From contig JAFYMP010000001.1 in assembly GCA_017556585.1 (NCBI GenBank), positions 1-37,347 on the forward strand: a stretch of 37,347 bases of DNA. The letters are read 5' to 3'. Position 1 is the stretch's first letter; each line of letters opens with the position of its first letter. Source of the stretch: Bacteroidaceae bacterium (GTDB lineage Bacteria; Bacteroidota; Bacteroidia; Bacteroidales; Bacteroidaceae). The notes beneath the pieces are model-generated. The model did no database searches, was not told where the DNA came from, and was given only the letters and a program-made list of their open reading frames with translations. Both the position numbers and the translations under genes were made by a program. Positions 1 through 37,347 of this stretch are shown here, piece after piece.

Positions 1-2
1 CC

Positions 3-101
3 GAAAAGTTAGTAGGTAAGACTAAATACAGGCTATATAAAGATGGCGATGTGTTGAAGATTGTAAGCTGGATAACCGGCAATGGTCCCACACTTCCTTG
101 A
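3..101 (+). CDS. C-terminal end of an unidentified gene cut by the window start
   Basis: One frame is open from the first bases to a TGA at 99-101 and gives a 32-residue tail ending in WITGNGPTLP. The other two forward frames close within about 20 bases. The tail is rich in Lys, Tyr and Gly, and I do not recognise a family. The next gene is on the same strand but lies behind a strong hairpin terminator and its own promoter, so this fragment is probably the end of a separate transcription unit. It could also be chance open frame. Confidence 0.4.
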   Translation, partial: EKLVGKTKYRLYKDGDVLKIVSWITGNGPTLP

Positions 102-215
102 TAATTGTTTAATGGAGGAGTGTTCTGCTGTACTCTCATTGCTGTTTATAGCACCTGGGTATCTCGCTTTTGATTTTAATAGGGAATATAATTAAAATTA
201 TCAATAGAATTTTTA

Positions 216-247
216 GGGTGTGACAGCAAATGTCACACCTGTTTTTA
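216..247 (+). terminator. Rho-independent terminator
   Basis: A perfect 9-bp inverted repeat (GGTGTGACA at 217-225 and TGTCACACC at 231-239) surrounds a 5-base loop and is followed by a T-rich run. It would end transcription of the partial gene at the window start. Confidence 0.75.
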
Positions 248-249
248 TG

Positions 250-277
250 TTTTTAAACAGACAATCCATACTTTTGC
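250..277 (+). promoter_or_regulatory. Promoter of the secreted protein gene at 301
   Basis: TACTTTTG at 269-276 fits the Bacteroidota -7 consensus TAnnTTTG. A T-rich stretch around 250-254 sits where the -33 element would be. The box lies 25 bases before the ATG. Confidence 0.6.
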
Positions 278-300
278 TCCTAACAAAAAATAATTGAACT

Positions 301-1017
301 ATGAACAAGAATGTTTTTAAAGCAATGTGGCTATCTTTAATTACAATTATTGCGTTAACGGGTAATCCAACTGATGCAAAAGCACAAACTGATTTGTCTG
401 ATAATAAAACTGGTATTCAGAGTAATACGATTTATCATTATGATGAAAAATCAGGAACATATATGGATTTAAGCCGTAATCTTGATGAGATTCCCATAAT
501 GCTTATATATGATTCTACAGTTATTGAATTGGACAATGAATTAAATTCAGATATAGACATAAATAAGACAAACTTTTCCCGAAAAGAGTTGGCTTCTATT
601 TTAGGAGTTAAACCTAATCAGGTTAAGGTATATAAAGTGCGAAAAGGAAATAATGCTATTTCAATTTTTGGCTATAGGGCTTTTAATGGTTCTATTGAAG
701 TATTAAGCCCAAAAAAGTATAGACAACTAAAGAAAGAGAGCAAACTATCATCAGTTCTGGATGGATATAATGTTTTTGGAAATAAAGGATCAAAAAAATA
801 TATCAAGTTAAATAATTACGATTTTGGTAGCTTTTCAAAAAAAGAGATGAAACTTTATAACGAAGCAAACAGTAGAGTTCAATATGAAATGGGTGATGGG
901 TATATATATATAACAACGAAATCAGCGGATGAAATTAACATCTCACCGGAATTGTTTGATTTGATTAAAAAACGTACTGAAGATTACAATAAAGTTCTAG
1001 GTGGAAGTATAAATTGA
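301..1017 (+). CDS. Secreted protein of unknown function with TonB-plug-like motif
   Basis: This 238-residue protein begins with a signal peptide (basic MNKNVFK, hydrophobic core, probable cleavage near the Ala-Lys-Ala-Gln at about residue 29), so it is exported to the periplasm or beyond. I do not recognise a named family. Two stretches resemble the conserved end of TonB-receptor plug domains, where the usual pattern is roughly V-x-K-G-x-x-A-x-x-x-Y/F-G-x-x-x-x-N-G-x-I followed by ITTK. Residues around 115-135 contain RKGNNAISIFGYRAFNGSIE, and residues around 198-207 contain GYIYITTK. The rest of a receptor (the beta barrel) is absent, so it may be a stand-alone plug-like module. The gene has its own promoter and is flanked by terminator-like hairpins, so it is probably monocistronic. 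The function is unknown, and the plug resemblance was judged by eye. Confidence 0.75.
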   Translation: MNKNVFKAMWLSLITIIALTGNPTDAKAQTDLSDNKTGIQSNTIYHYDEKSGTYMDLSRNLDEIPIMLIYDSTVIELDNELNSDIDINKTNFSRKELASILGVKPNQVKVYKVRKGNNAISIFGYRAFNGSIEVLSPKKYRQLKKESKLSSVLDGYNVFGNKGSKKYIKLNNYDFGSFSKKEMKLYNEANSRVQYEMGDGYIYITTKSADEINISPELFDLIKKRTEDYNKVLGGSIN

Positions 1018-1044
1018 TTGGTTAGAAATTTGTTTTTAGTTTGT

Positions 1045-1063
1045 ATCCGTAATTCGGATTTTT
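1045..1063 (+). terminator. Weak terminator-like hairpin
   Basis: A short 5-bp stem (ATCCG at 1045-1049 and CGGAT at 1055-1059) is followed by five T residues. It lies between the secreted protein gene and the TPR gene. The stem is short, so termination is only plausible. Confidence 0.35.
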
Positions 1064-1077
1064 AAGCATATTCAAAG

Positions 1078-2691
1078 GTGAAGATTTACAAGATAACAAC
1101 ATATATAATTCTACTATTTACACTTCTGTCAATAACAGGTTGTGGTGGCAAAAGTGAGTACCGCAGATTGGTGGCACTGGAAAAGGTTTTGGAAAAGAAT
1201 CCGGATTCTGTGCGCAGTGTGCTATGCGCAATGCCCACTCCTGAAAAAGAGCGTAACAAAGCGTTATATACCGTACTAAAAACACAGGCATACTATAAAT
1301 GCTATGAACCCGTAACAGATTTTGATAGTGTAATGCTTGAAGCCACTGCATACTATGAAACAAAAAAGAAGAATTATTATGCTGCACTTGCTTATTACAC
1401 TTTAGGATGTGTATATAAAGAGACCAAAAATAGTGTTGAAGCCATAGATGCTTACCTAAAAGCAAAAGAACGTTTTCCCGATACAATAATTAATTACTAT
1501 GCAAAAGCAGAAAGAGAACTAGGCATACTGTTTTTGGATTTATCAATGCTGGATGAAGCAAAAGAAGAACTATATAATGGTTACAAAAATGCCGTTCAAA
1601 TGGGCGAAAACAGACTGATAGGTGATTTTAAATACTATATAGCTACTTACAATATGTACTGCGGTTATTATAATACTGCCGACACTTTATTTACAGGATT
1701 ATTAGAAAACAACGAATGGCAGAAAGATGCCTATTTCCAAAAAGCAAAGATTAGTAATTACCATAAAAACAGTTTTAAACAAGCTCTATACTACATAAAC
1801 AAAGAGATTGAATTATCGGGAAAAAATCTCTTTGCATCAAGTATCTGTCTGAAAGGAGATATTTACATGTATAACGAAAATTACGATTCTGCATTGTACT
1901 ATTACAATAAGGTACTGGAATGTAAAATTATAAGCCTTCCGACACATTGTAATACTTATTACCAACTATCACACATAGAAAAGATTAAGGGCAATATGGA
2001 ACAATATTTTGCCTATAAAGAGCAATATCTGGATTTGAAAGATTCTATTATAGAGATGAGAAACAACAAACGCATAGACAATATAATTCTACGCCATAAA
2101 GCAGAATTGGCCGACCTGGAATATAAAAACAGAACAACCACAATGATTATTATTGTTTCTGCAATTCTCTGTTTTATTGCATTGTCTGTTTTTATTGCAT
2201 ATATGTTTGCAAAGAATTGGAAGAGAAAGCAACAGATAAGAATAAACAGAGAAATTGAAAAGATTTCTGATGTAATGAACCGTCTGAGACTGAATAACGC
2301 AGAATATAATGGAAATAATTTGAGTGATATTGTAAACAGTTATAATAGTATTTTGGAACAGTGTACCAAACATTTTAAAGAGTCTAAAGCATATAATACT
2401 CTTACTGAAAATATTTCCAATGAAACTGTTATTATAAAGAATAGGGATTTGATATCGGATTCAATAATGGAGTGTTACAGTTCCATAATTATGAATATGA
2501 TTGCCGATTTTCAGGGGATAAATCAAACTGAAATTATTACCTGTATTCTGTTCTATTTGGAGATACCAAACGGTACTATTGCTATGCTTGATGGAATATC
2601 AAAAGATGCTGTAAGACAACGCAAAAGCAGAATATTGAAAAAATATCCACCGAAACTGCTGCAAATTTTCATTAAATCAGCTACTGAATAG
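1078..2691 (+). CDS. Lipoprotein-anchored TPR regulator with membrane helix and HTH-like C-terminus
   Basis: This 537-residue protein starts at a GTG. I accept that start because the resulting N-terminus is a good lipoprotein signal with lipobox SITGC (Cys22). Residues 30-330 are helical, with TPR-like A/Y/L spacing such as YYTLGCVYKETKNSVEAIDA. One hydrophobic helix lies at about 355-377 and is followed by a basic KNWKRKQQ, placing the last 160 residues in the cytoplasm. The end (about 481-524) looks like a helix-turn-helix: a segment containing IAMLDGISKDAVRQRKSRI resembles the turn and recognition helix of sigma-70 region 4 or LuxR domains. Such TPR-membrane-HTH proteins are common, poorly studied regulators in Bacteroidota. 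The natural reading is a periplasmic TPR sensor that passes a signal to a DNA-binding end, which is inference. It is convergent with mutS, 7 bases apart. Confidence 0.75.
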   Translation: MKIYKITTYIILLFTLLSITGCGGKSEYRRLVALEKVLEKNPDSVRSVLCAMPTPEKERNKALYTVLKTQAYYKCYEPVTDFDSVMLEATAYYETKKKNYYAALAYYTLGCVYKETKNSVEAIDAYLKAKERFPDTIINYYAKAERELGILFLDLSMLDEAKEELYNGYKNAVQMGENRLIGDFKYYIATYNMYCGYYNTADTLFTGLLENNEWQKDAYFQKAKISNYHKNSFKQALYYINKEIELSGKNLFASSICLKGDIYMYNENYDSALYYYNKVLECKIISLPTHCNTYYQLSHIEKIKGNMEQYFAYKEQYLDLKDSIIEMRNNKRIDNIILRHKAELADLEYKNRTTTMIIIVSAILCFIALSVFIAYMFAKNWKRKQQIRINREIEKISDVMNRLRLNNAEYNGNNLSDIVNSYNSILEQCTKHFKESKAYNTLTENISNETVIIKNRDLISDSIMECYSSIIMNMIADFQGINQTEIITCILFYLEIPNGTIAMLDGISKDAVRQRKSRILKKYPPKLLQIFIKSATE

Positions 2692-2698
2692 AGCAGTG

Positions 2699-5317
2699 TT
2701 ATTTGCCCTTCAGAATCTTTTTGATATCGTTTAGTTTGTTCAGAGCCTCTATTGGAGTAAGGTTGTTTACATCGGTCTGAAGCAGTTGATCTCTAATCTG
2801 GCATAGTACAGGGTCTTCCAACTGAAAGAAACTCATCTGCATACCTTCACGACCTTTACCTGTTTCTGCGGTTGGTCGGGATATGTTTTTACCATCACTA
2901 CCGGTCTCCATTTCAGAAAGTATTACTTCTGCACGTTTCACTATGCTGCGAGGCATTCCGGCCATTTCTGCTACATGAATACCGAATGAATGTTCACTAC
3001 CTCCCGGCTTCAGTTTACGCAGGAAAAGTACTTTGCCATCAACCTCTTTTACTGCCACGTTATAGTTGCGAATACGGCTGAACGTGGATGCCATTTCGTT
3101 AAGTTCATGATAGTGGGTGGCAAACAGTGTGCGAGCGTGAGCACTGTGATGTTCGTGTATATGTTCAACTATAGCCCACGCTATAGAGATACCGTCGTAT
3201 GTGGATGTGCCGCGTCCCAATTCATCGAACAGCACCAAACTACGCAATGAGAGGTTGTTCAGAATATTCGATGCTTCTGTCATCTCTACCATAAAGGTGG
3301 ATTCGCCTGCCGATATGTTATCGCTGGCACCTACACGGGTAAACACTTTATCTACTATACCTATATGTGCACTTGTAGCAGGTACATACGAACCCATCTG
3401 TGCCATTATGGTAATAAGCGCTGTCTGTCTTAACAATGCCGATTTACCGGCCATATTAGGACCGGTTATTATAAGTATCTGCTCTTTCGATGTATCTACA
3501 TAGAGATTGTTGGATACATATTCTTCGCCCAATGGTAACTGTTTCTCTATTACAGGGTGACGACCTTCGCAGATATCAAGCGCCAGACTATCATCTACCA
3601 CCGGACGTATGTAGTTATTTTCTCGTGCCAGAGTGGCAAACGACACCAAACAGTCTAACTGAGCCAAAACAGAGGCATCTGTCTGTATATCTTTTATATA
3701 CGGAAGTATGGATTGTACCATTTCACCATATATTCTGTTCTCTATGGCCAGAATCTTATCTTCTGCAGTAAGTATCTGTTCTTCGTACTGTTTCAGTTCT
3801 TCGGTTATATAGCGTTCTGCATTTACAAGTGTCTGCTTTCTTATCCAGCGTTCAGGCACTTTATCTTTATATGTATTGCGCACCTCTATGTAGTAACCGA
3901 AGACGTTATTAAAGGCTATCTTCAGGTTTGGAATACCGGTCTCTTCCGATTCTCTGTTCTGTATCTGCAGCAGATAGTCTTTTCCTGAATACGATATATT
4001 TCTTAAACGATCCAATTCTTCATCTACACCATCAGCTATTACCCCACCCTTGTTCAGTAACATTGGAGGGTTCTGACGAATGGTATGTTCTATCTTTTCA
4101 CATAGTTCACTACATGATTGCAATTTTTCTGCCAATACAGATAAACCACTCTCCTGCAAAGAACCACAAATCTCTTTTATGGGGTCTATACAGCGTAACG
4201 CCATATTTAATGAGACCATTTCTCGTGGGTTGATACGCAACACAGCAGCTTTGGATACAAGACGTTCCAAATCGCCTATCTGACAGAGATATTCTTTTAA
4301 ATCCTCCTCTGTTTGCGGATTACGGAACATTGTATCTACAACATCAAGTCTGGCATTGATAGCTTTGGCATCTTTCAATGGAAAGAGTAACCATCTACGC
4401 AACAGACGGGCACCCATTGGGCTTGATGTTTTATCTATTATCTGTAAAAGTGATTTACCGTCTTCGTTTGAACTGTGTACCAACTCCAGATTTCGAATAG
4501 TAAAGGAATCTAATCTTACATATTTATCTTCCTCTATTCGGGAAATGGTTGCTATATGGTCTATATTGTTATGAAGTGTCTCCTCCAGATACTTGAGTAT
4601 AGCACCACAAGCTATTATTCCTGTTCGCAAATGATCTACTCCAAAGCCTTTCAAATTCTTTACCTTGAAATGTCGATGCAGTTTATCGTTTGCAAAATCT
4701 TCTGTAAATACCCAATCGTCTAATTCCTGCAGGAAATATTTGCTGCCAAATATCTGCTGGAAGTTCTTTTTGGTATCGCGTTTAATCAATACCTCTTTAG
4801 GCATAAAGTTTGCCAAAAGTTTCTCTATATAATCACACTGACCTTGCGATGTTAAAAATTCACCTGTAGAGATATCTAAAAAGGCTACTCCACAAGCTCC
4901 TTTAGCTATGTGAACGGCTGCCAGAAAGTTATTCTCTTTTCCGGTAAGTACATTATCGCCTATGGCAACTCCGGGAGTAACAAGTTCTGTTACACCACGT
5001 TTTACAAGTTTCTTTGCAAGTTTGGGATCTTCTAATTGATCACAGATAGCCACACGTCTGCCGGCACGAATAAGTTTGGGCAGATAGGTGTCCAACGCGT
5101 GATGCGGGAAACCTGCCATCTCCAAAGATTTGGTCTGATTACCATTGTTACGCTTGGTAAGGGTAATACCTAATATCTGCGAAGCCTCTACAGCATCTTG
5201 AGCGTATGTCTCATAAAAATCGCCACAACGAAACAGCAAAACAGCATCGGGGTGCTTTGCTTTCAGTTCAAAGAACTGTTTCATCATTGGGGTTTCTGTG
5301 GCTTTCTTTTCTGCCAT
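2699..5317 (-). CDS. mutS: DNA mismatch repair ATPase MutS
   Basis: MutS recognises mismatched or looped DNA and, with MutL, starts strand repair in the cytoplasm. At 872 residues it has normal family length. The N-terminal mismatch-binding motif is present as GDFYET, with the Phe-x-Glu pair at residues 34 and 36. The ATPase end has Walker A GPNMAGKS near residue 620, the STFMVEM signature, Walker [17 protein letters not shown] and the ATHYHEL switch. The end (about 845-872) matches the usual C-terminal helical tail. The start ATG is 20 bases downstream of the gltS-like stop, so the two are probably cotranscribed, from the promoter at about 6779-6786. Confidence 0.98.
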
Positions 5318-5337
5318 AGATAGTTATTTGCGCGGTA

Positions 5338-6747
5338 TTACTTCTTAAATTTTTTGAAGATACGCTTTCTGAACAGGAATAATGTGGCAATAACCCAAAG
5401 TACAGATACTATTCCTATGGTTATATATGTTGCCTGCAAACTGTTTGGAGCATATCCCAACACTAACAATATTGGCAATCCCAGTACTACAGCAGGTATG
5501 TTTTGCAACACCAGATTGTTTGCTGCCGGTGTTTCGTATTTAGGGTCTATTTCACGCAACAGAATCATACCGTTACTTGCTGTTCCGGTAAGTGTTCCAA
5601 ACATTGCAAAAAAGGCTTCATATCTGTATCCTTTATACAGTTCCTTGCAAACCCAATTTATATATATGAAGGTTGCTATTGCCCCCAAGAAACATACAAG
5701 TATCAAAGGAAGTATAAATGATTTAAGATTTTCAAAACTTATAGCTGCAGTTCCTGCCACAATCATAATATCAAAGAAGAAACCACTACTACGATTTAAC
5801 AGATAATCGTTCAGATATTCTCTGTGCATTATTTCGCGTTTTCTTAGGAACTTTACTATCATCTTCATAAGTGAGGCAAAGAGAATACCCCAGAAGAAGT
5901 TGAATCCCCAAATAAGAGGTTTAATGCTGTTTTCCCATAAATTACCTAAATGCAGACTATTCATAGCCATCATAAACAGATACACGAACATATATACAAC
6001 AAATATCATAGATAATGTTATGGTCAGTTTATCCACCGATTCTGAATGTGGAATATCATTATCGGTTTCATAATCTTCCATAGTTGTTTTTATACCCTGT
6101 TTATCGGAGAATACAGTAAGTTTACCTTTTCTACGCAAGATATTCATATAGATAACACCAACTACGCTACCTACTATGAAACCTATTGCTGCTATAGAAA
6201 GACCAAAATCTTTTCCCTGGAATGGTAAACCTGAAGCCATGGCATGTTCCTGATAAATAGAACCAAAATTGAGTGCCTGACCAGGTCCCTGTCCATAACC
6301 CATTGGCAACAACAGACCTCCTGCATAGAATATATTTCCAAACCATTCAGAGTCTATACAATACAGGAACAGAGGAACTGTAATAAGCAAACCAACTAAT
6401 GCCTGTACAATGTATGTACCTATGGTTAATACACCTGTCTCAATAACTTTTGTTGTGGATGTTACGCAAGTCTCTTTCTTTACGCGAAGTGACATAGCTA
6501 TAAATCCTAAAGCAAGTGTGTGGTATGTTATTATCTCCATAGTATTTTTGTCTATGAGATCGTTAAAAGAAGGTATCAGTTTCAAAAGGAATATCAACAA
6601 TCCGCCTATCAGTGCTGTAGGTATCAAACTTCTGTTCATAAACCATACTTTACGCCTTATTATGTTACCTATCAACATTGCGGCTGTTATAATGAAAATC
6701 TGGATAAGAAATGTCCAACTGCTGATACTTTCGAATAAACTTGTCAT
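5338..6747 (-). CDS. gltS: Sodium/glutamate symporter, GltS family
   Basis: This 469-residue integral membrane protein has about ten to twelve hydrophobic helices. It carries the GltS-family loop with GYGQGPGQALNFG near residue 150 and a second similar segment with GTLTGTASNGMILLREID near residue 390. These inverted re-entrant motifs are typical of ESS/GltS carriers, which import glutamate with sodium. A soluble loop around residues 215-240 is rich in acidic residues. The gene is divergent from leuS and lies immediately upstream of mutS. Substrate specificity is inferred from the family. Confidence 0.88.
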   Translation of the reverse strand: MTSLFESISSWTFLIQIFIITAAMLIGNIIRRKVWFMNRSLIPTALIGGLLIFLLKLIPSFNDLIDKNTMEIITYHTLALGFIAMSLRVKKETCVTSTTKVIETGVLTIGTYIVQALVGLLITVPLFLYCIDSEWFGNIFYAGGLLLPMGYGQGPGQALNFGSIYQEHAMASGLPFQGKDFGLSIAAIGFIVGSVVGVIYMNILRRKGKLTVFSDKQGIKTTMEDYETDNDIPHSESVDKLTITLSMIFVVYMFVYLFMMAMNSLHLGNLWENSIKPLIWGFNFFWGILFASLMKMIVKFLRKREIMHREYLNDYLLNRSSGFFFDIMIVAGTAAISFENLKSFILPLILVCFLGAIATFIYINWVCKELYKGYRYEAFFAMFGTLTGTASNGMILLREIDPKYETPAANNLVLQNIPAVVLGLPILLVLGYAPNSLQATYITIGIVSVLWVIATLFLFRKRIFKKFKK

Positions 6748-6778
6748 AAATATCTGTTTTTTGTTAGCTAATATTCGG

Positions 6779-6786
6779 CAAAAATA
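6779..6786 (-). promoter_or_regulatory. -7 box for gltS-mutS
   Basis: Read on the minus strand this is TATTTTTG, a full match to TAnnTTTG, about 32 bases before the gltS start. No clear -33 element is visible. Confidence 0.55.
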
Positions 6787-6881
6787 AACCTTTCATTCTT
6801 TATTTCAGCATTAAAAAGCAATTATTTTGCCATTTGAAAGAGTTAATACCTTATTTAATAAAGAGAGTAAGCATATTTTTT

Positions 6882-6889
6882 TAACTTTG
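6882..6889 (+). promoter_or_regulatory. -7 box for leuS-rdgB-porZ-like operon
   Basis: TAACTTTG matches TAnnTTTG and lies 42 bases before the ATG at 6931. Initiation would fall around 6895-6898, which makes the in-frame GTG at 6904 nearly leaderless and favours the ATG at 6931. Confidence 0.6.
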
Positions 6890-6930
6890 CACATTCAAAA
6901 CTTGTGCAAAAAACAAAAATAAAGATATAT

Positions 6931-9768
6931 ATGGAATACGATTTTAAATCGATTGAGCCTAAATGGCGAAAGTATTGGGTAGAGAATAAGACTTATCAGG
7001 TTACAGAAGATGATTCTAAACCTAAGTTCTATGTTTTAAATATGTTCCCCTATCCATCGGGAGCAGGTCTTCACGTAGGACATCCATTAGGATATATAGC
7101 TTCCGACATTTATGCTCGTTACAAACGCCAATGTGGTTACAACGTACTTAATCCTATGGGATACGATGCATACGGTCTGCCTGCGGAACAGTACGCTATT
7201 CAGACAGGTCAGCATCCTGCTATTACCACAGAAGCTAATATTAATAGATATAGAGAACAGCTTGATAAAATAGGTTTCTGTTTTGATTGGGACAGAGAAG
7301 TACGCACCTGTGAACCGGGATACTACCATTGGACACAGTGGGCATTCCAGCAGATGTTTAACAGTTACTACAACAACCACACTTGCAAAGCTGAACCTAT
7401 AGCTGAATTGATAAGCAAATTTGAAACATCGGGTACAGAAGGTATCAATGCCGCTTGTGGCGAAGAACTTTCATTTACTGCAGAAGAATGGAATGGATAT
7501 TCAGAAAAGGAAAAATCGGACGTTTTGATGAACTATCGCATAGCTTATCAGGGCGAAACTATGGTAAACTGGTGCCAGGGATTGGGTACTGTGCTTGCTA
7601 ATGACGAAGTTGTAGATGGAGTATCTGAAAGAGGCGGATTCCCTGTTGAACAGAAAAAGATGACACAGTGGTGTCTGCGTGTTTCAGCATATTCACAGCG
7701 TCTGCTCGATGGATTGAACAGTATAGATTGGTCTGAATCAATAAAAGAGACTCAGAAAAACTGGATAGGCCGTTCAGAAGGTACTGAAATGCAGTTTAAG
7801 GTTAAAGATAGTGATGTTGAATTTACCATCTTTACCACTCGTGCCGACACTATATTTGGTGTTACCTTTATGGTTCTTGCTCCTGAAAGCGAACTGGTGG
7901 AGACACTTACCACCGACGAACAGCGTGCAGAGGTTGATGCTTATCTGGCTGCAGTTAAAAAACGTACAGAACGTGAACGTATAGCAGACCGCAGAGTAAC
8001 AGGTGTATTCAGTGGTTCATACGCTATAAACCCACTTACAAAAGAGGCTGTTCCTGTTTGGATTAGCGATTATGTTTTGGCAGGTTATGGTACCGGAGCT
8101 ATTATGGCTGTACCTGCACATGACAGTCGCGACTATGCTTTTGCTAAACATTTTGGGCTGGAAATACGTCCGCTTATTGAAGGTTGCGATGTATCGGAAG
8201 AGAGTTTCGATGCAAAAGAGGGTATTATGGTTAATTCTCCTCGTGAAGAGCAGATGTACGACGGTTGTTTGGTACTGAATGGTCTTACTGTAAAAGAGGC
8301 TATTGCAAAAACAAAAGAGTATGTAAAGGCTAACAACTTAGGAAGAATCAAGGTTAATTATCGTTTGAGAGATGCAATCTTTAGCCGTCAGCGTTATTGG
8401 GGTGAACCATTCCCTGTATATTACAAGAACGGTATTCCTTGTATGGTACCTGAATCTTGTCTGCCACTGGAACTTCCTGAAATCAAGGAGTACAAACCTA
8501 CAGAAACAGGCGAACCTCCATTGGGACACGCTACAAAATGGGCTTTCGATATTAAAACCAACACTGTTGTTGAAAAGAGTCTTATAGATAACGAAACTGT
8601 TTTCCCGTTAGAATTGAATACTATGCCGGGATTTGCTGGTTCATCTGCATATTATCTGCGTTATATGGATCCTAAAAACAATACCTGTTTGGTATCTGAA
8701 AAAGCAGACAATTACTGGAAATCCGTAGATTTGTATCTGGGTGGTTCAGAACATGCTACCGGACACCTTATCTATTCACGTTTCTGGAATAAATTCCTGC
8801 ACGATATAGGTCATAGTGTGGTAGAGGAGCCTTTCAATAAGCTTATAAACCAGGGTATGATTCAAGGTCGCAGTAACTTTGTTTACAGAATAAAGGATAC
8901 TAACACATTTGTTTCGCTGGGTCTGAAGGATAAATATGATACTACTCCTCTTCATGTTGATGTAAATATTGTAAGCAACGACATTCTTGATTTGGATGCT
9001 TTCAGAGCATGGCGTCCTGAATATGCCGATGCACAATTTGAACTTGAAGATGGTAAATATATTTGTGGATGGGCAGTTGAAAAGATGAGTAAATCTATGT
9101 TCAATGTGGTTAATCCTGACACTATTATTGAAAAATACGGTGCCGATACATTGAGAATTTACGAAATGTTCCTTGGTCCTCTTGAACAGTCAAAACCATG
9201 GGATACCAACGGTATAGATGGTTGCCACAGATTTATTCGTAAAATGTGGAATCTCTTCTTCGATAACAGAAACGGTGAACTTATTGTTACCGACGAAACT
9301 CCTTCAAAAGATGAACTGAAATCTATCCACAAGGTTATTAAAAAGGTATCGGAAGATGTAGAAAACTTCTCATACAACACATCTGTTAGTGCATTTATGA
9401 TATGTGTAAACGAACTTACATCGCTTAAATCGCACAACAAACAGGTGCTTGATATCCTGGTAAGACTTGCTGCACCGTTTATGCCTCATATAGCAGAAGA
9501 ACTCTGGCATACATTGGGACATAATGATAGTGTTTGTAATTCAGAATGGCCTGTATGTAACGAAGAATACCTGAAAGAGGATAGTATTACATATTCAATT
9601 TCTTTCAATGGTAAGACTCGTTTTACTATGGATTTCCCAGCCGAAGCTACTGCTCAGGAGATTCAGGATGCAGTTTTAAGCAATGAAAAGGCTATTGCAT
9701 ATATAGATGGCAAAGCTATTCGCAAAGTGATTGTTGTACCTAAAAAGATTGTGAATGTTGTTATCTGA
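6931..9768 (+). CDS. leuS: Leucyl-tRNA synthetase
   Basis: This enzyme charges tRNA-Leu with leucine. I set the start at the ATG of [12 protein letters not shown], the usual LeuRS beginning, giving 945 residues. The open frame reaches back to a GTG at 6904, but those nine extra residues are unlike the family. The class I signatures are the HIGH-type HVGHP near residue 50 and MSKS near residue 718. The CP1 editing domain lies around 230-430 and includes the threonine-rich [16 protein letters not shown] and [15 protein letters not shown]. The C-terminal part (700-945) has the anticodon-binding helices and the small terminal domain. Its 3' end overlaps rdgB by 14 bases. A tRNA-Leu(UAA) substrate gene is also in this window. 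Confidence 0.97.
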
Positions 9769-10339
9769 TAATTTGGTATTTGCCACAAACAATGCCCATA
9801 AGTTAGACGAAGTACGTAGTATTTTGGGCAGTAGATTCACAGTGAAAAGTCTGAAAGAGATAGGTTGTGAAGCCGATATTCCAGAAACAGCCGATACTCT
9901 GGAAGGCAACGCACTGATGAAAGCCCGTTTTCTGTACGAAAGATATGGTGTAGATTGTTTTGCTGACGATACAGGTTTGGAGGTAACTGCTTTAGGCGGA
10001 GCACCGGGAGTACATACTGCAAGATATGCCGGTAATCACGATTCAGAAGCCAATATGAACAAACTTCTGAATGAATTGGAGAAAAAAAGTGACCGCTCTG
10101 CACAATTTAGAACAGTTATTGCGTTAATAATAGAGGGAAAGGAATTTCTCTTTGAGGGAATTGTAAAAGGAACTATAGCTAAAGAGAAAGCCGGTGATGG
10201 CGGCTTTGGTTACGATCCTATATTTATTCCTGATGGTTTTACACAAACTTTCTCACAAATGGGAAACGACAGTAAAAACCATATAAGCCACAGAGCTTTG
10301 GCTGTAGAAAAATTATTTAACTATTTGAACAGTATATGA
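9755..10339 (+). CDS. rdgB: Non-canonical purine NTP pyrophosphatase (dITP/XTPase)
   Basis: This HAM1/RdgB-family enzyme hydrolyses dITP, ITP and XTP to monophosphates and so keeps deaminated purines out of DNA and RNA. The 194-residue protein has the substrate-binding [12 protein letters not shown] at the N-terminus, the catalytic FADDTGLEV, then [14 protein letters not shown], and [13 protein letters not shown] near residue 150, all in family order. Its ATG lies within the last codons of leuS (14-base overlap, different frame), and its stop overlaps the next start as ATGA, so translational coupling is likely across all three genes. Confidence 0.96.
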
Positions 10340-12654
10340 ACAGAATTTTGACAAAAGCAGTATATACCGCAGCTTTGATTGCGGTTATACTACTTTTGCC
10401 ATTTTCTAATACATCGGCAACCATTCCAACAGGGGAATGGAGAACACACCTTTCTTATTATGATGCTACCAAAAGCCTTAAAGCATTTAACAAAATATTT
10501 GTTTTAAGCGCAGGTTCCATCTATTCATTCTCTCCGGAAGATAATAGTCTGTACATTTACGATAAAATAGGAGGTTTAAGTGATACATATATCTCCAATA
10601 TAGCATATTGCAATGATGAAAATGCATTATTGCTAATATATTCAAACGGAAACATTGATATTCTTTACCAGGACGAAACTATCTATAATTTTACTGACAT
10701 AAAGAATAGCAGTATAACAGATAAGACTATTTATGATGTTTATATAGATGGTTCAAATGCATATTTATCTACTGCATTCGGAGTTGTAGTTTTTAATATT
10801 GAAAAATTGGAAATTTCAAACAATTACAATTTAGGAACAGATATATTATCGACTGTTGTTAAAGATAACAGTATTATATGTGCTACTAATAACGGATTAT
10901 ATAAAGGTAGTATAAATGATAATTTGTTAGATAAATCCAAATGGAATAAGATATCGGAAAACATATATATTTCACTTTTTTCTTTTGATGATAAACTTAT
11001 AGGAAAAGATAAGAGTAATACTATTTATGAAATAAATGTTGATAATGGAACTAATTCTGTTATCACAAATAATGCACTAATAGTTAACAACAATGATAAT
11101 AAACTACTGGTATATAATGGTTCAGAATTATTTGTATATAATTTATTATCAGATTATTACTCTTATAATTTAATAGATGGTAATATAAATCATCTATTTA
11201 TAGAAGATAGTAAATTGTGGATAAGTCAGGGTTATAAAGGATTGACAGAGTTTTCTATTGTGGAAAACAATTTAGTTTGCAACAGATTCCAAATTTTACC
11301 CGATAGTCCCAGAAGAAACTATTCACATTACATTACTTTTTCCGGAGAAGATAAAATGTTAATGGTGGGTGGTACTCATAACTATTCCAATATTGAATAT
11401 GAAGGAACAGTTATGATTTACAATAATAACAGATGGAGTTATCTTGATGACGATATATCTTCTAAAACAGGTGTAAAATATATAAACCTTACATCTATTG
11501 TAGAAGATCCAAAAGAGAAAAATCACTATTTTGTAGGTTCCGGACGACATGGATTATATGAATTTAAAGATAATAAGTTTTATAAACTGCATACATATAA
11601 TAATAGCGGACTTACTACTATTATTCCTGCAAATCCTAAAAACTATGTTAGTGTAGATGGACTTAAATACGATACAAAAGGAAATCTTTGGATGGTTAAT
11701 AACGAAATAGATACCATTATTAAAATTATGAAACCTGATGGAAGTTGGAAAGGTTTATATTATCCGGAAATATCAGGTCTTCCTACTTTTAGAAAATTAG
11801 ATTTTGATAAAGATGGCAGAATTTGGACTAATTCATCAAGATATAAAGCAGGAATGTTCTGTTTAGATATAAATAATACTTTAGATAATAACGATGATGA
11901 TAAACATAAGTTTGTAGGTCCTACATTTACTAATCAGGATGGAGTATCTGAAATTATAAATGATATTTTCTTCTTTGAATTTGATAAGAATGGAGAGATG
12001 TGGTTAGGTACTGACAGAGGTATTTTTGTTCTTAGAGAACCTGAAAAATTTCTATCCAGTGATAAAGTAATTTTTGAAAGAGTAAAAATACCAAGAAATG
12101 ATGGTACTAATTTAGCCGATTATCTTTTAAGTGGTATTTATACTACTGCTATATGTATAGATGATGCCAATAGAAAATGGATAGGTACACAAAATAATGG
12201 AGTATTTTTACTTTCTGAAGATGGAAAAGAGACTATTCATCATTTTACAGAAGAGAATAGCCCATTACTTTCCAATTATATTCAGACTATTGCAATAAAC
12301 TCTTCTACAGGCTCAGTTTTCTTTGGAACAAGTCTTGGACTTATAGAATATGGTGGCGATGCTACAGAGCCAGAAAACAGCCTTTCTGAAAGTAATATTG
12401 AGGTATATCCCAATCCAGTTAATCCTGATTTTGATGTACCTGTTACTATAAAAGGAATGTCAGATAAATGTACTGTTAGAATAGTATCGGCTTCCGGTTC
12501 TCTTATATATCAAGGATATTCAAATGGTGGAACATTTACCTGGAATGTAACAGATAGAAATGGTAATAGAGTATCATCAGGAGTATATCATGCCATTATA
12601 ACCGATTTGAATAATTCCAAATCAACATCTGTCAGTATAACAGTTATAAGATAA
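10336..12654 (+). CDS. PorZ-like beta-propeller protein with T9SS-type C-terminal domain
   Basis: This 772-residue exported protein has a signal peptide (about 1-28) and then [15 protein letters not shown], the usual opening of PorZ-like propeller proteins. Repeated segments such as [48 protein letters not shown] and [13 protein letters not shown] are propeller blades of the two-component-regulator type. The end (about 688-772) begins with EVYPNPVNP and has [10 protein letters not shown]...SSGVYH, the type A sorting domain of the type IX secretion system. In Porphyromonas PorZ is part of the surface complex that attaches cargo to A-LPS. Whether this organism has a T9SS cannot be seen here. 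The gene is clearly more AT-rich than its neighbours (many Asn, Ile and Lys codons). It overlaps rdgB by four bases and ends at the origin-like gap. Confidence 0.85.
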
Positions 12655-13126
12655 TATTATATAGTTTTATTTTTATATCTCTTATCTATTATAATTATTA
12701 TATCCTGTTGAAACTGTTGAAATGTTTTTGAATTTTTAATGGAATAAATTTTATGAACAATTTTCACGGATATTGAACAATTAATAAACATATTAAAATA
12801 TTGGATATAAATATAATACAGAGTTATCAACATGTTTGTTAATATAGTTATAAGTAGTAATAAAACGGAGTGTGATTGTTTATATCCGGTTAAAAAAAAA
12901 TAATAAAAAAATGGGTTATCAACAGTGGTTTTTCAAATACATTTATAATTGACTACTGATGTAAAAAATCCAAATTTATAACCATGAAATTAGATATTAT
13001 TTATCAACTGTAAAAACCAGCTTTTTCAACAGCTTTTTCAGGATATCAACATAGTTATTCACACCCTTATTTTATAGTAAGATTAAAAAGAGTAAATTTG
13101 CAGATGTAAAATAGAAGTGTACGGAT
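12655..13126. other. Candidate chromosomal replication origin (oriC-like AT-rich gap)
   Basis: This 472-base stretch has no plausible gene. It contains a perfect DnaA-box consensus TTATTCACA at 13055-13063. Close relatives are TTATCAACA at 12824-12832 and 12916-12924, TTATCAACT at 13001-13009 and ATATCAACA at 13043-13051, all in the same orientation. A 9-bp tandem repeat CTGTTGAAA (12705-12722) recurs inverted as TTTCAACAG at 13024-13032, and AGCTTTTTCA is repeated at 13019-13028 and 13031-13040. An A-rich run at about 12890-12912 could serve as the unwinding element. Clustered boxes, extreme AT content and a nearby parS-type site all fit an origin. The replication function is inference. The right edge also holds the promoter of the methyltransferase gene. 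Confidence 0.55.
13093..13100 (+). promoter_or_regulatory. -7 box for the TrmH-family gene
   Basis: TAAATTTG matches TAnnTTTG and lies 27 bases before the ATG at 13127, at the right edge of the origin-like gap. Confidence 0.55.
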
Positions 13127-13672
13127 ATGAGAAAACTGGAAGTATCAGAATTGAACAGAATAGATAGAGAATCATTTATAGAGAGTATAAAACTGCCTGT
13201 AACTGTTATTCTAGATAATGTAAGGAGTCTGCATAATGTGGGTTCTGTATTTAGAACTTCCGATGCTTTCAGAATAGAGAAGATATATCTGTGTGGTATT
13301 ACTGCTACTCCGGAAAATTCATTGACAGAGATTCATAAAACAGCTTTGGGTGCAGAAGAATCTGTAGAATGGGAATATTCAGCCGATACTATTCGCGTGG
13401 TGCAAGACTTAAAAAGTAAAGGTTACACCATTATATCTATAGAACAGGTTGAAGGTAGCATTATGCTTAACAATTTTATAGCCGATACTTCTGCTAAATA
13501 TGCGCTTATACTTGGTAATGAAGTTAAAGGTGTACAACAGCAAGTAGTTGATATTTCTGATATATCTATAGAAATACCTCAATATGGTACAAAACATTCA
13601 TTGAATGTATCTGTATCGGCCGGAATAGTGCTTTGGGAATTTGCAAAGCAGTTAAAGAATATAATTGATTAA
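13127..13672 (+). CDS. TrmH/SpoU-family RNA 2'-O-methyltransferase
   Basis: This 181-residue cytoplasmic enzyme of the SPOUT class has all three family motifs: a segment containing VRSLHNVGSVFRTSDAF near residue 30 (with the catalytic-type Arg), ALILGNEVKGV near residue 126, and IEIPQYGTKHSLNVSVSAG near residue 148, which form the knotted SAM-binding site. Family members methylate ribose in tRNA or rRNA, and the exact target cannot be read from the sequence. It lacks the extra N-terminal substrate-binding domain of longer rRNA methylases, so it is closer to the compact TrmH type. Its last four bases overlap the 3' end of polA on the other strand. Confidence 0.9.
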   Translation: MRKLEVSELNRIDRESFIESIKLPVTVILDNVRSLHNVGSVFRTSDAFRIEKIYLCGITATPENSLTEIHKTALGAEESVEWEYSADTIRVVQDLKSKGYTIISIEQVEGSIMLNNFIADTSAKYALILGNEVKGVQQQVVDISDISIEIPQYGTKHSLNVSVSAGIVLWEFAKQLKNIID

Positions 13673-16473
13673 TGAGCTTCCAACCAGTTTTTACCCCAAC
13701 CGAAATCTGCTGTTAAAGGAACTTGCATAGGGTATGCATTCTGCATCTCCTCTAAAACTATACTCTTTACTATCTCTTCTTCTCCCTTTACTACGTTAAA
13801 GTTCAATTCATCATGTACCTGCAGAATCATGGTAGATTTAATATTCTCTTTCATAAATCTATTATAGATACCTATCATTGCTTTTTTAATAATATCTGCA
13901 GCACTACCTTGAATAGGAGCATTTATGGCATTTCTTTCAGCAAATCCGCGTACAATGGCATTACCCGATGTTATATTTGGCAGATAACGTTTTCTATGTA
14001 GTACAGTCTCTATATATTGTTTCTCTTTAGCTTTTTCAATAGACAGATCCATATACTGTTTTATACCGGGATATGTTTTGAAATAGTTATCTATAAGTTC
14101 TTTAGCCTGTGCTCTGTTTACACCCATTCTTTCTGCAAGTCCAAACACCGATATACCATATATGATTCCAAAATTGGCAGTTTTAGCTTTGCTTCTTTCA
14201 GACTTTGTAACCTCTTCAATAGATTTACCAAATACTTTGGCTGCTGTTGCTGCATGAATATCATTTCCTTGATTAAAATCTTCTATCATATTGGCATCTC
14301 CACTGAGATGAGCCATTATTCTAAGTTCTATCTGTGAATAGTCAGCAGAGAAAAATGTACAACCTTCATCCGGTATAAACGCTTTTCTTACCTCTTTTCC
14401 ATCTTCATCTCTGATAGGGATATTTTGCAGGTTTGGATTGCTTGAACTTAATCTGCCGGTAGCTGTCACTGTTTGATTAAATGATGTATGAATTTTACCG
14501 GTTTGTTTGTTAATAAGCAGTGGTAGTGCATCAACGTAAGTACCAAGCAGCTTTTTAAGTCCACGATATTGCAGTATTTTATCTACAATAGGATGATTAT
14601 ATCTTAATCCTTCCAGCACCTCTTCTGATGTTACATATTGGCCGGTTTTTGTCTTTTTAGCTTTTTCTACTATCTTAAGTCTTTCAAATAGTACTTCGCC
14701 TACCTGTTTTGGCGATAATATATTAAATTCCATACCAGCTAAAGAGAAAATATCTTTTTCTATGGCTCTCATTCTGCCGTTGAAAACTTCTGATGTCTCT
14801 TTGAGTGATACAGTATCTAATCTTACACCATTTTTTTCCATATAGGCTAAGACTTTTACCAGTGGCATCTCTATTTCATTGAATAGAGTGTATGTACCAT
14901 CTTTTTTAAGTTCTGTCTCAAGTATATTTTTTAATTGTAGTGTAATATCGGCATCTTCGCAGGCATATTCATATACCTGTTCAGGAAAGAGATTTGCCAT
15001 ATTGCCCTGGTGTTTTCCTCTCTCTCCTATCAGTTCTTCTATATGGATGGTTTTATACTTCAGATAGATTTCTGCCAGATAGTCCATATTATGGTGCAAT
15101 TCAGGTTGCAACAGATAGTGAGCTATCATTGTGTCGAACATTTCTCCTTTTACATCTATTCCCAAATTTGAAAGAACCAAAATATCGTATTTAATGTTCT
15201 GTCCAATTTTCAAAATGGTTTCGTCTTCCAACACATTTTTTATTATTGATAGTATTTCTCTGTTTTTTTCTTCGTCTGCAGTAATTGGAATGTAAAATGC
15301 TTCGTGTTCTTTAATGGAGAAGCTTATTCCTACCAATTTTGCAGAAATTGGGTTGATACCCGATGTCTCTGTATCAAAACAGCAAAATTTACTATCCAAA
15401 ATTTTAGCACCTAATTGTTTTACATCTTCTACATTATCAAGCAGATAATAGTTATGATATGTAGATTTTATGTCGCTGAGATTTGAATTTTTGAAAAGAT
15501 CTGTATCATTATCCACAAAAACATCAAACAAATCGCCACTAAAACCATCATTTTTCTTAGTTGTTGGTTTGTTATCAGTAATAGTTGAAATGTTACTACT
15601 CTCTCTTTCGGCAAGTCTGTTTATTAGTGTTCTAAATTCAAGTTCGGTGAAAAGTTCCTTAATTTTTTTCAAATCGGGTTTTTCCACTTTCAACTTTTCC
15701 ATATCAAGTTCTATAGGAACATCTCTTCTTATGGTGGCAAGTAGTTTACTGAACTCTATCTTTTCTCTGTTCTCTTCTATCTTGCTTTTTAACGATCCTT
15801 TTAATTTGTCACTATTTGCAAGTATGTTTTCTATGTTGCCATATTCAGCTATTAACTTTTGTGCTGTTTTGGGTCCTACTCCGGGACAGCCGGGAATGTT
15901 ATCGGAACTATCGCCCATCAGACCAAGTAAATCTATTATCTGACAAGTATCTGTTATTTCATATTTTTCCTTTACCACTTGCGGAGTCATAACCTCATAT
16001 CCTGTATCTCCGTATCGTGGTCTATATACAAAAGATGTGTTTGATACCAATTGGCAGTAGTCTTTGTCCGGGGTAAGCATATATGTCTCTATTCCACCCT
16101 TTTCATCGGCCTTTTTAGATAATGTTCCTATAACATCATCGGCTTCGAATCCGGCTACTTCTAAAATAGGAATATTGTATGCTTTGATAATCTCCTTGAT
16201 GATAGGCACAGATTCTTTAATAGTTTCCGGTGTCTCTTCTCTTTGAGCTTTGTACTCTTTATACAACTCATGACGGAAAGTACCTCCTGCAGGATCGAAA
16301 GCCACTCCAAGATGGGTAGGTTTCTCTTTTGCTATAATCTCTTCTAATGTGTTCACAAATCCCAAAATGGCAGATGTATTCTGTCCTTTGGAATTTATAC
16401 GCGGATTCTTAAAGAAAGCGTAGTATGCTCTGTATATTATAGCGTATGCATCGAGTAAAAATAACCTTTCCAT
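13669..16473 (-). CDS. polA: DNA polymerase I
   Basis: This 934-residue enzyme fills gaps and removes RNA primers. The N-terminal 5' nuclease (about 1-290) has the DAYAIIYRAYYAF opening, the GFEADDVIGTL acidic cluster and the GVGPKTAQKLI helix-hairpin-helix. The 3'-5' exonuclease domain keeps its metal ligands, with FDTETSG near residue 365, GQNIKYD, and YACEDAD, so proofreading is probably active. The polymerase domain has motif A DYSQIELR near 709, motif B RSKAKTANFGIIYG, and motif C QVHDEL near 886. It is convergent with the methyltransferase gene, with stop codons overlapping by four bases. Its upstream gap is shared with the divergent polyprenyl synthase. Confidence 0.98.
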   Translation of the reverse strand: MERLFLLDAYAIIYRAYYAFFKNPRINSKGQNTSAILGFVNTLEEIIAKEKPTHLGVAFDPAGGTFRHELYKEYKAQREETPETIKESVPIIKEIIKAYNIPILEVAGFEADDVIGTLSKKADEKGGIETYMLTPDKDYCQLVSNTSFVYRPRYGDTGYEVMTPQVVKEKYEITDTCQIIDLLGLMGDSSDNIPGCPGVGPKTAQKLIAEYGNIENILANSDKLKGSLKSKIEENREKIEFSKLLATIRRDVPIELDMEKLKVEKPDLKKIKELFTELEFRTLINRLAERESSNISTITDNKPTTKKNDGFSGDLFDVFVDNDTDLFKNSNLSDIKSTYHNYYLLDNVEDVKQLGAKILDSKFCCFDTETSGINPISAKLVGISFSIKEHEAFYIPITADEEKNREILSIIKNVLEDETILKIGQNIKYDILVLSNLGIDVKGEMFDTMIAHYLLQPELHHNMDYLAEIYLKYKTIHIEELIGERGKHQGNMANLFPEQVYEYACEDADITLQLKNILETELKKDGTYTLFNEIEMPLVKVLAYMEKNGVRLDTVSLKETSEVFNGRMRAIEKDIFSLAGMEFNILSPKQVGEVLFERLKIVEKAKKTKTGQYVTSEEVLEGLRYNHPIVDKILQYRGLKKLLGTYVDALPLLINKQTGKIHTSFNQTVTATGRLSSSNPNLQNIPIRDEDGKEVRKAFIPDEGCTFFSADYSQIELRIMAHLSGDANMIEDFNQGNDIHAATAAKVFGKSIEEVTKSERSKAKTANFGIIYGISVFGLAERMGVNRAQAKELIDNYFKTYPGIKQYMDLSIEKAKEKQYIETVLHRKRYLPNITSGNAIVRGFAERNAINAPIQGSAADIIKKAMIGIYNRFMKENIKSTMILQVHDELNFNVVKGEEEIVKSIVLEEMQNAYPMQVPLTADFGWGKNWLEAH

Positions 16474-16503
16474 CTTTTCTTTTTAGAGATTACTATTGTG
16501 GAG

Positions 16504-16511
16504 TAAAAGTA
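16504..16511 (-). promoter_or_regulatory. Possible -7 box for polA
   Basis: On the minus strand this is TACTTTTA, one mismatch from TAnnTTTG, about 30 bases before the polA start. No convincing -33 element is seen. Confidence 0.35.
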
Positions 16512-16590
16512 CTGTTTTTTTTTCATTTTACACCCTTGCTACTCCTTAAACAGTTCTACATCTACCCTATTAAGCACTTTCTATAGGTAA

Positions 16591-16611
16591 AAAAAGCGGA
16601 AACTGCTTTTT
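16591..16611. repeat. Short inverted repeat between polA and the polyprenyl synthase gene
   Basis: AAAAAGC (16591-16597) and GCTTTTT (16605-16611) can pair around a 7-base spacer. The neighbouring genes diverge from this gap, so a terminator has no obvious job here. A regulatory or structural role is possible, and chance in AT-rich DNA is not excluded. Confidence 0.3.
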
Positions 16612-16629
16612 CTTTCGCTTGTCTTGCAC

Positions 16630-16637
16630 TACCTTTG
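16630..16637 (+). promoter_or_regulatory. -7 box for the polyprenyl synthase gene
   Basis: TACCTTTG matches TAnnTTTG and lies 27 bases before the ATG at 16664. Confidence 0.6.
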
Positions 16638-16663
16638 CACTACTGTAATATCGTTCAATAGAG

Positions 16664-17635
16664 ATGACAAATCAGGATTTAATAGTATTACCGGTACAAG
16701 ATGAGTTCTCAAAGTTCAGAACTTATTATACATCATTATTTACCAATAAAGTATCTTCTGTAGATGTATTGTTAAAGTTTCTTGCAGAAAGAAAAGGTAA
16801 AATGATGCGTCCTTTGTTGGTATTGCTTACTGCCAAATGTTTTGATGCAGTACCTGAAAGTGTTTATCATCTTGCTGCCTCTATAGAGTTATTGCATCAG
16901 GGCAGTCTGATTCACGACGATGTAATAGATGAAAGCGATAAACGTCGTGGTAAAGATTCTGCAAATGCTATTTACGATAATAAACTTGCAGTGCTTCTGG
17001 GCGATTATGTAGTTTCTATGGGATTTAAAGAGATTACTGCCACCGGAGATGTCCGTTCTGTTGATACAATCTCTTCTCTTATAGGTACTCTTTCAGAAGG
17101 CGAAATTATACAGCTTGATGCGCTAAATTTGCCCAATTTATCGGAAGATTTATACTTTGATATAATTACCAAAAAGACTGCTTATCTGTTTGCTGCAGCA
17201 TCGGAAATGTCTGCTTATTTGTCGGGAGCAACGTTAGAAGAAGTTGAAAAGATGCGCAGATTGGGAGAAATTATAGGACTCTGTTTCCAAATTAAAGATG
17301 ATATCTTTGATTATCATAAATCTACCGAAATTGGTAAACCTTTTGGTAACGATTTACGTGAAGGAAAGTTTACTCTTCCTGCTATTTATGCTCTTACACA
17401 CAGCGATAGAGATTGGTCTATATATGTCCAGGATGTGCGTTCTCTCTCTGCAACTCAGGATCAGATAGAGGAGATTACCAATTATACTATAGCAAATGGC
17501 GGTATAGAGTATGCAGAGGCTAAAATGCAGGAATTAAAAAAGCAGGCAATCAGTCTGTTGCCTGCCCATATTTCCAATGATTTGAGAGAGGCTTTTATAG
17601 CCTATCTTGATATTATTATCAACAGGAAGAAATAA
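16664..17635 (+). CDS. Trans-polyprenyl diphosphate synthase
   Basis: This 323-residue class I prenyltransferase condenses isopentenyl diphosphate onto an allylic diphosphate. It carries KGKMMRPLLVLLTAK near residue 45, the first aspartate-rich motif HDDVIDESDKRRG (Asp85, Asp86, Asp89) and the second, KDDIFDY, near residue 212. Small residues rather than aromatics before the first motif and the undecorated DDxxD spacing suggest a long-chain product, so it may make the menaquinone side chain used by fumarate reductase (IspB-like). Chain length cannot be settled by reading. Its last 17 bases overlap the end of deoC on the other strand. Confidence 0.92.
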   Translation: MTNQDLIVLPVQDEFSKFRTYYTSLFTNKVSSVDVLLKFLAERKGKMMRPLLVLLTAKCFDAVPESVYHLAASIELLHQGSLIHDDVIDESDKRRGKDSANAIYDNKLAVLLGDYVVSMGFKEITATGDVRSVDTISSLIGTLSEGEIIQLDALNLPNLSEDLYFDIITKKTAYLFAAASEMSAYLSGATLEEVEKMRRLGEIIGLCFQIKDDIFDYHKSTEIGKPFGNDLREGKFTLPAIYALTHSDRDWSIYVQDVRSLSATQDQIEEITNYTIANGGIEYAEAKMQELKKQAISLLPAHISNDLREAFIAYLDIIINRKK

Positions 17636-18506
17636 GTGATTCCAATAGGTTGTCAAACAATCTGCTTGCTCCAATTCTAAATAATTTGTTGTTCAGCCAC
17701 TCTTTTCCAAGTACATTATTTACAATGCTGTAATACAGTAGTGCATCTTGTGTTGTGCTTATACCACCGGCAGCTTTAATACCTATCTTTTTACCGGTTT
17801 CATTGTAGTATTCTTTAATGGCTTTGCACATCACAAAGAATGAATTAGGATCTGCTCCTGCTACCTCCTTACCGGTTGATGTCTTAATGAAATCTGCTCC
17901 GGAATACATAGCAAGAATAGATGCAATCTTCACGTTATCAAGTGTTTGTAATGCTCCACATTCTATAATTACTTTTAATGTCTTATCCTTGCAGATATCT
18001 CTTATTTCTTCTGTTTCGTTACAGATATATTCGTAATCTCCATTTAACAGCTTTCCTGTATTCTGAACAATATCAATCTCTTCTGCTCCATCCAGTATTG
18101 CCAGTGAGGTTTCTGCTATCTTTACCTCTGTAAATGTCTGAGATGATGGAAAACCACCTGCTACGCAACAGGTTTTAACGTTATCAGCTTCTAATGAATT
18201 GCTTACCACATTAGCAAAATTCGGATATACGCAGATTGATGCAACCTGTGGGATATCAGGACGTTCATTGTCTAACTGGTTAACCTTTTCAACCAGTTGC
18301 AGTACACTCTCTTCGTTATCAGTCGGTTTCAGTGTAGTAAGATCTATCAGGCTGATAATATCCATCAAAGTCTGTCTATTCTCCAGTTCTGCAGCATCTG
18401 CTTTAGCCTTTTCTACAGCTTTTTCTACCCCTTTTTTATCGATGGAAAGGCTGTATTTTGAAAGAGCTTCACTGTAACGGTCTTGTGAAATTTCAAAATC
18501 TTCCAT
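17619..18506 (-). CDS. deoC: Deoxyribose-phosphate aldolase
   Basis: DeoC cleaves 2-deoxyribose 5-phosphate to glyceraldehyde 3-phosphate and acetaldehyde in deoxynucleoside salvage. At 295 residues it is the longer form with an N-terminal helical extension (about 1-45). The TIM barrel follows, with ICVYPNFA near residue 92, the Schiff-base lysine in FIKTSTGKE near residue 203, and the second lysine region GIKAAGGIST near 240. The start is 3 bases downstream of the dtd stop, so it belongs to the mnmG-uvrC-dtd-deoC unit. It ends convergently inside the 3' end of the polyprenyl synthase gene. Confidence 0.95.
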   Translation of the reverse strand: MEDFEISQDRYSEALSKYSLSIDKKGVEKAVEKAKADAAELENRQTLMDIISLIDLTTLKPTDNEESVLQLVEKVNQLDNERPDIPQVASICVYPNFANVVSNSLEADNVKTCCVAGGFPSSQTFTEVKIAETSLAILDGAEEIDIVQNTGKLLNGDYEYICNETEEIRDICKDKTLKVIIECGALQTLDNVKIASILAMYSGADFIKTSTGKEVAGADPNSFFVMCKAIKEYYNETGKKIGIKAAGGISTTQDALLYYSIVNNVLGKEWLNNKLFRIGASRLFDNLLESLISSC

Positions 18507-18509
18507 AAT

Positions 18510-18962
18510 TTATTCTTTGTTTTTAGTATCCATTATTATTGTAACAGGGCCATCATTCAGAAGTGATACCTTCATATCTGCTCCAAATATACCCATTTCA
18601 ACGGTTTTTCCCAATTCCATCGATAGTTTTTGGCAGAATTCCAGGTATAGCGGTTTGGATATTTCTGGTTTTGCAGCTCTGATGTATGATGGTCTGTTGC
18701 CCTTTTTTGTTTGTGCCATAAGTGTAAATTGACTTATAGCAAGTATATTACCATCTATCTCCTTTATCGATTTGTTCATTACACCATTCTCATCGTCAAA
18801 GATACGCAGGTTTGTAATCTTTTTACAGAGCCATTCAATATCTTCAGAATTATCGCTCTCTTCAATGCCAACCAGAATAAGCATTCCTTTTGCTATACTG
18901 CCGCATATATTGCCATCTACCTTTACTGATGCTTCTGTTACTCTCTGTATAACTGTTCTCAT
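18510..18962 (-). CDS. dtd: D-aminoacyl-tRNA deacylase
   Basis: This 150-residue cytoplasmic enzyme removes D-amino acids (and glycine) wrongly attached to tRNA. The family signature SQFTLMA is near residue 77, and the second active-site motif, LLNDGPVTI, is near residue 134, where the cis Gly-Pro dipeptide gates chirality. Length and N-terminus (MRTVIQRVTEASVKVDG) are standard. Its start overlaps the uvrC stop by four bases and its end nearly touches deoC, consistent with one operon. Confidence 0.96.
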   Translation of the reverse strand: MRTVIQRVTEASVKVDGNICGSIAKGMLILVGIEESDNSEDIEWLCKKITNLRIFDDENGVMNKSIKEIDGNILAISQFTLMAQTKKGNRPSYIRAAKPEISKPLYLEFCQKLSMELGKTVEMGIFGADMKVSLLNDGPVTIIMDTKNKE

Positions 18963-20782
18963 TTTTCAAATCCTTTTCTCCACTCAATAATAATAGCTGC
19001 CCTACTCTTTCCAACAGCATCAATAAGTTCCTCCTCTTTTGCCTCTTTTATTCGTTTGATGCTCTTGAATTTTTTCAGTAACAGTTCACTTGTTTTTTCT
19101 CCAATTCCCTGAATATCAGATAGTTCGGATGATAATTGCCTTTTGCTTCTTTTCTTTTTATGAAAACTGATAGCTACTCTGTGTACCTCTTCCTGCATCT
19201 GTTCAAGAAGTCTGAATAGTTCAGAGTCTGGTTTTATTCCTACTTCCATCTGTGGAAAACCAGACAGTAGTGCAGATGTTTTATGATGATTGTTCTTTAC
19301 TAATCCGGCTATATTTATGTTAATGTGCAGATTATCAATTACTTCCTTTGCGATAGACATCTGTCCCTTACCACCATCTACTATTACTAAATCCGGTAAT
19401 TTACTACCCTCTTCTATTATCCTGGAATACCTTCTGTACATAACTTCGTACATAGAGGCATAGTCGTCTCCCCCACTCTCTTCTTTAAGATTGTATAGTC
19501 TGTACTCTTTTTTTGCAGGTTTTCCGTTTTTATATACCACGCAAGCAGCTACAGCATCGCTTCCCGAAATGTGAGAATTATCAAAACACTCTATATGCAG
19601 TGGCAGTTTCTCTATTTTGAGCAGGTTTTGCAGTTCTTTAAGTATTCTGGTCTGTTTCTGTTCCGGATTAAGTTTATCAGATCTCTTTAACCTGTCGGCT
19701 CTATACTGTTTTACATTTAGAATAGATAGATCCAATAGCTTCTTTTTCTCACCTTTTTGCGGAACAACCCACTCTACTCCATCTATCTCCACAGATGGTT
19801 TAAATGGCACTATAACCTCTTTTGCTCTGCTTTTATACCTTGTTCGCATCTCTGCAAAGCCTGTGAGCAGCATCTCTTCTATGGTTTCGTCCAGTTTTCT
19901 TTTGTATTCAAATGTAAAAGCCTGATTTATGCAACCATTTGACAAGTGCATATAGTTTACAAAAACTACATCTTCGTCTTCTTCTACAGAATACACATCT
20001 ATATTGTCTAAACTTCCACTTACTACCTGACTTCTCTCTGTAAATGCAGTTAGTGTTAGATATTTCTCTTTTAGAACCTGTGCTTTTTCAAAATTTAGCA
20101 GAGCAGACTCCTTTTTCATCTCCTCTACTATGTTTTTATTTAGTTCTATAGTCCTGCCTTTAAGAATTTCTCTTATTTCTGAAATCTCCTTTCCATACTC
20201 TTCTTTGCTTTGTAGCCCTATACAAGGTGCTTTACACCTTTTTATATGATATTCCAAACACTCTTTGTAATTACCTTTTTGAATATCATTTTCATTTAAA
20301 GTAAGTTTGCAAGTTCTTATGTTGTAAACTTCCGAAATCAGGTTCAAAAGTGCGTTCAGAGTACCTACATGGCTATATGGACCATAATATGAACTTCCGT
20401 TTCTTATTATATTTCTGGTTTTGAAAATTCTGGGAAATGGTTCGTTTGTTATACAGATAGATGGATATGTTTTATCGTCTTTAAGCAGAATATTATACTT
20501 TGGCTTGTATTTTTTTATAAGATTGTTTTCAAGCAAAAGTGCATCCCATTCGTTATTTACTACAATATATTTAATATCGGCTATCTGTTTTACCAGCAAT
20601 TTTGTTTTGTTGCTTTGTTGCTCCTTTAAAAAGTATGAAGAGACTCTTCTTTTTAGGTTTTTAGCCTTTCCTACATAGATAACCTGACCGGAACTGTTTA
20701 AATATTGATAACAGCCGGGTTTTTCAGGAAGACTCTGAACAATTGGTTTTAATATTTCTTCGTAATATGTATTCTCTTTCAT
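18959..20782 (-). CDS. uvrC: Excinuclease ABC subunit C
   Basis: UvrC makes both incisions in nucleotide excision repair, acting with UvrB on damaged DNA. The 607-residue protein has the GIY-YIG nuclease (VIYVGKAKNLKRRVSSYF, about 30-50) for the 3' cut, CKAPCIG near residue 187, a UVR helix hairpin at about 215-245 that contacts UvrB, an RNase H-like domain with ECFDNSHISG and LVIVDGGKGQM for the 5' cut, and C-terminal helix-hairpin-helix motifs (DIQGIGEKTSELLLKKF). It starts 69 bases after the mnmG stop. That spacer contains the parS-type palindrome and no clear promoter, so readthrough from mnmG is likely. Confidence 0.97.
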   Translation of the reverse strand: MKENTYYEEILKPIVQSLPEKPGCYQYLNSSGQVIYVGKAKNLKRRVSSYFLKEQQSNKTKLLVKQIADIKYIVVNNEWDALLLENNLIKKYKPKYNILLKDDKTYPSICITNEPFPRIFKTRNIIRNGSSYYGPYSHVGTLNALLNLISEVYNIRTCKLTLNENDIQKGNYKECLEYHIKRCKAPCIGLQSKEEYGKEISEIREILKGRTIELNKNIVEEMKKESALLNFEKAQVLKEKYLTLTAFTERSQVVSGSLDNIDVYSVEEDEDVVFVNYMHLSNGCINQAFTFEYKRKLDETIEEMLLTGFAEMRTRYKSRAKEVIVPFKPSVEIDGVEWVVPQKGEKKKLLDLSILNVKQYRADRLKRSDKLNPEQKQTRILKELQNLLKIEKLPLHIECFDNSHISGSDAVAACVVYKNGKPAKKEYRLYNLKEESGGDDYASMYEVMYRRYSRIIEEGSKLPDLVIVDGGKGQMSIAKEVIDNLHININIAGLVKNNHHKTSALLSGFPQMEVGIKPDSELFRLLEQMQEEVHRVAISFHKKKRSKRQLSSELSDIQGIGEKTSELLLKKFKSIKRIKEAKEEELIDAVGKSRAAIIIEWRKGFEK

Positions 20783-20828
20783 ATTCCATCTTGTTCAAGA
20801 CAATCTCTATGATGTGGACTCTGTTTAA

Positions 20829-20844
20829 TGTTCCACGTGGAACA
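20829..20844. other. parS: parS-type centromere site (ParB-binding palindrome)
   Basis: TGTTCCACGTGGAACA is a perfect 16-bp palindrome identical to the parS consensus described for Pseudomonas and one base per arm from the Bacillus form. It lies in the 69-base spacer between mnmG and uvrC. parS sites nucleate ParB and usually cluster near the replication origin; the candidate origin here is about 7.9 kb away. Function as a ParB site in this organism is inferred from the sequence match. I noticed no second copy in the window. Confidence 0.75.
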
Positions 20845-20851
20845 ATTTGTT

Positions 20852-22726
20852 TTATCTGTTCATTAAAACAAGCAGTACATTGATGTCGCTTGGCGATACT
20901 CCGGGTATTCTGCTTGCTTCTGCCAGAGTTTCAGGATTTATTCTGGCGAGTTTCTGTCTTGCTTCGGTTGACAGCGATTGCAATGAATTGTAATCGAATT
21001 TATCCTTTATGCGAATATCTTCAAGTCTTTTCATTTTGTTTGCTATCAATCTTTCTCTGCTTATGTAGCCACTGTATTTAACGGCTATTTCTGCGGCCTC
21101 AATAATCTCTTCTTTGCGTGCATTCTCTACTCTGTCAAGTTCTGATTTCAGAGCCTTGACATGTTCCGAAATATTGCTCAGAGTTATCTGTGGCCTGTTT
21201 ATCAGGTCAAACAGTTTACAGCCTTCTTTAAGTGGTGTGGTTCCTAACTGTTCCAATGCACCGTTTATAAGAGCCGGTTTTATTGAATAGCTTTTACAGA
21301 ATTCTATAATATGATTTACCTGTTCAAGCTTGCTCTTCATTCTGTTGTATCTTTCAGATGTGGCCAAACCTGTATTGTAAGATTTTTCTGTTAGTCTTAC
21401 GTCGGCATCGTCCTGTCTTAGTAAGATTCTATATTCGGCTCTGGAAGTGAACATTCGATATGGTTCATCAACACCTTTGTTTATCAGGTCATCTATAAGT
21501 ACACCTATATAGGCTTCGTCTCTGCCTAATGTAAATGGTGTTCCGCCATGGCAGTTTATGTGGGCGTTTATACCGGCTATAATTCCTTGTCCTGCAGCTT
21601 CTTCGTAACCGGTTGTACCGTTTACTTGTCCAGCCATAAACAGGTTCTTTATGATTTTCGATTCCAAATTACGTTTTAGCTGTGTTGGATCAAAATAGTC
21701 ATATTCAATAGCATATCCCGGTCTGTAAACAGCTAAATCGCGGAATGCAGGAATCTCCTTTAATGCTCTTATCTGGATATCCATTGGCATTGAAGATGAG
21801 AAACCATTCAGATACATTTCGTTGGTATCTTCGCCTTCCGGTTCCAGGAACAGTTGATGTTGCTCTCTGTCTGGGAATGTTACCAGTTTGGTCTCTATGC
21901 TTGGGCAGTAGCGAGGGCCTATGCTCTGTATCTGTCCGTTGTAGAGTGGGGAATCTTTTAATCCGGAACGCAGTATGTCGTGAACCTTGCTATTGGTAAA
22001 GCAGGTCCAGCAGCATAGTTGTTTCAGTTGGGTAGGGGAGTCCATAAACGAGAAGCGGTGAAAATCGTTTTCTCCTTCTTGTATCTCCATCTCTTCAAAA
22101 TGTACGCTGCGTTTGTCTATACGGACTGGTGTTCCGGTTTTCATTCGTCCGGCGTTGATTCCGTGCTTGGTGATAGATTCGGTAAGCATATACGATGCAG
22201 GTTCTGCTACTCGTCCTCCCGGTATCTGTACGTTACCTACGTGCATCAATCCGTTAAGGAATGTTCCTGCTGTTATAATTAGGCACTTGCAACGGAATGT
22301 TGCTCCTAATAATGTCTTAACTCCTTGAATTTCACCGTTTTCTACAATTACTTCAGTGGCTGTATCTTGCCAAATATTCAGGTTTTCCTGGTTTTCAAGT
22401 ACGTTTCTCCAGGCCCAAATAAACTTAGCTCTGTCGCATTGGGCGCGTGGGCTCCACATGGCAGGTCCTTTAGATCTGTTTAGAATTCGGAATTGTATAG
22501 CTGTTTTGTCTGTTACTAATCCGGTATGTCCACCAAGTGCATCTATCTCTCTGACTATCTGTCCTTTAGCTATACCACCTATGGCGGGATTACAGCTCAT
22601 CTGTCCTATCTTGTTCATATCTATTGTAATAAGACAGGTTTTTGAGCCCATTTGGGCGGCAGCAGCGGCTGCTTCACATCCGGCGTGACCGGCACCTACA
22701 ACAACTATATCGTACTTGAATTCCAT
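20852..22726 (-). CDS. mnmG: tRNA uridine-5-carboxymethylaminomethyl synthesis enzyme MnmG (GidA)
   Basis: MnmG with MnmE installs the carboxymethylaminomethyl group on U34 of several tRNAs, using FAD, NADH and methylene-tetrahydrofolate. I place the start at the ATG of MEFKYDIVVVGAGHAGCE, giving 624 residues. The frame opens ten codons earlier (22756), but the -7 box at 22745-22752 overlaps that region. Visible motifs are the FAD-binding VVVGAGHAGCEAA, CNPAIGGIAKG near residue 50, the GTFLNG strand near 130, and NGTTGYEEAAGQGIIAGINA near 375. The C-terminal helical MnmE/tRNA-binding part reaches the end. It leads the uvrC-dtd-deoC series. Confidence 0.96.
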   Translation of the reverse strand: MEFKYDIVVVGAGHAGCEAAAAAAQMGSKTCLITIDMNKIGQMSCNPAIGGIAKGQIVREIDALGGHTGLVTDKTAIQFRILNRSKGPAMWSPRAQCDRAKFIWAWRNVLENQENLNIWQDTATEVIVENGEIQGVKTLLGATFRCKCLIITAGTFLNGLMHVGNVQIPGGRVAEPASYMLTESITKHGINAGRMKTGTPVRIDKRSVHFEEMEIQEGENDFHRFSFMDSPTQLKQLCCWTCFTNSKVHDILRSGLKDSPLYNGQIQSIGPRYCPSIETKLVTFPDREQHQLFLEPEGEDTNEMYLNGFSSSMPMDIQIRALKEIPAFRDLAVYRPGYAIEYDYFDPTQLKRNLESKIIKNLFMAGQVNGTTGYEEAAGQGIIAGINAHINCHGGTPFTLGRDEAYIGVLIDDLINKGVDEPYRMFTSRAEYRILLRQDDADVRLTEKSYNTGLATSERYNRMKSKLEQVNHIIEFCKSYSIKPALINGALEQLGTTPLKEGCKLFDLINRPQITLSNISEHVKALKSELDRVENARKEEIIEAAEIAVKYSGYISRERLIANKMKRLEDIRIKDKFDYNSLQSLSTEARQKLARINPETLAEASRIPGVSPSDINVLLVLMNR

Positions 22727-22744
22727 CTTTTTGTAAAAGTAGTG

Positions 22745-22752
22745 CAAAAGTA
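22745..22752 (-). promoter_or_regulatory. -7 box for mnmG
   Basis: On the minus strand this is TACTTTTG, a full TAnnTTTG match, 18 bases before the chosen mnmG ATG. Its position rules against the upstream in-frame ATG at 22756. Confidence 0.6.
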
Positions 22753-22795
22753 GCATTTTTTGTCTATTTGAGAAACAATTAACGTGGTATAGTTG

Positions 22796-22825
22796 TTGTG
22801 TTAAAAATGAAAAAATGTATCTTTG
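22796..22825 (+). promoter_or_regulatory. Promoter of the fumarate reductase operon
   Basis: TTGTG at 22796-22800 could be the -33 element and TATCTTTG at 22818-22825 is a full -7 match, with 17 bases between. It lies back to back with the mnmG promoter. Confidence 0.6.
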
Positions 22826-22877
22826 CAGAATATTAGATTATTAATATAAACTAAATAACAACAAATTTTTAAACTTT

Positions 22878-23606
22878 ATGTGGTTAATTAATTCATCCAT
22901 CGGAAGAAAGTTGGTGATGAGTGTTTCAGGATTGGGTCTTATCCTTTTCTTGACATTTCACATGGCGATGAACGCTGTTGCACTCTTCTCAGGCGAAGGG
23001 TACAACATGGTGTGTGAGTTTTTGGGAGCAAACTGGTATGCACTTGTTGCAACTGTAGGTTTGGCAGCTCTCGTAGTTATTCACATTGTGTATGCTTTCA
23101 TACTGCAGATTCAGAACCGCAGAGCTCGCGGTAGCGAACGTTATGCAGTAACTGCAAAACCAAAAGGTGTTGAGTGGGCTTCACAGAATATGTTGGTACT
23201 TGGTATCATCGTAATCTTGGGTCTTGCATTACATTTGGTACACTTCTGGTCAAAGATGCAGCTCACTGAGATTGTTGGCGGACACGAAGCTTTGGTTTAC
23301 CAGGGTTTGGCAATTGCTCCAACAAATGGTGCTGCACTTATCGCTATCAATTTCTCAAATCCATTGACAGTTGCTATCTATGTAATATGGTTGGCTGCTA
23401 TTTGGTTCCACCTTTCACACGGTTTCTGGAGTGCTTTGCACACTATCGGTTGGAATGGTAAGAACTGGATTAAACGTCTTGAGGTTATCAGCAACGTTTA
23501 CACAACTATCATCGTTATCGGCTTTATTGCCGTTCCTCTGTTGTTCCTTGCACAGAGCTTGATAGATTCAAACTTTGTTTTGGAGTATGTAAAGAATACT
23601 TTATAA
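22878..23606 (+). CDS. frdC: Fumarate reductase/succinate dehydrogenase cytochrome b subunit
   Basis: This 242-residue membrane anchor of complex II has five predicted helices (about 15-35, 55-80, 105-125, 155-180, 205-230). Histidines suited to bind two b hemes sit in the helices, for example in LFLTFHMAMN, VIHIVYAF, LHLVHFW and WFHLSHGFWSALH. This is the single-polypeptide diheme anchor type known from Wolinella and Bacteroides, not the two-subunit enterobacterial form. It passes electrons from menaquinol to the FrdA-FrdB pair. It is first in an operon with its own promoter and is followed 21 bases later by frdA. Working direction in an anaerobe is expected to be fumarate reduction. Confidence 0.93.
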   Translation: MWLINSSIGRKLVMSVSGLGLILFLTFHMAMNAVALFSGEGYNMVCEFLGANWYALVATVGLAALVVIHIVYAFILQIQNRRARGSERYAVTAKPKGVEWASQNMLVLGIIVILGLALHLVHFWSKMQLTEIVGGHEALVYQGLAIAPTNGAALIAINFSNPLTVAIYVIWLAAIWFHLSHGFWSALHTIGWNGKNWIKRLEVISNVYTTIIVIGFIAVPLLFLAQSLIDSNFVLEYVKNTL

Positions 23607-23627
23607 TTTGAAAATCGTCAATAATTT

Positions 23628-25586
23628 ATGGCTACAATAGATTCAAAAATTCCAGAAGGACCATTAGCAGAAAAATGGACCAACTATAAGGCTCATCAGA
23701 AATTGGTGAACCCTGCAAACAAACGTAAGCTTGATATCATCGTTGTAGGTTCAGGTCTTGCAGGTGCATCTGCAGCAGCTACTTTAGGTGATTTGGGTTT
23801 CAAAGTAAAATGTTTCTGTATTCAGGACTCTCCACGTCGTGCTCACTCAATTGCAGCACAGGGTGGTATCAATGCAGCAAAGAACTATCAGAATGACGGT
23901 GACTCTGTATATCGTCTTTTCTACGATACTATAAAAGGTGGTGACTATCGTTCACGTGAAGCTAACGTATATCGTTTGGCAGAAGTTTCTAACAATATCA
24001 TCGACCAGTGTGTAGCTCAGGGTGTTCCTTTTGCACGCGAATATGGTGGTACTTTGGCTAACCGTTCATTCGGTGGTGCTCAGGTATCGCGAACATTCTA
24101 TGCCCGCGGTCAAACCGGACAGCAGCTGTTGTTAGGTGCTTATTCAGCACTCAGCTATCAGGTAAATCAGGGTAATGTTGAACTGTTCACACGTTGCGAA
24201 ATGCTTGATTTGGTTCTTGTTAAGGACGAAAACGGTAAAGAACGTGCACGTGGTATCATCTATCGTGATCTTGTAACAGGTGAAATTAAGCGTTGTTCAG
24301 CACACGCAGTAGTTATTGGTACTGGTGGTTATGGTAATGCTTACTTCTTGTCAACAAACGCTATGGGTAGTAACGGTTCTGCAGCTATGCAGTGCTACCG
24401 TAAAGGTGCTTGGTTTGCTAACCCTGCATTTGCACAGATTCACCCAACTTGTATTCCTGTACACGGTGACAAGCAGTCAAAACTGACTCTTATGTCTGAA
24501 TCACTTCGTAACGATGGTCGTATCTGGGTTCCAAAGAAACTGGAAGATGCTAAGGCACTTCAGGCAGGTACAAAGAAACCTAACGATATTCCTGACGAAG
24601 ACAGAGACTTCTATTTGGAGCGTCGTTATCCTGCATTTGGTAACTTGGTTCCTCGTGACGTTGCATCACGTGCAGCAAAAGAGCGTTGCGATAAGGGCTT
24701 TGGTGTAAACAACACCGGTTTGGCAGTATTCCTGGATTTCAAATATGCTATTCAGCGTCTTGGTAAACAGGCTGTAGCAGACAGATATGGTAACCTGTTC
24801 GATATGTACGAAGAGATTACAGACGATAATCCATACGAGACACCAATGATGATCTTCCCAGCTATCCACTATACAATGGGTGGTATTTGGGTTGACTACG
24901 AACTACAGACATCAATCCCAGGTTTGTTTGCTATTGGTGAATGTAACTTCTCAGATCACGGTGCTAACCGTCTTGGTGCTTCTGCTCTTATGCAGGGTCT
25001 TGCCGATGGTTACTTTGTATTGCCATACACAATCCAGAACTATCTTGCAGATCAGATTCAGGTTCCACGTTTCAGCACAGATCTTCCTGAATTCGAAGCT
25101 GCAGAGAAAGCTGTTAAGGATAAGATTGAAAAGATTATGGCTATCAAGGGTACACGTTCTGTTGATTCTATCCATAAGGAACTTGGTCACATTATGTGGG
25201 AATATGTTGGTATGGGACGTACAGAACAGTCTTTGAAGACCGCTCTTGCAGAACTTGAAAAGGTAGAAAAAGTATTCTGGTCTGATTTGCGTGTAGTAGG
25301 TGTTGCCGATACTTTGAATATTGAACTTGAAAAGGCATTACGTCTTCTTGACTTCATTGAAATTGGTAAGCTGATGGCATACGATGCATTGAACCGCGAA
25401 GAGTCTTGTGGTGGTCACTTCCGTGAAGAACATCAGACTCCGGAGGGTGAAGCTTTGCGTCATGACGATCAATTCTCATACGTTGCATGTTGGGAATTCC
25501 AGGGCGAAGGCAAACAGCCTGAGTTACAGAAAGAGCCTCTGAACTATGAGTATATCAAGGTACAAACACGTAATTACAAGAACTAA
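23628..25586 (+). CDS. frdA: Fumarate reductase/succinate dehydrogenase flavoprotein subunit
   Basis: This 652-residue catalytic subunit carries covalent FAD and interconverts fumarate and succinate. It has the Rossmann motif [17 protein letters not shown] (about 38-55), the FAD-attachment region [17 protein letters not shown] with its His, the substrate and capping-domain elements [13 protein letters not shown] and [15 protein letters not shown], and [14 protein letters not shown] near the end. The length fits the diheme complex II type. Codon use is strongly biased to GGT, CGT and AAC-type codons compared with neighbours such as the PorZ-like gene, which suggests high expression. It sits between the cytochrome and iron-sulfur subunits. 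Confidence 0.96.
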
Positions 25587-25601
25587 TAAACTGCATTCAT
25601 T

Positions 25602-26357
25602 ATGGAAAAAAATATAAGTTTTACACTGAAAGTATGGCGCCAGAGAGGCCCAAAAGAGAAAGGTGCTTTCAAAGAATATAAGATGCAGGATATACCTACC
25701 GATACCTCTTTCCTTGAGATGCTTGACATTCTCAACGAACAGTTGGTAAACAAAGGTGAAGAGCCTGTAGTATTTGACCACGACTGCCGTGAAGGTATCT
25801 GCGGTATGTGTTCACTTTATGTAAATGGTCACCCACACGGACCTTCAACAGGTGCTACAACCTGTCAGCTTTATATGCGTAAGTTCAAAGATGGTGATGT
25901 TATCACCGTTGAACCTTGGCGTTCAGCAGGTTTCCCTGTTATCAGAGACCTTATGGTTGACCGTGGTGCATACGATAAGATTATGCAGGCAGGTGGTTAT
26001 GTATCTATCAACACCGGTGGTGTTCCTGATGGTAACGCAATTCCTATCTCAAAAGAGAAGGCAGATTTGGCTATGGACGCAGCTTCTTGTATTGGTTGCG
26101 GTGCTTGCGTAGCAGCTTGTAAGAATGGTTCTGCAATGTTGTTTGTAAGTGCTAAGGTTAGTCAGTTGGCACTTCTTCCACAGGGTCAGGTAGAGGCAGC
26201 ACGTCGTGCAAAAGCAATGTTGGCAAAGATGGACGAACTTGGATTTGGTAACTGTACCAACACTCGCGCTTGCGAAGCTGAATGTCCAAAATGTATCTCT
26301 ATCAGCAATATTGCTCGTTTGAACCGCGAATTCATCAGCGCAAAGTTCAAAGATTAA
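25602..26357 (+). CDS. frdB: Fumarate reductase/succinate dehydrogenase iron-sulfur subunit
   Basis: This 251-residue electron-transfer subunit links the cytochrome b anchor to the flavoprotein. The N-terminal ferredoxin domain has [17 protein letters not shown] near residue 60 plus a further Cys in ATTCQLY for the 2Fe-2S centre. The C-terminal domain has [16 protein letters not shown] near 163 and [14 protein letters not shown] near 218 for the 4Fe-4S and 3Fe-4S centres. The gene starts 15 bases after frdA and is followed by a strong terminator, closing the three-gene operon. Confidence 0.96.
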
Positions 26358-26383
26358 TACGCTAAATAGTAGCATATATAATA

Positions 26384-26423
26384 GGTGGATGTACAAAATT
26401 GGTACATCCACTTATTGTTTTAT
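26384..26423 (+). terminator. Terminator of the frdCAB operon
   Basis: A perfect 10-bp stem (GTGGATGTAC at 26385-26394 and GTACATCCAC at 26402-26411) with a 7-base loop is followed by a T-rich tail. Confidence 0.8.
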
Positions 26424-26441
26424 TAAAAAACTACACTATTT

Positions 26442-26472
26442 TTTGCAGTAAGTTGAAAAAGAACTATCTTTG
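26442..26472 (+). promoter_or_regulatory. Promoter of tRNA-Leu
   Basis: TTTG at 26442-26445 and TATCTTTG at 26465-26472 match the Bacteroidota -33 and -7 elements with 19 bases between. The tRNA begins 25 bases further on. Confidence 0.65.
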
Positions 26473-26497
26473 CACCGCAGAAATGTCTGACTGGTCT

Positions 26498-26582
26498 GCT
26501 CGAATGGTGGAATGGTAGACACGAGGGACTTAAAATCCCTTGGCCATAACCGGCTGTGCGGGTTCGAGTCCCGCTTCGAGCA
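26498..26582 (+). tRNA. tRNA-Leu (anticodon UAA)
   Basis: The acceptor arms GCTCGAA (26498-26504) and TTCGAGC (26575-26581) pair fully. The anticodon stem AGGGA/TCCCT encloses the loop CTTAAAA, with anticodon TAA at 26531-26533, which reads UUA codons. A long variable arm typical of class II tRNAs follows, then the T arm with GGTTCGAGTCC. The 3' CCA is not encoded. The 85-base length is normal for tRNA-Leu. Confidence 0.96.
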
Positions 26583-26587
26583 CAAAA

Positions 26588-26635
26588 AAAATCCCTAAAT
26601 ATTTGAGAAATCAATATTTAGGGATTTTGTTTTTC
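26588..26635 (+). terminator. Terminator after tRNA-Leu
   Basis: A perfect 16-bp inverted repeat (26588-26603 and 26613-26628, core ATCCCTAAATATT) with a 9-base loop is followed by TTTTT. The A-run on the other side means it could also serve the minus-strand gene that ends at 26699. Confidence 0.75.
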
Positions 26636-26698
26636 TGATTCAATGCGCGTCGTACCTCTGACAATTATATTTTGAAATTTTTCTTCATAAACACGAAT

Positions 26699-28546
26699 TT
26701 AATTTTTAATCTTGTACTTTTGTTTGGGATGGTTTGGTGTACCAGGGTATAGCATTTCTATGGTTTTTTCTTTTAACATACGCGGAATAATGTGGTTGCG
26801 AAGATATTTATAATTTTTACCAACACGTAAGGCAATGTCTTCTAATGAAATCCATTCTCTGCAAACTACTCTTATTAATTCATTCATTTGTTGATTAGAC
26901 AGTCTCTTTTTTGATGAGGTTGCCACATTATTCTCCGAGGTTGCCACATTATTCTCCGAGGTTGCCACATTACTTCCCAAGCTTGCCATATTAGTTCCTG
27001 GGCTTGTTATAGAGAATAAGTTATTGCTACTCTTCTCAGGAAGATAATATTTCATACCTCTGCCATATCCTTGAGAAACGAGTAGTCCATTTTGACACAT
27101 ACGTTTCAACAACTCAGATATTTGTCCTTTATGTAAATTAAGAGAATAACGTAATCTTTCATTTGTAACACTACCTTCATCACATGTTAAAGCTAAAACA
27201 GAAAAGACTTCATGCTCAAAATTATTTGTTATGCTTCCAAACTTTTCCTCTAATTTTAATTTTACATTCTCTGAAAGTAAAGATTCCATTGGCATAATCA
27301 GCTCAACTTTATCAGGTTTTTGATGTTCATCTAACATTGGTGCTCTCCAGTTGGATTCTTTCCAACCTTTTAAGATTTTGTCTGTACCACTTCCAGCCTT
27401 TTCTGCTACACCTAACATTGAAAACATTTTCTGTAGCGATTTATTGCGGCATACACTTTCACCTCCAGAATAATATTGTTCTTTTGAAACCAACATAGTA
27501 CCGGGATTTGAAAACACAAAAGCATTTGTATTGTGCTTAACAACAAGCGAAGCATCTTCTGTATAATCGGCATGCACACATAGATTAATTAGAGCTTCTC
27601 TGACAGCTATATGAGCTGGTGTTTCATCCTTGCGAGTGTTACCTTCCAACTTAAAAGGTTTAGGCAAAACCGATTGTAATCTTGGTAAAACTCTCTGATA
27701 AAAGTTAAATAAGTTGGCCTCCCAAGTACCATCTGCACATATTCGGTTTGTCCATCTCACGTTTTCATCTTCAGTGAGATGTTCACGATAGTCAGGGAAA
27801 AAGTTTGGAGTACATTCAGGATCTGTAATAGATTCGTTTTTGCCAAACATAAGTAATCCTGCAACAGTAAAACCTTCTTCACCTGTATCTCTGTCTTTAC
27901 GGTATCCACCAAGTTTTTTTAGTAAATCCAATTCATTGAGTGTCAGCCACGGGTGATCAGGGGAAGAAATACTAAATTTTTGGCGATATGCTTGGATTGT
28001 CTCCTTATCAATATCATCCATCGTATAATTCTTCAGTATGCGACTATCAGCTGGATGCTTTTCATCCGCATCTGAATACATTCGTATTACTTCTTTTCGT
28101 GTACATAGGTAATCACCTTCAAAATTACGTTTGTAGGTACCATTGTAAGGATCTGTAGCTTTGAATATAGGACGTTGTTCTTTGTTGGCTCTTGGTACAA
28201 AGAAGAGCAAAAACTTATATCCTTTATATTCGGCATCTAGCACATTGTTCTCATTCATTAGATTGCAACTGATGGTAGAACGATTGTTTACATTGTTCCA
28301 AAAATCTTTTTTGTACTTTTCTATTTGTTCGTCTGAAAGTCCATTAAGTAAAAATTTACCATCGGTTTCTTTTACCCCAAACACGATAGTGCCACCATTT
28401 GTGTTGGCAAAAGCAGAATAGGTGTTCCAAAAACTACCTGGAAAACCACCTGCTGCACTTTTAAATTCTATATCATCACACTCTGTTTGATTAAGAAGTG
28501 TATCTAGATAATCATTAAAATCCTGTATGTTCCTAACTTCTATCAT
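26699..28546 (-). CDS. AlbA_2 (Schlafen-type) DNA-binding and GHKL ATPase-like regulator
   Basis: This 615-residue protein has an N-terminal AlbA_2 domain (about 18-150), recognised from DDIEFKSAAGGFPGSFWNT followed by AFANTNGGTIVFGVKE. A central ATP-binding domain of the HATPase_c_4 type follows (about 310-400), with PAHIAVREALINLCVHADY, FSNPGTM and KAGSGTDKI. The C-terminal part holds two winged-helix-like segments (about 440-500 and 555-605). Between them lies a Ser/Asn-rich linker with a 7-residue repeat (NVATSEN). Such proteins are scattered accessory genes usually annotated as putative transcriptional regulators; some occur in defence or mobile contexts. It stands alone between tRNA-Leu and a repeat-rich gap, which suggests horizontal gain. 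The target and signal are unknown. Confidence 0.85.
   Translation of the reverse strand: MIEVRNIQDFNDYLDTLLNQTECDDIEFKSAAGGFPGSFWNTYSAFANTNGGTIVFGVKETDGKFLLNGLSDEQIEKYKKDFWNNVNNRSTISCNLMNENNVLDAEYKGYKFLLFFVPRANKEQRPIFKATDPYNGTYKRNFEGDYLCTRKEVIRMYSDADEKHPADSRILKNYTMDDIDKETIQAYRQKFSISSPDHPWLTLNELDLLKKLGGYRKDRDTGEEGFTVAGLLMFGKNESITDPECTPNFFPDYREHLTEDENVRWTNRICADGTWEANLFNFYQRVLPRLQSVLPKPFKLEGNTRKDETPAHIAVREALINLCVHADYTEDASLVVKHNTNAFVFSNPGTMLVSKEQYYSGGESVCRNKSLQKMFSMLGVAEKAGSGTDKILKGWKESNWRAPMLDEHQKPDKVELIMPMESLLSENVKLKLEEKFGSITNNFEHEVFSVLALTCDEGSVTNERLRYSLNLHKGQISELLKRMCQNGLLVSQGYGRGMKYYLPEKSSNNLFSITSPGTNMASLGSNVATSENNVATSENNVATSSKKRLSNQQMNELIRVVCREWISLEDIALRVGKNYKYLRNHIIPRMLKEKTIEMLYPGTPNHPKQKYKIKN
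26916..26999 (-). repeat. In-frame 21-bp tandem repeat inside the AlbA_2/ATPase gene
   Basis: Units begin at 26916, 26937, 26958 and 26979. The first two are identical, the third has changes near its end and the fourth is diverged. On the coding strand each unit gives seven residues of the SNVATSE/NNVATSE type. Because the unit is a multiple of three, copy-number change would alter linker length without a frameshift. Confidence 0.85.
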
Positions 28547-28815
28547 AAATAGGTATTTTTTTTAGTAAAACCCTCATCGAAGTGATGTCATAGTACTTCA
28601 ATAATACTTCGTCTTCTTGAAGGAGTGATTTTTATGTATAGTCGCCTACGATGACGATGATTTGATAGTTCTTCTACCTGTCTTATTCTTTAAACCATAG
28701 CGAAGCACTTCCAAACTAGTGTCTTTCATCTTTACCGTCATTTATTGTATCAAACGCAAGTTTAGTAATTATTTATTAAACAAAAAACAAGTATGAGTAT
28801 TATTTTTATTAAATT
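28547..28815. other. Non-coding stretch upstream of the AlbA_2/ATPase gene
   Basis: No supported gene is present. A weak inverted repeat (CTTCAA at 28596-28601, TTGAAG at 28617-28622) and a 31-codon minus-strand open frame (28646-28741) are the only structures I see. I find no TAnnTTTG box for the minus-strand gene starting at 28546. Confidence 0.5.
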
Positions 28816-28877
28816 AAAAAATAAGCCTACTTTCACTATCTTTAAATAAGATAGGATGCGCCTCGGGAGAAAAAACT

Positions 28878-28900
28878 AAACGCGCAGCGTTTGTTTTTTT
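28878..28900 (+). terminator. Terminator-like hairpin in repeat copy 1 (repeated 144 bases later)
   Basis: A 6-bp stem AAACGC/GCGTTT with a 3-base loop is followed by G and seven T residues. An identical element lies at 29022-29044. Both precede the promoter of the esterase operon, so they could insulate it from upstream transcription. Confidence 0.5.
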
Positions 28901-29144
28901 ATTATGCTTCGTTCATCCGAAGTTTAGTAGCAAGCTACCACTTCGTCTTCACTCACCATAAAAAATAAGCCCGCTTTCACTATCTTTAAATAATATAGGA
29001 TACGCCTCGGGAGAAAAAACTAAACGCGCAGCGTTTGTTTTTTTATTATGCTTCGTTCATCCGAAGTTTAGTAGCAAGCTACCACTTCGTCTTCACTCGT
29101 CATAAAAAATAAGCCCGCTTATTTTTTCTCCGCTCGGCTTTCAC

Positions 29145-29152
29145 TATCTTTG
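29145..29152 (+). promoter_or_regulatory. -7 box for the carboxylesterase operon
   Basis: TATCTTTG is a full TAnnTTTG match, 23 bases before the ATG at 29175. The equivalent positions in the two full repeat copies read TATCTTTA (28837-28844 and 28981-28988), which lacks the final G. Confidence 0.65.
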
Positions 29153-29174
29153 TCCCACATATAAAATATCTGAT

Positions 29175-30734
29175 ATGAAGAGAATTGCGTTTTTATTGTG
29201 TTCGTTGATGCTGGCAGTATCAGTTTGCGGACAGCAAGCCGATGATATGGTAGTGCAGACAGCATCGGGTAAAGTAAGAGGTTTTAATCAGGATGGTTCA
29301 ATAGCCTTCCTAGGTATTCCATACGCTAAAGTAGAACGATTTATGCCACCACTGCCTGTAGATAGTTGGGATGGTGTTCGCGATTGCAATAAGTGGGGAC
29401 CTCAGGTGATGCAACAGACAAACGGTCCACTGCCGGAAGAAAAGATGTCTGAAAAGAATTCCTGCGTACTGAATGTTTGGACTACCGATACAAAAGCAAA
29501 CAAACCTGTTATGCTGTGGATACATGGTGGTGGTTTCGATTCAGGCACATCGGAATGGAGTCCGGGTATGAAACTGGCTCAGAAAGATGTGGTTGTGGTT
29601 AGTCTGAACCATCGATTGAATATCCTTGGCTTCCTGGATTTGTCTGAGGTATCGGAAAAATACAAATATTCCGGAAATGTGGGAATGATGGATATTGTTG
29701 CTGCATTGGAATGGATTCAGACTAATATCAAAAACTTTGGCGGTAACCCAAATAACGTTACCATCTTTGGTGAATCGGGTGGTGGCGGAAAGGTAGGTAC
29801 ACTAATGTGTATGCCATCAGCAAAAGGCCTTTTCCACAAAGCAATCATTATGAGCGGTACCATACTGAACGTAAACACAAACCAAATGAGCAAAGAGTTG
29901 GGTAAGGCAGTTCTCAAAGAGCTGGGAATATCTGAAAACGATATAGACAGGATAAATGATGTATCATATCAGGAACTGTATAGTGCTGGCCAGAGAGCTT
30001 TGGCAGCAAGCGTAGGAACACGCAGACCGGGTACTCCAATGATGTGGGGATTCGGTCCAACCCCTGATGGTGAAGTGCTTCTTCAGCAGCCATTCCAGCC
30101 CGGTTTTGCAGAATTGTCAACAGACATTCCTTTGCTGATTGGTACAACATTCAATGAATTACAACGCCTGCAATACAACCGCAATATTACTCTGGAACAG
30201 GCAAAAACAGAATTGCAGAGAACCTTTGGCGATGAAACAGATGCCTATATAGATGCATTTGCAGAAGCATATCCGGACTATACTCCGCAAGATCTGTTAA
30301 GTATAGACTGGCTGTTCCGTCCAAAGACCATAATTACAGCCGATTATGTGGCAGAAAGCAGAAAAGCAAAGACATATACCTATATGTTTACATGGCGTTC
30401 ACCAAGCAATAAAGGTTCTGTTCACGGAAACGAATTGAACTTCTGTTTTAACACCTTGGAACGTGCCGGAAATGAGCTTCCGCAACCAACGGAGCAGGAT
30501 TTTAAACTTGCAGACATTATGAGCAGTGTTTGGGCGCAGTTTGCTAAGACTGGTAATCCAAATATCAAGCAACTTCCTAAATGGAAAGCATACACCGCAG
30601 AGAATGGTGAAATGATGATATTCGATTACAACTGCGTAATACGTAATAATCCGGACAGAAAGTTAGAAGAGATAATAGACAGACATTGTTTCAAACAGCT
30701 TGATGAATTCCGTAAGAAACAGGCAGAAAAGTAG
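29175..30734 (+). CDS. Secreted carboxylesterase, type B (alpha/beta hydrolase)
   Basis: This 519-residue exported enzyme begins with a signal peptide (MKRIAFLLCSLMLAVSVCGQ). The Cys at about 18 is not in an ideal lipobox, so I favour a soluble periplasmic or secreted form. The type B esterase motifs are in order: GIPYAK near 50, the oxyanion-hole LWIHGGGFDSG near 115, nucleophile Ser201 in GESGGGG (the usual form is GESAGG), acid Glu328 in TFNEL, and His417 in VHGNEL. The catalytic triad therefore looks complete. The family cleaves carboxylic esters, including xenobiotic and plant-wall esters, and the substrate cannot be deduced. It heads an operon with the DUF3108, methyltransferase and adenosyltransferase genes. 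Confidence 0.93.
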   Translation: MKRIAFLLCSLMLAVSVCGQQADDMVVQTASGKVRGFNQDGSIAFLGIPYAKVERFMPPLPVDSWDGVRDCNKWGPQVMQQTNGPLPEEKMSEKNSCVLNVWTTDTKANKPVMLWIHGGGFDSGTSEWSPGMKLAQKDVVVVSLNHRLNILGFLDLSEVSEKYKYSGNVGMMDIVAALEWIQTNIKNFGGNPNNVTIFGESGGGGKVGTLMCMPSAKGLFHKAIIMSGTILNVNTNQMSKELGKAVLKELGISENDIDRINDVSYQELYSAGQRALAASVGTRRPGTPMMWGFGPTPDGEVLLQQPFQPGFAELSTDIPLLIGTTFNELQRLQYNRNITLEQAKTELQRTFGDETDAYIDAFAEAYPDYTPQDLLSIDWLFRPKTIITADYVAESRKAKTYTYMFTWRSPSNKGSVHGNELNFCFNTLERAGNELPQPTEQDFKLADIMSSVWAQFAKTGNPNIKQLPKWKAYTAENGEMMIFDYNCVIRNNPDRKLEEIIDRHCFKQLDEFRKKQAEK

Positions 30735-30749
30735 TATCAAATTCATTCG

Positions 30750-31484
30750 ATGAAAAGGGTAAAAACTGTCATATTGTGTGGTTTGTTATCAACTTTGATG
30801 TTGCAAGCAGAAACACTCAATTATAATCTGTACGTATCTGCAGGTTTTGTAAGTGTGCGCGTAGGCGAAAGTTCGCTTACAGAAACTCCATCCACATACA
30901 ACGGAACAGATTGTATTCGTACAGAAATGACATTATCCACAGGTAAATATGCCGATAAACTCTTTTCGTTGAGAGATACAATGATATCTTACAATTCCTA
31001 TAACGGACATAGTCTGTTTTACCAAAAATCGACAAATGAAAACAGCAGGCACGATGTAGAAACTGCCGTTTTTACTCGCGATTTGAATACATATAGCGTA
31101 AATTTGCAAGCAAAGTCGTATGACGGAACCATATTGGGCAGTGGTTTTGAAAACAGTTCGGAACGCATTTATGATATGCTAAGTATGCTTTCTTATGCAC
31201 GCAGCTTGAACTCCGATGGTATAGATGTGGGCCATACGGTTACTCTGCCCATGGTAAATGGAACGCAAGTGGTAAGGCAGTACATAGTCTATGAGGGCAA
31301 TAAAAGTGTAAAGGCCGATAATGGTACTACATACAATTGTTTGGTTCTGTCTATACGCGATAAGAAGTATGGCGAAGAGAGAGAGACTTTAAAAGCATAC
31401 GTTACTGCCGGTAAAGAGCATCTTCCCATACAACTGAATATAAAATTAGGTGTAGGATATATTAAGGCATTATACAGAGAATGA
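30750..31484 (+). CDS. DUF3108 periplasmic protein
   Basis: This 244-residue exported protein has a signal peptide cleaved near LMLQA-ETLNY. The body is mostly predicted beta strand, with YVSAGFVSVRVGESSL, DTMISYNSYNG and a final AYVTAGKEHLPIQLNIKLGVGYIKALY, the pattern of DUF3108, where the end fits a lipid- or hydrophobic-ligand-binding fold. Function is unknown. It starts 15 bases after the esterase gene and overlaps the methyltransferase start as ATGA, so the products are probably made together. Family assignment rests on my recognition of the pattern. Confidence 0.8.
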   Translation: MKRVKTVILCGLLSTLMLQAETLNYNLYVSAGFVSVRVGESSLTETPSTYNGTDCIRTEMTLSTGKYADKLFSLRDTMISYNSYNGHSLFYQKSTNENSRHDVETAVFTRDLNTYSVNLQAKSYDGTILGSGFENSSERIYDMLSMLSYARSLNSDGIDVGHTVTLPMVNGTQVVRQYIVYEGNKSVKADNGTTYNCLVLSIRDKKYGEERETLKAYVTAGKEHLPIQLNIKLGVGYIKALYRE

Positions 31485-32137
31485 AATTAACAAGAAACAG
31501 ATTCCTGACAGCTCGCGGATTTGGGGTACATTCACCTTGGGCATATAACTTTATTGTAGATGTGCTGGGTGAAAAGCATCCCTATTATGCCTACGAAGAT
31601 CTGTATGACTTCTGGCAATCTGCACCGCAGCAGTTGCCTCAGTTAAACGAAAAGGCAGATCAGATGCTGTTTCGCATAGTCAATCATCTGCTTCCGCTTA
31701 CCATTGTTGAAATAGGTACAGGAGCCGGTGTTACAGCGGGTTATCTGGCATCGGTATCGACAGACATAGATGTTATCAGCATAGACAGTAATCATCCGTT
31801 TACAGAGGCTGTTAAGCAGAATCTCTCTATCTTTGGCAATGTATCTTATCAGGTGGGTAACCAAATGGAGCTGTTAAGAGCGGTTCTTAAAGAGAATAAC
31901 GGTAAAACGCTGTTTCATATAGCCCACACAGCCCATTATGCCGATATTTGCGAACTGTTGTTGCAGAATGCTGTGCCCGATACTGCTATTGTGGTGCAGG
32001 GGTTAAACAACACCCTTATATACAAATGGTGGGCAAACATCATAAAAGATGATAGGGTAGGCGAAACTTACGAAACCAAGACTACCGGAATCTTGCTGTT
32101 CGATAAAAAGAAATACAAACAACACTACAGAATATGA
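31481..32137 (+). CDS. Class I SAM-dependent methyltransferase-like protein
   Basis: This 218-residue cytoplasmic protein has a Rossmann-type SAM-binding motif, VEIGTGAGVTAGYLAS near residue 76, followed by VISIDSNHPF, where the acidic residue would hold the ribose of SAM. The N-terminal RGFGVHSPWAYNFIVDVL is a conserved opening of a Bacteroidota methyltransferase group. No substrate motif is visible. It is coupled by four-base overlaps to both the DUF3108 gene before it and the adenosyltransferase gene after it. Confidence 0.8.
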   Translation: MKLTRNRFLTARGFGVHSPWAYNFIVDVLGEKHPYYAYEDLYDFWQSAPQQLPQLNEKADQMLFRIVNHLLPLTIVEIGTGAGVTAGYLASVSTDIDVISIDSNHPFTEAVKQNLSIFGNVSYQVGNQMELLRAVLKENNGKTLFHIAHTAHYADICELLLQNAVPDTAIVVQGLNNTLIYKWWANIIKDDRVGETYETKTTGILLFDKKKYKQHYRI

Positions 32138-32685
32138 GTAAGATATATACTTGTACAGGCGATAAGGGTACTACATCGTTAGTGGGAGGTCAGCGAGTAA
32201 GTAAAGACAATCCGCGTCTGGAGGCATACGGAACAATAGATGAACTGAACTCTTTTATAGGAGTTGTAGCTTCAAAAATAGCAGATAAAACTGAAATAGA
32301 GACACCAGAAAACATCCGATGGATTCAGGGAATGTTGTTTAATATAGGTGGTCTGCTTGCAACCGACACTACTACAACCAAACTGCCTGAATCTTGCTAT
32401 GTTCAGAAAGATGATATTAGCAAACTGGAGAAAATGATTGATTTGGCTCAGGAATCTCTTCCGGTGCAGAGAACGTTTATTCTGCCCGGAGGTACAGAGG
32501 CAGCATCTTTTTCTCATGTAGCAAGAACTGTCTGTCGCAGAGCAGAAAGGTTGATAGTAACTCTACAGAGTAGCATAGAACTACCGGAGGAAATTATTGT
32601 TTTTATAAATCGTTTGTCGGATTATCTTTTTGTTCTTGCCCGCAGAATAAATTATTTCAGCGGAACAGAAGAAATTTCCTGGTAA
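32134..32685 (+). CDS. Cob(I)alamin adenosyltransferase, PduO type
   Basis: This 183-residue enzyme transfers the adenosyl group of ATP to reduced corrinoid, giving adenosylcobalamin. The N-terminal YTCTGDKGTTSLVGG binds ATP phosphates, AYGTIDELNSFIG follows near residue 31, and RTFILPGGTEAASFSHVAR with TVCRRAER near 115-140 supplies the ATP-binding and trimer-contact residues. Length matches the PduO/MMAB family. It ends the esterase operon. In Bacteroidales the product would serve methylmalonyl-CoA mutase in the succinate-propionate route, which is inference here. Confidence 0.93.
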   Translation: MSKIYTCTGDKGTTSLVGGQRVSKDNPRLEAYGTIDELNSFIGVVASKIADKTEIETPENIRWIQGMLFNIGGLLATDTTTTKLPESCYVQKDDISKLEKMIDLAQESLPVQRTFILPGGTEAASFSHVARTVCRRAERLIVTLQSSIELPEEIIVFINRLSDYLFVLARRINYFSGTEEISW

Positions 32686-32689
32686 ACTA

Positions 32690-32718
32690 TTGTTAAGTCA
32701 CTATTTTTTATACTTTTG
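32690..32718 (+). promoter_or_regulatory. Promoter of the DUF2795 gene
   Basis: TTG at 32690-32692 and TACTTTTG at 32711-32718 match the -33 and -7 elements with 18 bases between, 40 bases before the ATG. Confidence 0.6.
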
Positions 32719-32757
32719 CACCCCGTAAAAAATATTTAGAATTATAATACTTTTAAT

Positions 32758-32979
32758 ATGTATTGGACATTAGAATTGGCATCAAAATTGGAAGACGCAC
32801 CTTGGCCAGCAACCAAGGATGAACTTATTGACTATGCAGTACGTTCAGGAGCGCCATTAGAGGTTATCGAGAACCTGCAGGAGATTGAAGACGAAGGTGA
32901 TGTGTATGAGAGCATAGAGGATATCTGGCCCGATTACCCATCAAAAGAAGATTTCTTTTTTAACGAAGATGAATATTGA
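32758..32979 (+). CDS. Small acidic DUF2795 protein
   Basis: This 73-residue cytoplasmic protein is strongly acidic. The pattern WPATKDELIDYAVRSGAPLE followed by VIENLQEI and a Glu/Asp-rich tail fits DUF2795, a small helical domain in which TK-x-EL begins a conserved helix. Function is unknown. It has its own promoter and a strong terminator, so it is expressed as a single gene. The compact gene and clean signals suggest a well-expressed conserved protein. Confidence 0.85.
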   Translation: MYWTLELASKLEDAPWPATKDELIDYAVRSGAPLEVIENLQEIEDEGDVYESIEDIWPDYPSKEDFFFNEDEY

Positions 32980-33009
32980 TTAAGTTATAGAGCTTAAATA
33001 ACTAAATAT

Positions 33010-33053
33010 CAGCGGGATAAACAAAATATTTTGTTTGTCCCGCTGGTGTTTTA
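33010..33053 (+). terminator. Terminator of the DUF2795 gene
   Basis: CAGCGGGA (33010-33017) pairs with TCCCGCTG (33038-33045), and the interior 33019-33036 is a further palindrome, giving a long stem with one mismatch. A T-rich stretch follows. Confidence 0.8.
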
Positions 33054-33110
33054 TCTACACTGTAGTTGCAGAAACATTTTGGAAAACTCAATATTTTAGT
33101 CTGTTTATAG

Positions 33111-33118
33111 TATTTTTG
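33111..33118 (+). promoter_or_regulatory. -7 box for the acyltransferase gene
   Basis: TATTTTTG matches TAnnTTTG, 65 bases before the ATG at 33183. No clear -33 element stands at the right distance. Confidence 0.45.
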
Positions 33119-33182
33119 TGTCTGTATAATGGTGTAATATAAGCAAACAGAATGCTTTACGTAAACAAAAAGGTATAAGAAG

Positions 33183-34292
33183 ATGAAGGAAAGAGTAGTT
33201 TTTATTGATTACATTAGGGTGATAGCATGTTTCATGGTGATGATGGTTCATGTGACAGAAATGTTTTATGTTTTTGATACCAGCGGAGCGGGCGAAAATA
33301 TGGTTTATATAACAACAGATGCCAACAGGTTCTGGATGGCATTCTGGAATGGTGCTGTTTCCAGAATATGTGTACCATTGTTTATGATAGCCTCTGCTTT
33401 TCTATTAGCACCATTAAGCAAAGAGACATCAATGTTGCAGTTCTATAAGAAGAGATTTCTGCGTATAGGCCCTCCGTTGATAATCTTTATGATCCTATAC
33501 AGCATATTACCATCTCTTTTAGGACAAGTTAGCTGGGAGCAGGGTTTGAATGCATTGATTCATATTCCATTGAATTTCCCGGAGAATGCAGGCCATCTGT
33601 GGTTTATGTATCCATTGATATCACTCTATCTTATTATTCCTATTATCTCTCCATGGCTTGAAAGGGCATCGGCAAAAGATGAAATGGTTTTTCTGTCAAT
33701 TTTTGCTATAACCACATTTATTCCGTTTATACATAAACTCACACCTAATACATACATCTTTGGCGAATGTTGGTGGAACAATTTCAATATGTTCTGGTAT
33801 TGTTCCGGATATATAGGCTATCTGGTTATGGCTCACTACATTCAAAATCACCTAAAGTGGAGCATAAAGAAGAGATTGATAATTGGTGGATTATGTCTGC
33901 TTGCGGGATGTAGCTATACCTTCTATTCTCATTATAGTATGACTAAGGTTGGTGTGCCATTGTCATTGCCACTTATAGAGTATGCCTGGGAATTCTGTAC
34001 ACCAAATCTACTTGTCTCATCTTTTGGTGCATTTACAATGTTTACCTGTATAAAAAAGCCAAAGACTCCGCTTGTTGTTGCAGATATAAGCAAACTTTCG
34101 TTTGGAATGTATCTTATGCATATGTTCTATCTGGTTCCTATAACGCAATTCTTTATAAATGGCGATACTGCAAATCCCATACTCCCTGTATGGTTAATAA
34201 TTCCTTTGGCTACATTGCTATGCTACGTGTGTTGTTACATTACAAGCAAACTGATATCATATTTGCCGGGTAGCAAATATTTGATTGGATAG
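33183..34292 (+). CDS. Acyltransferase 3 family membrane protein
   Basis: This 369-residue membrane protein has about ten hydrophobic helices. It opens with FIDYIRVIACFMVMMVHV, the usual acyltransferase 3 start with a conserved Arg and His in the first helix, and then RFLRIGPPLIIF and GHLWFMYPLISLYLI, also typical. Family members O-acetylate or O-succinylate sugars of lipopolysaccharide, capsule or other exported glycans; the acceptor here is unknown. There is no SGNH domain at the C-terminus, so transfer to the final acceptor would depend on the membrane domain alone. It is a single gene, convergent with the DUF4491 gene 10 bases away. Confidence 0.88.
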   Translation: MKERVVFIDYIRVIACFMVMMVHVTEMFYVFDTSGAGENMVYITTDANRFWMAFWNGAVSRICVPLFMIASAFLLAPLSKETSMLQFYKKRFLRIGPPLIIFMILYSILPSLLGQVSWEQGLNALIHIPLNFPENAGHLWFMYPLISLYLIIPIISPWLERASAKDEMVFLSIFAITTFIPFIHKLTPNTYIFGECWWNNFNMFWYCSGYIGYLVMAHYIQNHLKWSIKKRLIIGGLCLLAGCSYTFYSHYSMTKVGVPLSLPLIEYAWEFCTPNLLVSSFGAFTMFTCIKKPKTPLVVADISKLSFGMYLMHMFYLVPITQFFINGDTANPILPVWLIIPLATLLCYVCCYITSKLISYLPGSKYLIG

Positions 34293-34302
34293 TTGTGCTG
34301 TT

Positions 34303-34590
34303 TCACACTTTTTTGCGGGGGTTCTTTGGAAACCAGCCGCGTTCTACGCGTTTTTCCTGTTCGTAGAGTTCCAGTATAGACCAGAACGATGAAAAAGATG
34401 TAACACCCATAACTGCAGAAACGGTTATGTTTTCTATAAGCAGTGACAATATGCCGAACGCTATACCGGCAATGGCAAACATCCACCAGCATCTTTTACC
34501 AAGGTAATATTCTGCTTTTATTACTATGGGGTGAAAAAGGCCAATAACAAGAAATGTTAGCAAGCCAACAATAATTCCATTATAATTCAT
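34303..34590 (-). CDS. DUF4491 small membrane protein
   Basis: This 95-residue protein has three hydrophobic segments (about 5-23, 35-52 and 57-72) and ends in a basic tail (EKRVERGWFPKNPRKKV). The opening NGIIVGLLTFLVIGLFHPIVIKAEYY is the hallmark of DUF4491, a Bacteroidota and Firmicutes family of unknown function. The start is 7 bases after the lipoprotein gene, so it is the last gene of the pyrE-argH operon. A shifted-frame open reading frame at 34235-34492 overlaps it and is not credible. Confidence 0.85.
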   Translation of the reverse strand: MNYNGIIVGLLTFLVIGLFHPIVIKAEYYLGKRCWWMFAIAGIAFGILSLLIENITVSAVMGVTSFSSFWSILELYEQEKRVERGWFPKNPRKKV

Positions 34591-34597
34591 ATATGCT

Positions 34598-35122
34598 TTA
34601 GTTTCGTACGGTTATGTAGTTGTTGTAAATACTGACGGGGTATCTGTATAGAGGTCTTGCCTCTTTTACTGTAGAGTTCTGTATAAAACCGTTGTTGTTC
34701 AGATTCCAGGTGCTGTTACAATTACTGCACTTTGCTATGCCCAAATAGTTGAAAGTCAGACGATGTTTGGCTTTGTCGCAGATAGGGCAAGCCAAATCGA
34801 AAGCGTAAACCGATACGTTGTCATTGTTCAGCGATGGGGTACCAATAATTAGTCCCCCTAATCCAAAACTGAAACTACGCATATCGGTTTCGCTCAATTG
34901 ATGTACGCTTTTGTTACCATCTGCATCGGTAACTTCAAGCTCTATGTTTTTCATTCTTACGCTTACAAACCTGCCTAAACTTGTTATCTGGTTAAAGGGG
35001 GATATGGCAGTGTTACAAGTATAATATACAGGGTATTTATGCGAATATACACTGTAATTACCTACTTTGCTACAGCTTGCCACAGCCACAATGCACAATA
35101 GCGCAAGAATGTACCTTTTCAT
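34598..35122 (-). CDS. Lipoprotein with Rieske-like fold pattern and four cysteines
   Basis: This 174-residue protein has a lipoprotein signal with lipobox VASC (Cys17). Residues 88-146 follow the spacing of a Rieske domain: GGLIIGTPSL, then VYAFDLACPIC, then GIAKCSNCNSTWNLNNNG. In Rieske proteins the ligands are Cys-x-His and Cys-x-x-His. Here there are instead Cys112-x-x-Cys115 and Cys132-x-x-Cys135, a set better suited to zinc or a rubredoxin-like iron site. The metal and function are unknown. It begins 9 bases downstream of argH and precedes the DUF4491 gene, so it is probably expressed with argH, although I see no metabolic reason for this. Confidence 0.8.
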   Translation of the reverse strand: MKRYILALLCIVAVASCSKVGNYSVYSHKYPVYYTCNTAISPFNQITSLGRFVSVRMKNIELEVTDADGNKSVHQLSETDMRSFSFGLGGLIIGTPSLNNDNVSVYAFDLACPICDKAKHRLTFNYLGIAKCSNCNSTWNLNNNGFIQNSTVKEARPLYRYPVSIYNNYITVRN

Positions 35123-35131
35123 CGGGCTTTT

Positions 35132-36472
35132 TTATTTAGATGTAAGCTTATTGATGGCACTATCTATAGTGTTAAAGGGGAATCCTTCAATAATGCTATT
35201 CATCTTTGCTTCAATCATATTGTTACACAGATTTCCTATGCTACCCTGATGTGTATGGTTTATATTTTTGTTTGGTACAAATGTGCCGTTTTCTATAGAT
35301 GCACCCACCTGTTTGTATGCTTCGCGGAAAGGTACTCCCTCTTCTAATGCCAATCTGTTTACCTCTTCTACGCTGAAGATAGCGTCATATTTGGTATCGG
35401 AGAGAATATCCTCTTTTACGGTGATGTGTTCCAGCATATAAGCTACCATAGTTATACACTCTTCCAGCATATCGAATGCAGGGATGAATACCTCTTTAAC
35501 CAACTGCATATCGCGGAAATATCCGCTTGGCAGATTATTGGTCATTAGAGTTATCTCCTGTGGCAGCGCCTGCAGACGGTTACATTTTGCACGTGTCAGT
35601 TCAAATACATCGGGGTTCTTTTTGTGTGGCATGATGCTTGAACCTGTAGTACAATCGTCTGGCAGTTTTATAAAGCCAAAGTTCTGACTGTTATACATAC
35701 AAGCGTCGAATGCCAAACGGCTTAATGTAGCTGCAACCGATGCCATAGCGTATGCAACGTTACGTTCCAATTTGCCTCTGGTCATCTGTGCATATACCAC
35801 ATTATAGTTCATAGATTCAAATCCCAACAAATCTGTTGTCATCTGTCTGTTAAGTGGGAATGAATTGCCATATCCGGCAGCAGAACCCAATGGATTGCGA
35901 TTGCTTTGGTCAAAGGCGGCACGCAGGAACAGCATATCGTCTGCCAATGCCTCTGCGTATGCTCCAAACCAAAGTCCAAAAGACGATGGCATAGCTATTT
36001 GCAGATGAGTATAGCCGGGCAGCAATACGTTTTTATAGCGATTGCTCTGCTTGATAAGAATATCAAAGAGTGCCTTTACTGCGTTCACAATGCCTCTCAG
36101 CTTGTCGCGGGTAAAGAGCTTTAAATCAACCAGTACCTGGTCGTTACGGGAACGTCCGCTATGGATCTTCTTACCCATATCGCCAAGTTTACGGGTAAGC
36201 ATTAGTTCTACCTGTGAATGTACATCTTCTACACCATCTTCAATCACAAAGTTACCTTCCTCTATTACATCGAGCAGGTTTTTAAGTTCTGCTGATAATG
36301 CCTTCAGTTCATCTTTCTCTAAAAGACCGATAGATTCCAGCATTGTGATATGTGCAAGTGAACCCATAACATCGTATCTGGCAAGAAACATATCCATCTC
36401 TCTATCCAAACCAACGGTGTATTTCTGTATAAGGTCGTTAACCGGTTTTCCTTTGTCCCAAATAGGTTTCAT
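35132..36472 (-). CDS. argH: Argininosuccinate lyase
   Basis: ArgH splits argininosuccinate into arginine and fumarate, the last step of arginine synthesis. The 446-residue protein has the fumarase/aspartase superfamily signature GSSIMPHKKNPDVFEL near residue 275, whose serine lies in the flexible catalytic loop. It also has HSGRSRNDQVLVDLKL near 105 and PGYTHLQIAMPSSFG near 150, with the catalytic-type His in TH. The length is slightly shorter than the roughly 460 of the E. coli enzyme. It starts 3 bases after the SRPBCC gene, in the pyrE operon. Confidence 0.96.
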   Translation of the reverse strand: MKPIWDKGKPVNDLIQKYTVGLDREMDMFLARYDVMGSLAHITMLESIGLLEKDELKALSAELKNLLDVIEEGNFVIEDGVEDVHSQVELMLTRKLGDMGKKIHSGRSRNDQVLVDLKLFTRDKLRGIVNAVKALFDILIKQSNRYKNVLLPGYTHLQIAMPSSFGLWFGAYAEALADDMLFLRAAFDQSNRNPLGSAAGYGNSFPLNRQMTTDLLGFESMNYNVVYAQMTRGKLERNVAYAMASVAATLSRLAFDACMYNSQNFGFIKLPDDCTTGSSIMPHKKNPDVFELTRAKCNRLQALPQEITLMTNNLPSGYFRDMQLVKEVFIPAFDMLEECITMVAYMLEHITVKEDILSDTKYDAIFSVEEVNRLALEEGVPFREAYKQVGASIENGTFVPNKNINHTHQGSIGNLCNNMIEAKMNSIIEGFPFNTIDSAINKLTSK

Positions 36473-36475
36473 AAA

Positions 36476-36892
36476 TTAACTGTTGTAAGGTATTATTGTC
36501 AATGCATCGGCAATTTTTTCCAATCCCTCCTTCAATGGTTTTTCCACCATTTTGGCAATGAATGGATTTACATCGGCCTCAAGTGTCAGCTTTATTTTAC
36601 AGGAATTATCACCGGTAGATACAATCTGAATCCACAGAGTCATAGCCATAGGCGATTGTGTGGTGGTCAGTTTGATGCACTTTTCAGGTTCGCGATCAAT
36701 GATGCTCAATGAAATTGTACCTACAGGCGATACACTGCAACTTACGTTATCGGCATCGAAACGCAAGTCTTGTACTTTATCGGCAGGCAGGTTGTCCTGT
36801 AATCTTGCTACATTGTTAAGATCTGACAGCATACTGTAAACAGCACTCTGTGAGGCCGCTATCATCTTAACTCCGCTTTCGTATCTTTTCAT
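36476..36892 (-). CDS. SRPBCC (START/Bet v 1-like) fold protein
   Basis: This 138-residue cytoplasmic protein starts with YESGVKMIAASQSAVYSMLSDL, the first strand and helix of SRPBCC proteins. Alternating strands follow, then a long C-terminal helix (about 112-135, KMVEKPLKEGLEKIADALT). The fold makes a hydrophobic pocket, but the ligand is unknown. It lies between pyrE (1-base gap) and argH (3-base gap), so it is certainly cotranscribed with them. Confidence 0.82.
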   Translation of the reverse strand: MKRYESGVKMIAASQSAVYSMLSDLNNVARLQDNLPADKVQDLRFDADNVSCSVSPVGTISLSIIDREPEKCIKLTTTQSPMAMTLWIQIVSTGDNSCKIKLTLEADVNPFIAKMVEKPLKEGLEKIADALTIIPYNS

Positions 36893-36893
36893 A

Positions 36894-37347
36894 TTATTTA
36901 CCCCATTCAGATGGATTCTTTCTCCATTCGTTTAAAGTGTCCAAACTATCTTCCTTGATGTAGCCTGATTGCAAAGCTGCGTTCAGCATAGACTGATAAT
37001 CGGTCAATGTCTCAAGCTGTACGTTTGCTTTTTCAAAAGCTTCTGTAGCCACAGGGAATCCGTATGTGAATGATGCAACCATACCCACTACTTCAGAACC
37101 AGCGTTACGCAGAGCCTCTACAGCTTTCAAACTGCTACCGCCTGTTGATATAAGATCTTCAACAACCATCACTTTGCTGCCCTGTTCCAGATAACCCTCA
37201 ATAAGGTTTGCCAAACCATGATCTTTAGCAGATGAACGTACATAAACGAAAGGTTTACCCAGACGGTCTGCCACCAATGCACCCTGTGCAATTGCACCTG
37301 TAGCAACACCTGCTACCACGTCAAAATCTCCGAATTTCTCTTTTATC
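36894..37347 (-). CDS. pyrE: Orotate phosphoribosyltransferase, N-terminus cut by window end
   Basis: PyrE joins orotate and PRPP to give OMP in pyrimidine synthesis. The frame is open to the window edge with in-frame residues such as EKFGDFDVVAGVATGAIAQG, so the GTG at 37319 is an internal codon and the true start lies outside. About 150 of roughly 210 residues are visible. The PRPP-binding motif is VMVVEDLISTGGSSL, and FVYVRSSAKDHG carries the Lys loop region of the active site. The first about 60 residues, with the first orotate-binding strand, are missing. It heads the visible part of the operon with the SRPBCC gene and argH. Confidence 0.93.
   Translation of the reverse strand, partial: IKEKFGDFDVVAGVATGAIAQGALVADRLGKPFVYVRSSAKDHGLANLIEGYLEQGSKVMVVEDLISTGGSSLKAVEALRNAGSEVVGMVASFTYGFPVATEAFEKANVQLETLTDYQSMLNAALQSGYIKEDSLDTLNEWRKNPSEWGK

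Follow-up and report, generated by a model that had tools for sequence, protein, structure and literature searches.

A candidate chromosomal replication origin between porZ and trmH in a Bacteroidales genome

Results

Gene content around the gap

The DNA analysed in the present study (the window) is one whole contig of 37,347 nt from a draft Bacteroidaceae genome (103 contigs, 82.8% complete). A noncoding gap of 472 bp with a GC content of 22% extends from the stop codon of porZ, which ends at 12654, to the ATG of trmH at 13127 (Table 1). A previous sequence-only reading had described a gene-free, AT-rich gap of 472 bases between PorZ-like and TrmH-family genes and had proposed it as a candidate chromosomal origin; direct reading of the sequence bears out this description, and also the remark that dnaA is absent from the window, as dnaA sits on a different contig. 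Past trmH, the window contains polA, an isoprenyl diphosphate synthase gene, deoC, dtd, uvrC, mnmG, and the succinate dehydrogenase/fumarate reductase genes, with short spacers between uvrC and mnmG (69 bp) and between mnmG and sdhC (121 bp).

Table 1. Positions of genes and predicted origin features in the window
Feature	Position	Strand	Basis
porZ (type IX secretion), left flank	10336..12654	+	NF052228, 714.6 bits (cut-off 260)
Candidate oriC: AT-rich noncoding gap with predicted DnaA-box cluster	12655..13126		22% GC, box excess, recurrence in genus
Candidate DNA unwinding element next to tandem box pair	12655..12704		Nearest-neighbour energies; box strand A-rich in relatives
Two abutting box-like sites, 9-bp period (20-bp signature)	12705..12724 (boxes 12706-12714, 12715-12723)	-	Genus conservation
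Predicted box TTATGAACA	12751..12759	+	This species; weakly conserved
Predicted box TTATCAACA	12824..12832	+	Conserved column block
Weak predicted box, 2 mismatches	12837..12845	-	Box scan
Weak predicted box, 2 mismatches, conserved TGTT.AT	12877..12885	-	Box scan, alignment
Predicted box TTATCAACA	12916..12924	+	Conserved in alignment
Predicted box TTATCAACT	13001..13009	+	TTnTnAACA in relatives
Predicted box TTTTCAACA	13023..13031	+	Strongly conserved
Predicted box ATATCAACA	13043..13051	+	Box scan
TTATTCACA, "perfect" box of the sequence-only reading	13055..13063	+	TTTTACAC in relatives
TrmH/SpoU-family RNA methyltransferase, right flank	13127..13672	+	Best match TIGR00186, 96.2 bits, under its cut-off of 160.15
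polA, converging on trmH	13669..16473	-	TIGR00593 above cut-off
parS TGTTCCACGTGGAACA, between uvrC and mnmG	20829..20844		Motif scan and genus linkage

Predicted DnaA boxes

The commonest box word in this lineage is TTATCAACA, or TTWTNAACA in degenerate form, and most boxes in the gap carry A at position 6. Six sites in the gap lie within one mismatch of TTATCAACA, compared with a mean of 0.55 expected, and none of 1000 dinucleotide shuffles reached six. The gaps of 25 relatives (L009, L016, and L035-L037 were dropped) together contain 126 such sites, compared with 12.7 expected from shuffles. A DnaA-box cluster above chance, which is one of the marks of an oriC, is present in the gap. Across the genome, TTWTNAACA occurs at 493 sites, compared with 375 for the reversed pattern. 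The canonical word TTATCCACA was rejected as the box word of this genome, where it is unenriched (34 sites, compared with 33 for the reversed pattern), and no exact copy was found in the gap.

Four near-match boxes reported previously (starting at 12824, 12916, 13001, and 13043), a 10-bp direct repeat AGCTTTTTCA at 13019 and 13031, and an A-rich tract at about 12892-12911 were all observed. The box singled out as perfect is likewise present, but it is the least telling of the sites, as the canonical word is unenriched and the relatives show a different word in this column. A 9-bp tandem repeat, CTGTTGAAA, does occur twice at 12705-12722, with its reverse complement at 13024-13032, but its reading is corrected herein: the repeat represents a further pair of box-like sites, both on the minus strand and both differing from TTATCAACA at two positions. 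Conservation within the gap is highest at this tandem pair.

Within the fetched stretch, the 500-bp segment richest in boxes lies at the gap in the window itself and in four same-genus genomes (G033, G022, G018, and G017); the gap also has the top 500-bp box count in G011 and G036, where ties elsewhere are possible. The densest 500-bp window lies elsewhere in G008 and on contig C1 of G028.

Box words upstream of dnaA

The region upstream of dnaA was surveyed in 31 of the 37 genus genomes (30 loci kept by the search and that of the window's own genome). In 29 of these 31 genomes, TTATCAACA was observed upstream of the DnaA family match, at a distance of 229-283 bp, and TTWTCAACA was counted 33 times upstream of dnaA, compared with 0 for the reversed pattern. 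The two genomes without TTATCAACA in this position are G019, which carries TTTTCAACA closer to the gene, and G028. In the window's own genome, TTATCAACA and TTTTCAACA lie 55 bp apart upstream of dnaA (G000:C71, 53478-53541), and these two predicted boxes suggest autoregulation. No skew step was observed on the 159-kb dnaA contig, where each strand keeps one sign throughout (plus-strand ORFs -0.15, -0.10, and -0.11; minus-strand ORFs +0.18, +0.18, and +0.19).

Conservation of the gap

A close trmH match was found in 30 of the 37 genus genomes, including that of the window; in the other seven, the best match was only about 1e-10 to 1e-12. According to an automatic rule (gap >300 bp), a similar gap precedes trmH at 26 of the 30 same-genus loci, the window included. 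The exceptions are L016, whose gap was set by hand (442 bp, the 27th), L037, which lies at a contig edge, L036, with 111 bp, and L035 (G028), with none. The 27 gaps aligned (L016 at its hand-set length; L035, L036, and L037 dropped) show blocks of conservation with variable sequence between, and many of the blocks are TTnTnAACA-like units. Box clusters at this locus were thus also found in close relatives, a point on which the earlier proposal of an origin had been made to depend. In some relatives, trmH seemed to be locally inverted, which is an artefact of loci that were not re-oriented.

The 20-bp double box was observed at two mismatches or fewer in 21 of the 37 genus genomes, once in each and in every case adjoining trmH. 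At three mismatches, 19 more matches were obtained, one at the gap (G031) and the others elsewhere; the reversed 20-bp pattern, used as a control, gave 12 matches in total at up to three mismatches. As expected of an oriC, the element is found once per chromosome and is conserved in relatives, the genomes being drafts.

A broader comparison covered 80 loci, the best among 594 from a species-level genome collection. Of these 80, 22 have at least four boxes in 500 bp, and in 13 of those 22 the box window starts 220-540 bp upstream of trmH; L040, L042, and L043 among the 13 match same-genus contigs in length. The Odoribacter and Flavobacteriia loci among the 80 have at most three boxes; thus, the link with trmH is not phylum-wide. 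In five Bacteroides loci (L052, L054, L062, L067, and L100), boxes are densest downstream of the trmH start, at a distance of 1.2-1.6 kb. In addition, on a contig titled as a Treponema sp. MAG (L041, JAGCYQ010000101.1), the trmH locus shares 67% identity with that of the window and has a similar upstream double box; this contig probably belongs to Bacteroidales and has been mis-binned or mislabelled.

Linkage with parS

A parS-type site had been reported 7.9 kb away; the site is present, and its distance from the gap end is 7.7 kb. It is a perfect palindrome in the uvrC-mnmG spacer, and 29 of the 31 genus genomes with parS carry TGTTTCACGTGGAACA rather than the TGTTCCACGTGGAACA of the window. 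The site in the window could by itself be due to chance, as a site at three mismatches or fewer occurs in 17 of 100 shuffles, and its weight derives from recurrence in the genus. Of the 37 genus genomes, 31 carry the motif TGTTNCACGTGNAACA (30 of them at a single place, G012 at two) and six lack it; the reversed control gave 0. parS and trmH share a contig in 24 of the 31 genomes, with parS always downstream on the same side and 6.4-12.9 kb from the trmH start (6.4-8.4 kb in 21, 12.8-12.9 kb in three). Among further genomes from the wider collection, 15 of 20 have parS, at varying distances from trmH. A ParB-family match above cut-off was obtained in the window's genome (G000:C88), so that both features of a chromosomal parS, i.e. 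TGTTNCACGTGNAACA near the candidate origin and ParB in the same genome, were observed.

A natural experiment in G028

In G028, trmH (C1:89391) and porZ (C1:63293-65623) lie 24 kb apart, and trmH there has neither a box-rich gap nor a skew step; a search of contig C1 for an origin found none. The parS of this genome is at C2:4770, where the order mnmG, uvrC, deoC, ispB, and polA is kept. The C2 region was chosen because parS pointed there, and it represents a single case. Beyond polA and two ORFs, a 422-bp gap contains nine predicted boxes in about 350 bp (13881-14226), compared with 12 boxes in the remainder of the 40 kb. This cluster lies 9 kb from parS and is flanked by converging ORFs (ends 13875 and 14298), with no gene start. 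Across it, the skew of minus-strand ORFs changes from +0.141 to -0.175, and that of plus-strand ORFs is -0.046 on both sides. A rearrangement (C1:63293-89918, C2:2868-14298) has thus parted porZ and trmH from the segment that contains the box cluster, polA, and parS. As the cluster is found near polA and parS and away from trmH, it goes with polA and parS and not with the trmH promoter. In G001, only two boxes were found beside parS and polA and trmH lies at a contig end; thus, the origin of G001 was not located.

Strand asymmetry

Across the gap in the window, the own-strand GC3 skew of plus-strand ORFs changes from +0.014 (left) to +0.103 (right) and that of minus-strand ORFs from +0.079 to -0.021, values that rest on 5, 10, 2, and 10 ORFs. 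The sign of this step is that expected of an origin. In relatives, a local left/right contrast was used (50-kb flanks, coding-strand means removed), and G036 was excluded, as 18 kb separate its gap from a contig end. In five of the six same-genus contigs analysed, the GC3-skew step that is largest after gene-strand correction was found no more than 9 kb from the gap. The distances from step to gap, with the share of tested positions whose step equals or exceeds that at the gap, are 3.0 kb and 0.011 for G033, 7.9 kb and 0.013 for G011, -8.1 kb and 0.028 for G022, 8.9 kb and 0.068 for G008, and 3.8 kb and 0.050 for G017. In the sixth, G018 (72 kb fetched), the largest step is -19.6 kb from the gap, and 0.389 of positions have a step as large.

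An unrestricted single-change-point fit placed the change no more than 9 kb from trmH in only three of eight contigs (G011, G008, and G017); the change fell near contig ends in G033 and G022, and was weak and away from trmH in G018, G036, and G028. Of the skew switch looked for near the gap, the local step in relatives and the sign in the window's ORFs hold, but the unrestricted fit agrees in three of eight contigs only. The location at a GC-skew switch, a further mark of an oriC, is thus observed at a resolution of about 10 kb, at which the gap and the parS/mnmG site are inseparable; the skew maximum is closer to parS than to the gap in G011, G008, and G022. Raw skew in 20-kb bins of G011:C19 is negative up to 180 kb, positive from 180 to 320 kb, and then mixed, with trmH at 170.3 kb. 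Four contigs have their raw cumulative minimum 8-23 kb away from the gap, at 178.4 kb in G011 (gap 170.1), 87.4 kb in G008 (77.1), 57.5 kb in G022 (68.1), and 25.1 kb in G017 (48.2); in G033, the minimum falls at the stretch end. The minus-strand gene run from polA to mnmG probably pulls the raw minimum toward parS.

Duplex stability and DnaA-trios

By nearest-neighbour energies, no other 50 bp in the 37-kb window are as unstable as those starting at 12652, which predicts an AT-rich element beside the boxes, as is typical of an oriC. At 100 and 300 bp, stretches inside porZ (near 11112 and 10897, respectively) are slightly less stable than the gap. Read on the minus strand, the tandem pair is TTTCAACAGTTTCAACAG, after which most relatives show a short step containing G/C and then some 50 bp of A-rich DNA. 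DnaA-trios were examined in 23 of the 30 loci; runs beyond composition were not found in these 23 gaps (mean run 5.2, compared with 4.6 in shuffled sequence), and the published minimum of three NAN was reached in all 23, as in AT-rich DNA generally.

Discussion

In the present study, comparisons of sequence among relatives lead us to conclude, with high confidence, that the gap at 12655-13126 is the putative chromosomal origin (oriC) of this Bacteroidales genome. The earlier candidate-origin reading is supported by the conserved box cluster, the nearby strand-asymmetry step, and the systematic proximity of parS, and the same word is observed upstream of dnaA.

Herein, we propose a sequence of events, in which DnaA binding, the melting site, helicase loading, and firing at the gap are steps that we infer. 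First, DnaA, made from a distant locus, would bind about ten boxes in the gap (four exact TTWTNAACA, the others one or two letters off). Second, melting would most likely start in the least stable 50 bp, which the tandem minus-strand pair at 12706-12723 abuts, and the helicase would be loaded at this melted stretch (12655-12704). Third, forks would depart both ways from the gap, and the new origins might be handled by ParB at parS, 7.7 kb off. PMC8287927 describes a basal unwinding system (BUS) in B. subtilis and others, which consists of tandem boxes, a short spacer, and an A-rich strand. The gap resembles this system in having tandem boxes, then a short spacer and an A-rich strand, but differs from that system in its box word and in trio runs that hardly exceed composition. 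By analogy with the BUS (PMC8287927), DnaA on the tandem pair would spread over the A-rich strand and open the DNA; we infer this strand-opening step, because the trio runs are hardly above composition.

The position of the cluster in G028 bears directly on another explanation, in which the gap is the trmH promoter or leader with sites for a transcription factor, or for DnaA acting only as a regulator, and the true origin lies near by, e.g. at parS/mnmG. A gene start follows the gap in 26 of the 30 loci, the skew maximum is closer to parS in the three contigs mentioned above, and mnmG adjoins oriC in E. coli. However, the G028 cluster stands between converging ORFs and the trmH of G028 lacks such a gap; thus, a trmH promoter does not explain the cluster. 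Moreover, the six top box stretches listed for the window all lie outside the uvrC-mnmG and mnmG-sdhC spacers, and an Rfam search of 12300-13700 yielded no match up to E 1, so that we regard this explanation as improbable. That box look-alikes arose by chance in an AT-rich spacer, to which the low GC content and the short box words would lend themselves, is hardly credible against the shuffled sequences, the count in relatives, and the conserved columns.

We lean towards the view that the genus might have shifted its DnaA-box dialect (A for C at position 6, TTWTNAACA) in common at the origin and the dnaA promoter, and that the origin and parS might stay one unit while trmH and porZ can move away, as in G028. 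The sole point that is possibly new is the dominance of TTATCAACA across a whole genus. These results place a candidate origin in a genus whose 37 searched genomes are drafts, which would allow growth estimates from read coverage and the orientation of contigs. They also provide a conserved sequence set for testing DnaA specificity in Bacteroidales. The trmH gap together with parS may be of use as a marker in other drafts of the order, if not in every family.

The oriC of E. coli comprises an AT-rich region and DnaA boxes, with mnmG close by. The gap is likewise AT-rich with predicted DnaA boxes; in contrast to E. coli, mnmG is 7.7 kb from the gap, which instead adjoins trmH and porZ. According to PMC4674748, the linear-chromosome origin of Cyanothece ATCC 51142 has one DnaA box that is identical to TTATCAACA, beside TTATCCATA. 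Thus, the word shared with the present gap is itself not new, whereas the gap, in another phylum, holds a cluster in place of the single TTATCAACA box beside TTATCCATA given there (PMC4674748). Within the Bacteroidetes, the maps in a Porphyromonas gingivalis paper place oriC at base 1 of dnaA. PMC4755523, citing DoriC, states that off-dnaA origins are common in this phylum, and describes for chromosome 1 of Prevotella intermedia OMA14 a predicted oriC of about 476 bp, with multiple boxes and a skew transition, away from dnaA. The present gap is similar to the latter in size, multiple boxes, skew transition, position off dnaA, and phylum; the P. intermedia oriC was found with E. coli-type boxes, one mismatch being allowed, whereas most boxes of the present gap have A at position 6 (PMC4755523). 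Origins of this off-dnaA kind are therefore already known, and the present locus very probably adds one more, mostly with a variant box word.
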